Part shown: in pieces, positions 1 to 64,000 of the stretch
How positions within the stretch are numbered: position 1 is the first letter of the stretch
Layout of the letters: every line of letters starts with the position of its first letter
DNA from: Lachnospiraceae bacterium
GTDB lineage: Bacteria; Bacillota; Clostridia; Lachnospirales; Lachnospiraceae
NCBI GenBank assembly: GCA_017470985.1
Contig: JAFUXA010000012.1
Span: 62,001-126,000 of the forward strand
Direction of reading: 5' to 3'
DNA: 64,000 nt
Notes under the pieces: generated by a model
The model's database searches: none
The model's input: the letters and a program-made list of their open reading frames with translations, nothing else
Told to the model about the DNA's origin: nothing
Program-made: the position numbers and the translations under genes

Positions 1-2412
1 ATTGTAAAATGTGCGGATGATGTAGTATATGATTCAGGGAAAATACAGTCGTCTGCTATGCAAATGAAATATCCTAATCAACTTCAAAGCCGTCAGAAGC
101 TTACATGGCAGGTTAAGCTGTGGGATGAAAATGATATGGAGGAAACATCCGAAGAAGCAACTTTTGAAATGGGACTTTTGGATGTAAATGACTGGCAGGC
201 TAAGTGGATTAATCCGGAGGAGAAGACAGAACCTGAGACAATTGCTCCTGTCAGCTATTTGCGCAAGAGCGTACATATTGATCAGGCTTCAAATGCGAGA
301 CTCTATGTTACTGCACATGGAATCTATGAAGTGAGTATAAATGGCAAGAGAGTTGGAGATTTTGTATTAGCTCCAGGAACTGCCAATTATGATAAATATA
401 TGCCATATCAGACTTATGATGTGACAGGGCTCTTGCAGTCGGGAGACAATGAAATTGAGGTTGCTATTGCAGATGGTTGGTATAGAAGTTATTCCGGTGT
501 AGACGGAGATAGAAATTTATTTGGAACAGAGTTGGCGCTTCTCTTACAGTTGGAAAATGATGACCAGGTTGTATGTGTGTCAGATGAATCTTGGGAAGCT
601 ACACAGGAAGGACCTCTCAGAGAAGCTGATATGCAAAAGGGTGAAATCTATGATGCATCCAAGGAGGAACTGACAGGATGGCATGGAGTGAAGGTGGCTG
701 ATATTTCTATGGCAGAACTTGGTGCATCCAACACTGTGCCAATTGTGGAGCAAGAACATTTCACAGGAAAACTTATTAAGACTCCAAACGGTCAGCAGGT
801 AATTGATTACGGTCAGAATCTGGCAGGATATATTGAATTTACAGTAACAGCACATGCTGGCGACAAAATCGTATTGACTCATGGTGAGGCTTTGGATGAA
901 AATGGTAATTTCACTCAGGAAAATTTCCAGGATAGAAAGCGCCATAAAGGTGGCGGAACAGATCAGCGCGTGACATATATTTGTAAGGAAGGGGAGAACC
1001 ACTACAAGACTAAGTTCTCTATCTGGGGATTCCAGTATGCCCTTGTGGAGACAGATGTTGACTTGTCAGATGCCACATTTACATCAATTGCAGTATACTC
1101 ACAGATGGATGATATTGGCGAGTTTACCTGCGGCAATGAGGATGTGAACAAGCTGGTTCACAATTCAATCTGGAGTCAGAAGTCTAACTTCTGTGATGTT
1201 CCTACGGATTGCCCTACTCGTGAGCGAGCTGGTTGGACAGGAGACGCAGGAGTCTATGTTGATACAGGAATATATTTAGAGGATGCTTATCCAGTATATA
1301 GAAAGTGGTTGAAGGAATGTAGATTGCTTCAGGACAAGGAAGGCAAGGTGGCAAATATTGCTCCGTTGAACAGTAAACCAAGCTTCTTCACGGGGCTGCT
1401 TATGGGTTCAACTGGTTGGGGTGATGCCTGCATTATTGTGCCATATGCTCTGTACAAGCGATACAATGACATCTCAATTCTGGAAGAGAATTATGATATG
1501 ATGCAGAAATGGTATTCATATCTGGAGAGCCGTGCGAAGAAGAGCGACATCAAGAAAATCTTCAAGAAGAAGAGCCCATATAGAAAATATATTATTGAGA
1601 CAGGAATAGACTATGGAGAGTGGTGTGAGCCGGGAGTGGATTCCGCTGCAATGATGGGCAAGACTCCGGTGGAATCAGCCACAGCATATTTCGCAAAATC
1701 TGGTCAGCTGTTATCAGAAATCGCAGAGATTTTAGGACATGAAGAGGATGCAAATCACTATAGAGAAGTGGCGGACAATGCTCGCAAGGGATATATTGAC
1801 GCATGCACAGAGGATGGCAAAATCTCTGGTGAGAGAATGGCTCCATATGTTCGCGCAATAGAATTTGGGTTGTTGGATGATAACCAGACACAGGCTGCTG
1901 TTGAGGATTTGAATAAATTGGTTGAGGCCAACAACTATCATCTGAATACAGGATTCCTTAGCACTCCATTTCTCTGTAAGGTTCTTGCGGAAAATGGTCA
2001 TATAGATAGTGCTTACAAATTAATATTGCAGGATACAGCTCCAGGCTGGCTATATGCTGTGAAGAAGGGTGCCAATACAATCTGGGAGACCTGGGATGGA
2101 ATTAATGAAGAGGGAATAGTGAAGGAATCTCTCAATCATTATGCATATGGTGCTATTACAGGTTGGTTGTTTGGCGGAGTATGTGGTATTAAGCTGGAAA
2201 ATAATAGTATTACAATTAAGCCATATCCATCCGAAAGCTTAGGATATGCCAAGGCGACTTATAATTCTCCAATTGGCGAGATTGTAAGCGGTTGGGTCTA
2301 TGAGGATGGAAGCGTGAAATATACATTTACCATTCCTGCAAATGCTACAGCTGAGGTGGAACTTCCTGACGGACGCAAGATGACATTGCAATCAGGCAGT
2401 TATGAGTTTTAG
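1..2412 (+). CDS. alpha-L-rhamnosidase, GH78 (5' end outside window)
   Basis: Hydrolyses terminal alpha-L-rhamnose from plant glycans or glycosides. The frame is already open at base 1 and reads without a stop to 2412, so the start lies upstream; the ATG at 58 has no ribosome site and is probably internal. About 803 residues are present. The GH78 catalytic core is seen as DCPTRERAGWTGD (about 1207-1245), which keeps the Asp/Glu/Asp acids of the family, and as IWETW (about 2081-2095), which carries the second conserved Glu. The first part matches the N-terminal beta-sandwich domains and the C-terminus is the usual beta domain ending in LPDGRKM. A terminator follows. The converging AraC gene is a plausible local regulator (inference). 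A secretion signal cannot be judged. Confidence 0.88.
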   Translation: MVKCADDVVYDSGKIQSSAMQMKYPNQLQSRQKLTWQVKLWDENDMEETSEEATFEMGLLDVNDWQAKWINPEEKTEPETIAPVSYLRKSVHIDQASNARLYVTAHGIYEVSINGKRVGDFVLAPGTANYDKYMPYQTYDVTGLLQSGDNEIEVAIADGWYRSYSGVDGDRNLFGTELALLLQLENDDQVVCVSDESWEATQEGPLREADMQKGEIYDASKEELTGWHGVKVADISMAELGASNTVPIVEQEHFTGKLIKTPNGQQVIDYGQNLAGYIEFTVTAHAGDKIVLTHGEALDENGNFTQENFQDRKRHKGGGTDQRVTYICKEGENHYKTKFSIWGFQYALVETDVDLSDATFTSIAVYSQMDDIGEFTCGNEDVNKLVHNSIWSQKSNFCDVPTDCPTRERAGWTGDAGVYVDTGIYLEDAYPVYRKWLKECRLLQDKEGKVANIAPLNSKPSFFTGLLMGSTGWGDACIIVPYALYKRYNDISILEENYDMMQKWYSYLESRAKKSDIKKIFKKKSPYRKYIIETGIDYGEWCEPGVDSAAMMGKTPVESATAYFAKSGQLLSEIAEILGHEEDANHYREVADNARKGYIDACTEDGKISGERMAPYVRAIEFGLLDDNQTQAAVEDLNKLVEANNYHLNTGFLSTPFLCKVLAENGHIDSAYKLILQDTAPGWLYAVKKGANTIWETWDGINEEGIVKESLNHYAYGAITGWLFGGVCGIKLENNSITIKPYPSESLGYAKATYNSPIGEIVSGWVYEDGSVKYTFTIPANATAEVELPDGRKMTLQSGSYEF

Positions 2413-2433
2413 AAATATTATTTAAGATACAAC

Positions 2434-2476
2434 AAAGCCATAGGTACGTTTGGTGCCTATGGCTTTATCTTTTTAT
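2434..2476 (+). terminator. intrinsic terminator after the rhamnosidase
   Basis: Arms AAAGCCATAGGTAC (2434-2447) and GTGCCTATGGCTTT (2453-2466) form a 14-bp stem with one G-T pair and a 5-base loop, followed by a T-rich stretch. It sits between the rhamnosidase stop and the end of the converging AraC gene. Confidence 0.85.
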
Positions 2477-2523
2477 ATGTAAGTTTCATTTTTGGATTGT
2501 TGAATTTCTATAGATTTATACTT

Positions 2524-3729
2524 TTACACTTTGGAATTGCGCTTTCTGTATTCTCCAGGGGACATACCCACAATTCTTTGGAATGTATCGGAGAAATAAC
2601 TTCTGGAATTAAATGATAATTCCAGGCTGATGTCCAAAATGCTGGTGTTGGTGGATTCCAATAATACTTTGGCCCTCTCAATTTTCTCCCGGGTCACATA
2701 TTCGTTTACGCTGCAGCCCATTTCATTTTTGAATTTTCGAGAAAAATAATATTCAGAGTAGCCTGCTTTTGAAGCCAGCTCACTGATAGATATTTTCTCA
2801 TTAATATGTGAATTGATATATTCGCAACTATTTTGTATGAACTTAGAAATGCCTAAATTTTCTTTTGCCTGCACGACATGAGAGAAGAATACTTCAGGAA
2901 TCTCATGGATTAGGGTAGTAACTTCTGACATAGTTGTGCATGCCTCGGATCTGTCAGCATAATAATCGCATAAGTCATATGCCAAACCAGGAGATACTCC
3001 TCCCGATATTGCTGCGCGAGACAACAGCGTCAGCAGCACTAATAAATTATTCTTGGCAAATCTAATGGAATCCTTTGGATTATGTTTTACGCCGTCGCTT
3101 AAGGAAGATGACACATTCATTGCTTCCTTATAATCAGGATTTCCTTCAGAAAACAGCTTTAGAAAAGCCTGTTCTGACGCCCATATACCTAAATGGGAAG
3201 AACTGGTCATGCTAGTTGAATCCGGGCTTTGAGAACAGTTGCTTAATATATTAATGTCAGCGTATGAAAACAAATCCCCATGCAACAGATAATGAAGCTG
3301 TTGTGCATAGTTGGATATAATAGTATGAGGGATTATAGACATACGATTTAGTTGTCTTGAAACAATTGCCTTAACCTGTACAGATAGGCCTCGTTCATCC
3401 ATTCGATTCTTCAACTCGTTGAAGGAATTCTCGCTGGTAAATGTAGGACCAATGACATATATCTTGTCTAATTTATCATTTTTTAACTCGAAATCTAAAA
3501 CCCATAAGAGGTTAAGGAATGAATATGCATATGTTGTTACATAAGTCATGTCCTCAGATGATAGAAGCTCTGCAACCTGGGATTGAAAAAGTGTATCAAA
3601 ACCCATGTAGTCATCATCAGGATAACTTGTATATTCCAATTGATAATTCTTATCATAAATCCATAAGGGAATCTTGCTTGTGTGTAATATAAGGTCGGCA
3701 AAAGCTTCGATGCGTTCTTTTTTGTTCAT
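2524..3729 (-). CDS. AraC-family transcriptional regulator
   Basis: DNA-binding regulator of about 401 residues. The last 100 residues form the two helix-turn-helix AraC domain, with the first motif around ISELASKAGYSEYYFSRKFK and the second around SILDISLELSFNSRSYFSDT, ending in SPGEYRKRN. The N-terminal 280 residues are a putative ligand-sensing part I cannot name; they include an IYVIGPTF stretch. The ATG at 3729 is preferred over a TTG one codon upstream because GAGGA lies about 8 bases before the ATG. That site falls within the last codons of the upstream HPr-like gene, so the two are probably translationally coupled. The converging rhamnosidase suggests a role in glycan use, but this is inference. 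Confidence 0.85.
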   Translation of the reverse strand: MNKKERIEAFADLILHTSKIPLWIYDKNYQLEYTSYPDDDYMGFDTLFQSQVAELLSSEDMTYVTTYAYSFLNLLWVLDFELKNDKLDKIYVIGPTFTSENSFNELKNRMDERGLSVQVKAIVSRQLNRMSIIPHTIISNYAQQLHYLLHGDLFSYADINILSNCSQSPDSTSMTSSSHLGIWASEQAFLKLFSEGNPDYKEAMNVSSSLSDGVKHNPKDSIRFAKNNLLVLLTLLSRAAISGGVSPGLAYDLCDYYADRSEACTTMSEVTTLIHEIPEVFFSHVVQAKENLGISKFIQNSCEYINSHINEKISISELASKAGYSEYYFSRKFKNEMGCSVNEYVTREKIERAKVLLESTNTSILDISLELSFNSRSYFSDTFQRIVGMSPGEYRKRNSKV

Positions 3730-3732
3730 CAA

Positions 3733-3969
3733 TTATTCCTCATATAAATAATCAGCTAATGTGTCATAATCAGAAGATTCTGCACAGCGAATAGTACCAT
3801 TTTCCAATAAATCTGTCTGGCCTGTAATTGAGCAGAATACATATTGGCTTAAAGTAGAAGCGAGATTTAGTATGTCTCCTTCAGAAGACTCGTAGAATAC
3901 ATCGCCTTTACATTCTTTGATTGCAATTAAAAACTTGGCAATATCTGCATCTTTTTTTAATTTAATCAT
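3733..3969 (-). CDS. small HPr-like protein lacking the phospho-His
   Basis: A 78-residue protein starting MIKLKKDADIAKFL, with AGGAG 11 bases before its ATG; a longer in-frame extension lacks a ribosome site. Size and pattern (a helix, then GDVFYESSEGDILNL, then STLSQYVF) resemble the HPr fold as found in small HPr-related proteins of Clostridia. There is no HARP-type active-site histidine, so phosphotransfer is unlikely. It ends three bases before the AraC start and shares its transcript, suggesting a partner or modulator of that regulator. The fold assignment is a weak pattern match, not proven homology. Confidence 0.5.
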   Translation of the reverse strand: MIKLKKDADIAKFLIAIKECKGDVFYESSEGDILNLASTLSQYVFCSITGQTDLLENGTIRCAESSDYDTLADYLYEE

Positions 3970-4134
3970 GACTGAAACACTCCTTTTTTGTATAGTTTTG
4001 TTTAATGTAATTATTATGAACGAAAACCATGAAAAAATAAAGTCCAAAGATACTCAGAAGATAAAGGATTTCTTGAATAAGTATATGAAACTTGATAAAA
4101 TTAGATTGTAGCTTACTAAAGGGGAAACTGACTT

Positions 4135-4890
4135 ATGGATAAAGTATTATTTATTGGTAAATTTAATGAATCAACTAAAAGCATTCAGAAGTATCTCAAG
4201 AATCAGATTAATGTACAGATGTGCTCTGAGAATATAGATATCGTCAAGAGTATGGTTCAGATGTACAAACCAAATGCCATACTTATCAACTTGAATGATC
4301 TGGAATATGAGAACAAGAATTTGCTTGAATATGTCATTGAGATTGATTTAAAGGCTTCTGTTTTGGTTATTGGAACTGAGTCAGAATGTCAGCTTTTTTC
4401 TGGGGAATTATTGTCGCCCAAATTTGAAGTGTTGAAGCATCCTATTTCCAATGATAAAATCATGGACAAAATTAATGAGCTACTTACCAATAAGAATTCA
4501 AGAAAAGAAGTAGAGGTAACACAGGACGATAGAAAGACTGTTTTGGTGGTGGATGACAGTCCGGTAATGATTAGAAGCCTTAAGAAGATGCTGGAAGAAC
4601 ATTATAGAATTACAATGGCAACTTCCGGAGAACAGGCTATGCAAATAATCGATAAGGACATGCCGGATCTGGTTATATTGGATTATGAGATGCCTGTCTG
4701 TGATGGACGACAGACTTTAGAGATGATTAGAAATAGAGAAGATGCGGTTGATTTGCCGGTGGTTTTTCTCACAGGTCATGGAGATGCGAAGCATATAAAA
4801 TCTGTGCTGGCGCTTAATCCTGCAGCATATTTTCTGAAGCCGCCTATGCCGGATAAACTTCTTGAAGCTATTTCAAAACTGCTGAAGTAG
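4135..4890 (+). CDS. tandem receiver-domain protein (CheY-like, no output domain)
   Basis: A 251-residue cytosolic signalling protein. Residues about 136-250 form a complete receiver: VLVVDDSP at the start, phospho-acceptor Asp183 in LVILDYEMP, the Thr of FLTGHG and the Lys of YFLKPP. Residues 1-120 have the same length and hydrophobic rhythm but start VLFIGKF without the acidic pair, so the first half looks like a degenerate receiver. No DNA-binding, GGDEF or HD output domain is present. AAAGGGG lies 10 bases before the start. truA follows 34 bases later. The partner kinase is not in this neighbourhood and the role is unknown. Confidence 0.75.
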   Translation: MDKVLFIGKFNESTKSIQKYLKNQINVQMCSENIDIVKSMVQMYKPNAILINLNDLEYENKNLLEYVIEIDLKASVLVIGTESECQLFSGELLSPKFEVLKHPISNDKIMDKINELLTNKNSRKEVEVTQDDRKTVLVVDDSPVMIRSLKKMLEEHYRITMATSGEQAMQIIDKDMPDLVILDYEMPVCDGRQTLEMIRNREDAVDLPVVFLTGHGDAKHIKSVLALNPAAYFLKPPMPDKLLEAISKLLK

Positions 4891-4924
4891 CTACACACTA
4901 TTATAAAGAGAGAATAGTATATAG

Positions 4925-5671
4925 ATGATACAGAATTATAAATTGAAAATAAGTTATGATGGAACCCGTTACTATGGATGGGAACATCAGCCTGATCATG
5001 AAACTATACAGGGCAAGTTGGAAAATGTAATATCCCGAATGCTCGACATTGCTGTGGAAGATTTCAAGATAATTGGTGCTGGCAGAACAGATGCAGGAGT
5101 TCATGCCAAAGCCATGATTGCCAATGTGGTATTGGATTGTAATATGTCTCCTGATGAAATTAGAGACTATATGAACAGATATCTACCTGATGATATAGCT
5201 GTCCTGGAAGTGAGACGGGCTTCGGACAGGTTTCATGCCAGATATAATGCTGTTGGCAAGACTTATCGCTACACCTGTTTTGATGGACCAGTAAAGCCGG
5301 TGTTTGATAGAAAATATTATGTGGCATTGGATGAAGTTCTTGATATTGATAAGATGCGACAGGCGGCAGATTATCTGACAGGCAAGCATGATTACAAGAG
5401 TTTCTGCGGTAACAGTAGAATGAAGAAGTCTACAGTTCGTGTGGTAGATAAAATAGAAATTGTAAGAAGAAAGGGTTATGTATATATGACTTTTCATGGC
5501 ACTGGATTCTTACAGAATATGGTGAGGATTCTGGTTGGTACACTTATGGAAGTGGGATACGGCAGAATGGAACCAGAGTATATGATTGATATACTTGAAG
5601 CAAAGGACCGCAAGGTGGCAGGACCGACAGCACCTGCCAAGGGCTTATGTCTGATTGAGGTTGATTATTGA
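4925..5671 (+). CDS. truA: tRNA pseudouridine(38-40) synthase TruA
   Basis: Converts uridines 38-40 of the tRNA anticodon stem-loop to pseudouridine. The length (248 residues) is normal for the family. The catalytic motif GAGRTDAGVHA contains Asp56. Other family marks are SYDGTRYYGWEHQP near the N-terminus, KTYRYTCFDG, and FLQNMVRILVGTLMEVG near the C-terminus. It ends 19 bases before the fruR start and may share its transcript. Confidence 0.95.
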   Translation: MIQNYKLKISYDGTRYYGWEHQPDHETIQGKLENVISRMLDIAVEDFKIIGAGRTDAGVHAKAMIANVVLDCNMSPDEIRDYMNRYLPDDIAVLEVRRASDRFHARYNAVGKTYRYTCFDGPVKPVFDRKYYVALDEVLDIDKMRQAADYLTGKHDYKSFCGNSRMKKSTVRVVDKIEIVRRKGYVYMTFHGTGFLQNMVRILVGTLMEVGYGRMEPEYMIDILEAKDRKVAGPTAPAKGLCLIEVDY

Positions 5672-5690
5672 TGATGAGAGGTGCATGCGT

Positions 5691-6434
5691 ATGTTGACGG
5701 TGGAGAGACAGAGAAAGATTCTTGATACTGTGAATAGCCAGGGGAGCGTGACTGTATCTGAGCTTATGGATGAACTTGAAGCTTCTGAATCTACAGTGAG
5801 AAGAGATTTGCAGGCTATGGATAGAGCCGGCAAGCTTATTAAAGTTCACGGAGGAGCGATTGCTTTAGGTGATAAATATGCAACCACAGATGATGAGGTT
5901 GAATTGAGAAAAGAGCGCAATAAGATAGAGAAAATGTCTATTGCAAAATATGCAGCATCCCTTGTGAAGGATAATGATTTCGTATATCTGGATGCTGGAA
6001 CAACTACTGAGGAGATGATTGATTTCCTGAAGTGCAAGAATGCGAAGTTTGTTACCAATGCTATAGAGCATGCAAGAAAACTTGCCGGCAGAGGATATAC
6101 TACATATCTCCTGGGTGGAGAGTTCAAGGCTGCCACGGAAGCTATTGTGGGAGATGAGGCTTTGGCCAATCTTGAGAAATATAATTTCACCAAAGGCTTC
6201 TTCGGAACCAATGGTCTTACAATGAACAATGGATTTACCACTCCTGAGCCCAAGGAGGCTATGATAAAGAGAGAAGCAATGAAGTCCACCAAAGAGGCTT
6301 ATGTTTTGATGGACAGCTCCAAGTTTGATCAGGTTGCAGCAATTACATTTGCGTCGGCGGAGGACGCTGTGGTTATTACAGATAGAAGAGATAAAGGTAA
6401 ATATAAAGGCATCAAGATTATAGTAGTAAAATGA
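5691..6434 (+). CDS. fruR: DeoR-family repressor of the fructose operon
   Basis: Sugar-phosphate-responsive repressor of 247 residues. The N-terminal winged helix (MLTVERQRKILD, then SELMDELEASESTVRRDLQ) is typical DeoR. The C-terminal effector domain shows DAGTTTEEM, LLGGEF and the GFFGTNGL region. The start at 5691 is chosen because GAGAGGTG precedes it at normal distance; upstream in-frame starts fall inside or at the end of truA. It lies directly before fruK-fruA-ptsH-ptsI, separated by a terminator, and tandem operator-like repeats occur in front of fruK. Fructose 1-phosphate as inducer is the family expectation, not seen here. Confidence 0.85.
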   Translation: MLTVERQRKILDTVNSQGSVTVSELMDELEASESTVRRDLQAMDRAGKLIKVHGGAIALGDKYATTDDEVELRKERNKIEKMSIAKYAASLVKDNDFVYLDAGTTTEEMIDFLKCKNAKFVTNAIEHARKLAGRGYTTYLLGGEFKAATEAIVGDEALANLEKYNFTKGFFGTNGLTMNNGFTTPEPKEAMIKREAMKSTKEAYVLMDSSKFDQVAAITFASAEDAVVITDRRDKGKYKGIKIIVVK

Positions 6435-6445
6435 TGTGACTTATG

Positions 6446-6490
6446 AGCCCTACTTGCGTTATATGATTTGCACAAGTAGGGCTTTTATGT
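6446..6490 (+). terminator. intrinsic terminator after fruR
   Basis: Stem AGCCCTACTTG (6446-6456) pairs with CAAGTAGGGCT (6473-6483), followed by TTTTATG. It separates fruR from the fruK promoter. Confidence 0.8.
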
Positions 6491-6530
6491 ATTTTGTACA
6501 AATATCTCTGACGCTTTTTGGAAGAAATTT

Positions 6531-6572
6531 TGACCGAAAGTGATTGATTATGACGGAAAGTGGAAATATAAT
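6531..6572 (+). promoter_or_regulatory. fruK promoter with tandem FruR operator repeats
   Basis: Two direct repeats, TGACCGAAAGTG (6531-6542) and TGACGGAAAGTG (6551-6562), start 20 bp apart and flank a -35 like TTGATT (6544-6549). A perfect -10 TATAAT lies at 6567-6572, 17 bases downstream of that -35. GAAAGTG-type direct repeats are the kind bound by Gram-positive DeoR sugar repressors such as FruR and LacR. Bound repressor would cover the polymerase site. Confidence 0.75.
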
Positions 6573-6651
6573 ATATACATAAAATGAGCGACAGCTTATT
6601 TGAGCACATATGCGGAACAAATGAAATATGCAAGGAAGGAGGAGTATGAAT

Positions 6652-7554
6652 ATGATTTATACAGTAACATTTAATCCATCTCTTGATTATATAGTTTCGG
6701 TTGATAACTTTACTCTGGGCAAGGTTAATAGAACAACAGACGAGTTGATGTTCCCGGGAGGAAAAGGAATCAATGTATCAATGGTGCTGAAGAACCTCGG
6801 TTATGATAGTGTGGCTCTTGGCTTTATGGCAGGATTTACTGGGAATGAGATTATTCGTATGCTGGATGAGAGAGGAGTTATATCAGATTTCATTCATGTT
6901 GAAAAAGGATTATCTCGTATCAATGTAAAGCTTCGCAGCAACGAAGAGTCAGAAATCAACGGTCAGGGACCTGCAATTGATGCAGATGCTATAAGCAGAT
7001 TATATGGCAAGCTTGACAAGCTGCAGGATGGCGATGTGTTGGTATTGGCAGGAAGCATACCGGATGTAATGTCTAGAAATACATATATGGACATTATGAA
7101 AAGATTAAACGGCAGAGGAGTGAAGGTTGTTGTTGATGCAACCAAGGATCTGCTGGTAAATGTATTGGAGTATAAGCCGTTTCTGGTTAAGCCAAACAAC
7201 CACGAATTGGGAGAAATCTATGGCGTGACTCTGAATACAAGAGATGAAGTTGTGCCTTATGCAAAGAGAATGCAAGAGGCAGGAGCGAGAAATGTACTCA
7301 TATCTATGGCAGGTGAAGGTGCTGTGCTTCTGGATGAGCAGGGTGAGGTACATATGTCAGAAGCTCCAAAAGGAAAAGTTGTGAATTCAGTTGGCGCAGG
7401 GGACTCCATGGTAGCAGGATTCATTGCCGGATACTTGGAATCTGGCAACTATGAAGAAGCATTTTACATGGGATTGTGCACTGGTTCAGCTTCTGCTTTT
7501 TCAGAAAATTTAGCAACCAAAGCAGAAGTTATTAAATTGAGGGAAACATTATAA
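6652..7554 (+). CDS. fruK: 1-phosphofructokinase
   Basis: Phosphorylates fructose 1-phosphate, the product of FruA, to fructose 1,6-bisphosphate with ATP. It is a 300-residue PfkB-family kinase starting MIYTVTFNPSLDYIV. The FPGGKGINVS substrate loop is present near the N-terminus, and the C-terminal signature NSVGAGDSMVAGF carries catalytic Asp251. AAGGAGGAG at 6636-6644 sits at correct distance for 6652, less well for the ATG at 6646. fruA begins 14 bases later, so the two are one operon. Confidence 0.93.
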   Translation: MIYTVTFNPSLDYIVSVDNFTLGKVNRTTDELMFPGGKGINVSMVLKNLGYDSVALGFMAGFTGNEIIRMLDERGVISDFIHVEKGLSRINVKLRSNEESEINGQGPAIDADAISRLYGKLDKLQDGDVLVLAGSIPDVMSRNTYMDIMKRLNGRGVKVVVDATKDLLVNVLEYKPFLVKPNNHELGEIYGVTLNTRDEVVPYAKRMQEAGARNVLISMAGEGAVLLDEQGEVHMSEAPKGKVVNSVGAGDSMVAGFIAGYLESGNYEEAFYMGLCTGSASAFSENLATKAEVIKLRETL

Positions 7555-7568
7555 GGAGGAGTAATAGG

Positions 7569-9611
7569 ATGAAGGTAAGAGATCTTCTATCAGCTGAGAG
7601 CATTATGATTGGTGCATCTGCAACTGACAAGAAAGCTGCTATCGAGCAGGCAGTTTCCTTAATGACCAAGAGAGGAAACATCACCAATGTTGAGCAGTAC
7701 ACTGCGGGTGTATTTGCCAGAGAGGAAGAAGGAACAACAGGAATAGGTGAGGGAATAGCAATTCCTCATTGTAAGTGTGATGGAGTATCTGCTCCAGGAC
7801 TTGCTGCAATGACCATTCCGGCAGGAGTTGACTTTGATGCACTTGATGGAGCTTCAGTTAATCTACTATTTTTGATTGCAGCTCCTGATACCAAGGATAA
7901 TGTACACTTGGATGTGCTCAGTAGATTGTCAGTGCTTCTGATGAATCCTGATTTTTCAGATGCTTTGAAGGGTGCAAAGACAGCAGAAGAATTCTTGTCT
8001 ATTATTGACAGGGCGGAAGAGAAGAAAGTTACTGAGGAAAAAGAAGAAGTGAAGGCTCCTGTAGCAGATAAGTTTATTGTTGCAGTAACAGGATGTCCAA
8101 CAGGAATTGCACATACATATATGGCTGCAGAAGCTTTAGAAAAGGCAGCAGCAGCTGCTGGAGTTACTATCAAAGTTGAGACAAGAGGTTCTGGTGGAGC
8201 CAAGAATGTGCTTACAGCAGAAGATATTGCCAAGGCAAGTGGAATTATTGTTGCATCAGATACCAAGGTTCCTATGGAGAGATTCGCAGGAAAGCCTGTA
8301 AAGGAATGTCATGTAGCCGATGGAATCAGCAAAGCGGATGAGCTTGTGAAAGAGGCAGTGGCAGGAACAGCCAAGGCTTATGTTGTAAAAGAAAGCACAA
8401 AAGAGGAGAGTGTTAAAGATACAGCTGGTGATTCAGTTGGACACCAGATTTATACCCACCTTATGAGTGGTGTATCACATATGTTACCATTCGTTATTGG
8501 CGGTGGTATCTTAATCGCATTGGCATTTTTGCTTGATACATTAATGGGCTATGGAGATGTAGGTGGAAGCTTTGGTTCTGCAACACCAATCTCAGCCTTC
8601 CTTAAGTATATCGGAGGCCTTGCAATGGGACTTATGGTTCCAGTACTTGCAGGTTATATAGCTTATTCAATTGCTGACAGACCAGGTCTTGCAGTTGGTT
8701 TCCTTGGTGGTTTACTTGCTTCAAATGGAAATGCAGCAATTGCTGATTATGATTGGTCAAATGTTGGAGGATTTGCCAAGTTTGTACAGGACTTCGCCTT
8801 TGTAGGTGAAGGAAGTGGAAATACAGTATCAGGTTTCCTTGGTGGAATCGCAGCTGGTTTCCTTGCTGGATTTGTAGTTCTGTGGTTGAAGAAGATTACA
8901 GAGAATATGCCTAAGTCATTGGATGGAATTAGACCAATCCTTATTTACCCAGTATGCGGTACATTTATCGTAGGCGTTGTAATGTGCTTCATCTTGAATC
9001 CACTTATTGGACTTGTAAATACAGGATTATCAATTATGCTTACAGCAGTAGCTGCTTCAGGTATGATTTGGTTGTTGGGATTAATCCTTGGAGCTATGAT
9101 GGCTATCGATATGGGTGGCCCAATTAACAAGGCTGCTTATGTATTTGGTACAGGTATGCTTGCTACAGCAGCTGATCTTACAGCAGCTGGTGCATCAGCA
9201 ACTGATCCACAGGTTCAGGCTTGCTATATTGCAATGGCAGCTATTATGGCTGGTGGTATGGTTCCACCTCTTGGAATTGCTCTTGCTTGTATCTTCTTCC
9301 CAAAGAAGTTTACAGCAGCTGAGAGAGAAACTAAGATTTCAAACATCGTAATGGCATGTGGATTCATCACAGAAGGTGCTATTCCATTTGCGGCAGCTGA
9401 CCCAGGACGTGTAATCCCTAGTACAATGGTTGGAGCAGGAGTTGCAGGACTTCTCTCAGCACTCTTCGGATGTACACTGATGGCTCCTCATGGTGGAGTA
9501 TTCGTATTTGCAACTGTTGGTAAGCCATTCATGTATATCGTGGCTTGGCTTGTAGGTTCAATTGTGACAATGTTCATGCTTGGACTTCTCAAGAAAGATG
9601 CAGAGGCATAA
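7569..9611 (+). CDS. fruA: PTS fructose transporter, EIIA-EIIB-EIIC fusion
   Basis: Imports fructose and phosphorylates it to fructose 1-phosphate using phosphate relayed from EI and HPr. The 680 residues hold EIIA (1-150, phospho-His67 in IPHCKC), EIIB (about 170-270, phospho-Cys176 in VTGCPTGIAHTYMA) and a membrane EIIC (about 295-675) with many hydrophobic segments such as GVSHMLPFVIGGGILIALAF and IDMGGPINKAAYVFG. AAGGAGGAG precedes the start. It is followed by ptsH and ptsI, making a complete self-contained PTS set. Confidence 0.95.
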   Translation: MKVRDLLSAESIMIGASATDKKAAIEQAVSLMTKRGNITNVEQYTAGVFAREEEGTTGIGEGIAIPHCKCDGVSAPGLAAMTIPAGVDFDALDGASVNLLFLIAAPDTKDNVHLDVLSRLSVLLMNPDFSDALKGAKTAEEFLSIIDRAEEKKVTEEKEEVKAPVADKFIVAVTGCPTGIAHTYMAAEALEKAAAAAGVTIKVETRGSGGAKNVLTAEDIAKASGIIVASDTKVPMERFAGKPVKECHVADGISKADELVKEAVAGTAKAYVVKESTKEESVKDTAGDSVGHQIYTHLMSGVSHMLPFVIGGGILIALAFLLDTLMGYGDVGGSFGSATPISAFLKYIGGLAMGLMVPVLAGYIAYSIADRPGLAVGFLGGLLASNGNAAIADYDWSNVGGFAKFVQDFAFVGEGSGNTVSGFLGGIAAGFLAGFVVLWLKKITENMPKSLDGIRPILIYPVCGTFIVGVVMCFILNPLIGLVNTGLSIMLTAVAASGMIWLLGLILGAMMAIDMGGPINKAAYVFGTGMLATAADLTAAGASATDPQVQACYIAMAAIMAGGMVPPLGIALACIFFPKKFTAAERETKISNIVMACGFITEGAIPFAAADPGRVIPSTMVGAGVAGLLSALFGCTLMAPHGGVFVFATVGKPFMYIVAWLVGSIVTMFMLGLLKKDAEA

Positions 9612-9642
9612 TACAATAATTTGATATAATGAAACTATCCAA

Positions 9643-9683
9643 AAGCAATATAGAATGACTGATAGGGGATTTCTATATTGCTT
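9643..9683 (+). other. intergenic stem-loop between fruA and ptsH
   Basis: AAGCAATATAGAA (9643-9655) pairs perfectly with TTCTATATTGCTT (9671-9683). No strong T-run follows, so it looks more like a partial terminator or RNA-stability element than a full stop. It could set different expression of fruKA and ptsHI. Confidence 0.55.
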
Positions 9684-9722
9684 ATGGTGGTTATATAAAT
9701 AATTAAAATGGAGGACAATAAA

Positions 9723-9980
9723 ATGAAGGAATTTGCATACACAATTACAGACCCAGAAGGTATTCATGCTAGACCTGCTGGAATCTTCGTGAAAGAGGCA
9801 GCAAAATATGCATGTGCCGTTACAATTTCTAAGGACGGCAAAGAAGTTGACGCTAAGAGAATCTTTGGGGTAATGGGACTTGGTGTTAAATGTGGAAATG
9901 AAATCGTATTGAAGTGCGATGGAGAAGATGAGGATGCTGCAATGGCAGAACTTCAGAAATTCTTACAGGAGAATATGTAA
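9723..9980 (+). CDS. ptsH: phosphocarrier protein HPr with Arg at position 46
   Basis: Relays phosphate from enzyme I to FruA. It has 85 residues with the phospho-His at the canonical place (GIHARPAG, His15). The start at 9723 is supported by TGGAGGA upstream; an in-frame ATG at 9708 overlaps that site. Position 46, normally the serine phosphorylated by HPr kinase in Firmicutes (AKSIMG), is Arg here (DAKRIFGVMG, codon aga). The protein should therefore work in transport but not in HPr(Ser-P)/CcpA signalling. ptsI follows 48 bases later. Confidence 0.93.
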   Translation: MKEFAYTITDPEGIHARPAGIFVKEAAKYACAVTISKDGKEVDAKRIFGVMGLGVKCGNEIVLKCDGEDEDAAMAELQKFLQENM

Positions 9981-10028
9981 GAATAAATGACTGGTAATTG
10001 TTGTGAGAACATTGCGGGGTGCATAAAT

Positions 10029-11651
10029 ATGAGAGAATTTATTGGTAAGAGTGTGTTCAATGGTATTGCTATTGGCCCGTTGAAGATATTTAGCAAAGAG
10101 GAAAATGCTGTAAAGAGAATAAAGGTAGATAATCCTCAAGAGGAAATCGAGAGATTTACTCAGGCGAAGGAACAGGCTAAAGCTGAACTTGGTCGAATCT
10201 ACGAGAAAGCTTTGAAGGAAGTTGGCGAGGCAAATGCTGCAATCTTTGAAGTACATCAGATGATGTTGGATGATTTGGACTACATTGAGTCAATCACCAA
10301 TATGATTACAACTCAGGAAATTAATGCTGAATTTGCAGTTGCAACAACAGGTGATAATTTCTCAGAGATGTTTGCTGCAATGGACGACGATTATATGAAG
10401 GCTAGAGCAGCTGATGTCAAGGATATTTCCAACCGTGTAATAGGTATATTGCAGGGGAATGGTACTGGCGGTAACTTAGGTGACAAGCCGGTGATTGTAG
10501 TAGCTGAGGACCTGGCTCCAAGTGAGACTGTACAGTTGGATAAATCCAAGGTGCTGTCATTTGTTACCAGACTTGGATCTACAAATTCCCATACAGCTAT
10601 TCTGGCCAGAACTATGAATATTCCGGCTCTTATTGGAATCAATTATCCAGAGGACTGCGACGGCAAGATGGCTATAGTTGATGGCGCTAAGGGTACATTG
10701 ATTATAGATCCTGATGAGGATACATTGGCTAAATATACTAAACTTCGTGAGGAGGAGCAGGAGAAAGCCAGACTTCTTCTGGAGTTGAAGGGTAAACCAA
10801 ATGTGTCAGCTGATGGTAAGGAAATCAAACTTTATGCCAACATTGGTGGAGTAGGAGATGTGGCTTCTGTATTGGCGAATGATGCCGGCGGAATTGGCTT
10901 GTTCAGGAGTGAATTCCTGTATTTAGAGTCAGATGATTATCCATCAGAAGAGCAGCAGTTCAAGGCTTATAGAACTGTAGCAGAAAATATGGCTGGTAAG
11001 AAGGTTATTATAAGAACTCTTGATATCGGTGCTGATAAGCAGGTGGGATACTTCAATTTGAAGAAGGAAGATAATCCGGCGATGGGCTATAGAGCTATCA
11101 GAATCTGTCTGGATAGATTGGATGTGTTCAAGACTCAGCTGAGAGCGATTTACAGAGCTAGTTTTTACGGTACAATCAGTATTATGTTCCCTATGATTAT
11201 ATCTGTAAATGAAGTGAGAAAAGCCAAGGCTTTGTGTGAGGAAGTCAAGGCTGAATTGGATGCAGAGGGTGTAAAATATGGCGAGGTTGAACTTGGTATT
11301 ATGATTGAGACACCTGCTGCTGTTATGATTTCAGATGACTTGGCCAAGGAAGTTGAGTTCTTCTCAATAGGTACCAATGATTTGACTCAGTATACATTGG
11401 CTATCGATCGTCAGAACCCGGCATTGGATAACATTTATGATTCACATCATCCTGCTGTTTTGAAAATGATTCAGAAGACAGTGGAAAATGGTCATGCTCA
11501 TGGATGTTGGGTTGGAATATGTGGTGAGCTTGGTGCTGATACTACACTTACTGAGACATTCCTTCAGATGGGAGTGGATGAATTGTCTGTCAGTCCATCC
11601 ATGGTTCTCAAGGTGAGAAATCAGATTAGAAATAGTAAAGCTAACAAATGA
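10029..11651 (+). CDS. ptsI: PTS enzyme I (PEP-protein phosphotransferase)
   Basis: Autophosphorylates from PEP and passes phosphate to HPr. It has 540 residues when started at 10029 (MREFIGKSVFNGIAIG), which matches the conserved enzyme I N-terminus and has GGGGTG about 8 bases upstream. An earlier in-frame ATG at 9987 would add 14 unlike residues. Phospho-His188 is in GSTNSHTAILART. The PEP-binding barrel shows IGLFRSEFLY, RTLDIGADKQ, FFSIGTNDLTQY and the catalytic Cys498 in GICGELGAD. It is the last gene of the fructose PTS unit. Confidence 0.95.
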   Translation: MREFIGKSVFNGIAIGPLKIFSKEENAVKRIKVDNPQEEIERFTQAKEQAKAELGRIYEKALKEVGEANAAIFEVHQMMLDDLDYIESITNMITTQEINAEFAVATTGDNFSEMFAAMDDDYMKARAADVKDISNRVIGILQGNGTGGNLGDKPVIVVAEDLAPSETVQLDKSKVLSFVTRLGSTNSHTAILARTMNIPALIGINYPEDCDGKMAIVDGAKGTLIIDPDEDTLAKYTKLREEEQEKARLLLELKGKPNVSADGKEIKLYANIGGVGDVASVLANDAGGIGLFRSEFLYLESDDYPSEEQQFKAYRTVAENMAGKKVIIRTLDIGADKQVGYFNLKKEDNPAMGYRAIRICLDRLDVFKTQLRAIYRASFYGTISIMFPMIISVNEVRKAKALCEEVKAELDAEGVKYGEVELGIMIETPAAVMISDDLAKEVEFFSIGTNDLTQYTLAIDRQNPALDNIYDSHHPAVLKMIQKTVENGHAHGCWVGICGELGADTTLTETFLQMGVDELSVSPSMVLKVRNQIRNSKANK

Positions 11652-11682
11652 TTTTCATGGATGTCAGATATGCATTATATAT

Positions 11683-11711
11683 TTGACATATAAGTGGAAA
11701 AAACAGATAAA
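11683..11711 (+). promoter_or_regulatory. candidate promoter for the GH2 gene
   Basis: A perfect -35 TTGACA (11683-11688) is followed after 17 bases by GATAAA (11706-11711), a 4/6 match to the -10. The 160-base gap before the GH2 gene is otherwise A/T-rich with no clear terminator. A TATAAT at 11776-11781 lacks a -35. Confidence 0.35.
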
Positions 11712-11811
11712 AAAACTAATTATTAAAAAAAAGCTGTGTTTTTTCAGTTTAGAATTAACCTATAAAGTAGAAAAGTATAATTTTTTATCTAAAATATAGG
11801 GAGGATTCGAA

Positions 11812-14016
11812 TTGAGAAATACAGCTTTTTTTAATGAAAATTGGACATTTACAAAAGAAGGTGTCTCTGAGCAGGTTACAATTCCACATACATGGAATGC
11901 TATTGACGGTCAGGGTACATCTAATTATTACAGAGGAACCTGTACTTATGAGAAGGATTTTGCAAAGCCTGAAATGAAGGATGGGGATGAGGTTTACCTG
12001 GAGTTTAGAGGTGCCAACTCAAGCGCTACAGTGGAAGTAAATGGCAAGGAATTAATGACACATGATGGTGGTTATTCTACATTCAGAGTAAATATTACTG
12101 AGGTTTTAGCAGATGATAATCATGTGAAAGTGTCTGTAGACAATGCTCCAAATGATAGAGTGTATCCTCAGAGAGCGGATTTCACTTTCTATGGAGGAAT
12201 CTATCGAGATGTATATCTTATTGTAGTAAATGAGAATCATTTTGATCTGGACAGCTATGGAAGCAAGGGATTTATGATTACTCCAAATTTGGATGGTCAT
12301 AAGGCTGTTATCGATTTCAAGACTTATTCTGTGGGAAATGCAGACAAGATTGTTGTTTCTGTAGATGGTGTTGGTGAAACAGAACTTAATATTGTGGAAG
12401 AAAATGGCAAGCAGGTTGCAACAGGAAGTATCACCATTGAGGGAGTACATCGTTGGGATGGTCTTGATGATCCTTATTTATACTCTGCTACAGCATCTAT
12501 CTACAAAAACGGAGAGGTTGTAGATGAAGTTAGTGATAGATTTGGATGTCGTGAGTACAGCTTTGATCCACAGAAGGGATTCTTCTTGAACGGACGCAGC
12601 TATCCGCTTCACGGTGTATCCCGTCATCAGGATCGCAAAGATATGGGAAATGCTTTGACTACCAAAGAGCATGATGAAGATATGGACCTCATCCTTGAAA
12701 TGGGAGCTAATTCAATTAGATTGGCTCATTATCAGCATGATCAGTATTTCTATGATTTGTGCGATGAGAAGGGTATTATTGCATGGGCTGAGATTCCATT
12801 TATCACAGTGTTTATGCCAAATGGTCGTGAGAATACAATCTCTCAGATGAAGGAACTTATATCACAGAATTATAATCACGCATCTATTATCTGCTGGGCT
12901 ATTTCCAATGAGATTACATTGGAGGGTGTGACAGATGAACTTATGGATAACCACAAGGTGCTCAATGATTTGATTCATGAGATGGATCCGAAGAGAGTAT
13001 CTGCTATGGCAAATCTCTTCCTTCTTGAGACAGACAGTCCTCTGGTACAGCTTCCTGATATTCGCGGATATAATCTGTATTACGGATGGTATGTAGGAGA
13101 GGTTGAAGATAACGATGAATGGTTTGATGATTTCCATAGAGAACATCCTGATACAGTTATCGGTTTGACAGAGTACGGTGCTGATTCTGTTATTACAAAG
13201 CAGTCACCAAAGCCTGTAAAGGGTGATTATACAGAGAGCTACATGTCAGTATATCATGAGCATATGTTAGAGATGTTCTCTACTCGTCCATATCTATGGG
13301 GAACTTATGTATGGAATATGTTTGAGTTTGCTGCAGCTGGTCGTGATGAGGCTGGAGATCCAGGAAAGAACCACAAGGGACTTATTACATTTGACAGAAA
13401 GCAGAAGAAGGATGCCTTCTATATCTACAAGGCATGGTGGAGTGATGAACCATTTATTCACCTTTGTGGCAGACGCTATCACGATAGAGTGGAAGACAAT
13501 ACAGAGATCAAGGTATACTCTAATCAGAAGTCAGTTACTCTGTACGTGGATGGCAAGGAAGTAGGTACGGTAAATGGTGAGCATGTATTTAAGTTTGAGG
13601 TGCCAATTAGTGGCGTGCATACAATCAAGGCTGTGTCTGGAGATTTGACAGATGAGATGGAAATTGCCAAGACAAATGAGCCAAATCCTGATTACTTCGC
13701 TGATCCACTCAAGGTGAAGAACTGGTTCGATGAGGATGCATCAGAGTCGGAATTGGATGATGATTATCTCTCTGTAAACAGTACCATGGGCGAAATCAAG
13801 GCATCACCTGAAGGAGCGGCTTTGCTTCAGCGCATGATGGCTGCTCAGTCTGACAAGACAGGAATGGCCAAAGGTGCCAAGATTCCGGCTGCAATGCAGA
13901 AGATGATTGACAGACAGCCATTGAAGAAGCTTATGGCACAGGGCGGCATGGAAGTGTCTGACGAAATGATTGCCCAGCTCAATGCAGCATTACAGAAAAT
14001 CAAGAAGGTAAAATAG
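11812..14016 (+). CDS. glycoside hydrolase family 2 (beta-galactosidase-like), TTG start
   Basis: Likely a cytosolic beta-galactosidase or related GH2 exo-enzyme of 734 residues; no signal peptide is seen. The order is a sugar-binding beta domain (1-165), an Ig-like domain, a TIM barrel (about 260-560), and a C-terminal beta domain. The acid/base is Glu367 in ISNEIT and the nucleophile is Glu454 in GLTEYGA; ARRDQ-type substrate residues appear as GVSRHQDRKD. The final 90 residues are a helical, Met/Lys-rich tail not usual for the family. The start is TTG, fixed by AGGGAGGA 7-8 bases upstream; no ATG fits. The exact substrate (galactoside or glucuronide) is not decided by sequence. Confidence 0.85.
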   Translation: MRNTAFFNENWTFTKEGVSEQVTIPHTWNAIDGQGTSNYYRGTCTYEKDFAKPEMKDGDEVYLEFRGANSSATVEVNGKELMTHDGGYSTFRVNITEVLADDNHVKVSVDNAPNDRVYPQRADFTFYGGIYRDVYLIVVNENHFDLDSYGSKGFMITPNLDGHKAVIDFKTYSVGNADKIVVSVDGVGETELNIVEENGKQVATGSITIEGVHRWDGLDDPYLYSATASIYKNGEVVDEVSDRFGCREYSFDPQKGFFLNGRSYPLHGVSRHQDRKDMGNALTTKEHDEDMDLILEMGANSIRLAHYQHDQYFYDLCDEKGIIAWAEIPFITVFMPNGRENTISQMKELISQNYNHASIICWAISNEITLEGVTDELMDNHKVLNDLIHEMDPKRVSAMANLFLLETDSPLVQLPDIRGYNLYYGWYVGEVEDNDEWFDDFHREHPDTVIGLTEYGADSVITKQSPKPVKGDYTESYMSVYHEHMLEMFSTRPYLWGTYVWNMFEFAAAGRDEAGDPGKNHKGLITFDRKQKKDAFYIYKAWWSDEPFIHLCGRRYHDRVEDNTEIKVYSNQKSVTLYVDGKEVGTVNGEHVFKFEVPISGVHTIKAVSGDLTDEMEIAKTNEPNPDYFADPLKVKNWFDEDASESELDDDYLSVNSTMGEIKASPEGAALLQRMMAAQSDKTGMAKGAKIPAAMQKMIDRQPLKKLMAQGGMEVSDEMIAQLNAALQKIKKVK

Positions 14017-14076
14017 GCTGCTTATACGAATGGATTTTAGGACATATTCAAAAAACTCCTTTTTATAACATTTAAT

Positions 14077-14118
14077 AAATGGCGAATCACTGTGAAAATG
14101 GTGGTTCGCCATTTTTTT
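14077..14118 (+). terminator. intrinsic terminator after the GH2 gene
   Basis: AAATGGCGAATCAC (14077-14090) pairs with GTGGTTCGCCATTT (14101-14114) with one G-T pair, followed by a run of T. Confidence 0.9.
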
Positions 14119-14251
14119 GATGAAATATTTAAAAACTGCACGAAGGTGCCAGGGGATTTGATATGGTCTTTGTGATGATTTGAGGTGGAGATTTACTGTG
14201 GTATATAATAAAATATGTGAGTCGATAATAGAACAGGAGATACGTATTGTT

Positions 14252-14932
14252 ATGTTAAATGATAGAGAAAATAATAGAAAATATAATGCTATAATCTGGG
14301 ATTTGGATGGAACCCTTTTGGACACTTTGGAAGATTTAAAGGATGCTGTGAATTACGCCTTGAAAGCGCAGGGGTTTCCACAGCGTTCATTGGAAGAAAT
14401 CAGACGCTTCGTGGGAAATGGAGTTCGCAAACTGATGGAGCGGGCTGTTCCTGAGGGGGAGAATAATCCTAAGTTTCAGGAGACCTTTGACATATTTAAA
14501 GAATATTATGATGGCCATAATATGGTGAAGACCCGTCCTTATGAAGGGATGATGGATTGCCTGAGACAATTTCACCAGGCTGGAATTCCTATGGCAATTG
14601 TAACCAACAAGATTCAGTCTGCGGCTGAGATGCTTCGTGAAAATGTATTTGAAGGATTGATTCCGCTTGCAGTTGGAGATGGTGTGGTTCCAACGAGAAA
14701 GCCAGATCCTCAGGGAGTACATTATGCCATGGAGAAGCTTGGACTTCATAAGGGAGACTATAATGTGGTTTATATAGGAGATTCAGAGGTTGATGCGGCT
14801 ACAGCAGAAAATGCAGGCCTTGACTGCCTCTTGTGTCTGTGGGGATTTCGAGATGAGGCAGAGCTGGCAGATAAGCCTCATGTGGCTTTTGTGAGAAAAC
14901 CGGCAGATATATTGGATTATATAGAAGTATAG
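14252..14932 (+). CDS. HAD-family phosphatase (phosphoglycolate phosphatase-like)
   Basis: Hydrolyses a small phosphate ester, probably 2-phosphoglycolate or a similar metabolite. It has 226 residues when started at 14252, with AGGAG about 12 bases upstream; an upstream TTG in the same frame lacks support. HAD motifs in order are WDLDGTLLDT (Asp17 and Asp19), IVTNK, the Lys of TRKPDPQG, and VYIGDSEVD. The helical cap lies at about 30-95. A promoter between it and the next gene suggests it is transcribed alone. Confidence 0.85.
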   Translation: MLNDRENNRKYNAIIWDLDGTLLDTLEDLKDAVNYALKAQGFPQRSLEEIRRFVGNGVRKLMERAVPEGENNPKFQETFDIFKEYYDGHNMVKTRPYEGMMDCLRQFHQAGIPMAIVTNKIQSAAEMLRENVFEGLIPLAVGDGVVPTRKPDPQGVHYAMEKLGLHKGDYNVVYIGDSEVDAATAENAGLDCLLCLWGFRDEAELADKPHVAFVRKPADILDYIEV

Positions 14933-14943
14933 GCGCGTATTTA

Positions 14944-14973
14944 TTGATAAATAAAGTGTGGTTCTGTTATACT
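14944..14973 (+). promoter_or_regulatory. promoter of the Fe-alcohol dehydrogenase gene
   Basis: -35 TTGATA (14944-14949) and -10 TATACT (14968-14973), 5/6 matches each, are separated by 18 bases. They lie about 75 bases before the next start. Confidence 0.6.
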
Positions 14974-15045
14974 AATAAGATGGTTTGAGAATATTTTCAG
15001 TCGCTATAACAGATGATTATAATGGGGAGACCAGGAGGAGATAAA

Positions 15046-16284
15046 ATGGCTCATAGCAGGGCATATTGTAGAATCTACCAATGGATAATGAATATAGGGA
15101 TTAAGTTTGTGGATTTCAAGACACCTAAGCTTGTAGAAGGTGTTGATAGTTTTCACAGTATTCCTGATATATTAAATAATCGCAGGAAATGGGCACCTAT
15201 GATTATCACAGGGCCATTTATGGGAAGCTCTAAGTTCGTGGAGGCCCTCTTTGAGGAGCTTTCTGAGAGAGCTGTGTTATATAACAAGGTGAAGCCTGAC
15301 CCCACTTCTGCCCAGGTGGAAGAGATGGTGAATTTCTATCATGAGAATAATTGCGATAGCATAATTGCTATTGGTGGTGGCTCGTGTATAGATGCGGCCA
15401 AGGCAATGGCTGCAAGGATTGCCCGTCCGGAGAAATCTCTGGGGGATATGAATGGCGTTATGAAGGTGGGCCGTGAGATTCCATTTTTCATAGCGATACC
15501 AACTACTGCAGGAACTGGTTCAGAAACTACTATTACTGCAGTTATTACAGATGAAGAGACCAGTAGAAAATATACAATAAATGATTCGTGTCTGGTGCCG
15601 GATTATGCAATTATCGATCCGGTGCTTACAATATCACTGCCTAAGCATATAACTGCCCATACGGGAATGGATGCTTTGACACATGGTGTGGAAGCATATC
15701 TGAATGTGAACTATCAGACACCAACCACTCTGGCCAATGCTCGCGGAGCGGTTTCTACTATTATAGAGTTTTTGGATGAAGCATATGATAATGGAGAATC
15801 CTACGAGGCCCGTGAGGAGATGCTTCTGGCTGCAGATAGAGCCGGGGCTGCATTTACAAGAGCCTGCGTGGGAAATGTACATGCAATAGCCCATGCCATT
15901 GGCGGTATGTATCATTTACCTCATGGTCTGGTAAATGCAATTGTATTGCCCATTGTGTTGGAAGATTATGGGTCGGCGGTTTACGCCAAACTTGCCAAAT
16001 TAGCTGATGAATGTCCCAAGGTATTAAATGGAAGCGACATCAGTGATAAGAAGGATATAAATTCTGCCCTGGCGCAGAAGATGAAGGCGGAAGCTTTTAT
16101 TGAATATATAAGAGAGATGAACAGAAACATGGAGATACCGGAACATATTTCTCAGATTCAGGAGTCAGATATACCTACTATGGCTGCCTGGGCTGAGAGT
16201 GAGGCCAATCCTCTATATCCGGTGCCGGTTATATATGATCAGGCCAGATTCGAGGCAGTGCTTCGCAAGGTGGCTGGAAAGTAG
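15046..16284 (+). CDS. iron-containing alcohol dehydrogenase
   Basis: NAD(P)H-linked alcohol dehydrogenase of about 412 residues, which in a fermenter could reduce an aldehyde to alcohol and recycle NAD+. The start at 15046 follows an ideal AGGAGG; an ATG at 15013 is upstream of it. The Rossmann part shows GGGSCIDAAKAMA, followed by TTAGTGSETT. Metal ligands are in the family pattern: GMDALTHGVEAY, then GNVHAIAHAIGGMYHLPHG with three His. corA starts 13 bases after the stop. The substrate is not determinable. Confidence 0.9.
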   Translation: MAHSRAYCRIYQWIMNIGIKFVDFKTPKLVEGVDSFHSIPDILNNRRKWAPMIITGPFMGSSKFVEALFEELSERAVLYNKVKPDPTSAQVEEMVNFYHENNCDSIIAIGGGSCIDAAKAMAARIARPEKSLGDMNGVMKVGREIPFFIAIPTTAGTGSETTITAVITDEETSRKYTINDSCLVPDYAIIDPVLTISLPKHITAHTGMDALTHGVEAYLNVNYQTPTTLANARGAVSTIIEFLDEAYDNGESYEAREEMLLAADRAGAAFTRACVGNVHAIAHAIGGMYHLPHGLVNAIVLPIVLEDYGSAVYAKLAKLADECPKVLNGSDISDKKDINSALAQKMKAEAFIEYIREMNRNMEIPEHISQIQESDIPTMAAWAESEANPLYPVPVIYDQARFEAVLRKVAGK

Positions 16285-16296
16285 GAGGTAGCACCT

Positions 16297-17238
16297 ATGA
16301 TAAATATTTACAAGACAGATAATGGCATAATATCAGAGATTGATACATATGAGTCTGGTTCTTGGATACAATTAACTACACCTACATTGGAAGAATGTGA
16401 TGAGATAAGTAAGAGATATAACATGGATAGAGATGATGTGAGAGCGGCTCTGGATGATGAGGAGAGTTCTCGTATCAGCTTAGAAGATGATTACACACTT
16501 ATCTTAGTAGATATACCAAGTGCTGAGACTAGAAATAATCGTAATTCATATACTACAATTCCTCTGGGCATATTGATTACAGAGGAAGTTATTATTACAG
16601 TGTGCAGTGAGGAGACAGCGGTTCTTCGTACATTTGTAGACAACAGAGTTAGAGAGTTTTCTACCAAGAAGCAGATGAGATTTACCTATCAGATTCTATA
16701 CAATGTATGTATGGTATACCAGAGTCTGCTGCGTAGTATTGATCGCAAGAGAACTGCTATCGAGGAGAGAATAAATGAGAATACTGAAGATGTGGATTTG
16801 ATCGATTTGCACGAGTTGGAATCCAATCTGGTATACTTTGCCACATCACTTCGTGCCAACGGCGTGGTGCTTGACAGATTAACCAGATATGGTAGACTTC
16901 GTCAGTATTCAGAAGATCAGGAACTTTTAGAAGATGTTATTATCGAGAACAAGCAGGCTATCGAGATGACTCAGATCTATAGAGATATTATAAATGGTAC
17001 TAGAGAACTGATGTCTACAGTTATTAATAATAGATTGAATAATGTCATGAAGTATCTTGCTGCTATTACAATTGTAATGTCTATACCTACTATTATTTCA
17101 GGCTTGTGGGGAATGAATGTCAGTGGTAAATGGATGCCATTTTCTACCATGCCTTTTGGCTTTGAGATAATATGCGTGATTACTGTTGTGATTTGTGCAG
17201 TGGTAATGTGGGTATTGCATAAGCGAAAGATGCTTTAG
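16297..17238 (+). CDS. CorA-like divalent cation transporter
   Basis: Membrane Mg2+/Co2+/Ni2+ channel of 313 residues. A long acidic cytosolic domain (1-245) with coiled-coil helices is followed by two transmembrane helices at about 250-272 and 285-306. The pore signature GMN is present as GLWGMN at residues 272-274. AGGAGG precedes the start. It is closely packed with the alcohol dehydrogenase (13-base gap) and asnB (17-base gap), so probably part of one transcript. Confidence 0.9.
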   Translation: MINIYKTDNGIISEIDTYESGSWIQLTTPTLEECDEISKRYNMDRDDVRAALDDEESSRISLEDDYTLILVDIPSAETRNNRNSYTTIPLGILITEEVIITVCSEETAVLRTFVDNRVREFSTKKQMRFTYQILYNVCMVYQSLLRSIDRKRTAIEERINENTEDVDLIDLHELESNLVYFATSLRANGVVLDRLTRYGRLRQYSEDQELLEDVIIENKQAIEMTQIYRDIINGTRELMSTVINNRLNNVMKYLAAITIVMSIPTIISGLWGMNVSGKWMPFSTMPFGFEIICVITVVICAVVMWVLHKRKML

Positions 17239-17254
17239 AGAGGAAGAAGACAAT

Positions 17255-19120
17255 ATGTGTGGAATTTGTGGATTTATAGGAAAGACAAAGGATGAGTTAG
17301 ATAGAGAGAAAACTCTTAATGCTATGATGGATAGAATTATTCATAGAGGTCCAGATCAGGAGGGCAAATATCTTAATGATTCAGTTGCTCTTGGATTCAG
17401 AAGACTGAGTATCAATGATTTGGATCATGGAATGCAGCCTATGTACAATGAGACAGGGGATGTGGCAATTGTATTCAACGGTGAGATATATAATTATCCG
17501 GAACTTAGAAAAGAGCTGGAAGCCAAGGGGCATGTATTTGCAAATAATGCAGATACAGAAAGTCTGGTTCACGGGTATGAAGAGTGGGGTACAGACCTTT
17601 TAAAGAAGGTTCGTGGTATGTTCGCTTTCATGATTTATGATATGAAAAAGGATATTATATTTGCTGCCAGAGATTTCTTTGGTATTAAGCCTTTCTATTA
17701 TTCAAATGTTGATGGAGTATTTGTATTTGGTTCAGAGATCAAGAGCATAATTGAGTTCCCGGGTGTGAAGCGTGAGGTAAATGATGCAGCTCTTGAGCAG
17801 TATATGTCATTCCAGTATTCCGTGTTACCTGAGACTTTCTTCAAGGGGATTTACAAAGTTCCTGCAGGTCATTATTTGTGGTTTGAAGGCGATAAGATGG
17901 ATGTGGTACAGTACTTCGATCCTCTTATGCAACCAGAGAAGAAGCCGGAAGGTTTGGAGAAGACAGTTGATGAAATAGAAGCATTGATTCATGAGTCTAC
18001 ACAGGCCCATATGTTGGCGGATGTAGAAGTAGGAGCTTCCCTTTCCAGTGGTGTTGATTCAAGTTATCTTGTTTCAGAATTTCCTGGTGAGAAAACATAC
18101 ACAGTTGGATTCCTTGATAAAGAGAGCAAATATAATGAGATTCGTTATGCTGAGGACTTGTGTGCGGCTCTTGGCAACAAGAAGAATATAAGCAAGACTA
18201 TTTCTTCGGATGAATATTTTGATTCCATTCCAAAGATTATGTATTACATGGATGAGCCATTAGCTGACCCTTCATGTATAGCTCTGTATTTTGTAGACGA
18301 ACTTGCTGCCAAGGATATCAAGGTAGTTCTCTCAGGAGAAGGAGCTGATGAATTCTTTGGCGGTTACAATATATATCATGAGCCATTTTCACTGGCTAAG
18401 TATCAGAAGCTTCCAAAGGGACTTCGCAAGGGCGTTGCTGCAGTTGCTGAGAAGATGCCTCGTATCAAGGGTAGAAATTTCCTGATTCGCGGATCCAAGG
18501 ATGTGGAAGAGAGATTTATTGGAAATGCAAATCTGTTCTCTGTAAAAGAGCGTGAGTCTATCCTGAAATCAGAGCTTACTCATGTGACACCGGCAGAGAT
18601 TGTTGCACCTTATTACAAGAAGTGTGAGGGCTTAAGTGATATTGCCAAGATGCAGTATATTGATATGAACTTCTGGTTACAGGGAGATATCCTCCTGAAA
18701 GCAGACAAGATGAGTATGGCTCATTCTCTTGAGGCTAGAGTGCCATATCTGGATAAGGTGGTATTTGAATATGCGAAATATCTGCCGATCGAGTACAAGG
18801 TAACAGATACAGCCACCAAGATGGCATTCAGAGAAGCTGCCAAGAGACATATTCCTGAATTCAGTGCCAACAAGAAGAAGCTTGGATTCCCTGTTCCTAT
18901 CAGAGTGTGGCTCAAGGAAGACAAGTATTACAACAAAGTACTTGCAACTCTTACTTCAGAAGCTGCCAAGAAGTACTTCGACCAGGATGAAGTTGTCAGA
19001 CTGATGGAAGAGCACAGAGATGGTAAGGCTGATAACAGCCGTAAAATCTGGGCCATTTATGTATTCCTTATCTGGCACAAAGTCTACATTGAGGACGATC
19101 AGGCCAAGAAGCCAGCATAA
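17255..19120 (+). CDS. asnB: asparagine synthetase (glutamine-hydrolysing)
   Basis: Makes asparagine from aspartate, ATP and glutamine. It has 621 residues. The class II amidotransferase begins MCGICGFIG, leaving Cys as nucleophile after Met removal, with RGPDQEG and FNGEIYNYPELR following. The synthetase domain has the ATP pyrophosphatase loop SLSSGVDSSYL, then SGEGADEFFGGY and LEARVPYLD. A GAGAGGAAG site is upstream. The 251-bp hairpin element begins 15 bases after the stop. Confidence 0.95.
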   Translation: MCGICGFIGKTKDELDREKTLNAMMDRIIHRGPDQEGKYLNDSVALGFRRLSINDLDHGMQPMYNETGDVAIVFNGEIYNYPELRKELEAKGHVFANNADTESLVHGYEEWGTDLLKKVRGMFAFMIYDMKKDIIFAARDFFGIKPFYYSNVDGVFVFGSEIKSIIEFPGVKREVNDAALEQYMSFQYSVLPETFFKGIYKVPAGHYLWFEGDKMDVVQYFDPLMQPEKKPEGLEKTVDEIEALIHESTQAHMLADVEVGASLSSGVDSSYLVSEFPGEKTYTVGFLDKESKYNEIRYAEDLCAALGNKKNISKTISSDEYFDSIPKIMYYMDEPLADPSCIALYFVDELAAKDIKVVLSGEGADEFFGGYNIYHEPFSLAKYQKLPKGLRKGVAAVAEKMPRIKGRNFLIRGSKDVEERFIGNANLFSVKERESILKSELTHVTPAEIVAPYYKKCEGLSDIAKMQYIDMNFWLQGDILLKADKMSMAHSLEARVPYLDKVVFEYAKYLPIEYKVTDTATKMAFREAAKRHIPEFSANKKKLGFPVPIRVWLKEDKYYNKVLATLTSEAAKKYFDQDEVVRLMEEHRDGKADNSRKIWAIYVFLIWHKVYIEDDQAKKPA

Positions 19121-19134
19121 ATCAGTTAGATAAA

Positions 19135-19385
19135 GTGGAGCTCTGAGAGCCTATAGCTAATTTAAAAAGATTAAGCGTAACCACTTGTTATTACGAAGTT
19201 TGAGAATTACAAATCAATAGTGACCGAAGCACTGTTCGACGCGCAATAGGGCTTTAGAACTTGCTTGCAAGTATCTTAGCCCTATGCGCTAGTTTGCGAG
19301 GTTACATTGATTTAATTCGAAAAACTGAAGTAATAACTTAGTAGTTACGCTTTTTTTAATTAGCTATAGGCTCTCGGAGCTCCAC
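19135..19385. repeat. 251-bp imperfect inverted repeat (large hairpin)
   Basis: The whole interval between convergent asnB and hflX is one imperfect palindrome. The outer 28 bases (GTGGAGCTCTGAGAGCCTAT... at 19135-19162) match the opposite arm at 19358-19385 with one mismatch. Inward, paired blocks recur in the same order: GCGTAAC/GTTACGC, GTTATTAC/GTAATAAC, AAATCAAT/ATTGATTT, and GCGCAATAGGGCT/AGCCCTATGCGC, closing near GCTTGCAAG at the tip. No open frame of note lies inside and no clear target duplication flanks it. It may be a MITE-like element, a structured RNA, or a bidirectional terminator. Confidence 0.85.
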
Positions 19386-19419
19386 CCTATTTAATGCTAT
19401 ATATTGGAACGCATGTTGT

Positions 19420-20778
19420 TTATAGCTTGTAGGCTTCTGCCTGATTCAGTGTGCGCATGTCACTGTCGGCAGACATATATTCTAATTTGACATATGTACC
19501 ATCTGCGCGGTATTCCTGCTCCAGTGCATTTCCCAGATCTAATAATTGACTTAACAGACTTCCCTCGCTGTAAGGTATGAGATATTCTGCAATTATACTC
19601 TGGCCGAAGAGAGAGTCTAGAATCATATTCATAAGTTCAGGTATACCAATGCCCTTTGAAGCTGCCATATGTATATGGTTGGCAGTAATGCTTGGCAGGT
19701 CTGACGCAAAGGCAGGCACGCGGTCTGCTTTGTTATAAGCTACAATCATAGGAATGTCTCCTGCACCGAGCTCTTTTAGAGTAGAAGCGGTGACTTCCAT
19801 GTGCTGCCGGTAATATGGATCTGATACATCTACAACCTGGATCAGTAAGTCAGCATTGAGGGCTTCCTCCAAGGTGGAACGAAAGGCATCAATTAGATTA
19901 TGCGGTAATTTGTCAATGAAACCTACTGTATCAGACAGATAGAAATCCGGCTTGTTCTCCGGAGTAATCTTTCTGATGGTAGTTTCAAGAGTGGCAAACA
20001 ACATGTCCTGTTGCAGAACCTTTTTATGTTCATTGTCTAGTATTTCATCATTTCCAAAGACAGACAGCATCTGGTTCATAACTGTTGACTTGCCGGCGTT
20101 GGTATATCCTACGAGAGCTACTTGGGGAATGGCAGAAGCGACGCGACTCTTACGCTGAGTCTGACGGTTTTGCTTTACAACCTTTAGCTCCTTTTTGCAC
20201 TCTGAGATTCTGTGAGAGATATATCTCTTGTCTAATTCCAGCTTCTTCTCACCGGCACCCTTGTTGGAACGACTTCCACTTCCGCCGCCCTGTCGACTCA
20301 TGGCTGTTCCCATTCCTGTTAATCGAGGAAGGAGATACTGTAACTTTGCCAGTTCTACTTGTAGCTTTGCCTCTCTGGTCTGAGCGCGACTGGCAAATAT
20401 TTCAAGTATAATAGAAGTTCTGTCCATGATTGGCAGGCCTATTTCACTATTGAGATTTCTGGCTTGTGATGGAGATAATGAGTCGTCAAATATTATTAAA
20501 TCTGCGTCTAGATTTCTGGCAGCAGTTTTGACCTCATCTACCTTTCCAGTACCAATGTACAATGCCTGGTGTGGAGCATCCAGACTTTGAGTGATGGTAA
20601 AGACCGGCAAAATATTACATGCTTCACACAGACTTTCCAACTCCTCAAGAGAATGGGAGAAATCCTTGGAATTTGGCAACTGCAGACCGACTAGAATGGC
20701 TTTTTCTCGATCATCATTTTCCAGATCACTGTATTCTATTTCAGCATCATCATTTTTAAAATAAATATTTGTTGTCAT
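19420..20778 (-). CDS. hflX: ribosome-associated GTPase HflX
   Basis: GTPase that binds the 50S subunit and helps split stalled ribosomes. It has 452 residues. The N-terminal HflX domain (about 25-200) contains LYIGTGKVDE and FDDSLSPSQARNL, and then the glycine-rich linker RQGGGSGSRSNKGAGE. The G domain has GYTNAGKST (P-loop), DTVGFI (G3) and AYNKAD (G4). AAGGA lies about 10 bases before the ATG. It converges on asnB across the large hairpin. Confidence 0.93.
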   Translation of the reverse strand: MTTNIYFKNDDAEIEYSDLENDDREKAILVGLQLPNSKDFSHSLEELESLCEACNILPVFTITQSLDAPHQALYIGTGKVDEVKTAARNLDADLIIFDDSLSPSQARNLNSEIGLPIMDRTSIILEIFASRAQTREAKLQVELAKLQYLLPRLTGMGTAMSRQGGGSGSRSNKGAGEKKLELDKRYISHRISECKKELKVVKQNRQTQRKSRVASAIPQVALVGYTNAGKSTVMNQMLSVFGNDEILDNEHKKVLQQDMLFATLETTIRKITPENKPDFYLSDTVGFIDKLPHNLIDAFRSTLEEALNADLLIQVVDVSDPYYRQHMEVTASTLKELGAGDIPMIVAYNKADRVPAFASDLPSITANHIHMAASKGIGIPELMNMILDSLFGQSIIAEYLIPYSEGSLLSQLLDLGNALEQEYRADGTYVKLEYMSADSDMRTLNQAEAYKL

Positions 20779-20921
20779 ATATATGTCCTTTTATATATTA
20801 TTAAGTTATTGAATAGGACTATAATACCATATAGTTATGAGAATAGTCGTGCTTATTTCATAGAATAAGTTATAATGTTTTTGTGGATAATTGTGATAGG
20901 CAATCTATGGAGGTAGAGAAT

Positions 20922-22157
20922 ATGACCAAGGCTTTATATGATATTGATCCATATAATACGAAATTTGATGCTGTAATTGTAAGTTGTAACAAGAATGAGA
21001 ATGGAATGTATGAAATAGAGCTTGATCAGACAGGCTTTTTCCCTGAGCAAGGTGGACAGACACCGGATTTGGGCATTATTGAGGTGCAGAGAACTACTGT
21101 GGAGCGACCGATGGGTGACGGATTCCAGTTTGAGGTTGTGGATGTGCAGATACAGGATGGAGATATAATACATACTATCAAGCCATTGGTTGAAAGCCGG
21201 ATTGATTCGGAATCAGAGCAGATAGCAAAGCTTCTGGCACCGGGCAATAATGTCAACGGATTTGTAGATTGGCACCATAGATTCAGCAATATGCAACAAC
21301 ATAGTGGAGAGCATATTTTCTCAGGTCTGGTTCACGGATTCTTCGGCTATGATAATGTTGGCTTTCATTTGAGTGACTCAGTGGTAACCATGGATTTTAA
21401 CGGTGTACTATCAGAGGATGAGGTGGCTGAATTAGAAGGCAGAGCCAATGCTGTTATCATATCTAATCTTCCTATTAATATTTCATATCTTAAGACAGAT
21501 GAGGAGAAGGCCTCGGTAGAATATAGAAGCAAGATTGATATAGAAGGAGATGTGAGAATAGTTACAATTCCTGATGTGGATGTGTGTGCATGTTGTGCGC
21601 CTCATGTGAGAAAAACAGGTGAGATCGGTATTCTCAAAGTTATGGGAGTTCAGAATTATAAGGGGGGAGTCAGAGTTAGTATACTGTGCGGAATGCGAGC
21701 CTTGGTTGCCTTTCGTCAGAATATGGCAATTGTAAATAAGCTGGTAAATGAGCTGAATGTGCCTGCTAATGATATTGTGGAAAATGTGCAGAGAATCCAA
21801 CAGAATGTAAATGATTTGAAGTATTCTCTTAATAAATATATGTATGAAGATTTGCTTAGACAGGCTGAAGGAATTTCTGATGAGGAAGAGAACGCATACA
21901 TTTTCACAGGGGATGTAGATAACAAAGCTATGCGGGAGTGTGTGAATTCCATGATGGAGCGACACACAGGCTATTGCGGAGTTTTTGCAGGAAATGATAG
22001 TAATTACAGATTTATAATTGGAAGCAAGACGAAAAACTGTAATGATGTGGTGGCTCTTCTTCGGGATAAATGTAATGCCAAGGGTGGTGGCAAACCTCAG
22101 ATGGTTCAAGGAAGTGTCGAAGCATCAAAAGAAGAGATAGAGGATGTAATCAGATAG
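20922..22157 (+). CDS. alanyl-tRNA editing protein, AlaX type with DHHA1 domain
   Basis: Stand-alone editing enzyme that deacylates mischarged tRNA-Ala. It has 411 residues from the ATG at 20922, which has GGAGG 8 bases upstream; a GTG at 20883 is rejected for lack of one. The editing domain shows FFPEQGGQ, the zinc motif HSGEH, and the second pair as CACCAPH. The C-terminal half is DHHA1-like with GGGKPQMVQGS. This matches the long AlaX class. A terminator follows. Confidence 0.85.
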   Translation: MTKALYDIDPYNTKFDAVIVSCNKNENGMYEIELDQTGFFPEQGGQTPDLGIIEVQRTTVERPMGDGFQFEVVDVQIQDGDIIHTIKPLVESRIDSESEQIAKLLAPGNNVNGFVDWHHRFSNMQQHSGEHIFSGLVHGFFGYDNVGFHLSDSVVTMDFNGVLSEDEVAELEGRANAVIISNLPINISYLKTDEEKASVEYRSKIDIEGDVRIVTIPDVDVCACCAPHVRKTGEIGILKVMGVQNYKGGVRVSILCGMRALVAFRQNMAIVNKLVNELNVPANDIVENVQRIQQNVNDLKYSLNKYMYEDLLRQAEGISDEEENAYIFTGDVDNKAMRECVNSMMERHTGYCGVFAGNDSNYRFIIGSKTKNCNDVVALLRDKCNAKGGGKPQMVQGSVEASKEEIEDVIR

Positions 22158-22194
22158 ATAATATATTTTGGTATTAATAATGCGCGATATTATG

Positions 22195-22235
22195 TTAGGG
22201 TGGATAGCTATATTCACCCTAATTTTAATATTTTA
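22195..22235 (+). terminator. intrinsic terminator after the alanyl-tRNA editing gene
   Basis: TTAGGGTG (22195-22202) pairs with CACCCTAA (22215-22222), followed by TTTTAATATTTTATT. Confidence 0.75.
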
Positions 22236-22264
22236 TTGTGCTAAAGTGAATTTTGTAGTATAAT
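22236..22264 (+). promoter_or_regulatory. aspartokinase promoter
   Basis: TTGTGC (22236-22241) and a perfect TATAAT (22259-22264) are spaced 17 bases apart. The roughly 85-base leader to the aspartokinase start shows no lysine riboswitch fold that I can recognise. Confidence 0.65.
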
Positions 22265-22351
22265 GACGGCGTTTGATACATATTTGAGGGAACTCAGATA
22301 TATGAAGTATAGTTATAAATTTAAATATATTAGAAAGAAGGAGTAATTCAC

Positions 22352-23671
22352 ATGTTAAAAGTAGTTAAATTTGGTGGAAGTTCTCTGGCAAGTGCAGCAC
22401 AGTTTGCCAAGGTCGGAGATATTATTCGAGCAGATGAGTCTCGAAAATTTGTAGTGCCTAGTGCACCTGGAAAGAGAAATTCCAAGGACACCAAAGTGAC
22501 TGACATGTTATATAAATGTTATGCCAAGGCAGAAGCAGATGAGGACTTCAAGGATGTATTGAAGAAGATTAAAGAGAGATACAATTCAATTATAAATGGA
22601 TTGAATTTGAATCTGTCTCTTGAGGAAGAGTTCAAGACTATTGAGAAGAATTTCAAAGCCAAGGCAGGATCTGATTATGCGGCCAGTCGTGGTGAGTACT
22701 TAAATGGTATCATTATGGCCAATTATCTGGGCTATGAATTTATTGATGCAGCTACAGTTATTTTCTTTGATGAGGAAGGAAACTTCGATTCAGAGAAAAC
22801 TGACAAGGTTATGTCTGCCAGACTTGCTGAGGTAGAGAAGGCAGTTGTTCCTGGTTTCTATGGGGCAATGCCGGACGGTTCTATCAAGACATTTTCAAGA
22901 GGTGGTTCTGATATTACCGGATCCATTGTATCCAAGGCTGTTCATGCGTCGGTATATGAAAACTGGACAGATGTGTCAGGATGCCTGGTTGCAGATCCTA
23001 GAATTATCAAGGACGCTAAGCCTATCAAGGTTATTACATACAGAGAACTTAGAGAGTTGTCATACATGGGCGCTTCTGTGCTTCATGAGGATGCTATTTT
23101 CCCTGTTCGTCATGCAGGTATTCCTATTAATATCAAGAATACCAACGCTCCTGAAGATGACGGTACAATGATTGTGGCAAATACAGTTCAGAAAGCAGAA
23201 TATACTATCACAGGTATTGCCGGTAAGAAGGGCTTTGTTGCTGTAAGTATTGATAAAGACATGATGAATGCTGAGGTTGGTTTCTGTAGAAAGGCTTTGT
23301 CTGCATTTGAAGATAATGGAATTTCTATTGAGCATATGCCATCAGGAATTGATACTATGACAGTCTTCGTACATCAGGAAGAGTTCGAGGGCAAAGAGCA
23401 GCAGGTTATCAGTTCTATCAGAAGAAATTGTAATCCTGATGTTATTGATTTGGAGGCAGACCTTGCACTTATTGCTGTAGTGGGACGCGGTATGCGTTCA
23501 ACACGTGGTACTGCAGGCAGAATCTTCTCTGCACTTGCCCATGCCAATATCAATGTCAAGATGATTGACCAGGGTTCATCAGAGTTGAATATTATCATCG
23601 GTGTAAGCAACAATGATTTTGATAATGCTATCAAGGCAATATATGATATTTTTGTAGAGACACAGATTTAA
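22352..23671 (+). CDS. lysC: aspartate kinase
   Basis: First step of the Lys/Thr/Met family: phosphorylates aspartate. It has 439 residues. The kinase domain opens with KVVKFGGSSLASAAQF and has FSRGGSDITGSIV; the C-terminal third (about 300-439) holds two ACT domains (ITGIAGKKGFVAVSIDK, then ALIAVVGRGMRSTRG) that usually sense lysine or threonine. AGAAGGAG precedes the ATG. It stands alone between a promoter and a terminator. Which amino acid regulates it is not evident; ddh at 60.4 kb serves the same lysine pathway. Confidence 0.9.
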   Translation: MLKVVKFGGSSLASAAQFAKVGDIIRADESRKFVVPSAPGKRNSKDTKVTDMLYKCYAKAEADEDFKDVLKKIKERYNSIINGLNLNLSLEEEFKTIEKNFKAKAGSDYAASRGEYLNGIIMANYLGYEFIDAATVIFFDEEGNFDSEKTDKVMSARLAEVEKAVVPGFYGAMPDGSIKTFSRGGSDITGSIVSKAVHASVYENWTDVSGCLVADPRIIKDAKPIKVITYRELRELSYMGASVLHEDAIFPVRHAGIPINIKNTNAPEDDGTMIVANTVQKAEYTITGIAGKKGFVAVSIDKDMMNAEVGFCRKALSAFEDNGISIEHMPSGIDTMTVFVHQEEFEGKEQQVISSIRRNCNPDVIDLEADLALIAVVGRGMRSTRGTAGRIFSALAHANINVKMIDQGSSELNIIIGVSNNDFDNAIKAIYDIFVETQI

Positions 23672-23679
23672 AAAATAAT

Positions 23680-23713
23680 CAGCATCCCCATTTTTGGTGG
23701 ATGCTGTTTTTTG
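23680..23713 (+). terminator. intrinsic terminator after aspartokinase
   Basis: CAGCATCC (23680-23687) pairs with GGATGCTG (23699-23706), followed by TTTTTTG. It precedes the end of the converging response-regulator gene. Confidence 0.8.
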
Positions 23714-23748
23714 TATGAAAGCCATTATAGAATTGATGGGCAATACTC

Positions 23749-24420
23749 TTACTTTATTTCCAGTTTATATCCCAAACCTCTTACTGTGACAATTTCAAAT
23801 GCGTCAATTCCATCTAATTTATTTCTTATTCGATTAATATGAGTCTTGATGGTAGAGTCGTCTGAATCCGTATCGATTCCCCATATGTCAGATAATAACT
23901 GATCTTTGGTAAATATCTGATTAGGATATGATAACAGTTTGTATAGCAATTCGAATTCCTTTTTTGGCAAATCTATAACTTCACCATCACCTTTAGTGAT
24001 GCAATAGGAATTGGCATCGCAGGAGATATCACCAATAGTAATCTGCTGGCTGGAGTTAATGTTGGCTCGTCTGAGCAACGCTTCGATTCTCCATATAAGC
24101 TCGTCATAATTTACAGGTTTTGTCATATAATCATCTATACCGGAAGCGAAGCCTTCGCGCTTGTCGTCAAAACTGGCTTTCGCTGTGAGAAATATTACCG
24201 GAACATCGTTTTGATATTCTCTTAATATCTTCACCATTTCATATCCATCCATCTTGGGCATCATAATATCAGCTACAATCAAATCAATATGCTCTGAATA
24301 GAATATATCAATTGCTTCCTGACCGTTGTTTGCAGTTATTACATTATAATAGTTCTTGAGATGAGCTTTGGTAAGCAATTGAATATTTTTCTCATCTTCC
24401 ACTACTAGAATTGTTGCCAT
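23749..24420 (-). CDS. OmpR/PhoB-family response regulator
   Basis: Phosphorylation-controlled transcription factor of 223 residues. The receiver domain has the acidic pair in VVEDEKN, phospho-acceptor Asp51 in LIVADIMMPKMDG, the Thr of FLTAKA and the Lys of MTKPVN. The C-terminal winged helix spans about 125-222 (KEFELLYKLLSYPNQIFT to TVRGLGYKLE). It is downstream of its kinase in the same operon, 28 bases apart, with AGAAGGAAGG as ribosome site. Target genes are unknown. Confidence 0.93.
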   Translation of the reverse strand: MATILVVEDEKNIQLLTKAHLKNYYNVITANNGQEAIDIFYSEHIDLIVADIMMPKMDGYEMVKILREYQNDVPVIFLTAKASFDDKREGFASGIDDYMTKPVNYDELIWRIEALLRRANINSSQQITIGDISCDANSYCITKGDGEVIDLPKKEFELLYKLLSYPNQIFTKDQLLSDIWGIDTDSDDSTIKTHINRIRNKLDGIDAFEIVTVRGLGYKLEIK

Positions 24421-24448
24421 AAATCGTCCTTCCTTCTGATAATTATAA

Positions 24449-25522
24449 TTACATCTTATTATTAATAGGTAAACTTACGGTAAATGTTGTCCCTTTATCC
24501 AGAACACTTTCTACAGATATAGAACCGTGGCACAAAGTGACAACCCTGTTGCAAATTGCCAGGCCTAAGCCTAAGCCTTTCCCAGAGTGAGAAGAGTCGG
24601 CCTGGTAATATTTGTTAAATATATGTGCTATTTCTTCATCTGACATACCACATCCGGAATCTGTGATTTTGAAAATGATAGAAGGATTATCTCCAGATGT
24701 ATTTTGAGTTAATGTTATTTTGATCACTCCATTTTCCGGCGTGAACTTAATAGCGTTGTTTAGCAGGTTGATCCATATGTGTTCCGTTAGAGTAGGATCT
24801 CCCACATAGTTGGTCTTATCTAAATCGATTTCCATATTTATATTTTTGCTAGACCAATCGTTCTGCAATAGAATGATGCAACGCCTTATTTGTTCACTTA
24901 ATGAGAAGGTTTTAATGGCGGACTCGTTGATTTTCACCTGAGTGTCCAGCTTTGACATGAGCATTGTCTGTTGCGCCAAGTTGGATAGTCGCTCCGACTC
25001 GTCAGCAATTATTGTCAGATATTGTCTTTTCTCTTCTTCTGTCAGATTTTCTTCCAATAATAGATTTGCAAATCCGTTGATGGATACAATTGGTGTTTTG
25101 AATTCGTGAGAAAAGTCGTTGATGAAATCCTTTCTCAAAGTTTCAACACTTGCCAAGTCTTCTGCCATGGAGTTGAAACTGTCACTCATTTCTTTAAGGG
25201 GTGCCATACGTCGGCTGTCTAATCTGATGTTGTAATTGCCTTTTGCCACGGATGCCATTGCGGAGGTGAGTATATTTACCTTTTTAATAATTGTCTTGGA
25301 GAAGAAATATGTGAATAGTTCCATCATGAAAGCCATTGGCATCAGAATTCCAATACCGTCTAGAGGCTGATACTCTGTTCGACTGTCGAGGAAGGTGTAG
25401 AGCATGAAGTCTACAAATTCATAAGCCATAATCGATAAAACTGCAGGGACAATAGCCATGATGGCCATATAGTTTTGAAAACGTGTATTGTCAGGTCTAG
25501 AGGTTTTGTTATGATTTGCCAT
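24449..25522 (-). CDS. sensor histidine kinase, intramembrane-sensing type
   Basis: Membrane kinase of 357 residues paired with the downstream regulator. Two transmembrane helices (about 17-46 and 56-79) are joined by an outside loop of only about ten residues, so the signal is probably read in or at the membrane. A HAMP linker (about 80-130) leads to the phospho-His139 in DFSHEFKTP. ATPase boxes are NLLNNAIKF (N), DSGCGMSDEE (G1) and GKGLGLGLAI (G2). This topology is common among envelope-stress and antimicrobial-peptide sensors, which is a family-level hint only. Confidence 0.9.
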   Translation of the reverse strand: MANHNKTSRPDNTRFQNYMAIMAIVPAVLSIMAYEFVDFMLYTFLDSRTEYQPLDGIGILMPMAFMMELFTYFFSKTIIKKVNILTSAMASVAKGNYNIRLDSRRMAPLKEMSDSFNSMAEDLASVETLRKDFINDFSHEFKTPIVSINGFANLLLEENLTEEEKRQYLTIIADESERLSNLAQQTMLMSKLDTQVKINESAIKTFSLSEQIRRCIILLQNDWSSKNINMEIDLDKTNYVGDPTLTEHIWINLLNNAIKFTPENGVIKITLTQNTSGDNPSIIFKITDSGCGMSDEEIAHIFNKYYQADSSHSGKGLGLGLAICNRVVTLCHGSISVESVLDKGTTFTVSLPINNKM

Positions 25523-25651
25523 AATTTATTACCTTTCAAAAATTATTTTTCGTTTACTTATAATTTACTTTTTTATTGTATCTTGTTTTCAGTGAAAAAC
25601 AAGTCACGAATTTGTTAAATAATTTTTAATATAGCGAGGAGGCAATTAATT

Positions 25652-26665
25652 ATGGCAAAGACAAAGTATTTAGTAACAGGAGCTGCAGGATTTCTTGGAG
25701 GAACAGTATGCAGACAGCTTATAGATAGAGGTGATGATGTTAGAGCATTTGTACTTCCAAATGATCCTGCAATTAAGTTTGTTCCAGAGGAAGCAGAGGT
25801 ATGTGTGGGTGATTTGACAGATGTTGAATCTCTGGAGAGATTCTTTACAGTAGAGGATGGCGTGGAGACAATTGTGATGCATATTGCAAGTATCGTAACA
25901 GTGAATCCTGAATTCAATCAGAAGGTTATTGACGTAAATGTAGGCGGTACAGAAAACATTATTGATTTATGCCTGTCCCATCCTGAGTGTAAGAAGCTGG
26001 TATATTGCAGCTCCACAGGTGCAATTCCTGAGATGCCAAAGGGAGAAGTTATTAGAGAAGTAGATAGCTTCGAGGCAGATGATGTGTTGGGCTGTTATAG
26101 TCAGTCCAAGGCTATGGCTTCACAGGCAGTATTAGATGCTGTCAGTGACAGAGGGTTGAATGCATGTATTGTACATCCAAGTGGAATTATGGGACCGGAG
26201 GATTTTGCAATTGGAGAGACCACAGGTTCTTTGATTCAGATTATAAATGGTGAGATGCCAGCAGGAATTGATGGTGGATTTAATTTGTGTGATGTAAGAG
26301 ATTTAGCTGCTGGTACTATTGCTGCGGCTGATAAAGGAAAATGTGGCGAGTGCTACATCCTGGGAAACAAGGAAGTGAAGTTCAAGGATTTCGCTAAGAT
26401 GGTTGCTGATGAAGCAGGTGTGAAAGCTCCTGGATTCTATCTTCCAATTGGAATGGCTAATCTAATGGCTGGTATTATGGAAAGAAAGGCAAAACGCAAA
26501 GGTACTAAGCCGGTTATGACCAAGTTCTCAGTATATAATCTTGCTCGTAACAATTGCTTTGATTCAAGCAAGGCCAAGAAAGAATTGGGATATACAACAA
26601 GATCTTACCAGGAGACAATTCATGATGAGGTTGTATGGCTTAAGAAGGAAGGTAAGATTGCCTAA
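25652..26665 (+). CDS. NAD-dependent epimerase/dehydratase family protein
   Basis: Extended short-chain dehydrogenase of 337 residues, probably acting on a nucleotide sugar or a related alcohol/ketone. The N-terminal NAD fold has VTGAAGFLGGTV, the Asp-rich GDLTD region follows, and the catalytic pair is YSQSK with a preceding CSSTGA. The C-terminal substrate part is NmrA/dihydroflavonol-reductase-like rather than UDP-glucose-epimerase-like. GAGGAGG precedes the start. It is divergent from the two-component system, with a 129-base shared regulatory gap. Confidence 0.82.
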   Translation: MAKTKYLVTGAAGFLGGTVCRQLIDRGDDVRAFVLPNDPAIKFVPEEAEVCVGDLTDVESLERFFTVEDGVETIVMHIASIVTVNPEFNQKVIDVNVGGTENIIDLCLSHPECKKLVYCSSTGAIPEMPKGEVIREVDSFEADDVLGCYSQSKAMASQAVLDAVSDRGLNACIVHPSGIMGPEDFAIGETTGSLIQIINGEMPAGIDGGFNLCDVRDLAAGTIAAADKGKCGECYILGNKEVKFKDFAKMVADEAGVKAPGFYLPIGMANLMAGIMERKAKRKGTKPVMTKFSVYNLARNNCFDSSKAKKELGYTTRSYQETIHDEVVWLKKEGKIA

Positions 26666-26808
26666 TGTTTTTGTAGTAGATTGTTATAAGTAATACAAAA
26701 AACACATGAGATGAATAAAAATTGAACATGGGATTTAACCGGAATGTATTAAGATAAATGTATCGAAAAATATAATTATTCTATACCCTACTCATTAGTG
26801 ATTAAAAT

Positions 26809-28077
26809 ATGAAAAAGATACATTTGACTTTTGAAACCGGAAAAATCATATATATGCTGATGGCTGTAACCTTTGGGTTACAGCTTTTAGTGTGCTTGAA
26901 ATTACAGGTGTATTTTGCTGGTGATGCCGCAATAGTTGCAGATGCAGCTTCAAACCAAATGAAGGGAGGTTTAAATTATTTTCAAATAATTTATTTCTTA
27001 AATAATCCTAATAATCTTGGTATGTTATATATAGATATGTTCTTTTTGAAGATATCACAGCTTCTGGGAACAAATCCTGTAATTATATGGAAAATAGTTG
27101 GAATGATGCTTGCAACAATTTCATCAGGGCTCACAGCATTTTTGACTTATTGGATTACAGATAATGCGAAGATGGCATATATCAGTTATGGGATATGTGC
27201 GTTTTTGATTGCTTGCAATCCGTGGTGTGTGGTGCCGTATACAGATATATATTCTGTGTGCATACCAATAGCGGTATTTTATACCTATGCGAAACGTGGC
27301 CAAAAAGGCATGTGTGGATGGAGGCGAGTATTGCTTCCTATTCTCCTGGCTTTTGTGGGGAGTTTATTGAAGCCTACAAATATCTTGCCTGGCATTGCGG
27401 TTATAATTGTGGAAGTTGTAAGTGATATGCATCATGAGAACAGATTGAATAGTTTAAAAAATCTTGGAATAGTTATTGTTGTGGCAGGTGCGCTAACTAT
27501 GGGATTGTATCAGCTGGAAGTTAAGGGGGTGAATTATTCATATGATGAAGCCTATCTGAAGCCCTGGACTCATTATGTTATGATGGGATTAAACGAGAAG
27601 AAATATGGCAGATATTATAAGGTGGATGACGAGTATACCAACAGTTTTTTAACCAAGGAAGAGAAAATGGAGGCGAACTTTGAAGTTATAGAGCAGAGAC
27701 TGACAAAAATGGGGCTTCCGGGATACTTAAAGTTTGTTGCCAGAAAGACTGTAAATACATATGGGGATGGAACATTTGCCTGGGGAATCTGGTCAAAAGA
27801 TTATCGGCCGTTAACTTTGGAAAATATAAGAAATGTGATATGGCTGTCAGTACTTGCAGGATTAGGATTAAATATTATAGTGACAGTTAGAAGGAGGCTT
27901 CGAGGTATAACGGAATCGTTGGTGATTATGAATGTCATGCTTTGCTTATTGGTATGGATGTATCTGATGCTGTTTGAGACTGGTGCCAGATATGTATTTA
28001 TGTTTGCTCCGTGCTATATATTAGCCGGAGTGTCGGGGATATATAGATTAATGGCTGCTAAAAACAGAAATAGCTGA
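26809..28077 (+). CDS. polytopic membrane protein, possible GT-C-type glycosyltransferase (copy A)
   Basis: A 422-residue protein with many hydrophobic segments. It is a clear paralogue of the protein at 30196-31872; shared blocks are NNPNNLG, VPYTD(I/V)YSV, KPTNI, WTHY(V/A)MMGLN, (D/E)YTNS, GYLK and YGDG. An acidic residue after the first helix (AGDAAIV) and the loop-rich second half recall GT-C enzymes that use lipid-linked sugars, but no decisive motif is recognised. No ribosome site is obvious before the ATG. The next gene overlaps its stop by one base. A role in surface-glycan or teichoic-acid decoration is inferred from the acyltransferase neighbours. Confidence 0.6.
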   Translation: MKKIHLTFETGKIIYMLMAVTFGLQLLVCLKLQVYFAGDAAIVADAASNQMKGGLNYFQIIYFLNNPNNLGMLYIDMFFLKISQLLGTNPVIIWKIVGMMLATISSGLTAFLTYWITDNAKMAYISYGICAFLIACNPWCVVPYTDIYSVCIPIAVFYTYAKRGQKGMCGWRRVLLPILLAFVGSLLKPTNILPGIAVIIVEVVSDMHHENRLNSLKNLGIVIVVAGALTMGLYQLEVKGVNYSYDEAYLKPWTHYVMMGLNEKKYGRYYKVDDEYTNSFLTKEEKMEANFEVIEQRLTKMGLPGYLKFVARKTVNTYGDGTFAWGIWSKDYRPLTLENIRNVIWLSVLAGLGLNIIVTVRRRLRGITESLVIMNVMLCLLVWMYLMLFETGARYVFMFAPCYILAGVSGIYRLMAAKNRNS

Positions 28078-29063
28078 TGGGAGGGGAAATGGAAGAAAAA
28101 ATAATTGATGATTGGCAAAATAAAGATGGCAGGAATTATCTGGTGGATATGTTAAAGGGCATGGCAATAATTCTTATGATACTGGATCATGTGTTGATGA
28201 AAGGGCGCGTTATTACATCATTTCACATGCCGGTCTTTTTTGTGCTTGCAGGATGCTATCTCAGAACCGATTCTGTAGGAGATACAATTATAAGCAAAGC
28301 AAAATCTCTACTTGTGCCATATGCATTGATTGGCTCCGTAACTATAATAATAGGTTTTATTAGACTGATGATTGGATATGGCTACACAGCCAATGCGGCT
28401 ATTACTGTATCATTGAATAGATTCTATGGTCTGCTTGTGGGGGAAGATGTGTGGCTCTTGTGGTTTTTTATGGTACTATTTCTCGCAGAAATTTTCTATG
28501 TAATTCTAGTTAATACCATTGGGCGAAATAATTGGATCAGATGGTTCGTAATATTGCTTTTGAATCTGATAGGATACCAGCTGAGTTGTAGATTTGACAG
28601 TATTCCATGGCGCGTTGATACTGCATTGATATGTATATGTTTTGTGGCGGTGGGGTGTGAATTAAAGAAATATTTTCAAAAAATGATGCACATGATTTTT
28701 CCGTGTATTGCCGGAGCGTTAATCTGGTGCTTTGGATTGCCACATACCAAATTGGTTCTTTCTATGGGAGAATATGAGGGGTATCCATTTTGTATAATTG
28801 TGGCTTTGGCAGGAGTGCTGACCGCAGCTTATCTCTGCAGTTTTCTCTACCGTTTTACATTAATTAGAGATTTCTTGACTTTCTTTGGTAAAAATACGAT
28901 TACGGTTGTTGCAATTCAAAATATATGTAGACAATTTATGCATTGGGAGCAGATGGTGGAAAATGTTGGTTATATAATCATGTTCGTATTGCAAATAATT
29001 ATCTCATGCGTGGCGATTGTTGGGATAAATTATTTGAAAAAAAGCCTTTTATACATCAAGTAA
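28077..29063 (+). CDS. membrane acyltransferase, family 3 (first copy)
   Basis: Integral membrane O-acyltransferase of 328 residues, probably adding acetyl or similar groups to a cell-surface sugar. The family opening is present: VDMLKGMAIILMILDHV followed by FHMPVFFVLAGCYL, with the conserved His of LDHV. About ten transmembrane segments follow. The start ATG overlaps the previous stop (TGATG); an alternative in-frame ATG at 28089 has GGAGGGG just upstream, so the first four residues are uncertain. Confidence 0.8.
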   Translation: MGGEMEEKIIDDWQNKDGRNYLVDMLKGMAIILMILDHVLMKGRVITSFHMPVFFVLAGCYLRTDSVGDTIISKAKSLLVPYALIGSVTIIIGFIRLMIGYGYTANAAITVSLNRFYGLLVGEDVWLLWFFMVLFLAEIFYVILVNTIGRNNWIRWFVILLLNLIGYQLSCRFDSIPWRVDTALICICFVAVGCELKKYFQKMMHMIFPCIAGALIWCFGLPHTKLVLSMGEYEGYPFCIIVALAGVLTAAYLCSFLYRFTLIRDFLTFFGKNTITVVAIQNICRQFMHWEQMVENVGYIIMFVLQIIISCVAIVGINYLKKSLLYIK

Positions 29064-29157
29064 TGATATAATAACTTCTGAAGCATGAAGACTGTGAATG
29101 TAATATATGACATGTGTACAGATTATTGCTTTGAGAAAAAATTAAGGGATTGTTATT

Positions 29158-30147
29158 GTGAACTGGAGTACATATAAAAGACATAACATACAAATTGTGA
29201 AAGCACTGGCGACTATGGCAGTGATTCTAATACATACAACTACTTTCTGGGATTATGATTATCTGGTATTTCCTTTTATTGCCCCGTGCGTGGGTGTCTT
29301 TATTTTTTTATCCGGATATTTAACCAAGACGAAAATTGAACATGTGGGAACTTTCTATAAGCGAAGATTGGCAAAGGTGTTGGTGCCATATGTTATTTGT
29401 TCCATACTTTATTGTGCTGTCACAAGAGATTGGCATGACATTATACCTAGACTATTATTGGGCCAGTGCAACCTGACTTACTATTATGTCTTCGTATTTG
29501 TCCAGCTTATTGTGCTTACGCCTGTAATCGCCAAAATAGCAAGGACAGACTGGTATGTAGTATTACTATTTATCACACCTATTGCCATGCTTGTGGAAGA
29601 GATTCTTATCAGAAATGGAGCGTGGATTATATTTCCTGATAATATTAATAATTTCGCTGTGTGGATTACATATTTTGCTCTTGGTATGAGATGGAGATAT
29701 TTGGAGGATTGCGGATCAGCTCAAGCTTCTGATGGGAATAAGATGAGAGTTGCTGCAGTTGTAGGAATATGTGTCACCATCCTGGGCTTGATATTACAGT
29801 ATGCGGAGAGCCGCTGGTGGAAGGATTTTGGAAGAAATGATTTGGGCACTTCAATGGTGAAAATTTCAGTGTTCATAACGATTGTGGGGCTTTGTAATGT
29901 ATTGTATTATTATATAAATGTTCGCGAGAGCAATGGTATTATTCGAAGGATTCTAAAACTTGTGGGGGACAAGGCCTTTGAATTGTATTTGTTACATCAA
30001 TTTACCATGTATATCATAGGATTCTTCCCAAGAATATATGGATTGAATCCGTTTATTAAAATGATTATTGTGCTGGTTGTTACATTGGCGGCTATTTATA
30101 TAATTGAGGGGTTATATAAAATGTTGCGCAAAATTGTCACCGCATGA
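29158..30147 (+). CDS. membrane acyltransferase, family 3 (second copy)
   Basis: A second, divergent acyltransferase-3 protein of 329 residues. The first helix carries IVKALATMAVILIHTTTFW with the conserved His, and VGVFIFLSGYLT follows. Multiple transmembrane helices continue to the C-terminus. The start is GTG, with AAGGGA about 11 bases upstream. It sits between the first acyltransferase and the second GT-C-like protein, suggesting one surface-modification pathway. Confidence 0.78.
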   Translation: MNWSTYKRHNIQIVKALATMAVILIHTTTFWDYDYLVFPFIAPCVGVFIFLSGYLTKTKIEHVGTFYKRRLAKVLVPYVICSILYCAVTRDWHDIIPRLLLGQCNLTYYYVFVFVQLIVLTPVIAKIARTDWYVVLLFITPIAMLVEEILIRNGAWIIFPDNINNFAVWITYFALGMRWRYLEDCGSAQASDGNKMRVAAVVGICVTILGLILQYAESRWWKDFGRNDLGTSMVKISVFITIVGLCNVLYYYINVRESNGIIRRILKLVGDKAFELYLLHQFTMYIIGFFPRIYGLNPFIKMIIVLVVTLAAIYIIEGLYKMLRKIVTA

Positions 30148-30195
30148 AGTTAATCATTCGGGGAATAAATAATTAGTATAGAGGTTTGATTTAAA

Positions 30196-31872
30196 GTGAA
30201 TAGAACAAAATTTAAGATAAGCCCGGCGTATATTATATTGGTACTGGCTGTATTAACATACATTTTTCAAATTGTTATTTTCTTGACGAATGAAAATAAT
30301 TATGCTTACGACGCGCAATATGTTACGGAGATGGCGGTTGATTATGTATATAATCATATGCAGGATTGGCAGAAGATATATCTGATGAACAATCCAAATA
30401 ATTTAGGAATAGTCTATGTTGCATCTCTCTTTGTTAGATTGGGCAGAATGACAGGGCTAAACGGATTGACTATAATGCGCCTCTTTGGCATGCTGCTTAC
30501 TGTTGTTGCAGCTGTAATGGTGGGAATCTTTTTGGATAGAACCGGGGCATCGCCTGTGGTAGCTATCATGGGATTTTTGTTAACAGCCTTTCTAGTTTGT
30601 CTTCATCCGGGGGTTACAGTGCCTTATACAGATGTATATTCAGTCTTTTTCCCGATTTTAATTGCATGGATGTTCAATCGAATCAGAAGCCATGAGATTT
30701 TTGGATTTGGAGAATTTCTGGGGATTATGGTTGTGGTGGCCATTGGCATACTTATTAAACCTACCAATATATTTATGGCGGTGTCCATATGCATGTTGGA
30801 ATTGGCAGGATGGATATTTGGAAAAATATCGTGGACGGAGATGTCTAAATGTATGTTGGCTGTACTTCTGGCTATGGTAGTTTATCTCTGTTTCAAGAGT
30901 GCTATTTTGGATCAGTTTGATTATCATTATAATGAGAGATATGAGAAGACATGGACTCACTATGCCATGATGGGATTAAATGTAGAATCTAATGGTAAGT
31001 ATAATGTGGCAGATGATGATTATACTAACAGCTATGTGACTAAAGAGACCAAGGAAGCTGCGAATATTGCAATGATAGGGAAGCGCCTGAAGGATTTAGG
31101 ACCTAAGGGATATTTGAAACTGGTTGCATCTAAAACCAAGGAATCCTATGGAGATGGTTTCTATGGCGCGGTATTCTGGTGCGGTCATAGTGATATTATA
31201 TGGAAGCCTGCTAGAACGGCAGTGTGGATTGCAGTTATGCTGCTAAGTTTGCTGGCATTATTTATGGGAAATCCTTATTATAGAGGCGCCGGAGAGGTTA
31301 TGCTAGAGTCATGCTGCTTGATATATTTTATTTACCTGACAGTGTTTGAAGCGGGAGCCAGATATTTATATCACTATGCTCCTGTATATATACTCCTTGG
31401 AATGATCGGAGTCCAGAAACTAATTAATTGGATAACTAAGAGGGACTGCAGGGTTGTTGCTGCATACAAGATACCAGGTGTTGATGGGCACAAGGATTAT
31501 ACTTTGGAACTAATTCAGCTGATATTTATGATCCTGTGGTTGATTTTTATTGGAGAGTCGGCACATTTCAGTTGGGGATATCCGACATTTTTCGCCTTGG
31601 CGGTGTTATGCGGTTATGGTGACTGGCGTGTAAATGGTAGAAATTATCGAACCAGAATCAGACCTTTCATCAGAATGATGATAGAGACAGTGTCTCTGAT
31701 TGGTGCTTGCGGAGTTTGCTTTACTAATTGGAATATTTTCATTGGGATTAATCTGATAGATGAGATATTAAAAGGGATAGTTGTTTTGTGGGGAGGATTC
31801 TTTGTAATAAAGAATATTATATATTATGTCTTTGGATTTGTAAGAGGCATAATCATTACTAAGAAGAGCTGA
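30196..31872 (+). CDS. polytopic membrane protein, possible GT-C-type glycosyltransferase (copy B)
   Basis: Paralogue of the protein at 26809-28077, longer at 558 residues because of an extra C-terminal membrane region (about 425-550) with several helices. The shared core motifs are NNPNNLG, VPYTDVYSV, KPTNIF, WTHYAMMGLN, DYTNSYVTKE and SYGDGF. The start is GTG, with GAGG about 12 bases upstream. Probably acts at the membrane on a lipid-linked substrate (inference). The next gene starts 20 bases later. Confidence 0.6.
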   Translation: MNRTKFKISPAYIILVLAVLTYIFQIVIFLTNENNYAYDAQYVTEMAVDYVYNHMQDWQKIYLMNNPNNLGIVYVASLFVRLGRMTGLNGLTIMRLFGMLLTVVAAVMVGIFLDRTGASPVVAIMGFLLTAFLVCLHPGVTVPYTDVYSVFFPILIAWMFNRIRSHEIFGFGEFLGIMVVVAIGILIKPTNIFMAVSICMLELAGWIFGKISWTEMSKCMLAVLLAMVVYLCFKSAILDQFDYHYNERYEKTWTHYAMMGLNVESNGKYNVADDDYTNSYVTKETKEAANIAMIGKRLKDLGPKGYLKLVASKTKESYGDGFYGAVFWCGHSDIIWKPARTAVWIAVMLLSLLALFMGNPYYRGAGEVMLESCCLIYFIYLTVFEAGARYLYHYAPVYILLGMIGVQKLINWITKRDCRVVAAYKIPGVDGHKDYTLELIQLIFMILWLIFIGESAHFSWGYPTFFALAVLCGYGDWRVNGRNYRTRIRPFIRMMIETVSLIGACGVCFTNWNIFIGINLIDEILKGIVVLWGGFFVIKNIIYYVFGFVRGIIITKKS

Positions 31873-31892
31873 TAAAAGAGATGTGAATTAAT

Positions 31893-32735
31893 ATGACAGA
31901 TATAGAGTACGAGCTTGTTAGAAGTAAACGAAAAACCGTTGCAATAGAGATTAAGCCTGATGGCACTGTGGTAGTTAGAGCACCAAGGTTGATGAGCAAG
32001 AGATTTATAGATTCGTTTATTGCCGAGAAGCAAAATTGGATTGAAACTCATCGTGAACAGATACTGAAGCGTAGAGCCGAGGTTGGGACTGTTGAACCAA
32101 TATCAGAGTCTGAGAAGAAGGCTCTAGCCAAACAGGCTAAGTCTATAATGCCAGATAGAATTGCTAGGTATGCTCGGGAAATCGGAGTTACATATGGGAG
32201 GGTCTCCTATAGATTTCAGAGAGGCAGATGGGGAAGCTGCTCTTCCAAGGGGAATTTGAATTTCAACTGTATGCTTATGCTGACCAATGATGAGATTATA
32301 GATTATGTAATAGTCCATGAGTTGTGTCATAGATTGGAAATGAATCACTCCGCTGTATTTTGGAAACATGTGGAGCAAATTCTTCCTGACTATAGGGAGA
32401 GAAGAAAGTGGCTGAAGGAAAATGGTGGCCCTATATTGGCAAGACTGGATGCAACTGCACCAGGAGAAGAGAAGACTTATTACACTTATATGGTGAGATG
32501 CAATGATGATAGTCTCTATGTGGGTTATACGCCTGATTTGAAGAAGAGGCTGCGGGCTCATAATAATGGAACCGGAGCCAAGTATACTAAGTACAGAAGA
32601 CCGGTTGAATTGGTATATTATGAAGAGTTTAATGAGAAGAGACAGGCTCAGAGCAGAGAAGTTTTGCTGAAACAATTGAGTCATAAGCAGAAAGAGAAGC
32701 TGATATTAGATTTTCGTAAACCAACAGATTTTTAA
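31893..32735 (+). CDS. fusion of YgjP/DUF45-type metallopeptidase and GIY-YIG endonuclease domain
   Basis: A single 280-residue frame carrying two families that are usually separate. Residues 1-185 are a YgjP-like zinc metallopeptidase: RGRWGSCSSKGNLNFN, then VIVHELCHRLEMNHSAVFW with His142, Glu143 and His146. Residues about 195-275 are a YhbQ/UPF0213-type GIY-YIG nuclease: TYMV and YVG correspond to GIY and YIG, followed by LKKRLRAHN, GAKYTKYRRPVELVY and the Glu of SREVLLK. The junction is a short linker ARLDATAPGEE. No frameshift is needed. Function is unknown; a DNA repair or DNA-protein processing role is only a guess. Confidence 0.82.
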   Translation: MTDIEYELVRSKRKTVAIEIKPDGTVVVRAPRLMSKRFIDSFIAEKQNWIETHREQILKRRAEVGTVEPISESEKKALAKQAKSIMPDRIARYAREIGVTYGRVSYRFQRGRWGSCSSKGNLNFNCMLMLTNDEIIDYVIVHELCHRLEMNHSAVFWKHVEQILPDYRERRKWLKENGGPILARLDATAPGEEKTYYTYMVRCNDDSLYVGYTPDLKKRLRAHNNGTGAKYTKYRRPVELVYYEEFNEKRQAQSREVLLKQLSHKQKEKLILDFRKPTDF

Positions 32736-32798
32736 ATGAAATATTAATTTATATATTGTAATAGAAAGAGTTCTGGATATATACAAGGAGGGCTGAAT

Positions 32799-34598
32799 AT
32801 GAAGAAAAAGAGAAGCATAGGATTTGTAATAGGATTTGTATTATTTACCCTGATATACTTCCTTCTTATAGAAATATACAAAATCACTATAGGAGGATGG
32901 ATAGTGGCAGCAGGTATTTTGATTTGTTATTTCCTGCTTCATCAGTTTAAGCTTAGAGATAAGAAATGGTATTTGAAATTTTTAAGTTGGATTAGTCTGG
33001 CGGCATTATTATTTGCCAATGCCAAACTGTTTTGGCCTCCTACAATTCAGATTCCTGCAGTTGCCAACAAGGAACCGGAAGTTACTGGCGTGATTTCTGT
33101 AGAGCAGGGACAGTTGACTGGAGTATATAACGAGGATAAGTCAGTGGCAGTTTACGCGGGAATCCCATATGCGAAACCGCCGGTAGGAGAGCTACGTTGG
33201 AAAGAGCCACAGCCTGCTGACAAATGGGATGGTGTGAAAGCATGTGATACATTTGCACCAATGTCTATGCAGAGTCCGAATTCACCTATTTACAGTGTGG
33301 GGTCTCAGATTATTGGATATCACAATTATAAGTTCACTTTTGAGGACAATTACAATGAGGCTGCCAGTGAGGATTCACTTTATCTGAATGTGTGGACTCC
33401 AGCTGGAGTTAAGCCAGGTGATAATTTGCCGGTAATTGTATATTATCACGGCGGTTCACTTACTACAGGTCAGCCTTATTATCAGGATTATAATGGTGAG
33501 ACTTTCGCGGAAAATGGAGTTATATTTATCACAGTCGGATATAGATTGGGCGTGTTCGGTTATCTGGCAACAGAGGAGTTGGCAGAGGAATCTCCAAATC
33601 ATACTACAGGCAACTATGGTCTGTTGGATCAGATTGAAGCATTGAAGTGGGTAAATGAAAATGTAGCCAACTTTGGAGGTGATGTGTCAAATATTACTAT
33701 AGCAGGCGAGTCTGCAGGTTCTTCTTCGGTAAATGCACTTTGTGTATCTCCACTTGCCAAGGGATTGTTCAAAAATGTAATTGCAGAGAGTAGTGGAATC
33801 ACACCAAAGGTGCCATATCATACTTTTAGAACATATGACAAGGCAATCTCTACAGGCAAGGAAGTAATGGAGGAGATGGGCTGCGATAATATGGCCCAGA
33901 TGAGAGAGGTTCCAGCTGAGAAACTGTTACAGACCAAGACCAACAATGGTTCTATGACTGTTGATGGATATGCAATTACAGAACAGCCATACCTTACTTA
34001 TGAGAAGGGTGAGAATAATGAGCAGGCACTGCTTAACGGTTATAATGCAGATGAAGCATATGTATTTATGATGTTTGATAATAATTCGACCGCAGATACA
34101 TATGTGGAGGATTTGAAGGAAATGGTTGGCGATTATAATAAGGAACTTGCCGAGATGTATCCGGCGGATACAGATGACGAAGCCAAGGCAAATCTCTATG
34201 AATTATATGGAGTAGCTTGGTTTACTTATAGTCATCATACATGGTCAGAGTATATGGCGAAGGAAAATAGAGATGTATATCTATATTATTTCAATAAGGA
34301 CAATGGCGGTTTAGGGGTATGGCATTCTGGAGAAATCCCATATGCTTATGGTAACCTGGATTTATCATCAGGTAATTATGATGATGTGGATGAATATGTA
34401 TCTGATACTATGGTGGCATACTGGACAAATTTCGCCAAGACAGGTAATCCAAATGCATCGGGACTTCCAAAGTGGGAAAGATATAATGATGACCCAACAC
34501 AGATATTAGAATTCGCAGATGACATCAAGATGATAGATAATAAATATACCAAGACTTTTGAACTATTTGATAAATATATGGATTCTCTTGTGAAATAA
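32799..34598 (+). CDS. membrane-anchored type-B carboxylesterase
   Basis: Ester hydrolase of 599 residues. Three hydrophobic helices (about 5-25, 30-48, 58-75) come first and place the enzyme at the membrane; the catalytic part starts near 95 with VISVEQGQLTGV. Family marks are VYAGIPYAKPPVGELRW, YYHGGS (oxyanion hole), the nucleophile Ser305 in AGESAGSS and the probable catalytic His509 in GVWHSGEIPYAYG. AAGGAGGG precedes the start. It may act outside the cell on acylated glycans or aromatic esters (inference), and the preceding acyltransferases make a glycan link plausible. Confidence 0.85.
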   Translation: MKKKRSIGFVIGFVLFTLIYFLLIEIYKITIGGWIVAAGILICYFLLHQFKLRDKKWYLKFLSWISLAALLFANAKLFWPPTIQIPAVANKEPEVTGVISVEQGQLTGVYNEDKSVAVYAGIPYAKPPVGELRWKEPQPADKWDGVKACDTFAPMSMQSPNSPIYSVGSQIIGYHNYKFTFEDNYNEAASEDSLYLNVWTPAGVKPGDNLPVIVYYHGGSLTTGQPYYQDYNGETFAENGVIFITVGYRLGVFGYLATEELAEESPNHTTGNYGLLDQIEALKWVNENVANFGGDVSNITIAGESAGSSSVNALCVSPLAKGLFKNVIAESSGITPKVPYHTFRTYDKAISTGKEVMEEMGCDNMAQMREVPAEKLLQTKTNNGSMTVDGYAITEQPYLTYEKGENNEQALLNGYNADEAYVFMMFDNNSTADTYVEDLKEMVGDYNKELAEMYPADTDDEAKANLYELYGVAWFTYSHHTWSEYMAKENRDVYLYYFNKDNGGLGVWHSGEIPYAYGNLDLSSGNYDDVDEYVSDTMVAYWTNFAKTGNPNASGLPKWERYNDDPTQILEFADDIKMIDNKYTKTFELFDKYMDSLVK

Positions 34599-34652
34599 TG
34601 GTGCCAAAAAGTGTGGTAGATATGTGATTTATATAATAAAGCCGGTGATATA

Positions 34653-35495
34653 ATGATTGAAAAGCAGATTAGAAATTTTGATTTAAGACAGATAGCAGAT
34701 AGCGGACAGTGCTTCAGATGGAGGCGGATATATGCAGATTCAGAGAGTGTTATATATAGAATACCGGCTATGGGTTCATATATTGATGTGAGACAAATTG
34801 GAGATAGATTCTCATTTGCCTGCGATGAAAATGAATGGCAGAACAAGTGGGAGAAGTATTTTGATTTGCTGACAGATTATGACTCCATAGAACAAGTTAT
34901 CGAGAACTCACAGGATTTACATCTTATTGAGGCATTTCACTGTGGCAATGGAGTGAGAATACTGCAGCAGGATATTTGGGAAATGATTATTACATTTATG
35001 ATTTCTCAAAATAATAATATCAAGCGCATTGGAAATAGTGTGGATTTGCTTTGTAGGCGATGTGGTGGCAAGGTGGAGACGACAGGAGATTTCGGATTGC
35101 CTGTGGAGGAGGTCTATACATTTCCTAAGCCTGATGAAGTGCCACAGGAGCTGTTTGAGGATTCATCCATGGGATTTGGATATCGTGCTCCATTTCTCAA
35201 AGAGATGTATGAGTACGGTAGAATCAATCCTCAGTGGCTTCAGGAGTTAAAAGACATGTCATATGAAGAGGCTTATGATTCTCTTATTTCACACAAGGGA
35301 ATTGGTCCCAAGGTTGCCAACTGCATATGTCTGTTTGGCTTACATCATGTGGATGCCTTTCCAATTGATACACATGTGAGACAGCTTTTGGATAAGTATT
35401 ATGCAGAGGGTTTTGATTTTGATAGATATGCAGGCTTTGCAGGGATAATTCAGCAGTATCTGTTTTATTATGAATTATTAGAGTCTGGTAAATGA
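34653..35495 (+). CDS. 8-oxoguanine DNA glycosylase, OGG1 type
   Basis: Removes oxidised guanine from DNA and nicks the strand. It has 280 residues. The N-terminal domain has SGQCFRWRR; the helix-hairpin-helix is HKGIGPKVANCICLFGLHHV with the Schiff-base Lys220, and the catalytic Asp239 is in FPIDTHVRQLL. Length and both catalytic residues fit a bacterial OGG1-like enzyme. It starts 54 bases after the esterase. Confidence 0.88.
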   Translation: MIEKQIRNFDLRQIADSGQCFRWRRIYADSESVIYRIPAMGSYIDVRQIGDRFSFACDENEWQNKWEKYFDLLTDYDSIEQVIENSQDLHLIEAFHCGNGVRILQQDIWEMIITFMISQNNNIKRIGNSVDLLCRRCGGKVETTGDFGLPVEEVYTFPKPDEVPQELFEDSSMGFGYRAPFLKEMYEYGRINPQWLQELKDMSYEEAYDSLISHKGIGPKVANCICLFGLHHVDAFPIDTHVRQLLDKYYAEGFDFDRYAGFAGIIQQYLFYYELLESGK

Positions 35496-35558
35496 TATTG
35501 GATGGGTGCAATAACCGGATGAATATAAGTAAATTAAGATAATTGGAGTGGAATTGTA

Positions 35559-36152
35559 ATGAGTTTTAAGGTGTTAAATGGTGAAGAGATTGATGACAAA
35601 TATCTAAATAAGGTAATGGGCATTGATGAGATAGTCTATGCTGCGGATGGTTATGTAGGTGAGCTGGAAAATATGATTGCCAGATATGAGGCAGAACCAA
35701 GACAGTTTATCTGTGTGGAGGACGAGGCAAATGGCAGACTTGCAGGATACATAAATTTCATTCCGTGTACAGATGGGCTGTATCAGGACATCAGATATGA
35801 TACTGAAATAATTCGAGATGATGATATTGAACCGTCAGAACTACAGAAATGGCAGCAGGGCGATAATAATATATTCATTATCTCTATTGCTACAAATCCT
35901 GATTACAGAGACAGTGGTGTTATCAAAATACTGACAGATGCATGGATTGATTATCTGAATCATATGAATGATGCGGGTTATGGAATCAAAACTATAACTG
36001 CTACAGCAGTATCGCCTGATGGCAAAAAGGCTTTGAAGAGATTGCGGTTTATAGATGAGAGAGTGCTGAAGGAAGACGGTAATGTACTCTTTGTATGTGA
36101 AGGAGATGGTTTACGGAAGCTTATGGCAAATGACTTGGATTTTGGTAAATAG
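35559..36152 (+). CDS. GNAT-like N-acetyltransferase
   Basis: A 197-residue cytosolic protein with the GNAT rhythm: FICVEDEANGRLAGYINF as the central strands, then FIISIATNPDYRDSGVIKIL where the acetyl-CoA loop would be (the usual R/Q-x-x-G-x-G/A is not perfect), and ITATAVSPDGKKALKRLRF near the end. The substrate is unknown. It is followed 12 bases later by an uncharacterised membrane protein and is probably in its operon. Confidence 0.6.
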   Translation: MSFKVLNGEEIDDKYLNKVMGIDEIVYAADGYVGELENMIARYEAEPRQFICVEDEANGRLAGYINFIPCTDGLYQDIRYDTEIIRDDDIEPSELQKWQQGDNNIFIISIATNPDYRDSGVIKILTDAWIDYLNHMNDAGYGIKTITATAVSPDGKKALKRLRFIDERVLKEDGNVLFVCEGDGLRKLMANDLDFGK

Positions 36153-36164
36153 GAGAGGTCGATA

Positions 36165-37520
36165 ATGGGAAGTTATAAGAAGGATATTTTCTTGATGATT
36201 CCACTGGCTGATAACAAGAATAATTGGCGATTGGATGAGATATTAAAACAGGCAAAGAAGAATAAGCGTGAGGGTTATGATTGGATTAAACAGCATGATG
36301 AGTTTGCAGCCACTTTAATGACTAAGTTGGAAGAAAATTTCCAGTATGAGTGCCGAAATGTAGTTGCAGATGAATTGGAAATGGCATACCTGGGTTCCTA
36401 TGAATTTATCCATTCAACTGATGATTATCCGGATGCAGGGGAAGAGCCGGAGTGCATCGGATTTGAGAAATGTCATATGATTCTCACTCTCCATGAGCCT
36501 ACGCATATATATGTGTTGACATTGGTTTTGCCGGATTGTAAATATGATGCAACACAGGTGCTTGATCAGATGAGTCATGAGAGCATGTGGATTAAGATGC
36601 CTGAGGACGCAAAGGGATTCCTGGTGAAAGAGAATCGTGAGAAGCTTCTTTATAATAATTACCTTGATATTTATAAATTCCTAAAATATAAATATGGTTT
36701 GTTGAAGTGTGGTGAGGCCAAGGCATTTGTTTTGTTATCAGACAGACCGGAGGAACAAGAATTCAAATGTATGATGGCTGGGGAGACCTATAACAGCATA
36801 CACCAGGCATTTCATGTTGACAGTGAGAACTTGAAAACCATATGTGAAACAGACTATGCGCAGTATGATTATTATGAAGTATATATGTCGGAGACTGTAG
36901 TGGCTTGCGTTATGAAATCTTTTAACGATGATGTTGAGGGAAGAAATGATTTGACAGCTACATATGCATTTATAATGGTGCTTGTCATGTTCCAAAATAC
37001 TTCTATTGTAAAGGTAAATATGCAGATAACCAATGCATTGGCAAATGATGGTGATATATCTCATGAACAGATATTGTCGCTGTATAGAAATTTTGGAAAG
37101 ACTGTTAGATTTTGGGAAAAGCATAATTTTAAATATTGGGGAACTCAGCAGGAGGCCATGCAGATTATCAAAGCTTTCGGTAATGAGGAACTGCAAGAGA
37201 CTTATCTGGAACATCAGAGCTTCTTAGAGCATATCGTGGAGTTGAAGAGTGCTCGCGTGTCAGAGAGAAATGGAAATATATTAAGCATTGTGGCTACAAT
37301 ATTGGCGATTATTCAGGTACAGGCTTTTGTGGTGGAGATGCTGGAGCATTTCTACGGATTTGTTGGAATAAATGCGGATTATGCCAATACCACATTTTCC
37401 ACATTGATTATCTGCGGCACCATATCATTTGTACTTGTGGTGATATTGCTTAAGTATATGAGAGATAAAACCAGAAAAGGATCTATGCATATAAAGGAAC
37501 TGAGAGATGAAGAAGAGTAA
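36165..37520 (+). CDS. uncharacterised protein with two C-terminal membrane helices
   Basis: Not recognised. It has 451 residues. A large soluble N-terminal part (1-375) with mixed alpha/beta character and a probable long helix near 330-375 leads into two transmembrane helices (about 378-398 and 416-440), with a charged C-terminus. This outline (soluble domain, long helix, two terminal helices) resembles CorA-like channels, but there is no GMN motif. Its last 14 bases overlap the ThiT-like gene, so the two are tightly coupled. Confidence 0.6.
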   Translation: MGSYKKDIFLMIPLADNKNNWRLDEILKQAKKNKREGYDWIKQHDEFAATLMTKLEENFQYECRNVVADELEMAYLGSYEFIHSTDDYPDAGEEPECIGFEKCHMILTLHEPTHIYVLTLVLPDCKYDATQVLDQMSHESMWIKMPEDAKGFLVKENREKLLYNNYLDIYKFLKYKYGLLKCGEAKAFVLLSDRPEEQEFKCMMAGETYNSIHQAFHVDSENLKTICETDYAQYDYYEVYMSETVVACVMKSFNDDVEGRNDLTATYAFIMVLVMFQNTSIVKVNMQITNALANDGDISHEQILSLYRNFGKTVRFWEKHNFKYWGTQQEAMQIIKAFGNEELQETYLEHQSFLEHIVELKSARVSERNGNILSIVATILAIIQVQAFVVEMLEHFYGFVGINADYANTTFSTLIICGTISFVLVVILLKYMRDKTRKGSMHIKELRDEEE

Positions 37521-38151
37521 GAACATATTTTGGAATAATAGAATATTGTGGACATTGATATTGCTTGCCCTTGCTACCGGATTATCCTGCATCAAGGTAA
37601 TAGTGTTGCCACAAGGAGGGTGCGTGACATATTTTGGTTTGTTGGCATTGTGGCTTATAACATTTGTATGTGGCCCAAAGTATGGTATTGCTTCATCTGT
37701 TATATTTGGTTTTATCCGACTTGGGTTAAATATCCTGACAGGTGAGTATGTAAATCCGGCAATAGGTTCAATTGTGTTAGAGTATCCAATTGCCCATTTG
37801 ATGTTCTCACTTGGTGCGATGGTGCATGAACCAAACAATCCTGATGTGATACGTATTGATGAGAATGAGGCAATTCAGGTTGAACCCATGAAATTGAAGT
37901 TGGGATATGTAATGGGGCTGGTTGGTATGTTTGTATGCTACGTAATATCAGCTGAGATATTCTATCCAAATTACAGAGAAGGGTTTGCTGCGAATCTGTG
38001 GTACAACATAGTATATGATGGAAGTTACCTTTTGATAGAAGGGGTATTAACGCTGTTGGTGCTGTGTATACCTCAGGTTGCTGAATCTATATTTTATGTG
38101 AAATATGTGGCAAATAATATAGATGAGGATGATACCTTGGAGTGTTTCTAG
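37507..38151 (+). CDS. ECF transporter S component, ThiT-like
   Basis: Membrane substrate-binding subunit, probably for thiamine, working with a shared ECF module not seen here. It has 214 residues and about six hydrophobic segments. The most telling region is KVIVLPQGGCVTYFGLLALW, which corresponds to the PQGGS-type loop of ThiT, followed by GPKYGIASSVIFGFIRLGL and IVLEYPIAHLMFSLGAMV. A charged insertion (about 115-135) is unusual. No TPP riboswitch is visible upstream, so the ligand could differ. It overlaps the preceding gene by 14 bases. Confidence 0.65.
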   Translation: MKKSKNIFWNNRILWTLILLALATGLSCIKVIVLPQGGCVTYFGLLALWLITFVCGPKYGIASSVIFGFIRLGLNILTGEYVNPAIGSIVLEYPIAHLMFSLGAMVHEPNNPDVIRIDENEAIQVEPMKLKLGYVMGLVGMFVCYVISAEIFYPNYREGFAANLWYNIVYDGSYLLIEGVLTLLVLCIPQVAESIFYVKYVANNIDEDDTLECF

Positions 38152-38215
38152 TTTACTTACTGTTTACACAGGGGTGATATATTTACTTTAATCGATATAG
38201 ATGGAGGGATATATA

Positions 38216-39028
38216 ATGAGTGAAATATGTGTAATAACTGGTGGCGGAAGTGGAATGGGTCTCGCTGCTGCTAAATATATGCCAAAGGATAAAGTGATTG
38301 TAGTATCTGGTAGAACTATGTCAAAGCTGGAAAGAGCTGTTGCAGAGATTGAGGCAAGTGGACATAAGGCCTATGCACATACATGCGATACTTCGGATAG
38401 AAACAGCGTGAGAGAGTTGGCAGAGTTTTGTGCTGGATTAGGCAAGATTACTAATGTGATAAATGCTGCTGGACTGTCTCCGGCAATGGCAAAGCAGGAA
38501 CAGTTAATTCGAGTGAATGCTCTTGGTACAGTTTATGTAAATCAGGAGTTTTCAAAGAAGATGGAAGCAGGTAGCGTGATTTTGGATGTGTCATCTAATT
38601 CAGCATATTTACTCCCTAAATTTCTAATAAATGAGAAACAGTATAAGTTGGCATTGAAGGATGAAGATAAATTTGTCCAGAAGATGATTAAGAAAAGTAA
38701 TTTGGCAAAAACGGATTATAATAAAGCTGGATTTGCATATGCTCTCTCCAAGAATTTTGTCTTGTGGTATGCTCGATATAGTGCGAAGGAGTATGGTAAG
38801 CGAGGAATACGAGTATTGTCTCTAAGTCCGGGATTAATCGCTACGGATATGGGGAATCTGGAATCAGATAATGCTGGAGATATGGTATCTCAAACAGCAG
38901 AGAAGCGAATGGGTAAACCGGAAGAACTGGGATATGCCATTGCTACAGCTGTTGATGAGCGAAATGGATACCTGGCAGGCGTCGATATATTGTGCGATGG
39001 CGGAGCAACAACATTAAAGAAGCTATAA
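38216..39028 (+). CDS. short-chain dehydrogenase/reductase
   Basis: NAD(P)-dependent oxidoreductase of 270 residues. The cofactor motif is TGGGSGMG at the N-terminus; NAAGLSP, DVSSNSAYL (catalytic Ser) and YALSK (catalytic Tyr/Lys) follow, then LSPGLIATDM. GGAGGG lies in front of the ATG at 38216, which decides for this start over the ATG at 38201. A loop of about 40 residues is inserted between the Ser and the Tyr (KFLINEKQYKLALKDEDKF region). The substrate is unknown. Confidence 0.85.
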   Translation: MSEICVITGGGSGMGLAAAKYMPKDKVIVVSGRTMSKLERAVAEIEASGHKAYAHTCDTSDRNSVRELAEFCAGLGKITNVINAAGLSPAMAKQEQLIRVNALGTVYVNQEFSKKMEAGSVILDVSSNSAYLLPKFLINEKQYKLALKDEDKFVQKMIKKSNLAKTDYNKAGFAYALSKNFVLWYARYSAKEYGKRGIRVLSLSPGLIATDMGNLESDNAGDMVSQTAEKRMGKPEELGYAIATAVDERNGYLAGVDILCDGGATTLKKL

Positions 39029-39062
39029 TTTTATAAAAAAGAAATTAAACATGGCAAGGATT

Positions 39063-39101
39063 ACTCTCTTTATTGGAAAACAGTAAAGAGAGTATTTTTT
39101 T
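39063..39101 (+). terminator. intrinsic terminator after the SDR gene
   Basis: ACTCTCTTTA (39063-39072) pairs with TAAAGAGAGT (39084-39093), followed by ATTTTTTT. It marks the left edge of the AT-rich island. Confidence 0.88.
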
Positions 39102-39177
39102 GTTGCGATAAGAAATGCAGTTATTTAAAATATAAGTAACACAGTTAATAATTTATAACGAAAGGAATATGATTATT

Positions 39178-39570
39178 ATGCAAAGACTTACAAAAGCACA
39201 AAGAAAAATTATGGATATTTTATGGAACACAGAGAAGCCATTGTCTTATAGCGAGATATGTGACATTAATTCTGAGTTAAATGTAAATACTGTACAGGCT
39301 GAACTTAGAAGGCTGCTTAAATTTGAATATATCAAGGTTGGAGAAATCGGATATAGCGGAACAGTGTTGTGCAGAAGCTATTTGCCTACAATGACTGCTG
39401 AGGAGTTCCAGACAAGATGCTATATTGATGAGATGGAGAAACTTAATAAGCGTCCAGCTGTTGAACTTGTATGTGGATTGCTTGGAGCAGAAAAGTCAAA
39501 GAAACAGAGATTAAAAGATGTAGCTGAATTAGAAAAGATGCTTGAGGAGTACAAAAAAGAGATTAAATAA
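39178..39570 (+). CDS. BlaI/MecI-family repressor
   Basis: Winged-helix repressor of 130 residues. It begins MQRLTKAQRKIMDILWNTE, the typical BlaI opening, with the recognition region NVNTVQAELRRLLKFEYI. The C-terminal helical part (about 85-130) would form the dimer and the protease-sensitive site. AAAGGA is 11 bases before the ATG at 39178; the ATG at 39169 is too close to it. The stop overlaps the start of the BlaR1-like gene (TAATG), the standard layout of a BlaI/BlaR1 pair. Targets may be the surface genes downstream (inference). Confidence 0.82.
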   Translation: MQRLTKAQRKIMDILWNTEKPLSYSEICDINSELNVNTVQAELRRLLKFEYIKVGEIGYSGTVLCRSYLPTMTAEEFQTRCYIDEMEKLNKRPAVELVCGLLGAEKSKKQRLKDVAELEKMLEEYKKEIK

Positions 39571-40743
39571 TGATTGATTTTACGGTTTCATCAGTTATAA
39601 CAACAATTATAGCGTGTAATTTATTTATTGTATATATATATATATATTGTGTTGAGTAGTACCAAAAAAATAGTTGCTATCGGTTATAATGCAATAATAA
39701 TTTCGATTATATTATTGATTATTCGATTGGCATTTCCGGTTGAGATGCTTAATATTAGTAGAAATGTATATTGGTCATATAATATATCCAAATATTTAGA
39801 TGTAATGTGGAATGAAATTGGCGGTACTAGGATTCGAGTGGCGCATGTTCTATTATTTATATGGATGTTTGGATTTGCAATTAAAAGTGCATATTTAATA
39901 AGAGAGACAGTTCGATTTGATAAGTATATTTGTAAGAATGTAGTTGATGTTACAGCTGACAAAAACGTTAGAAAATGTTTAGAAAAGTATAAGAAGAAAC
40001 GCCTTTTCAGATTGATTGTTTTGAGAACAAATAAGGTAGAAAGTCCTCAGATTGCTGGTTTATTTGTTCAAAAAGTTTTACTACCACAAGATATAGAGCT
40101 CTCAGATGATAATCTTGAATTAATATTAAGGCATGAGATTACCCATTATAATAACTGCGATTTATTGTTAAAATTTTTTGTTGCACTAATGAATTGTATG
40201 TTTTGGTGGAATCCAGTTACTTTGTTAGTTAGAAATGAAACAAATGAAATATTAGAAATTCGGGTTGATCATGAGATCGCGTCAAATAAAGAAACGACTA
40301 TAAAGTATATGGAATTATTGGTAGCTTCTTTAAATGATAAAGCTAATAAAGAAAAAACACCTATTATGACACTTGCATCTAATAAAAGTATTCTGAAGAA
40401 GCGGTTTGAATATATGACTAGTTCGGGGAAAGTCTCGTTTAAAAGGTACTTTTATTTATTAATGACTGTATGTTTTTTTGTATTGTCATATATTTTTATT
40501 TTTGAACCGGACTATGTTGATGAAGATGTTCTTGAAGAAGAGGGTGCTGTATATCTTACACCGGAAAACTCTTACATGATTCATAAATCGGATGGCACAT
40601 ATGATATTTATTATAAGGATGCTTATTTTGGGAGCATTTCACAAATGGATGAATCCTTTGAGCGTATAAATGTTATTAATGAGAGAGATAAATGGTATGA
40701 GTACTTGTTGCCAGATAGTTTGGCAATTAGAGAGGATAAATAA
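39570..40743 (+). CDS. BlaR1-like M56 peptidase, frameshifted in a (TA)8 tract
   Basis: Membrane zinc protease and sensor that normally cleaves its BlaI partner. The coupled ATG at 39570 overlaps the repressor stop and encodes a first helix, but hits TAG at 39657 after 29 codons. The rest of the protein is open in another frame from 39628 to 40743, 371 residues with no ribosome site. Adding one TA to the (TA)8 run at 39631-39646 joins the two into one continuous protein. The body has transmembrane helices, the zinc site HEITH (about 40132), EIRVDHEI, and a last helix near 285-305 followed by a roughly 60-residue outside tail instead of a penicillin-binding domain. It may be phase-variable, decayed, or a sequencing error. 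Confidence 0.7.
39631..39646 (+). repeat. (TA)8 dinucleotide tract inside the BlaR1-like gene
   Basis: Eight uninterrupted TA units lie within codons 21-26 of the coupled frame. Gain of one TA unit, or loss of two, restores the full M56 frame; the present eight give a 29-codon truncated product. Confidence 0.85.
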
Positions 40744-40788
40744 AATAACGACACAATAATGATTGAATCTACAAATTAATAATGTTAC

Positions 40789-40826
40789 AATAATCACGAA
40801 AGGTTCTTTCGTGATTATTTTATTTT
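40789..40826 (+). terminator. intrinsic terminator after the BlaR1-like gene
   Basis: A perfect 14-bp stem AATAATCACGAAAG (40789-40802) with CTTTCGTGATTATT (40806-40819) and a 3-base loop is followed by TTATTTT. Confidence 0.88.
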
Positions 40827-40888
40827 GGAGAAATTATGAAATAGAATGTGATAAGAATAATTGTGCTCGTGATGAGCGTAGTAATAAT

Positions 40889-41035
40889 ATGAGATATACA
40901 GTTGTAAAACAGCATGATATTACTGATTGTGCTGCAGCCTGTATGGCGATGGTGTGCCTACATTATAAGAAAGAGACGACGATTACCAGTTTGCGAGATA
41001 TTATGGGCACAGATATAAAGGGGAGATTTGTTTAG
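40889..41035 (+). pseudogene. truncated C39 peptidase domain (bacteriocin ABC exporter remnant)
   Basis: Forty-eight residues starting MRYTVVKQHDITDCAAAC match the very N-terminus of the peptidase domain of bacteriocin-processing ABC transporters, including the catalytic Cys14 and the downstream block SLRDIMGTDIKG. The frame stops directly after it, so the catalytic His/Asp, membrane domain and ATPase are missing, and no continuation is seen in the next 160 bases. It is therefore a gene remnant. A longer in-frame reading from 40763 runs through the terminator and is rejected. No good ribosome site is seen. Confidence 0.7.
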
Positions 41036-41202
41036 TGTTTTTTTTGACTGAGCCACCAGATTCTTTTTTTATACGCTTTTCATCTATGAATGATCAGTGT
41101 AAAGATAAGAAGCACACATAGAGAATAAGAGGATGAAGAGACTATGATTGCAACAACGTGGGATGCTGCATTTTAAATAAGTATGTATAAAAAGAGGTGT
41201 AT

Positions 41203-41556
41203 ATGTTAAAAAAACGATTTATCTTGAGCTGCTTCTTATTAGTTATATCAGCGATTATATCGATGTGGTTTTTTAATTTTTCAATAGGGATGTTTTTGAT
41301 GATATATGCCTTAATGGAATTAATAACTGGTTATATAAAAAAACGGCATGGAAATCAGATGAGAGAGCTTAGACTAGAAGGAGTTTTGTTAATCATATCT
41401 TTGATTGGCTTTTGTTTAGTACTGATAGGGCGAATGAATATTCATAAAGATATCTTTATTGTGTTGGGAGCTTTTTTGTTTGCCCCATGTTTTTCCACAT
41501 TATTAATTAAAGATTTTGTGTCATATTTAAACAAGCATAATAAAAAGTATCCTTAG
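41203..41556 (+). CDS. small membrane protein of unknown function
   Basis: Not recognised. It has 117 residues from the ATG at 41203, with AGAGG just upstream; an in-frame GTG at 41197 is less likely. It has four hydrophobic segments (about 5-22, 24-40, 60-78, 84-105) and a basic middle (IKKRHGNQMR). Small four-helix proteins next to bacteriocin remnants are sometimes immunity proteins, but nothing in the sequence proves this. Confidence 0.55.
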   Translation: MLKKRFILSCFLLVISAIISMWFFNFSIGMFLMIYALMELITGYIKKRHGNQMRELRLEGVLLIISLIGFCLVLIGRMNIHKDIFIVLGAFLFAPCFSTLLIKDFVSYLNKHNKKYP

Positions 41557-41600
41557 GATTAGGGCGTATCGTTGAATTATGTGAAAGGAGGATTTTTACA

Positions 41601-41666
41601 ATGAGGAAGACAAGAGAGGAGAGTGTTTTGTTGATTTGGGATTTGTTAGCAGAAATAGTAGTATGA
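41601..41666 (+). CDS. 21-residue small ORF coupled to the next gene
   Basis: The ATG at 41601 follows AAAGGAGG at ideal distance. The frame encodes MRKTREESVLLIWDLLAEIV plus one Val and ends in TGA overlapping the ATG at 41663 (ATGA). The following surface-protein gene has no ribosome site of its own, so this short frame probably loads ribosomes for it by translational coupling. Whether the peptide itself has a role is unknown. Confidence 0.5.
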   Translation: MRKTREESVLLIWDLLAEIVV

Positions 41667-42259
41667 AAAAGAGGCTTATAATAATTGGCATAATAGTATT
41701 TGCATTTGCATTTGGTGCATTGCTTTTAGCTATAAGTTTGCATATTAATCCGCTTCCGCAAAAGAATATTAATAAATATGATATTAAAAATACTTTTAAA
41801 GGGAGTGGCACGCTTGCTATTTTCCCGGATAGGGTTGATGAGAAAGATTGCATTAATTATTACTATTGGGAGAGGGAAGGCATCTTTGACACAGACTATC
41901 AGATTTATCTTGCGTGTAAGTATGATAGCTCAACTTTTGAAAGTGAAGTAAATAGACTAAAAGATATTAAATGTACCTACAAGTCAGAGGAGCATACAAT
42001 AAAATACAACACGGAGGATTATATCTTTGATGCATATGAAACTATTAATAATTGGGATCGAGGATATGAGTATGCATTGATAGATGAAGCAGAGCATATA
42101 ATTTATTATGTTCATTTGGAATTTATTAATAAGGACAGGGTGGTATTTGATCATAGTTTATTGCCAGATAATTATGCGGAGCATGATATGGATTTTATAG
42201 ATGGATATAATATGTATGCTTATAAAATAAGTGAAAGTATGTATCATATTGTGGAATAG
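41663..42259 (+). CDS. membrane-anchored surface protein, paralogue 1
   Basis: Unrecognised family. It has 198 residues: an N-terminal basic start and one hydrophobic helix (about 5-25), then a soluble outside domain. It is a clear paralogue of 42993-43580, sharing IFPD(R/K)V, DYQIYL, CKYD, AYETINNWD, GYEYAL, YYVHLEF and VFDHSLLPD-type blocks across its whole length. The start is set by the ATGA overlap with the 21-residue frame. The domain is rich in Tyr and Asp. No catalytic motif is seen. Confidence 0.65.
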   Translation: MKKRLIIIGIIVFAFAFGALLLAISLHINPLPQKNINKYDIKNTFKGSGTLAIFPDRVDEKDCINYYYWEREGIFDTDYQIYLACKYDSSTFESEVNRLKDIKCTYKSEEHTIKYNTEDYIFDAYETINNWDRGYEYALIDEAEHIIYYVHLEFINKDRVVFDHSLLPDNYAEHDMDFIDGYNMYAYKISESMYHIVE

Positions 42260-42277
42260 AAAAGAGGAGTGGTGAGC

Positions 42278-42961
42278 ATGAAAAAGGAGAGGAAGTTACA
42301 TATTGTAGTGACAATGCTGCTGTGTAGTATAGTTTTGACGGGATGTGCATCAAAGGCTACATCGGATGGTGTATCAGGACTTCGCGGTGAGATTTACTCG
42401 CCAGTTGTATATGATGGAAAGCTGTTTATTGCATCAGACAATGTTATGGATTTTGAATCATTTGATGTTGAACAATATGAACAAGAAGGAAAGTATCGGA
42501 TTTATAGTACATCAAATGGGCAAGTTTTATATCGATACAATGAGAATAATCAATTATATGCGGATTCATCTCTGTTTGAATCGCAGGAGTATAGGCAGAA
42601 TATGCTGAATAAAAAAGATTCTTTTGAGATGATCAAACCCAATATGCTAGGCAGGAGTATGGATAAGCATGCGGATATAATCAAGGAGATCTTGGTGAGT
42701 TTAAATGATATATATCCAGATGTTAAATATTCTGATGAAGAAATAAGAGATGCAGACTCAATTATATATGTATGTGCAAAAAATAGTGGTAATTATGCTA
42801 ATGGCTCTAATTCATCAAATGCTTATGCAGCTGGCTCACTGTATTCTACAGAAATGCCTATGGTTTTATATGCTATTATGCTGAAGGAGAATGGCAAATG
42901 GTATTATGGAGATTTATCAAATGAGTTGGATGAGTCTGTGATTGAGAAATTGAATCTATAA
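42278..42961 (+). CDS. lipoprotein of unknown function
   Basis: Secreted, lipid-anchored protein of 227 residues. The signal peptide ends in a lipobox VLTGC with Cys23. The mature part has no family I recognise; it has a Ser/Asn/Gly-rich stretch (NSGNYANGSNSSNAYAAGS) around 170-190. AGAGGAG lies before the ATG at 42278; the GTG at 42269 overlaps that site. It stands between the two paralogous surface proteins. Confidence 0.65.
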   Translation: MKKERKLHIVVTMLLCSIVLTGCASKATSDGVSGLRGEIYSPVVYDGKLFIASDNVMDFESFDVEQYEQEGKYRIYSTSNGQVLYRYNENNQLYADSSLFESQEYRQNMLNKKDSFEMIKPNMLGRSMDKHADIIKEILVSLNDIYPDVKYSDEEIRDADSIIYVCAKNSGNYANGSNSSNAYAAGSLYSTEMPMVLYAIMLKENGKWYYGDLSNELDESVIEKLNL

Positions 42962-42992
42962 TGTGCTTTATATGAAATTGGGGGATAAACTT

Positions 42993-43580
42993 ATGAAGAA
43001 GAAAATATTTTTGGGGATACTATTGATTGTGCTGGTGCTAGTTGGAGTTGGAGGATATTTTACAATCCATCCTAAAGCAAATACTGATGTTAGCAAGTAT
43101 ATGGACAAATCAGAATTCAGTGGAAACGGTAATTTGCTGATTTTTCCAGACAAAGTGAATGAAGGAGAAGTACTTGATTATTATTATTGGAAAAGAAGTG
43201 GAGTCTTTGATGATGATTATCAGATTTATCTTGTATGTAAATATGATGAGGATAAATTCCACGATGAGGTTAGTCGTTTGACTAATATTTCCGTTACATA
43301 TAAGTCCGACATTCATACAATAAATAGTAATACTACTGATTATAAATTTAATGCATATGAAACTATTAATAATTGGGACTGTGGATATGAATATGCGTTG
43401 GTAGATGAGTCGAATAGAACAATTTATTATGTTCATTTAGAGTTTGTAGATGAAGATGAGGTGATATTTGACCATAGCTTATTACCGGATAGTTACGGAG
43501 CTGAATTAGACAATCCAATGGATGGATATAATATGTATGCATTCCAGGAAGGGGAAGGCGTGTATCATGTTGTGGACTAA
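42993..43580 (+). CDS. membrane-anchored surface protein, paralogue 2
   Basis: Paralogue of 41663-42259, with 195 residues. An N-terminal anchor helix (IFLGILLIVLVLVGVGGYF) is followed by the same outside domain with LLIFPDKV, DDDYQIYLVCKYD, FNAYETINNWD, GYEYALVDE, IYYVHLEFVDEDE and IFDHSLLPDSY. The start at 42993 follows GGGGGA; the upstream in-frame GTG is weaker. By eye well over half of the aligned positions are identical, which suggests a fairly recent local duplication. Confidence 0.65.
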   Translation: MKKKIFLGILLIVLVLVGVGGYFTIHPKANTDVSKYMDKSEFSGNGNLLIFPDKVNEGEVLDYYYWKRSGVFDDDYQIYLVCKYDEDKFHDEVSRLTNISVTYKSDIHTINSNTTDYKFNAYETINNWDCGYEYALVDESNRTIYYVHLEFVDEDEVIFDHSLLPDSYGAELDNPMDGYNMYAFQEGEGVYHVVD

Positions 43581-43597
43581 TTGGAGGAAAGGAATCT

Positions 43598-44020
43598 ATG
43601 ATTGAGTTTAAATGTCAAAAAATTATGTTAAAGCAAGTGGTATCAGTTGCAAGTGGGTTTTTTGCATTTTTGATTTTAGATTACTTAACGAATATTACAG
43701 GAGCATCCTACGGAATTAATTCATTTATATCCTTTGTTATTATGTTTTTGCTACTAGCAATTTGCCCTTATCTATCTTTTTTTAATCAGAAAGTGAAAAT
43801 TGTGCGTGATGAAAGGTTTGTAATTGTTGTAAAAGATAATAAAGAGAGGCGTTATGAACATAATAATGAGGACGAATTGTCAATGCATGATTATAGTATA
43901 TTTGTGAAGGATGTTAAGATTATGCTTAGTCTGCCTGGCAAAAAAATAAGTTTTATATTAAGTCGTGATGAAGGTGATACTGATGGCTTGGTTGATGCAT
44001 GGAAATCCTTAAAACGTTAA
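43598..44020 (+). CDS. small membrane protein of unknown function
   Basis: Not recognised. It has 140 residues: two transmembrane helices (about 10-30 and 40-62) followed by a soluble C-terminal domain of about 75 residues that resembles a small PH-like or YcxB-type domain in outline (VRDERFVIVVKD, then KISFILSRDE). GGAGGAAAGG precedes the ATG. It is the last gene of the accessory island. Confidence 0.5.
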   Translation: MIEFKCQKIMLKQVVSVASGFFAFLILDYLTNITGASYGINSFISFVIMFLLLAICPYLSFFNQKVKIVRDERFVIVVKDNKERRYEHNNEDELSMHDYSIFVKDVKIMLSLPGKKISFILSRDEGDTDGLVDAWKSLKR

Positions 44021-44063
44021 AGCTGACATAATAGTTAAGATTGTTTTACGTATGTAGAAGAAG

Positions 44064-44092
44064 AGGCAGAGTTAAAACTCTGCCTTTTTCTT
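44064..44092 (+). terminator. intrinsic terminator ending the accessory island
   Basis: AGGCAGAGT (44064-44072) pairs with ACTCTGCCT (44077-44085), followed by TTTTTCTTT. It overlaps the last codons of the converging MATE gene. Confidence 0.85.
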
Positions 44093-45421
44093 TAACCTAT
44101 TTATTACAATAACCAATCCAATCGCTAACAGAATTGATTTGCTGATATTGTCTGCGATCATGCAGTACCAGATCTGATCAATTCCTAAGCTTAGAATTCT
44201 GACACAGATAAATGAACCTAGAATTCTGATTCCCCAACGGGTTATCAGCTCGATATAAAGTGGTGGTTTTGTTTTGCCTAGCCCGGCATATATACCATCC
44301 ATTACAGCGGCGCTTCCGAAAATCGGTTCTGTAAATGCTACTATGCGTAATAGTCTGGTACCTGTAGATATTACAGTAGTATCTGTAGTAAATATCCCCA
44401 TCATAAATTCAGCAAAAATGAATAACAACAATCCTGAAACACACATTAGAGTTATGACGGAAGTGAGGGATATTTTCATAACCTTCTTTACTTTAGTCAT
44501 ATCCGCTTCCCCTAGGGCGTTCCCAATCAGAGTGGATGTGGCTGCCTGCATGCCGTAGCCTGGTATATAGAACAATTGCTCAGCTGTAATAGCAATTGAA
44601 TGTGCTGCGTATATTGTCGTATTCATGGACGATACGAAGCTGGTGGCAACCACATATCCCATACAGGATACTATCTGGGTGAGAACAACTGGTAGGGAGA
44701 TTCTCAAACAACTACCCATTACAGTCTTGTTAAATCTCAAGGTGTTCAAATGGAAGTTCAAGGTCTTGTTTCGGATAAATGCAATGCACATTATAATACC
44801 GCCAATTGAATAGGATATACATGTGGCATAACCTGCACCAATAGCACCATATTTTAATACATAAATGAACACATAGTTGAGGACGATGTTCATTACATTT
44901 ATAGATAGATTGATTTTCATTGGAGTCTTGGAATCCCCGGTGGCTCGAATTACTGAACCAAATATTGTCAGGCATGAGCGCAATATTAATGGCAGATTAA
45001 TTAAAGTGAAATATAGTGAAGCATCATGTCTGATAGATTCTTCTGCTCCCATAACTATTGGCATAAATGGAGCAAATGCTACAGTGACTAGCGTCAATAC
45101 TCCACCGACGATAATCGCTGTAATAGCAGCCTGGTTCGCTGCGGTTTCAACTTTCTGTTGATCTTTCTCACCGATTGCTCTGGCAATATAAGATAAGAAA
45201 CCGATGCCGAAGGCATACATTACTGAACCCAACAACCATGTATAGGTAGAGCTGAGAGACACAGTAGCTGTGGCACGAGGACCGAGATGACCTACCATGG
45301 CAGTGTCTACATATTGAAGTATGGTGCCGAGGAGTTCTTCCAATACTGTAGGCCATGCCAGACTTATGAAAGCATATAATAAAGTTGATTTTTGGATTTT
45401 CTTATTTAATGTCTGTATCAT
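44072..45421 (-). CDS. MATE-family multidrug/sodium efflux protein
   Basis: Exports drugs or cationic compounds in exchange for Na+ or H+. The 449 residues form about twelve transmembrane helices in two internal halves. Family features include AWPTVLEELLGTILQYVDTA and VGHLGPRATATVS in the first half, and VLTQIVSCMGYV and GYGMQAATSTLIGNALGE in the second. No ribosome site is visible, and an extended -10 ends only 9 bases before the ATG, so the mRNA may be nearly leaderless. Confidence 0.9.
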   Translation of the reverse strand: MIQTLNKKIQKSTLLYAFISLAWPTVLEELLGTILQYVDTAMVGHLGPRATATVSLSSTYTWLLGSVMYAFGIGFLSYIARAIGEKDQQKVETAANQAAITAIIVGGVLTLVTVAFAPFMPIVMGAEESIRHDASLYFTLINLPLILRSCLTIFGSVIRATGDSKTPMKINLSINVMNIVLNYVFIYVLKYGAIGAGYATCISYSIGGIIMCIAFIRNKTLNFHLNTLRFNKTVMGSCLRISLPVVLTQIVSCMGYVVATSFVSSMNTTIYAAHSIAITAEQLFYIPGYGMQAATSTLIGNALGEADMTKVKKVMKISLTSVITLMCVSGLLLFIFAEFMMGIFTTDTTVISTGTRLLRIVAFTEPIFGSAAVMDGIYAGLGKTKPPLYIELITRWGIRILGSFICVRILSLGIDQIWYCMIADNISKSILLAIGLVIVINRLKKKAEF

Positions 45422-45430
45422 AACACAGAG

Positions 45431-45439
45431 ATTATAGCA
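45431..45439 (-). promoter_or_regulatory. extended -10 of the MATE gene
   Basis: On the minus strand TGCTATAAT, an extended -10 (TGnTATAAT), ends 9 bases before the ATG. No -35 is needed for this promoter class and none is seen. Confidence 0.5.
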
Positions 45440-45491
45440 TAGATTGTTAATATATGGTGCTTAAGCTCAAAATATATTAAGACATAGAATC

Positions 45492-45505
45492 TGATAACGT
45501 TTTCA
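45492..45505 (+). promoter_or_regulatory. LacI-type operator upstream of the mal promoter
   Basis: TGATAACGTTTTCA matches the pseudo-palindromic operator of LacI/CcpA-type regulators (TG-A/T-nAnCG-nTnnCA). It lies about 70 bases before the promoter and could pair by looping with the downstream array. Confidence 0.55.
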
Positions 45506-45574
45506 ATTTGTACAAAAAACAGGTGGCAGCTTTGGAGGCTTTTCACAAAGTGAATGTAAAACCCGTCATAATTG

Positions 45575-45603
45575 TTGACAGTTTTAGTGCTTGGGTGTAA
45601 ATT
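45575..45603 (+). promoter_or_regulatory. maltodextrin operon promoter
   Basis: A perfect -35 TTGACA (45575-45580), a 17-base spacer, and TAAATT (45598-45603) as -10. The transcript would start about 6 bases before the operator array. Confidence 0.55.
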
Positions 45604-45615
45604 ATATGCAGGTTC

Positions 45616-45655
45616 TGAAAACGGTTTCAGATAACGATTTCAGAAATCGTTTCGG
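45616..45655 (+). promoter_or_regulatory. three contiguous LacI-type operators
   Basis: TGAAAACGGTTTCA (45616-45629), AGATAACGATTTCA (45629-45642) and AGAAATCGTTTCGG (45642-45655) each centre on CG, and the centres are exactly 13 bases apart. They sit just after the promoter and before malE. The LacI-family gene at 50484 is the obvious candidate to bind them. Confidence 0.7.
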
Positions 45656-45697
45656 AGGACGTATTTTAACAGAGGAAATATAATGGAGGGTATCAAA

Positions 45698-46987
45698 ATG
45701 AAAAAAAGAATGTTGGCTGTCGCTATGGCAGCGACAATGGTTGCAGCTTGTTTCGCTGGATGCGGCAACAAGACAACATCTGGATCTAGTGATTCAGAAG
45801 GACAGGTTTACTGGTTGAACTTCAAGCCAGAGGCTGATGAGGCTTTGCAGGGAATTGCCAAGACTTACACAGATCAGACTGGTGTTCCTGTTACAATCGT
45901 TACAGCAGCAGAGGGAACATACAACTCTACTCTTACAGCAGAGATGGACAAGGATGAGGCTCCTACACTTTTTGTTGTTGGTAACCAGGCAGCAGTAAAG
46001 ACATGGGGTGATTTCTGCTATGATCTGAAGGATACAGATGTATACAAGGAATTAACAACAGATGATTTCACATTATACGATGGGGACAAGGTTGCTTCTA
46101 TTGGATATTGCTATGAGTCATTTGGTATAATTGTAAACAAGACATTACTTACAAAGGCTGGACATTCACTTGATGAGATCAAGGACTTTGATTCTTTAAA
46201 GGCAGTAGCTGATGATATTCATGCAAATGCAGCAACACTTGGTTTTGATGCATTTACATCATCAGGAATGGATGATTCTTCATCTTGGAGATTCTCAGGA
46301 CATCTTGCAAATATGCCACTCTACTATGAGGCAGAAGCTGATGGATGGGATGGAATTTGTCCTGCAACTATCAAGGGTACATACCTTGATAACTACAAGA
46401 AGATTTGGGATCTCTATACAACAGATGCTAAGAACGACAAGGCAACTCTTGCAGATGCAGGATACGATGCTGAGACAGAGTTCTTAAATGGTGAAGCAGT
46501 ATTCTATCAGAATGGTTCATGGGAGTACTCAGCACTTTCTGAGAAATATTCAGATGACGAGCTTGCAATGATTCCTATCTATGTAGGCGTTGACGGTGAA
46601 GAGAATCAGGGACTTTGCTCTGGTACAGAGAACTGCTGGGCTGTAAATGCAAATGCTTCAGAGGCTGATATCCAGGCTACTCTTGATTTCATGAAGTGGA
46701 TGGTTACAAGTGATGAGGGTACAAAGTGCATGGCTGATCAGTTCGGTGTAATTCCTTACAAGGGAGCACAGGAGAATACAAACCTCTTCATCAAGCAAGG
46801 TGATGAAATGCGTGAAGCTGGTAAGTACACAGTTGATTGGACATTCAATCTTACACCAAATGTAGATGATTGGAGAGCAGGTGTTGTATCGGCAATCAAT
46901 CAGTATGATGCAGGCGGAAGCTGGGATGATGTAGTATCAGCATTTGTTGACGGATGGGCAACACAGTACAAGGCTGCACAGCAGTAA
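45698..46987 (+). CDS. malE: maltodextrin ABC transporter, substrate-binding lipoprotein
   Basis: Captures sugars outside the cell and delivers them to the permease. It has 429 residues with a signal peptide and lipobox FAGC (Cys22). The mature part is an extracellular solute-binding family 1 protein with FKPEADEALQGIAKTYTDQT near the start, TADYL-like hinge regions and NGEAVFYQNGSWEY. GGAGGG precedes the ATG at 45698; an ATG at 45683 overlaps that site. Followed by two permease genes and malQ, which argues for alpha-glucan oligosaccharides as ligand. Promoter and operators lie upstream. Confidence 0.85.
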   Translation: MKKRMLAVAMAATMVAACFAGCGNKTTSGSSDSEGQVYWLNFKPEADEALQGIAKTYTDQTGVPVTIVTAAEGTYNSTLTAEMDKDEAPTLFVVGNQAAVKTWGDFCYDLKDTDVYKELTTDDFTLYDGDKVASIGYCYESFGIIVNKTLLTKAGHSLDEIKDFDSLKAVADDIHANAATLGFDAFTSSGMDDSSSWRFSGHLANMPLYYEAEADGWDGICPATIKGTYLDNYKKIWDLYTTDAKNDKATLADAGYDAETEFLNGEAVFYQNGSWEYSALSEKYSDDELAMIPIYVGVDGEENQGLCSGTENCWAVNANASEADIQATLDFMKWMVTSDEGTKCMADQFGVIPYKGAQENTNLFIKQGDEMREAGKYTVDWTFNLTPNVDDWRAGVVSAINQYDAGGSWDDVVSAFVDGWATQYKAAQQ

Positions 46988-47050
46988 TTAGAGTATAAAT
47001 AATAATAGAAAAACTCCTCTGGAGAAATAAAATACATATGTTAATTTACT

Positions 47051-47076
47051 GGGCGGTCACATGACTGTGACCGCTC
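47051..47076 (+). other. stem-loop between malE and malF
   Basis: GGGCGGTCACA (47051-47061) pairs with TGTGACCGCTC (47066-47076) around loop TGAC, with no T-run after it. Such hairpins often protect the abundant binding-protein mRNA and reduce read-through into the permease genes. Confidence 0.65.
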
Positions 47077-47104
47077 AAATTATATAAAAAGAGGCAAAGT
47101 AATT

Positions 47105-48025
47105 ATGAAAGAGAATAACAAATTAGACGTGAAAGTCACAAATTCAAGTATGGTAACCAGACCAATTCGTCGATGTTTCCCTATATTTCTTTTGCCAACA
47201 TTTGCAGCATTTTTTATAGGATTTATATATCCTTTCTTAAAAGGTATATATCTGTCATTCTGTAAATTTGTTACTACTAGCAATGCAACTTTTATCGGAT
47301 TCGATAACTACATCAAAGCTTTTAATGATGCCAGTTTCAGACATGCATTTTGGTATACAGCTTTGTACGCGGTGATTTCATTAGTTTTGATTAACTTAAT
47401 TGCTTTTTTGTTGGCCTACCTTTTGACACAAGGGTTAAAAGGAACCAATATTTTTAGAACAGTATTTTTTATGCCTAATCTGATTGGTGGAATAGTATTA
47501 GGATATATCTGGAGTATGATTTTCAATGGAATACTTAGCAGATATAACACTTCAATCTTACTGGAGACCAAGTATGGTTTTTGGGGATTGATTGTATTGA
47601 TGTGCTGGCAACAGATTGGTTATATGATGATCATATATATAGCCGGTTTACAATCTGTGCCTGGAGATTTAATGGAAGCTGCTGTAATTGATGGAGCTTC
47701 AAGATGGCAGACACTTATTCATGTAACATTACCAAATGTTATGCCATCAATTACAATTTGTATGTTCTTATCTCTTACCAACGGATTCAAATTATTTGAC
47801 CAGAACTTAGCACTTACAGGTGGACAGCCATTTGAATTTATGGCTGATGGTACACAGGTTAGAACAACTGAAATGTTAGCATTGAATATTTACAATACAT
47901 TTTATGGACAGGCTTCAAGTGCCAAAGGTGTGGCACAGGCCAAAGCGGTATTGTTTTTCATATTAGTAGCTGCAATATCATTGATTCAGCTTAGAGCAAC
48001 AAAATCAAAGGAGGTACAGCAGTAA
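47105..48025 (+). CDS. malF: maltodextrin ABC transporter permease, MalF type
   Basis: Membrane channel subunit of 306 residues with about six helices. The EAA loop that docks the ATPase is present as LMEAAVIDGASRWQTLIHVTLP. FRTVFFMPNLIGGIVLGYIW and GFKLFDQNLALTGG are typical of family members. It is followed by malG with a TAATG overlap. AAGAGGCAAAG precedes the ATG. Confidence 0.88.
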   Translation: MKENNKLDVKVTNSSMVTRPIRRCFPIFLLPTFAAFFIGFIYPFLKGIYLSFCKFVTTSNATFIGFDNYIKAFNDASFRHAFWYTALYAVISLVLINLIAFLLAYLLTQGLKGTNIFRTVFFMPNLIGGIVLGYIWSMIFNGILSRYNTSILLETKYGFWGLIVLMCWQQIGYMMIIYIAGLQSVPGDLMEAAVIDGASRWQTLIHVTLPNVMPSITICMFLSLTNGFKLFDQNLALTGGQPFEFMADGTQVRTTEMLALNIYNTFYGQASSAKGVAQAKAVLFFILVAAISLIQLRATKSKEVQQ

Positions 48026-48888
48026 TGAGCAAGAAATTACAGACAAAGACGGATACTAACAGAAAGAAAATGACAGTTACAGTATGTCTGGCTGTTGTAT
48101 CAGTTATATATGTTATGCCACTTTTGATGGTGCTTATGAATTCTTTCAAAAATAACAGATATATCAAGACAGAAGCTTTTGCGCTTCCAACTGGAGAGAT
48201 GTTTGTAGGAGCTGCCAATTATATTAAGGGAATGACTTTTGGTAATTATCCTTTTATGAAGTCAGTTGCATTTTCATTGATAATTACTATAGTATCAACA
48301 TTTCTGATTTTGTTATGTACTTCAATGGCTGCATGGTATGTTGCCAGAGTAAACAGTTTATTCTGTAAGATTTGTTATTACCTATTTGTATTTTCAATGG
48401 TAGTTCCATTCCAGATGGTTATGTACACATTGTCCAAAACAGCAGATTCTCTGGACTTGAACACACCATTTACCATACCGATAATATATTTAGGATTTGG
48501 AGCTGGGCTTGCAAGTTTTATGTTTGTGGGATTTGTTAAGAGCCTGCCGCTTGAAATAGAGGAGGCGGCTGCAATAGATGGTTGTGGACCTCTTCGTACA
48601 TTTTTCCTGGTGGTGCTTCCAATGTTGAAGCCTACAATGATATCTGTTGGAATCTTGGAGATTATGTGGATATGGAATGATTATCTGCTTCCTTATCTGG
48701 TGCTTGATAGAAAGAAGTATATGACAATTCCAATTCATATTCAGTATTTGCAGGGTAGTTATGGCTCAGTTGATCTTGGAGCAATTATGGCTCTTATTGT
48801 AGTAAGTATTATTCCTATAATTGTCTTCTACATGAGCTGTCAGAAGTATATTATTAAAGGTGTTGCAGCCGGTGCTGTGAAAGGGTGA
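48025..48888 (+). CDS. malG: maltodextrin ABC transporter permease, MalG type
   Basis: Second channel subunit, 287 residues and six helices. The EAA loop is EIEEAAAIDGCGPLRTFFLV. YVMPLLMVLMNSFKNNRYI is the normal opening, and SYGSVDLGAIMALIVVSIIP comes near the end. The start overlaps the malF stop. No ATP-binding subunit gene is in the operon, so a shared MsmX/MalK-type ATPase encoded elsewhere must energise it (known for Gram-positive sugar ABC systems; inferred here). Confidence 0.88.
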   Translation: MSKKLQTKTDTNRKKMTVTVCLAVVSVIYVMPLLMVLMNSFKNNRYIKTEAFALPTGEMFVGAANYIKGMTFGNYPFMKSVAFSLIITIVSTFLILLCTSMAAWYVARVNSLFCKICYYLFVFSMVVPFQMVMYTLSKTADSLDLNTPFTIPIIYLGFGAGLASFMFVGFVKSLPLEIEEAAAIDGCGPLRTFFLVVLPMLKPTMISVGILEIMWIWNDYLLPYLVLDRKKYMTIPIHIQYLQGSYGSVDLGAIMALIVVSIIPIIVFYMSCQKYIIKGVAAGAVKG

Positions 48889-48893
48889 TGAAA

Positions 48894-50369
48894 ATGAAAA
48901 GAAGTAGCGGAATTCTTATGCCAATTGCATCTCTGCCTTCACCATATGGTATAGGTACATTAGGACAAGCTGCCTATGATTTTATTGATTTTCTAAAGGA
49001 TGCCAAGCAGACTTATTGGCAGATGCTTCCTGTTGGGCCTTTAAGCTATGGAGATTCACCTTATTCCAGTTTATCTGTATATGCTGGAAATCCATATTTT
49101 GTAGATTTTGAAATGCTTGAGGAAGACGGGCTGTTGAAGCCGGATGAGTATAGAAATATTGACTGGGGCAATAATCCTGACAAAATCGATTATGGCAAAA
49201 TATATGAGAATAGAATGAAAGTCTTGTCAATTGCTTCGAAGCGAGGTATTGCGAGGGGAGAATTAGAATATAAGCAATTTAAAGAAGATAAATCAGAATG
49301 GCTAGATGACTTCGCTTTGTATTGTGCTGTGAAAAGGCAAAATGATATGAAGTCGTGGACAGAATGGCCAGATGATATAAAGCTTCGTAAGCCTGAGATT
49401 ATGGACTTAAAGCGACAAGAGTTGGCTGAAGAAATTGAGATTTATAAATATGTCCAATATTTATTCTTTAAGCAGTGGAATAAAATGAAGGAATATGCAG
49501 CTCAAAAAGGTGTTCAGATTATAGGTGACATTCCTATTTATACTGCTATGGATTCAGCTGATGTATGGGCAGGACCACATTGGTTTCAATTGGATGAGCG
49601 AAATGTACCTGTGAAAGTATCGGGAGTTCCACCGGATGCTTTTACTGCAGATGGTCAACTTTGGGGTAATCCTCTGTACAGATGGGATAAGATGGAAGAG
49701 GATGGATATCGCTGGTGGATTAATCGAATAAAAGGTACCTTGTCTCTGTATGATGTTATTAGAATTGACCATTTCAGAGGTTTTGAAAGTTATTGGGCGG
49801 TGCCTTATGGTGACGCAACTGCCAAGAATGGTCAATGGGTAAAGGGACCTGGAATCAAGCTTATCAATGCGTTGAAGGAAGCTTGCCCAGATACAGAGTT
49901 TATAGCCGAAGATTTGGGATTTCTCACAGAAGATGTGAGACAGATGCTGCGAGCTTCTGGATTTCCGGGAATGAATGTATTGCAGTTTTCATTTGATGCA
50001 AGAGACAAAAGTGATGCATCCCCAAATGATTTCATAGAGAATTCTATTTGTTATACAGGAACTCATGATAATACTACAATGCGAGGTTGGAAACATGAGG
50101 CTGATGGAGCAGATGTGCGTAAGATGAAGAAGTTCTTTCACATTCATTTCTGGGATAACTTTAACTGGAAGGTAATTGATGGAGGAATGGCTACAAAGAG
50201 TATTCTATTTGTGGCACAGATGCAGGATTATCTGGAATTAGACAGTGATGCTAGGATTAATAAGCCTGGAACATTGCAGGGCAATTGGACTTGGCGTATG
50301 AATCCTGATGTGGATCTGAAGGCATTGGCAGTCAGAATAAAAGAAGTAACTATTAAGAACAATCGCTAA
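48894..50369 (+). CDS. malQ: 4-alpha-glucanotransferase (amylomaltase)
   Basis: Transfers glucan chains between maltodextrins, producing glucose and longer chains for phosphorylase. It has about 492 residues, GH77. The N-terminus GILMPIASLPSPYGIGTLG is diagnostic. The nucleophile is Asp292 in IRIDHFRGFE, the acid is Glu339 in FIAEDLGF, and YTGTHDNTTMRGW holds the third acid. Two ATGs are possible, 48888 (overlapping the malG stop) and 48894; AAAGGG is better spaced for the latter. It is in the operon with malEFG. Confidence 0.93.
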   Translation: MKRSSGILMPIASLPSPYGIGTLGQAAYDFIDFLKDAKQTYWQMLPVGPLSYGDSPYSSLSVYAGNPYFVDFEMLEEDGLLKPDEYRNIDWGNNPDKIDYGKIYENRMKVLSIASKRGIARGELEYKQFKEDKSEWLDDFALYCAVKRQNDMKSWTEWPDDIKLRKPEIMDLKRQELAEEIEIYKYVQYLFFKQWNKMKEYAAQKGVQIIGDIPIYTAMDSADVWAGPHWFQLDERNVPVKVSGVPPDAFTADGQLWGNPLYRWDKMEEDGYRWWINRIKGTLSLYDVIRIDHFRGFESYWAVPYGDATAKNGQWVKGPGIKLINALKEACPDTEFIAEDLGFLTEDVRQMLRASGFPGMNVLQFSFDARDKSDASPNDFIENSICYTGTHDNTTMRGWKHEADGADVRKMKKFFHIHFWDNFNWKVIDGGMATKSILFVAQMQDYLELDSDARINKPGTLQGNWTWRMNPDVDLKALAVRIKEVTIKNNR

Positions 50370-50403
50370 AGGGATATTTAGCGTAGTTTTGCGTTCCTTT
50401 ACC

Positions 50404-50432
50404 TTGTATTTATTATGTGCAATAAATATAAT
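50404..50432 (+). promoter_or_regulatory. promoter of the LacI-type regulator gene
   Basis: TTGTAT (50404-50409) and a perfect TATAAT (50427-50432) are 17 bases apart, 51 bases before the next start. Confidence 0.65.
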
Positions 50433-50483
50433 AATGGAAGAAATTCTAATTAATAATTCCATTAACAGAGAGGGATAAGAAAA

Positions 50484-51494
50484 ATGACAATCAAAGATAT
50501 TGCGGCCAAGTGTGGTGTGTCAGTATCCACTGTATCTAGGGTGTTGAATAATCAGCCCTATGTAAAGCAGGATGTGCGGGAAAAGGTGCTGAAGGTAATA
50601 GAGGAGGAACATTTTGTGCCTCATGAAGGTGCTGCTTCTCTTGCAAGAACACAGGAAGATTCTATTGGGGTAGTTATTAGAGGTATCAAGAATCCGTTTT
50701 TTAACGAGATGGTATCTACTATTCTAAAGAGAGCCCATGAGCTGGGATACAATACATATTTACAACAAATCCGTGTAGGTGAAGATGAAATTGCAGAGGC
50801 GGCATCTCTGGCCAAAAGCCATAAGCTTAAAGGTGTAATTCTACTGGGAGGTAATTTTGATAGAACTCCTGAGGAGATGAAACAGATTGATGTGCCGGTT
50901 GTATGCTGTACATTTTCCAACATTTTCGGAGGAGTATCCAGCAAAGATTTCTCCTCAGTATGTATAGATGATGAGGATACTGCATACAAAGCAGTGACTT
51001 ATCTGGCGTCTCAGGGACACAAGAAAATCGCTATTGTGCTGCCTTCAGTGGAGGATAAGTCGATTTCCGAACTGAGATACAAGGGCTACTGTAAAGCCAT
51101 GGAGAAATCCGGATTGGATGTATATGATGATTTGATAATATCTACTGGAGATTATTCTATGGAGGCAGCTTATAGTGGAGTGAAAGAAGCTGTTGAAAAT
51201 GGTGCGGATTTCACAGCGGCCTTTGGAATATCTGATTTGATTGCTCTTGCAACAATGAAAGCTCTCTCAGATTGCGGAAAGAAAATTCCGGAGGATGTAT
51301 CTGTGGTGGGAATTGATGGAATAGATATGACATCATATTTTATACCAACATTGACTACTTTGGTACAGCCTAGAGATTTGATGGCCAATAGAGCAGTAGA
51401 AATAATTGCGCAGATTATAGAAGGTGAAGAAAACGGAGTCCACGAAATCGTGGATGCAGAACTTAGAATAGGCGAAAGCGTTAGAATTTTATAG
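50484..51494 (+). CDS. malR: LacI-family regulator, probably of maltodextrin genes
   Basis: Sugar-responsive repressor of 336 residues. The helix-turn-helix and hinge are canonical: [20 protein letters not shown], then the hinge region with VREKV and [10 protein letters not shown]. The periplasmic-binding-like effector domain follows ([29 protein letters not shown]). It lies between malEFGQ and glgP, and CG-centred operators of the right type lie before malE. Binding to those sites is inferred from position and site type. Confidence 0.82.
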
Positions 51495-51504
51495 GGAGAA
51501 GAAC

Positions 51505-53826
51505 ATGTTAAAGGAATTATTTGCAAAGTTGAGAGGTGTAGCTGCCTCCGAGGATACCTTGGAACACAAGATCGACAGTATCTTGAATGAATTATATGGT
51601 AAAAATTTGGATACAGCTTCAGAGCAGGAAGTGGCGGGAGCCCTTCTTACATTTACCAAGGCTTTGATGGAAGATATGCCAAGAGTTGCCGGAGAGAAAA
51701 AAGTATATTATATTTCGGCAGAATTTCTCATTGGTAAGTTGTTGTCAAACAACCTGATTAACTTAGGGCTTTATACAGAGGTTGATGACATTTTAAAGGC
51801 TCATGGGAAGAGCATGTTGAAGGTAGAAGAGTATGAGAGCGAACCATCTCTTGGAAATGGTGGACTCGGTAGATTGGCAGCATGCTTTTTGGATTCCATA
51901 GCAACTCTTGAATTGCCGGGAGATGGTATTGGATTAAATTATCACTATGGATTGTTTAAGCAGGAGTTTGAGAACAAGCTTCAGAAGGAAGTGAAGAATC
52001 CATGGATTGATAAAGAAAACTGGCTTACAAGAAGAGAGGAAAGTTTTGTTGTTCCTTTCAGAAAATATAATGTTAATTCAGTACTTTATGATGTGGCTGT
52101 ACCGGGATATGAGACAGGGTCGGTAAATATGCTTCATTTGTTTGACTTGGATTCTATTGATGAGAACATTGTTCCTGAAGGAAGTATAGACTTCGACAAG
52201 GACGATATTGAAAAGAATCTGACACTGTTTTTATATCCTGATGATAGCGACAGAAAAGGACAGCTTCTGCGCATTTACCAGCAGTATTTTATGGTAAGTA
52301 ACGGAGCTCAATATATTTTGGCAGACTGCAAGGCCAGAGGTTATGACTTGCACAAGCTATATGACCATGTGGTTATCCAGATAAATGATACACATCCATC
52401 AATGGTTATTCCTGAACTGATTCGTTTACTTCAGTTGGAAGGATTTACAATGGATGAGGCAATCGAGGTTGTAAGGCAGACATGTGCTTATACTAATCAT
52501 ACAATTCTGGCAGAAGCTCTTGAGAAATGGCCTATAGATTATCTGGAGGAGGTTGTGCCACACCTTCTTCCTATTATCAGAGAATTGGATAATAGAGTTA
52601 GAGAGACAGTTGATGATGCCAGTACATATATTATAGATGATACAGACAGAGTGCATATGGCTCATATGGATATTCATTATGGATTTTCTATAAATGGTGT
52701 GGCTGCATTGCATACAGACATTTTAAAGGATAGCGAGTTAAATAATTTCTATAAACTCTATCCGGAGAAGTTTAATAATAAGACAAATGGAATTACCTTC
52801 CGTAGATGGCTACTTCATTGTAATCCAGAGCTTACCTCCTTGCTCGTGGAGAAGATTGGACCGGAATTTAAGAAGGATGCTATGAAACTTGTTGACTTCG
52901 AGGCGTATAAGGATGATGATGACGTGCTTAATCGCCTCGAGGAAATCAAGCGTAGAAACAAGGTGGAGCTGGCTGAGTTTATGAAGTCTCGTCAGGGAAT
53001 AGAGATTAATCCGGATTCTATCTATGATGTGCAGGTCAAGAGATTGCATGAGTATAAGCGTCAGCAGATGAATGCTTTGTATGCTATTTATAAGTATTTA
53101 GAAATTAAGGCAGGTAATAAACCTGAGACTCCAATTACTATGATCTTTGGTGCCAAGGCTGCTCCTGCATATATAATTGCCAAGGATATTATTCATTTGA
53201 TTTTATGCTTGCAGGAACTTACAGCAAATGATCCTGATGTAGCGCCTTATTTCAGAGTGGTTATGGCGGAGAATTATAATGTGGAATATGCTGCCAAGAT
53301 TATTCCGGCAGCAGAGATTTCTGAACAGATTTCTCTTGCATCAAAGGAAGCATCAGGCACTTCTAACATGAAGTTCATGTTAAATGGAGCTATTACTCTT
53401 GGAACAGAGGATGGAGCCAATGTGGAAATCAAGGATTTAGTTGGTGATGACAATATCTATATATTTGGTAAGAAATCAGATGATGTAATCAAGTTGTATG
53501 CTGAATCTGCGTATAATGCCGGCAAGATTTATGAAGAGGATGAGCTGATTCATAAGTTGGTAGATTTCATTGTGGGACCGGAGATTATGTCAATTGGCTG
53601 TGCTGAAAATCTGGAGAGACTGCATCATGAACTTGTAAGCAAGGATTGGTTTATGACACTTCTTGATTTGAGAGAGTATATTGATATCAAGGAGAGAATA
53701 TATGCTGATTATGCTGATAGAAAGCATTGGAATCAGATGGCTGTGACAAATATTGCCAAAGCTGGATTCTTCTCATCAGACAGAACTATTGCGCAGTACA
53801 ATACTGATATTTGGAAATTAAAATAA
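51505..53826 (+). CDS. glgP: glycogen/maltodextrin phosphorylase
   Basis: Releases glucose 1-phosphate from alpha-1,4-glucans with phosphate. It has 773 residues, normal for the short bacterial type. PLP is held by Lys623 in [20 protein letters not shown]; substrate and phosphate regions include [33 protein letters not shown] and [15 protein letters not shown]. It starts 10 bases after the regulator stop with GGGAGAAG, so both are co-transcribed. A terminator follows. Works with malQ in maltodextrin breakdown. Confidence 0.95.
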
Positions 53827-53844
53827 TATTTTCAAGAAGAAGGG

Positions 53845-53873
53845 GAGCGTGACTTTTATGTCACGCTCTTTTT
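53845..53873 (+). terminator. intrinsic terminator after glgP
   Basis: GAGCGTGAC (53845-53853) pairs with GTCACGCTC (53860-53868), followed by TTTTT. Confidence 0.9.
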
Positions 53874-53913
53874 GGTGTAAAATGTGTATGAAAAAAGATT
53901 TGGAGATGTGTAT

Positions 53914-54618
53914 ATGCTTAGGAATAAACAGACTATAGTATTGAATATGTCAAATGAATGCCTTGATGCTCCATATATGCCAGATGATTGGGATGTCAGA
54001 TTAGATTATTATGAAATGAGCGGAATCAATTGTTATCTGGATGATGAGTCGGGGAAAAATATTCGTGATGATTTGAGAAAATATGGACCAGAAGGAATAC
54101 ATTATATAGATAATGGGAACTATCATTATCTATCCCTACTATTTCTTGAAATGATAGAAGAAGATTTCGCACTTGTATTGTATGATAATCATCCGGATAT
54201 GAAGCCACCAACATTTGGCGGGATTACTTCTTGTGGTGGCTGGGTCCTTGAAGCAGCAGAGAGGTTAGAGCATTTAAAGCGTATATATATGATAGGTATG
54301 GAATCCGCTTTGATTGATGAATTAGGCACCCTTCATGAGAAGGTGGTATATATAAAAAGCCATAAGGATGGAGATTGGCGCGAGCAAAGAGTGATTGATG
54401 GTATTACGAATGAGTATGAGCTGGTTGATAATGATATAAGTGAAGTGCTTGCAAATGAAAGTTTACCACTGGCAATTTCTCTTGATTTGGATGTGCTTAA
54501 GGAAGATGAATTTCAGTGTGGTTGGAGCCAGGGGATAATGACTGCAGCGGAGATGAAATCGCAGGTTGTGAGTATTATAAATAATCATGATGTGATTATG
54601 ATTGATGTATGCGGTTGA
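53914..54618 (+). CDS. arginase-fold (ureohydrolase-like) protein
   Basis: A 234-residue protein starting at the ATG 53914 with GGAG 9 bases upstream; an earlier in-frame GTG has none. Pattern points to the arginase/deacetylase fold: GNYHYLSLLFL, the metal motif VLYDNHPDMKP (D-x-H-x-D type), and AISLDLDVL near the C-terminus, where the family has S-x-D-x-D for the second metal. The protein is shorter than true arginase or agmatinase and lacks their standard signatures in full, so the substrate is unknown. It is the only gene between two terminators. Confidence 0.6.
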   Translation: MLRNKQTIVLNMSNECLDAPYMPDDWDVRLDYYEMSGINCYLDDESGKNIRDDLRKYGPEGIHYIDNGNYHYLSLLFLEMIEEDFALVLYDNHPDMKPPTFGGITSCGGWVLEAAERLEHLKRIYMIGMESALIDELGTLHEKVVYIKSHKDGDWREQRVIDGITNEYELVDNDISEVLANESLPLAISLDLDVLKEDEFQCGWSQGIMTAAEMKSQVVSIINNHDVIMIDVCG

Positions 54619-54653
54619 TAAAAAATCGGATTTATAAAAAACAGATTAATAAA

Positions 54654-54690
54654 AAAACGGATTAATGCAAAATGCATTAATCCGTTTTGT
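54654..54690. terminator. bidirectional intrinsic terminator
   Basis: A 16-bp perfect stem AAAACGGATTAATGCA (54654-54669) with TGCATTAATCCGTTTT (54673-54688) and loop AAA. It has T-rich flanks in both directions and lies between convergent genes. Confidence 0.9.
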
Positions 54691-54730
54691 ATATTCTAAG
54701 ATATAAACTAGTTAAATAGCTTTTGACAAA

Positions 54731-56344
54731 TTACAACTGTGGACCAGCTGATACAAGAGCCTTTCCAGCATCATTTGATGTGTACTTAACGAAGTTCTTG
54801 TTGAATCTCTCTGCAAGATCCTTTGCCTTTGTCTCCCATTCAGAAGCATCAGCATATGTATCTCTAGGATCAAGGATAGCTGGGTCTACACCTGGAAGCT
54901 CTGTAGGAACTTCGAAGTTGAACATAGGAATTGTCTTTGTAGGAGCGTTCTTGATATCACCTGAAAGGATAGCATCGATGATTCCTCTTGTATCCTTGAT
55001 TGTGATTCTCTTACCAGTTCCGTTCCATCCTGTGTTTACAAGGTAAGCCTTAGCACCAGACTTCTCCATCTTCTTAACAAGCTCTTCAGCATACTTTGTA
55101 GGATGAAGCTCTAAGAATGCCTGACCGAAACATGCTGAGAATGTAGGTGTTGGCTCTGTGATTCCTCTCTCTGTACCAGCAAGCTTAGCAGTAAATCCTG
55201 AAAGGAAGTAGTACTTTGTCTGCTCTGGTGTAAGAATTGATACTGGAGGCAATACTCCAAATGCATCAGCTGAAAGGAAGATTACATTATCTGCTGCAGG
55301 ACCAGAAGATACATTGTTAACTTCTGCTGCAATATTGTTGATGTGATCGATTGGATAAGATACACGAGTGTTCTCTGTTACGCTCTTATCATCGAAGTCA
55401 ATCTTGCCGTTTGCATCTACAGTTACATTTTCAAGAAGAGCATCTCTCTTGATTGCGTTGTAGATATCTGGCTCAGATTCTTTATCAAGGCCGATAACCT
55501 TGGCGTAGCATCCACCTTCGAAGTTGAATACTCCGTTGTCATCCCAACCGTGCTCATCATCACCGATAAGACGACGCTTTGGATCTGTAGAAAGAGTAGT
55601 CTTTCCTGTTCCTGACAAACCGAAGAAGATAGCTGTGTGCTTTCCGTCCATGTCGCAGTTTGCAGAGCAGTGCATAGAAGCAATACCCTTAAGTGGAAGG
55701 TAGTAGTTCATCATAGAGAACATACCCTTCTTCATCTCTCCGCCGTACCATGTGTTGATGATAACCTGCTCGCGGCTTGTGATATTGAAAGCTACACATG
55801 TCTCAGAGTTAAGACCTAACTCCTTGTAGTTCTCAACCTTTGCCTTTGAAGCATTGTATACAACGAAATCAGGCTCGAAGTTCTCAAGTTCAGCATCTGT
55901 TGGCTGGATGAACATGTTCTTTACGAAATGTGCCTGCCAAGCAACTTCTACGATGAAACGAACTGCCATACGTGTGTCAGCGTTTGCACCACAGAATGCA
56001 TCAACTACAAATAATCTCTTGTTGCAAAGCTCTTTCTTTGCGAGATCCTTTACTGTAGCCCATACTTCTTCGCTCATTGGATGGTTGTCATTTGGATACT
56101 CAGGTGTGTTCCACCATACTGTGTCCTTTGAGTTGTCATCCATTACGATGTACTTATCTTTTGGAGAACGTCCTGTGTAGATACCTGTCATAACATTTAC
56201 AGCATCCAATTCAGTGTTCTGACCAATTTCATATCCTGTAAGACCAGATTTTGTCTCCTCCTCGAACAACTGCTCGTAAGAAGGGTTGTAAACAACCTCA
56301 GTTGTTCCAGTAATACCATGTTTTGTCAAATCGATATTTGCCAT
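54731..56344 (-). CDS. pckA: phosphoenolpyruvate carboxykinase (ATP)
   Basis: Interconverts oxaloacetate plus ATP and PEP plus CO2; in fermenters it often runs towards oxaloacetate for succinate or amino acids. It has 537 residues. Motifs are [10 protein letters not shown] (substrate), [19 protein letters not shown], the P-loop [11 protein letters not shown] and [19 protein letters not shown] (metal site). It stands alone on the minus strand, between the bidirectional terminator and its own 105-base upstream gap. The synonymous codon choice looks like that of a highly expressed gene (ctt, gaa, ctc patterns). Confidence 0.96.
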
Positions 56345-56449
56345 AGTTTTTACCTATCCTTTCATTTGTTTGTGATTTTAAAAAATCTTAACCGAGTACT
56401 ATAATAAATTAGATTTGTATAAAAATCAATACATTGGCAGTATATATCG

Positions 56450-57304
56450 TTATTTTTTTAACAGAATGTCTAAATAGTTGCCACTCATTTGGATTGATTT
56501 CATAGGATCACCATCAATCCAGTTATTGTGTGTTTCAAGAACGATGGATTCCACCTGGTTGGCGCATGCAATATCAACCAGCGTCTGCAGATCCATATTA
56601 CCGGTACCTAATTCCATGGCGCCGGATTTGAGAATAGGTGTCATGGCAGGACCAGTGATTCTAGATCCTCTATCATTTATGTGGTAGAGATTCATGCGTG
56701 TTCCTATCTTTTGCATTAGTGCTGGAACATTTATGCCACACTCCGTAGCCCAATAAGAATCAAATTCGAAATGTACATAATCTGGATTTGTTTCTTCTAG
56801 GATTGTTTCATAAGCAGATTTATCAGTGCCGGCGACTTTGAGGAAATCTACATTGTGATTATGATACATGAGAGTGATTCCGGCTTCAGCCAGTTTGGCT
56901 CCGCATTGATTCAAATCAGAACACAAGCCCTTGATAGCCTCTGGATCTGTATAGTCGAAACGGTACATGCCTGTGATGACAATGTTTTTGGTGTTGTATC
57001 TCTCACACTCTTCTATGATGGCATCAGGATTATTCTTGATGCCGTTTAAATCTTCATGAATGCTTATGATTTCAAGACCTGCTTCCTGTGCCAGTTCTAA
57101 CCAATTGAATTTACCGCCGTTGCCTGTAGGCATGCCTGCAAATTTAGTTAGCATACGCACCATCATTGATGATGGACGAATCATAAATCCATTGAGCTCT
57201 ATGCCATCATATCCTGCGGCTTTGATCTTCTTCAAAGTATCTAAAGCCTGGGATTCACTTTTGGAAATTGTTCCTAGCATTATCTGTTGTACACCTGTTT
57301 TCAT
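56450..57304 (-). CDS. sugar phosphate isomerase/epimerase family protein (TIM barrel)
   Basis: Xylose-isomerase-like TIM barrel of 284 residues. It starts MKTGVQQIMLGTIS behind an ideal AGGAGG; a longer in-frame start would overlap that site. Barrel marks are KKIKAAGYDGIELN, SIHEDLNG, ITLMYHNHNVDF, VHFEFDSYWAT and YHINDRGSR, with the expected Glu/His/Asp metal ligands. ESIVLETHNNWIDGDPM closes the barrel. Such proteins isomerise or epimerise sugars or inositols; the substrate here is open. Divergent from the cobalt/nickel transporter. Confidence 0.82.
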   Translation of the reverse strand: MKTGVQQIMLGTISKSESQALDTLKKIKAAGYDGIELNGFMIRPSSMMVRMLTKFAGMPTGNGGKFNWLELAQEAGLEIISIHEDLNGIKNNPDAIIEECERYNTKNIVITGMYRFDYTDPEAIKGLCSDLNQCGAKLAEAGITLMYHNHNVDFLKVAGTDKSAYETILEETNPDYVHFEFDSYWATECGINVPALMQKIGTRMNLYHINDRGSRITGPAMTPILKSGAMELGTGNMDLQTLVDIACANQVESIVLETHNNWIDGDPMKSIQMSGNYLDILLKK

Positions 57305-57526
57305 ATGTATCCTCCTGTATATCACCTTCTGCCATAGTGTGACTTTATATACACAATATGCATGGTGACTTAATAATAAACCTATGTTTTACAATATTAT
57401 TATAGGAAGTGATAGGAAAAATAGCACACAGATTTTTCGCTTAAATGTACAGAAACTGGTTTTTGTTGGTGGAAAATTGCCCGTTGTGAAATGTATTTAT
57501 AAAAGTACAAAATTGCATGGCAAATA

Positions 57527-57540
57527 ACCCCCAGGGGGGC
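57527..57540 (+). promoter_or_regulatory. CsoR/RcnR-like G/C-tract operator before cbiM
   Basis: ACCCCCAGGGGGGC in an A/T-rich surrounding (AATA before, TTGTGA after). Metal-responsive repressors of the CsoR/RcnR family bind such G-tract palindromes, and the downstream genes import cobalt or nickel. The site touches the presumed -35. The rest of the 307-base gap shows no cobalamin riboswitch motif. Confidence 0.5.
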
Positions 57541-57569
57541 TTGTGAGAGGAACTATGCTTATATAAGAT
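57541..57569 (+). promoter_or_regulatory. candidate cbiM promoter
   Basis: TTGTGA (57541-57546) and TAAGAT (57564-57569), 4/6 matches each, are spaced by 17 bases. The G-tract lies directly upstream. Confidence 0.35.
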
Positions 57570-57611
57570 TATTTTCAGAGTTAAAACAACATGGAAGGGG
57601 ATTATGTAATT

Positions 57612-58643
57612 ATGCATATGGCAGACGCGCTTCTTGCACCAGCAGTTGCAGGAACAATGTATGTGGCATCTACAGGAGTAGCTGCTTATTCAATTAAGAA
57701 AGTTAAGATGGAAAACGATCCAAAGAAAATTCCGGTAATGGGAGTAATGGGAGCATTTGTTTTCGCAACACAGATGTTGAACTTTACAATTCCTGGAACA
57801 GGTTCTTCAGGACATTTGTGTGGAGGCATGATGCTTTCTGCATTGCTTGGACCATGGGCAGGATTTCTTACAATGATTGGGGTGTTATTGGTTCAGTGCC
57901 TGATGTTTGCTGACGGTGGATTGTTAGCCTTGGGAGCAAATGTATGGAATATGGCATTCTACGGATGTTTTATTGGTTCATTATTAATATGGAAACCAAT
58001 TATGAAAAAAGGAGCTACAAAGGGTAAGATTGTAGGCGCTTCAATTTTGGGGTGTGTACTTACTTTGCAGTTGGGAGCATTCTCAGTAGTTTTAGAGACA
58101 TTGGCATCTGGAATTACAGAGTTACCATTTAGCGTATTTGTAGCAACAATGCAGCCTATTCATTTGGCAATTGGTTTTGTAGAAGGTCTTATCACTTCAG
58201 CAGTTTTGGTATTCATTCATGAAGCTAGACCAGAGATGCTCTGGGGTGTTGGTGGAAATGATAATTTAACATCTATTGATGTTGCTGATTCAAAGGGTAA
58301 GTTAACATTCAAGAAGACTATTGGTGTGCTTGCAATAGTAGCAGCAATTGCAGCTGGTATCGTATCACTATTCGCTTCAGCTTATCCAGATGGACTGGAG
58401 TGGTCTATGGAGCAGGTGGCAGGAACAAGTGAGCTTGAGGCAGCAGGTGGTGCTTATGATGTGGCCAACAATATTCAGACAGCAACTTCAATTTTGCCTG
58501 ATTATGCTTTCAAGGGATCTGATTCTGTACTTGGTACAACAACATCAGGACTTGTAGGCGGACTTGTTGTCGTGTTACTATGTGTAGGTGTAAGCTTGGC
58601 TTTCAAGTTCTTCAAGAATAATAAAAAAGAAGCCAACGCATAG
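57612..58643 (+). CDS. cbiM: cobalt/nickel ECF transporter, CbiM fused to a CbiN-like (PDGLE) domain
   Basis: Substrate-binding membrane component for Co2+ or Ni2+. The start at 57612 is chosen because mature CbiM/NikM needs N-terminal Met-His (MHMADALLAPAV), the His being a metal ligand; an upstream in-frame ATG at 57591 would bury it. GAAGGGG lies upstream. Residues 1-220 are CbiM with GTGSSGHLCGGMM, whose His is also a metal ligand. The C-terminal 115 residues contain PDGLEW and a final helix, which is the CbiN/NikN-type auxiliary part. CbiQ and CbiO follow in the same operon. Cobalt versus nickel cannot be decided. Confidence 0.9.
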   Translation: MHMADALLAPAVAGTMYVASTGVAAYSIKKVKMENDPKKIPVMGVMGAFVFATQMLNFTIPGTGSSGHLCGGMMLSALLGPWAGFLTMIGVLLVQCLMFADGGLLALGANVWNMAFYGCFIGSLLIWKPIMKKGATKGKIVGASILGCVLTLQLGAFSVVLETLASGITELPFSVFVATMQPIHLAIGFVEGLITSAVLVFIHEARPEMLWGVGGNDNLTSIDVADSKGKLTFKKTIGVLAIVAAIAAGIVSLFASAYPDGLEWSMEQVAGTSELEAAGGAYDVANNIQTATSILPDYAFKGSDSVLGTTTSGLVGGLVVVLLCVGVSLAFKFFKNNKKEANA

Positions 58644-58648
58644 GGGAT

Positions 58649-59482
58649 ATGTCGACAATTGATAATAAGCTAAAAGCAATTTCAAATATAAATACTTTAC
58701 AGCAACGAGACCAGTGGGTGAATCATCTTCATCCACTGGTTAAGTTGCTTTTGACATTTATATATATCATTTCAGTAGTTTCAATTAGCAAGTACAATTT
58801 GAGCAAAATGCTTGTATTTGCTATTTATCCATTTTTTTGCTTCAACCTGGCAGATTTGAACTTTAGGGATGCCATATATCGTATGAGATTGATACTGCCA
58901 TTGGTTATGGTGGTGGGTATATTTAATCCAATATTTGACAGAGATATTATGCTGTATATTGGTGGAAATGTAATGGCAAATGGAGAACATGTAGGAGGGC
59001 TCGCAATATCAGCGGGAGTAATCTCTATGCTGACTCTCATGCTCAAGGGTGTGTACGCAGTGCTTGCAACCTATATCCTGATTGCTACCACATCTATAGA
59101 AGAGATATGTTATGCTATGCGCAAACTTCATGTGCCCCAGATTCTGGTGCTGGTTATTCTATTGATTAACAGATACATCTACATACTGGGTGAGGAAGCC
59201 AGCCGCATAATGACAGCTTACAAACTTCGTGCGCCATCTCAGAAGGGGATACATTATAAAGCCTGGGGGCCTCTTGTGGGACAGTGGCTGATTAGAAGTA
59301 TGGACAGAGCTGAAACTGTATATGAAAGCATGCAGCTTAGAGGTTTTAATGGAGAGTACAGATATGTTGCTGACCAGAAAACCAGGGCGACAGATGTGAT
59401 ATATTTTATGGTATGGTTGGCGGTGTTTGCAGTATTTAGATTTACCAATGTGGTTGAACTGCTTGGAGGGTTGTTTGTATGA
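58649..59482 (+). CDS. cbiQ: ECF transporter transmembrane (T) component CbiQ
   Basis: Couples ATP hydrolysis by CbiO to transport through CbiM. It has 277 residues with about five helices. The opening NHLHPLVKLLLTFIYII and the coupling-helix motifs YKLRAPSQKG and ERSMDRAETVYESMQLRGF-like segment (here RSMDRAETVYESMQLRGF) are typical for CbiQ/EcfT. It starts 5 bases after cbiM and overlaps cbiO by 4 bases (ATGA). Confidence 0.92.
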   Translation: MSTIDNKLKAISNINTLQQRDQWVNHLHPLVKLLLTFIYIISVVSISKYNLSKMLVFAIYPFFCFNLADLNFRDAIYRMRLILPLVMVVGIFNPIFDRDIMLYIGGNVMANGEHVGGLAISAGVISMLTLMLKGVYAVLATYILIATTSIEEICYAMRKLHVPQILVLVILLINRYIYILGEEASRIMTAYKLRAPSQKGIHYKAWGPLVGQWLIRSMDRAETVYESMQLRGFNGEYRYVADQKTRATDVIYFMVWLAVFAVFRFTNVVELLGGLFV

Positions 59483-60231
59483 AAACTGGGATAGAGAAAC
59501 ATTTATTACATATAGAAAATCTGAGCTATCATTATGAAAATGATGAGCCTGTGCTGAAAAATATTAATATTGATGTGAATCAGGGGGAGAGCATTGGAGT
59601 GATTGGAACCAACGGAGTGGGAAAATCCACTTTGTTGAAACTTCTGGTAGGCTTGCTTCTGGATTATGATGGTACCCTTGAAGTGGTTAATCATCCTATG
59701 ATTCGTGAAAATGTAAATCATATCCGTGAGCATATTGGATATGTATTCCAGGATTCGGATAATCAGCTCTTTATGACAACAGTTGGGGAGGATGTGGCTT
59801 TCGGTCCTATTAATTATGGTTTGCCACAGGATGAGGTGAATCGCAGAGTTGATGAGGCTCTTCGTCTGACTCATATAGAGCATCTCCGGGACAAGCATGT
59901 ATACAAACTATCTGGTGGAGAGAAGAAGCTTGCATCTATTGCCACAATTCTGTCCATGGAGCCGGATATCATTCTGATGGATGAGCCATCTGTGGCATTA
60001 GATCCACAGAACAGGAGGCACCTGATTAATCTGTTAAATGATTTAGCTCCTATGAAGATAATAGCAAGTCACGATTTGGATTTTGTATTGGATACCTGTG
60101 ATAGGGTGGTGCTTCTATATGAGGGCGAGATAATTGCCGATGGACCTGCTGATGAAATATTGAGGGACAAAGAATTGCTCGAATCCCATGGTCTGGAACT
60201 TCCAATCAGATATTATTATCAAGAAATTTAG
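59479..60231 (+). CDS. cbiO: ECF transporter ATPase CbiO
   Basis: ABC ATPase of 250 residues energising the metal uptake complex. Walker A is GTNGVGKST (43-51), the Q-loop is VFQDSDNQLF (Gln91), the signature is LSGGEK (144-149), Walker B is IILMDEP (164-170), and the switch His is in ASHDLDF. Its start overlaps the cbiQ stop. A terminator follows. Confidence 0.94.
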   Translation: MKTGIEKHLLHIENLSYHYENDEPVLKNINIDVNQGESIGVIGTNGVGKSTLLKLLVGLLLDYDGTLEVVNHPMIRENVNHIREHIGYVFQDSDNQLFMTTVGEDVAFGPINYGLPQDEVNRRVDEALRLTHIEHLRDKHVYKLSGGEKKLASIATILSMEPDIILMDEPSVALDPQNRRHLINLLNDLAPMKIIASHDLDFVLDTCDRVVLLYEGEIIADGPADEILRDKELLESHGLELPIRYYYQEI

Positions 60232-60301
60232 AATATATGTAGAAATTAAAATGAGATTGATTGCAAATTTTAGCAAAAAAATTATTTTAGTACAATAAAG
60301 G

Positions 60302-60345
60302 ATATGCTATATTATTTCTTGTGAAATGATATGGCATATTTTTAA
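60302..60345 (+). terminator. intrinsic terminator after cbiO
   Basis: A 17-bp stem with two G-T pairs joins 60302-60318 to 60323-60339 around loop TTGT, followed by TTTT. The remaining 100 bases to ddh hold no feature I can support apart from its ribosome site. Confidence 0.82.
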
Positions 60346-60446
60346 ATAAGTATTTATAGCAGATCGATATAAGGACAACGGATGAAGTGGCCTGATGAAA
60401 TGCTTGAGTATATGCACATGAATAGTATGATCAAGGAGGAAGAAAG

Positions 60447-61430
60447 ATGATTAGACTTGGAATTATGGGTTATGGAAATTTGGGACGCGGCGTAGAAGTT
60501 GCTGTTCGTGATGCTGCAGACATGGAACTTGTGGCAGTATTTACAAGAAGAGATCCTTCAAGCGTACAGATTTTGACAGCTGGTGTACCTGTAGTAAATG
60601 TATCAGAGGTAGCTGATTGGAAAGATAAAATAGATGTAATGATTCTGTGTGGTGGTAGCGCAACAGATTTGCCAGAGATGACACCTGAATATGCACAGAT
60701 GTTCAACGTAGTTGATTCATTTGATACACATGCTAGAATTCCAGAGCATTTTGCAAATGTAGATGCAGCTGCTAAGTCTGCAGACAAGATTGCAGTAATC
60801 TCATGTGGATGGGATCCTGGAATGTTCTCTATCATGAGAACTTATGCCAATGCAATCCTTCCTGATGGCAAGGATTATACTTTCTGGGGCAAGGGTGTAT
60901 CTCAGGGACATTCAGATGCTATCAGAAGAATTGATGGTGTCAAGAATGCTAAGCAGTATACAGTTCCTGTAGAATCTTCTCTTGAGGCTGTTAGAAATGG
61001 AGAGAATCCTACATTTACAACTCGTCAGATGCATACAAGAGAATGCTTCGTAGTTCTCGAGGATGGAGCTGATGCAGCTAGAGTTGAGAAGGAAATCAAG
61101 GAGATGCCTAATTACTTCGCTGATTATGATACAACAGTGAACTTCATCTCAGAGGAAGAGTTCAATGCAAATCATCAGGGATTAGCTCATGGCGGTTATG
61201 TATTCAGATCAGGTAAGACTGGAGCAGACAAGGAGCATAATCACATTATCGAATATAAGTTGACATTGGATTCAAATCCAGAGTTCACTACAAGCGTATT
61301 GGTATGTGTGGCTAGAGCTGCTTACAGAATGAAGGCAGAGGGAATGACAGGATGCAAGACTATCCTTGATATTCCACCAGCATATTTCTCAGATAAGAGC
61401 GGTGAGGAATTGAGAGCTCATCTCCTATAA
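60447..61430 (+). CDS. ddh: meso-diaminopimelate D-dehydrogenase
   Basis: NADPH-dependent one-step synthesis of meso-diaminopimelate from tetrahydrodipicolinate and ammonia, for lysine and cell wall. It has 327 residues. The cofactor fold is IRLGIMGYGNLGRGVEVAV, CGGSATD and DSFDTHARIPEH follow, then CGWDPGMFSIMRTYANAILP and GVSQGHSDAIRRIDGVK, all characteristic of the family. AAGGAGGAAG precedes the ATG. Single-gene unit between two terminators. Confidence 0.95.
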   Translation: MIRLGIMGYGNLGRGVEVAVRDAADMELVAVFTRRDPSSVQILTAGVPVVNVSEVADWKDKIDVMILCGGSATDLPEMTPEYAQMFNVVDSFDTHARIPEHFANVDAAAKSADKIAVISCGWDPGMFSIMRTYANAILPDGKDYTFWGKGVSQGHSDAIRRIDGVKNAKQYTVPVESSLEAVRNGENPTFTTRQMHTRECFVVLEDGADAARVEKEIKEMPNYFADYDTTVNFISEEEFNANHQGLAHGGYVFRSGKTGADKEHNHIIEYKLTLDSNPEFTTSVLVCVARAAYRMKAEGMTGCKTILDIPPAYFSDKSGEELRAHLL

Positions 61431-61533
61431 TTAGAATAAGCTCATGGACCAGCGTGCTATGTTTTATAATTTAAAATAAATATGGCCATGATGAGATATT
61501 GGCAAAAAATGGTATACGATAAAAATGATAGAG

Positions 61534-61576
61534 AAACTCTTTAGGGTACTGTGAGTGCCCCAAAGAGTTTTTTGTT
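61534..61576 (+). terminator. intrinsic terminator after ddh
   Basis: AAACTCTTT (61534-61542) pairs with AAAGAGTTT (61562-61570), continuing inward with GGGTACT (61544-61550) and AGTGCCC (61554-61560), then TTTTTTG. It lies about 100 bases downstream of the stop. Confidence 0.88.
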
Positions 61577-61742
61577 GTTAGTAGATTATTCATTTGTTAT
61601 ATTAAGTGTAAGAAAATACGATGGATTATGGATGTTTTGTCCAAAATGTATTTTTGTATTTGATTATGCACAATAGACATAAATAAACTATGTTAATATA
61701 TATGTGAAAAAAATAACAATCAAATGAGATGGAGTATACTTT
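61577..61742 (+). other. non-coding AT-rich gap, nothing identified
   Basis: With the terminator and the 100 bases before it this makes a 312-base gap without a gene. Apart from A/T-rich sequence likely to hold the promoter of the next gene, I see no RNA, repeat or operator here. Confidence 0.4.
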
Positions 61743-62333
61743 ATGAAAATCTATGTCACAAGACATGGTCAGACTAATTTAAATAAACAGGAGATTATGC
61801 AGGGCCGGGTGGATGAACCCCTAAATGAAACCGGAATCCAGCAGGCAAAACAGGCTGCCACCAAGGTGGAGAATATCAAGTTTGATGCTGTATATGCAAG
61901 TCCTTTGGATAGAGCTAGAAAGACAGCTTCTATCATCGGTCATATTGATGAGAAGGATCTCATAATTGACGAGAGAATAATTGAGGCAGAATTTGGTAAA
62001 TATGATTTGAGAAAATATGGTGCAGTAGGGTTGTGGATGTCACTGTACTGGGGATTCCCTGAAATATTTCCTGCGCCAAAGACTGTTGAGACAGTATCAG
62101 AGATGGTGGAGAGAAGTTCATCATTTATGAGGGATCTGGAATCCAAGGATTATGAGAATGTGTTGGTGGTATGTCATGGTGGAATAATTCGTGCAATTTG
62201 CGGATATCTTGAGAACAGACGCAATGGCATAAAGTGGCGCCCGAGACCTCGTAATTGTGAGATCAGAGTGTATGAATATAAGGATGGAAAACACAGATTT
62301 ATAGAGAGTCTGTCCAATGAAGATGTGGAATAA
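61743..62333 (+). CDS. histidine phosphatase family protein (phosphoglycerate mutase-like)
   Basis: Phosphatase of 196 residues in the branch-1 histidine phosphatase family. The catalytic RHG is in YVTRHGQTNLN, followed by QGRVDEPLNETGIQQA, YASPLDRARKTASI, the acidic Glu of IIEAEFGKYD, and the second His in VVCHGGIIRAI. It is shorter than true phosphoglycerate mutase, so more likely a small-molecule phosphatase. The substrate is unknown. Confidence 0.85.
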   Translation: MKIYVTRHGQTNLNKQEIMQGRVDEPLNETGIQQAKQAATKVENIKFDAVYASPLDRARKTASIIGHIDEKDLIIDERIIEAEFGKYDLRKYGAVGLWMSLYWGFPEIFPAPKTVETVSEMVERSSSFMRDLESKDYENVLVVCHGGIIRAICGYLENRRNGIKWRPRPRNCEIRVYEYKDGKHRFIESLSNEDVE

Positions 62334-62350
62334 AATGCCCCTTGGCATTT
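62333..62350 (+). other. small stem-loop before the hydrogenase gene
   Basis: AAATGCC (62333-62339) pairs with GGCATTT (62344-62350), followed by ATATATA rather than T-run. A weak terminator at best. A TATAAT at 62397-62402 may be the -10 of the next gene. Confidence 0.35.
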
Positions 62351-62426
62351 ATATATAGTGAGTGCATGCTACATGCATGTTGTGATTTAAAGTTTTTATA
62401 ATAGTGAGTATGAAAGGAAACAAAAT

Positions 62427-63971
62427 ATGAGAGGAATTTACACAAATGTAAATGACATCCGTAAGAATGTATTTGCGGAAGTTGCAAAATTGTCTTATGA
62501 GTATGACGAGGGATTCGATATGGAGATTATGCATCAGCTTCCATACAAGATTATCCCTGGAACTGTTGCCAAGTATAGAGATAGTGCATTCTTGGAGAGA
62601 GCCATTGTAAGAGAGAGAGTTCGTCTTGCTATGGGATTAAATCTTCGTTCTTATGATGAGTACGATCCTATTACAGATGGTGTGGATGAATGTACCAAGG
62701 ATGAGACATATTATGAGCCACCTCTTATTAATATTATCAAGTTTGCTTGCCACAAGTGTCCTGACAATGTAATGAAAGTTACAGATGCTTGTCAGGGATG
62801 TCTGGCCCATCCATGTAAGGAAGTGTGTCCAAAGGATGCAATTAGCATCTATGATGGCAAGTCTCATATTGATCCTGAGAAATGTATCAAGTGTGGTAAG
62901 TGTAAGGATGCATGTGCATATGGAGCTATTTTGAAAATGGAGAGACCATGTGCCAAGTCATGTGGAATGAAGGCTATATCTTCTGATGAAGCAGGATGTG
63001 CAGATATTGATTATGAGAAATGTGTATCCTGCGGTCAGTGTCTGGCAAATTGCCCATTTGGTGCTATTGCAGATAAGGCACAGATCTTCCAGACAATTCA
63101 GGCTATCAAGAGCGATGCTCCAGTATTTGCTGCTATTGCTCCAGCTGTTACAGGTCAGTTTGGACCGGATATGACTCCACAGAAGATTCGTTCAGGTTTC
63201 AAGGCATTGGGATTTGAGGATGTAGTAGAAGTTGCTATTGGAGCTGATTTATGTACTATTTCAGAGGCAGAGGATTTCGTTAAAGAAGTGCCAAATGAGA
63301 TTCCGTTTATGGCTACATCATGTTGTCCTGCATGGTCTATGATGGCCAAGAAGTTATTCCCAGAGCAGGCAAAATGTATTTCCATGGCTTTGACACCAAT
63401 GGTACTTACAGGTAGATTGATCAAGAAAGAGTATCCAAATGCTAAGGTTGCATTTATCGGACCTTGCTCAGCTAAGAAGCTTGAAGCTATGAGAAGATCA
63501 ATCAGATCAGATATTGATTTCGTACTGACATTTGAAGAAGTTATGGGTATGTTTGAAGCCAAGGGTGTTGAGTTCGACAAGCTTGAGATTGATCATTCAA
63601 TGCACGGTGCGTCTGCTGATGGTAGAGGATTTGCTGTTGGCGGTGGTGTAGCCCATGCTGTCGCTGAATACATCAAGGAGAATTATCCAGACATGGAAAT
63701 CAAGATGGAGAAGGCAGACGGACTTGATAATTGTCGTAAGCTTCTAACCATGGCCAAGGCTGGTAGATACAATGGTTATCTGTTGGAAGGAATGGCATGT
63801 CCGGGTGGATGTATTGCCGGAGCTGGAACAGTTCAGCCTATTGCCAAGACTGCCAAGGCTATCAGTGATCAGATGAATTCTTCATCAATGCAGCATGCTT
63901 CCACAAGTGGTTATGCAGATATCCTTGAGACTCTTGAGGAGAGAGATACACAGGTTCCTGCAGAAGATTAA
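62427..63971 (+). CDS. monomeric [FeFe]-hydrogenase-like protein with N-terminal ferredoxin clusters
   Basis: Iron-sulfur enzyme of 514 residues expected to reduce protons or oxidise H2 with ferredoxin-type partners. Residues about 105-220 carry 4Fe-4S motifs: CHKCPDNV, CQGCLAHPCKEVCP, CIKCGKCKDACAYG, and CVSCGQCLANCPFG. The H-cluster domain keeps all four cluster ligands: Cys300 in TSCCPAW (with proton-relay Cys299), Cys347 in GPCSAKKLE, and Cys458/Cys462 in GMACPGGCIAGAG. P1 has Ala for the usual Gly and P2 has GPC for MPC, which points to a non-classical group. A conserved 100-residue N-terminal region is unlike classical hydrogenases. Maturases are not in the window. Confidence 0.85.
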   Translation: MRGIYTNVNDIRKNVFAEVAKLSYEYDEGFDMEIMHQLPYKIIPGTVAKYRDSAFLERAIVRERVRLAMGLNLRSYDEYDPITDGVDECTKDETYYEPPLINIIKFACHKCPDNVMKVTDACQGCLAHPCKEVCPKDAISIYDGKSHIDPEKCIKCGKCKDACAYGAILKMERPCAKSCGMKAISSDEAGCADIDYEKCVSCGQCLANCPFGAIADKAQIFQTIQAIKSDAPVFAAIAPAVTGQFGPDMTPQKIRSGFKALGFEDVVEVAIGADLCTISEAEDFVKEVPNEIPFMATSCCPAWSMMAKKLFPEQAKCISMALTPMVLTGRLIKKEYPNAKVAFIGPCSAKKLEAMRRSIRSDIDFVLTFEEVMGMFEAKGVEFDKLEIDHSMHGASADGRGFAVGGGVAHAVAEYIKENYPDMEIKMEKADGLDNCRKLLTMAKAGRYNGYLLEGMACPGGCIAGAGTVQPIAKTAKAISDQMNSSSMQHASTSGYADILETLEERDTQVPAED

Positions 63972-64000
63972 TAAATATGTATATAATAAAGCGCGAGGCT

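Follow-up and report, generated by a model that had tools for sequence, protein, structure and literature searches.

A hairpin element of 251 nt lies between two convergent genes in the 64-kb stretch of Lachnospiraceae DNA that was analysed (hereafter the window), and folds end to end as a single imperfect hairpin (positions 19135-19385; features of the element are given on the + strand, which is the better-folding one). The upstream neighbour, asnB (17255-19120, + strand), was assigned with the NCBIfam asparagine synthase model TIGR01536 and ends 14 bp before the element; the convergent neighbour, hflX (19420-20778, - strand), was assigned with the NCBIfam model TIGR03156 (GTPase HflX), and its stop codon is located 34 bp past the element. 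The original prediction had the hairpin filling the entire asnB-hflX spacer; it occupies most of these 299 bp, with the 14 bp and 34 bp left over, and the spacer contains no ORF of at least 60 amino acids, in agreement with the claim that the element carries no gene. The outer arms of 28 bp are found as described, the right one (19358-19385) having one mismatch against the left one (19135-19162), whose sequence is specific to the locus and which stays in place while the inner part flips between species. Between the arms lie an inner rod of 180 nt (19173-19352), with a helix and internal-loop plan largely common to copies at three loci, and, inside it, a conserved core of about 101 nt (19212-19312, AATCAATAG...CATTGATT) with asymmetric internal loops.

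The full-length imperfect hairpin was confirmed by direct reading and by folding of both strands. For positions 19125-19395, the RNA fold of the + strand reached -134.5 kcal/mol (shuffle mean -58.7, sd 4.54, z -16.7) and that of the - strand -123.4 kcal/mol (z -14.5), none of 200 shuffles being as good in either case. Inverted repeats were searched over the window using arms of at least 20 nt within 400 bases, and among the 6 pairs found the hairpin is the longest (43 nt, 88%), the runner-up being of 27 nt at 78%. Elsewhere in the window, a 20-bp inverted repeat (90%) with a 105-base spacer was observed at 25515-25659, at the start of an ORF (24449-25522) that resembles a putative sensor kinase. 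The element had also been described as distinct from an intrinsic terminator, and a scan of 19050-19470 for short G+C-rich hairpins followed by a T-run returned 0 sites, the simple consensus used being one that does not cover such long stems.

The window gave 0 matches to Rfam 15 at gathering cut-offs. At a relaxed threshold, the best match was the plant miRNA precursor MIR8562, on the whole hairpin (48.2 bits, E 7e-8, for a cut-off of 211), and four other loci likewise gave sub-cut-off matches only; matches of both searches were discarded as generic hairpin families, all below cut-off. Weak scores to several miRNA-precursor families were also seen on both strands of a short symmetric hairpin at the end of a dusB-like gene (contig C34 of the window's own genome, ~8467-8539), which is probably a terminator.

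Copies of the element were searched in the window's own genome (G000, an assembly 88.8% complete), in its genus-mates G001 and G002, and in wider sets of genomes. BLAST of the element against G000 returned two further places, on contigs C16 and C34; the remaining matches were the element itself, its reverse arm and one of 16 bases (E 0.56). In 98 genomes, G000 among them, clear copies beyond G000 were found only in G001 and G002; two matches of 22-27 bases in other families (E 0.005-0.008) look like chance. A covariance model of the ~101-nt core (R1), built from six sequences, recovered seven copies across the three genus members, located at three loci (A, the asnB-hflX locus, B and C): 3 in G000, 1 in G001 and 3 in G002, the G002 copies occupying the same three loci as those of G000.

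Searches with R1 returned no copy beyond the genus members in 61 genomes, no further clear copy in 397 genomes of the family (one weak partial match in G140, E 0.016) and no further copy in 392 genomes of the order. These three sets overlap, G001 was not drawn among the 397 family genomes, and neither G001 nor G002 was among the matches of the order search; filtering was stricter in the large searches, in which a part of the candidates was scored, so that weak relatives may have been missed. A loose pattern run over genome contigs retained at least 118 stretches, and R1, run on 20 of them, matched 2, both apparently on contigs C14 and C18 of G002. No match to the element was obtained by blastn against phage and plasmid collections, or by two exact patterns over viral contigs. 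Literature searches, covering titles and the starts of abstracts, gave no pointer to the family, which is not proof of absence.

The element thus belongs to a low-copy dispersed family, restricted to one genus among the genomes searched and without membership of any named family by the tests made. The family limited to this lineage that had been anticipated was found, whereas the many copies expected for a MITE were not, BLAST and the model giving 3, 1 and 3 copies in G000, G001 and G002, of which the G000 assembly is incomplete. Core identity was 92%, 96% and 93% in the three orthologue comparisons, and 60-78% between loci (74-78% for B against A). At locus A, G000 and G002 have the same core sequence; within a single genome there are no near-identical copies, the loci differing by 22-40% in the core.

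All seven copies are rods of 232-251 nt, with minimum free energies from -100.7 to -139.0 kcal/mol, a similar internal-loop plan and a G-CUUG-C tip, whose G-C-closed CUUG loop (19264-19267 in the window) is invariant in the aligned copies. The order of parts is largely common. From the ends inward, the outer helix is followed by short internal loops and then by two GA/GAA internal loops, read by eye from the folds (left sides at 19195-19196 and 19202-19203), which are present in the A and B copies and altered in C, the second being GT/TAA there. Further inward, an AATCAAT/ATTGATT helix and a single bulged A precede a GCA/UGC helix, which in other copies reads GCG/CGC or GUA/UAC; an asymmetric loop then leads to the tip. 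Judged by eye, the outer arms pair at each locus but are unlike between A, B and C; conservation between loci is thus lowest at the ends and the centre is conserved, which is the reverse of a MITE. Terminal inverted repeats common to the copies, as a MITE would have, were not seen by eye at the three loci, and the element corresponds neither to a lone terminator nor to a classical MITE.

Conservation of pairing was evaluated by imposing the fold of the window copy on six distinct inner rods, a procedure that favours this fold because the structure was derived from one of the tested sequences. Standard pairs made up 85.1% of the 415 cells (33.6-45.7% in controls using slid partners), and 32 of the 70 pairs were changed on both sides (3-10 pairs in the slid controls). 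For four of five pairing measures, 0 of 500 shuffles reached the observed value; the fifth, the number of further pair types, was reached by 142 of 500 and was counted against a rod kept for its RNA, as was the small number of lineages on which the covariation rests (three loci, three species).

Orthologous copies were also compared in pairs. Between the locus A copies of G000 and G001, double-compensated pairs number 9, or 8 when the other fold is used, where 1.7-1.9 are expected (0 of 2000); the broken pairs, 15 of 99 ungapped with the G000 fold and 12 of 98 with the G001 fold, are largely in the outer arms. The signal is weak at locus B (2 double changes against 0.3 expected; 57 and 67 of 2000) and mixed at locus C (2 or 3 against 0.4 or 0.3; 88 and 1 of 2000). 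Double-compensated pairs are absent between the A copies of G000 and G002. The compensated inner pairs that had been proposed as a sign of selection on RNA structure are plentiful between loci and between the A copies of G000 and G001, and weak, mixed or absent in the other orthologue comparisons.

Unpaired columns were more conserved than paired ones between A and B (32 of 40 against 81 of 139, one-sided Fisher p 0.009; in a second comparison, 32 of 40 against 84 of 138, one-sided p 0.018). The excess was not significant for A/C and B/C (p 0.27 and 0.26), for which the alignment of the locus C arms is uncertain, and unpaired sites were not clearly more conserved than paired ones in the orthologue comparisons. 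Compensatory helix changes together with conserved loops were therefore observed, on few independent lineages and with a loop excess significant only for A against B; template switching alone is reported to be able to mimic compensation (PMC8794818).

The core strand, defined as the strand carrying the conserved core as given above, folds better than its complement in all seven copies. It also holds more G-U pairs (27 against 8 on the other strand for the seven copies, 15 against 3 for the G000 copies alone), the counts being even (3 and 3) in the locus B copy of G002. Together, the better fold and the G-U excess suggest that the product is single-stranded and always of one polarity, either RNA or DNA, rather than a cruciform.

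Promoter signals were searched using two criteria. In the window copy no consensus site was found, by a scan that expects 0.9 sites by chance over 421 bp and both strands. With a looser criterion applied to all seven copies, which are not independent, five had a sigma-70-like site on the core strand and none had one on the other strand; the site is placed 28 bp before the core in the A copy of G001 and in both B copies, and 70 bp before it in both C copies. These promoter-like sites are considered as a lead only.

At locus B, the element sits between rsmE (TIGR00046), whose start is cut by a contig end in G000, and an IscS-type cysteine desulfurase gene, the two being co-directional. The spacer is of about 345 bp in G000 and 332 bp in G002, and of ~86 bp in G001. 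An outgroup of 27 loci was assembled from 27 of 48 genomes outside the genus: rsmE is directly upstream on the same strand in 26 of the 27, and the spacer is of at most 138 bp in 23 and of 200-459 bp in three. Folding gave z -1.8 to -2.8 for the three long spacers and z -3.5 for one of 138 bp (50 shuffles each), far from the -16.7 of the element. Given the short spacer in 23 of the 27 outgroup loci, the locus B element is a derived insertion. As the B cores differ more from the A cores than the A cores of G000 and G001 differ from each other, B is not derived from a recent copy of A unless it changed faster once inserted; from these identities, its source is more probably older or foreign.

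The genes at locus C are also co-directional, with a spacer of about 303 bp in G000, 344 bp in G002 and ~108 bp in G001. Two empty sites, a type of evidence named in the original prediction, are thus available in the sister species G001, at loci B and C; when target duplications were sought, filled and empty spacers were too diverged for the junctions to be aligned. Locus C cannot be polarised since its HAD-dusB gene pair was found in the genus and at none of 21 outgroup loci, and the same holds for locus A, asnB being found beside hflX in 0 of 27 outgroup loci within ~1.5 kb beyond hflX (scan of 30 loci including the outgroup ones, with matches in 55 of 61 genomes). In the genus, the most stable 280-base stretch after hflX has a fold of -123.4 to -130.6 kcal/mol; at the 27 outgroup loci the range is from -53.5 to -108.6 kcal/mol, all values being uncorrected for base composition. 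Four of the six neighbouring genes are linked to the ribosome or to RNA modification (hflX, rsmE, iscS beside thiI, and the dusB-like gene), which may be chance with three loci.

The orientation of the element relative to its flanking genes differs between species at two of the three loci, a behaviour outside the expectations of the original prediction. In G000 the core strand has the direction of asnB at locus A and of rsmE-iscS at locus B, while the opposite direction is found for A in both G001 and G002 and for B in G002; at locus C, G000 and G002 agree. Pairwise alignments that follow the flanks show the element reversed while its outer arms keep their position, the flipped part being of ~195 nt. 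Since orientation relative to the neighbours is not kept, an RNA read from a neighbour's promoter is an awkward proposal.

The A copies of G000 and G002 show 4 substitutions in 246 aligned bases, and neighbouring 250-base steps outside the element are 76-94% identical; inversion was therefore fast relative to substitutions, or followed an exchange. A low-divergence tract of ~400 bp (window ~19080-19490) was observed between these two genomes, covering the asnB tail, the element and the hflX tail and extending by about 65-90 bases into each gene; next to it, hflX is about 20% diverged. Recent transposition was set aside as the cause of the similarity of the two copies: as the tract enters both flanking genes, an explanation by homologous exchange (here between species) or by local constraint, both suggested by the tract, is as likely. 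Arm homogenisation and spacer inversion are reported to result from template switching between the arms of inverted repeats (PMC8604942), a process also described as able to create and maintain RNA hairpins (PMC8794818).

That this is a real, dispersed and structured element is demonstrated by its three loci, common core and architecture, compensated arms, strand bias, inversion and insertion at locus B. The original prediction, which had opposed a MITE to a structured RNA, was right in part, evidence for both being present in a form that it did not foresee. We tentatively favour, at somewhat under an even chance, an old mobile non-autonomous palindrome that was kept for a strand-specific rod acting at the RNA level, with flips and some of the arm matching produced by template switching. 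A low-copy palindromic element of one Lachnospiraceae genus would have entered intergenic spacers and been maintained because the RNA of one strand forms a rod of ~250 nt, in which helices follow a set order, internal loops are purine-rich and the tip is G-CUUG-C. It would be transcribed by read-through from a neighbour or from its own promoter, and would act on host transcripts as a double-stranded processing or stability element, the conserved loops being read by an RNase III-type or rod-binding protein. By analogy, an action on flanking mRNAs like that of ERIC or NEMIS RNAs is the most likely one. The inversions and part of the arm matching would arise during replication, when the polymerase switches template from one inverted arm to the other. 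No target duplication or mobilising enzyme was identified, which counts against this reading.

The strongest competing explanation, which we consider somewhat unlikely, is a purely DNA-level selfish repeat, in which the folded single-stranded hairpin would be recognised by a trans-acting enzyme following an HUH/REP-type logic, pairing being kept by template switching and by this recognition, with no RNA function. Dispersal, the insertion at B, the existence of empty sites and the tolerance of flips are all consistent with it, and the bias of G-T pairs towards one strand would also fit a strand-specific single-stranded DNA substrate. A possible partner was sought as Y1_Tnp only, and one match was found in each of the three genomes, the G000 copy being an open frame of 141 amino acids; the match on contig C5 of G002 has an internal stop. 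However, comparison of the elements with the three Y1_Tnp loci gave no similarity better than E 0.06, which is chance level, the ends are unlike between loci, and near-identical copies within a genome are lacking.

An autonomous small RNA gene, carrying its own promoter on the core strand and moving and flipping as a self-contained transcription unit, is unlikely. Such a gene would account for a strand bias that is independent of the orientation of the neighbours and for sigma-70-like sites confined to the core strand, but these sites come from the loose criterion, the A copies of G000 and G002 have none, a start from the -28 site would fall inside the rod and omit its left arm, and no constant terminator was seen. 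A mobile functional RNA, that is a self-contained strand-specific rod gene with recombining arms, inserting beside tRNA- and rRNA-modification genes and flipping between neighbours, is quite improbable; if it were true, the same locus would deliver the rod to different transcripts in different lineages. Finally, an oversized bidirectional terminator or mRNA 3'-end protector for the convergent asnB and hflX, selected only for pairing, would suit the position of the A element close to both stop codons, but is very improbable given co-directional genes at B and C, zero terminator-like sites in the simple consensus scan (whose coverage excludes stems of this length), and a conserved core sequence and loops that it would not need.

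The old palindrome kept for its RNA rod, which we favour, was compared with known systems by description only. ERIC/IRU (RU-1) and Correia/NEMIS are likewise small intergenic mobile repeats giving long stem-loop transcripts, reported or proposed to affect flanking mRNA through RNase E (ERIC) or RNase III (NEMIS); they are of about 100-200 bp with terminal inverted repeats and target duplications (PMC2229807), whereas the present family is of about 250 nt, at three loci, with locus-specific ends, a conserved centre and in-place inversion. The pneumococcal BOX, RUP and SPRITE repeats are also interspersed and predicted to form stem-loops when transcribed; some BOX elements are reported as expressed and new insertions as slow at present, but BOX is modular and, like RUP, has terminal inverted repeats with target duplications (PMC3049150). 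Repeats with stem-loops are also described in a survey of 40 bacterial genomes that reports 92 families, two thirds of them intergenic and with a common predicted structure (PMC2267715). Quasi-palindrome evolution by template switching produces the same arm homogenisation and spacer inversion, but the inverted spacers described in PMC8604942 carry 2-5 substitutions, the flipped part being of ~195 nt here, and template switching is a mutational process rather than a family, which alone leaves the conserved loops and the dispersal unexplained.

The hairpin family unites a dispersed, flipping palindrome with RNA-like covariation, two properties that are usually seen apart. As its orthologues occur in both orientations at low divergence, and an outgroup with empty sites is available, it offers a compact natural test of the share of "compensatory" change in hairpins that is due to selection and of that due to template switching, and the family would add to the Lachnospiraceae a repeat with no match in Rfam 15.
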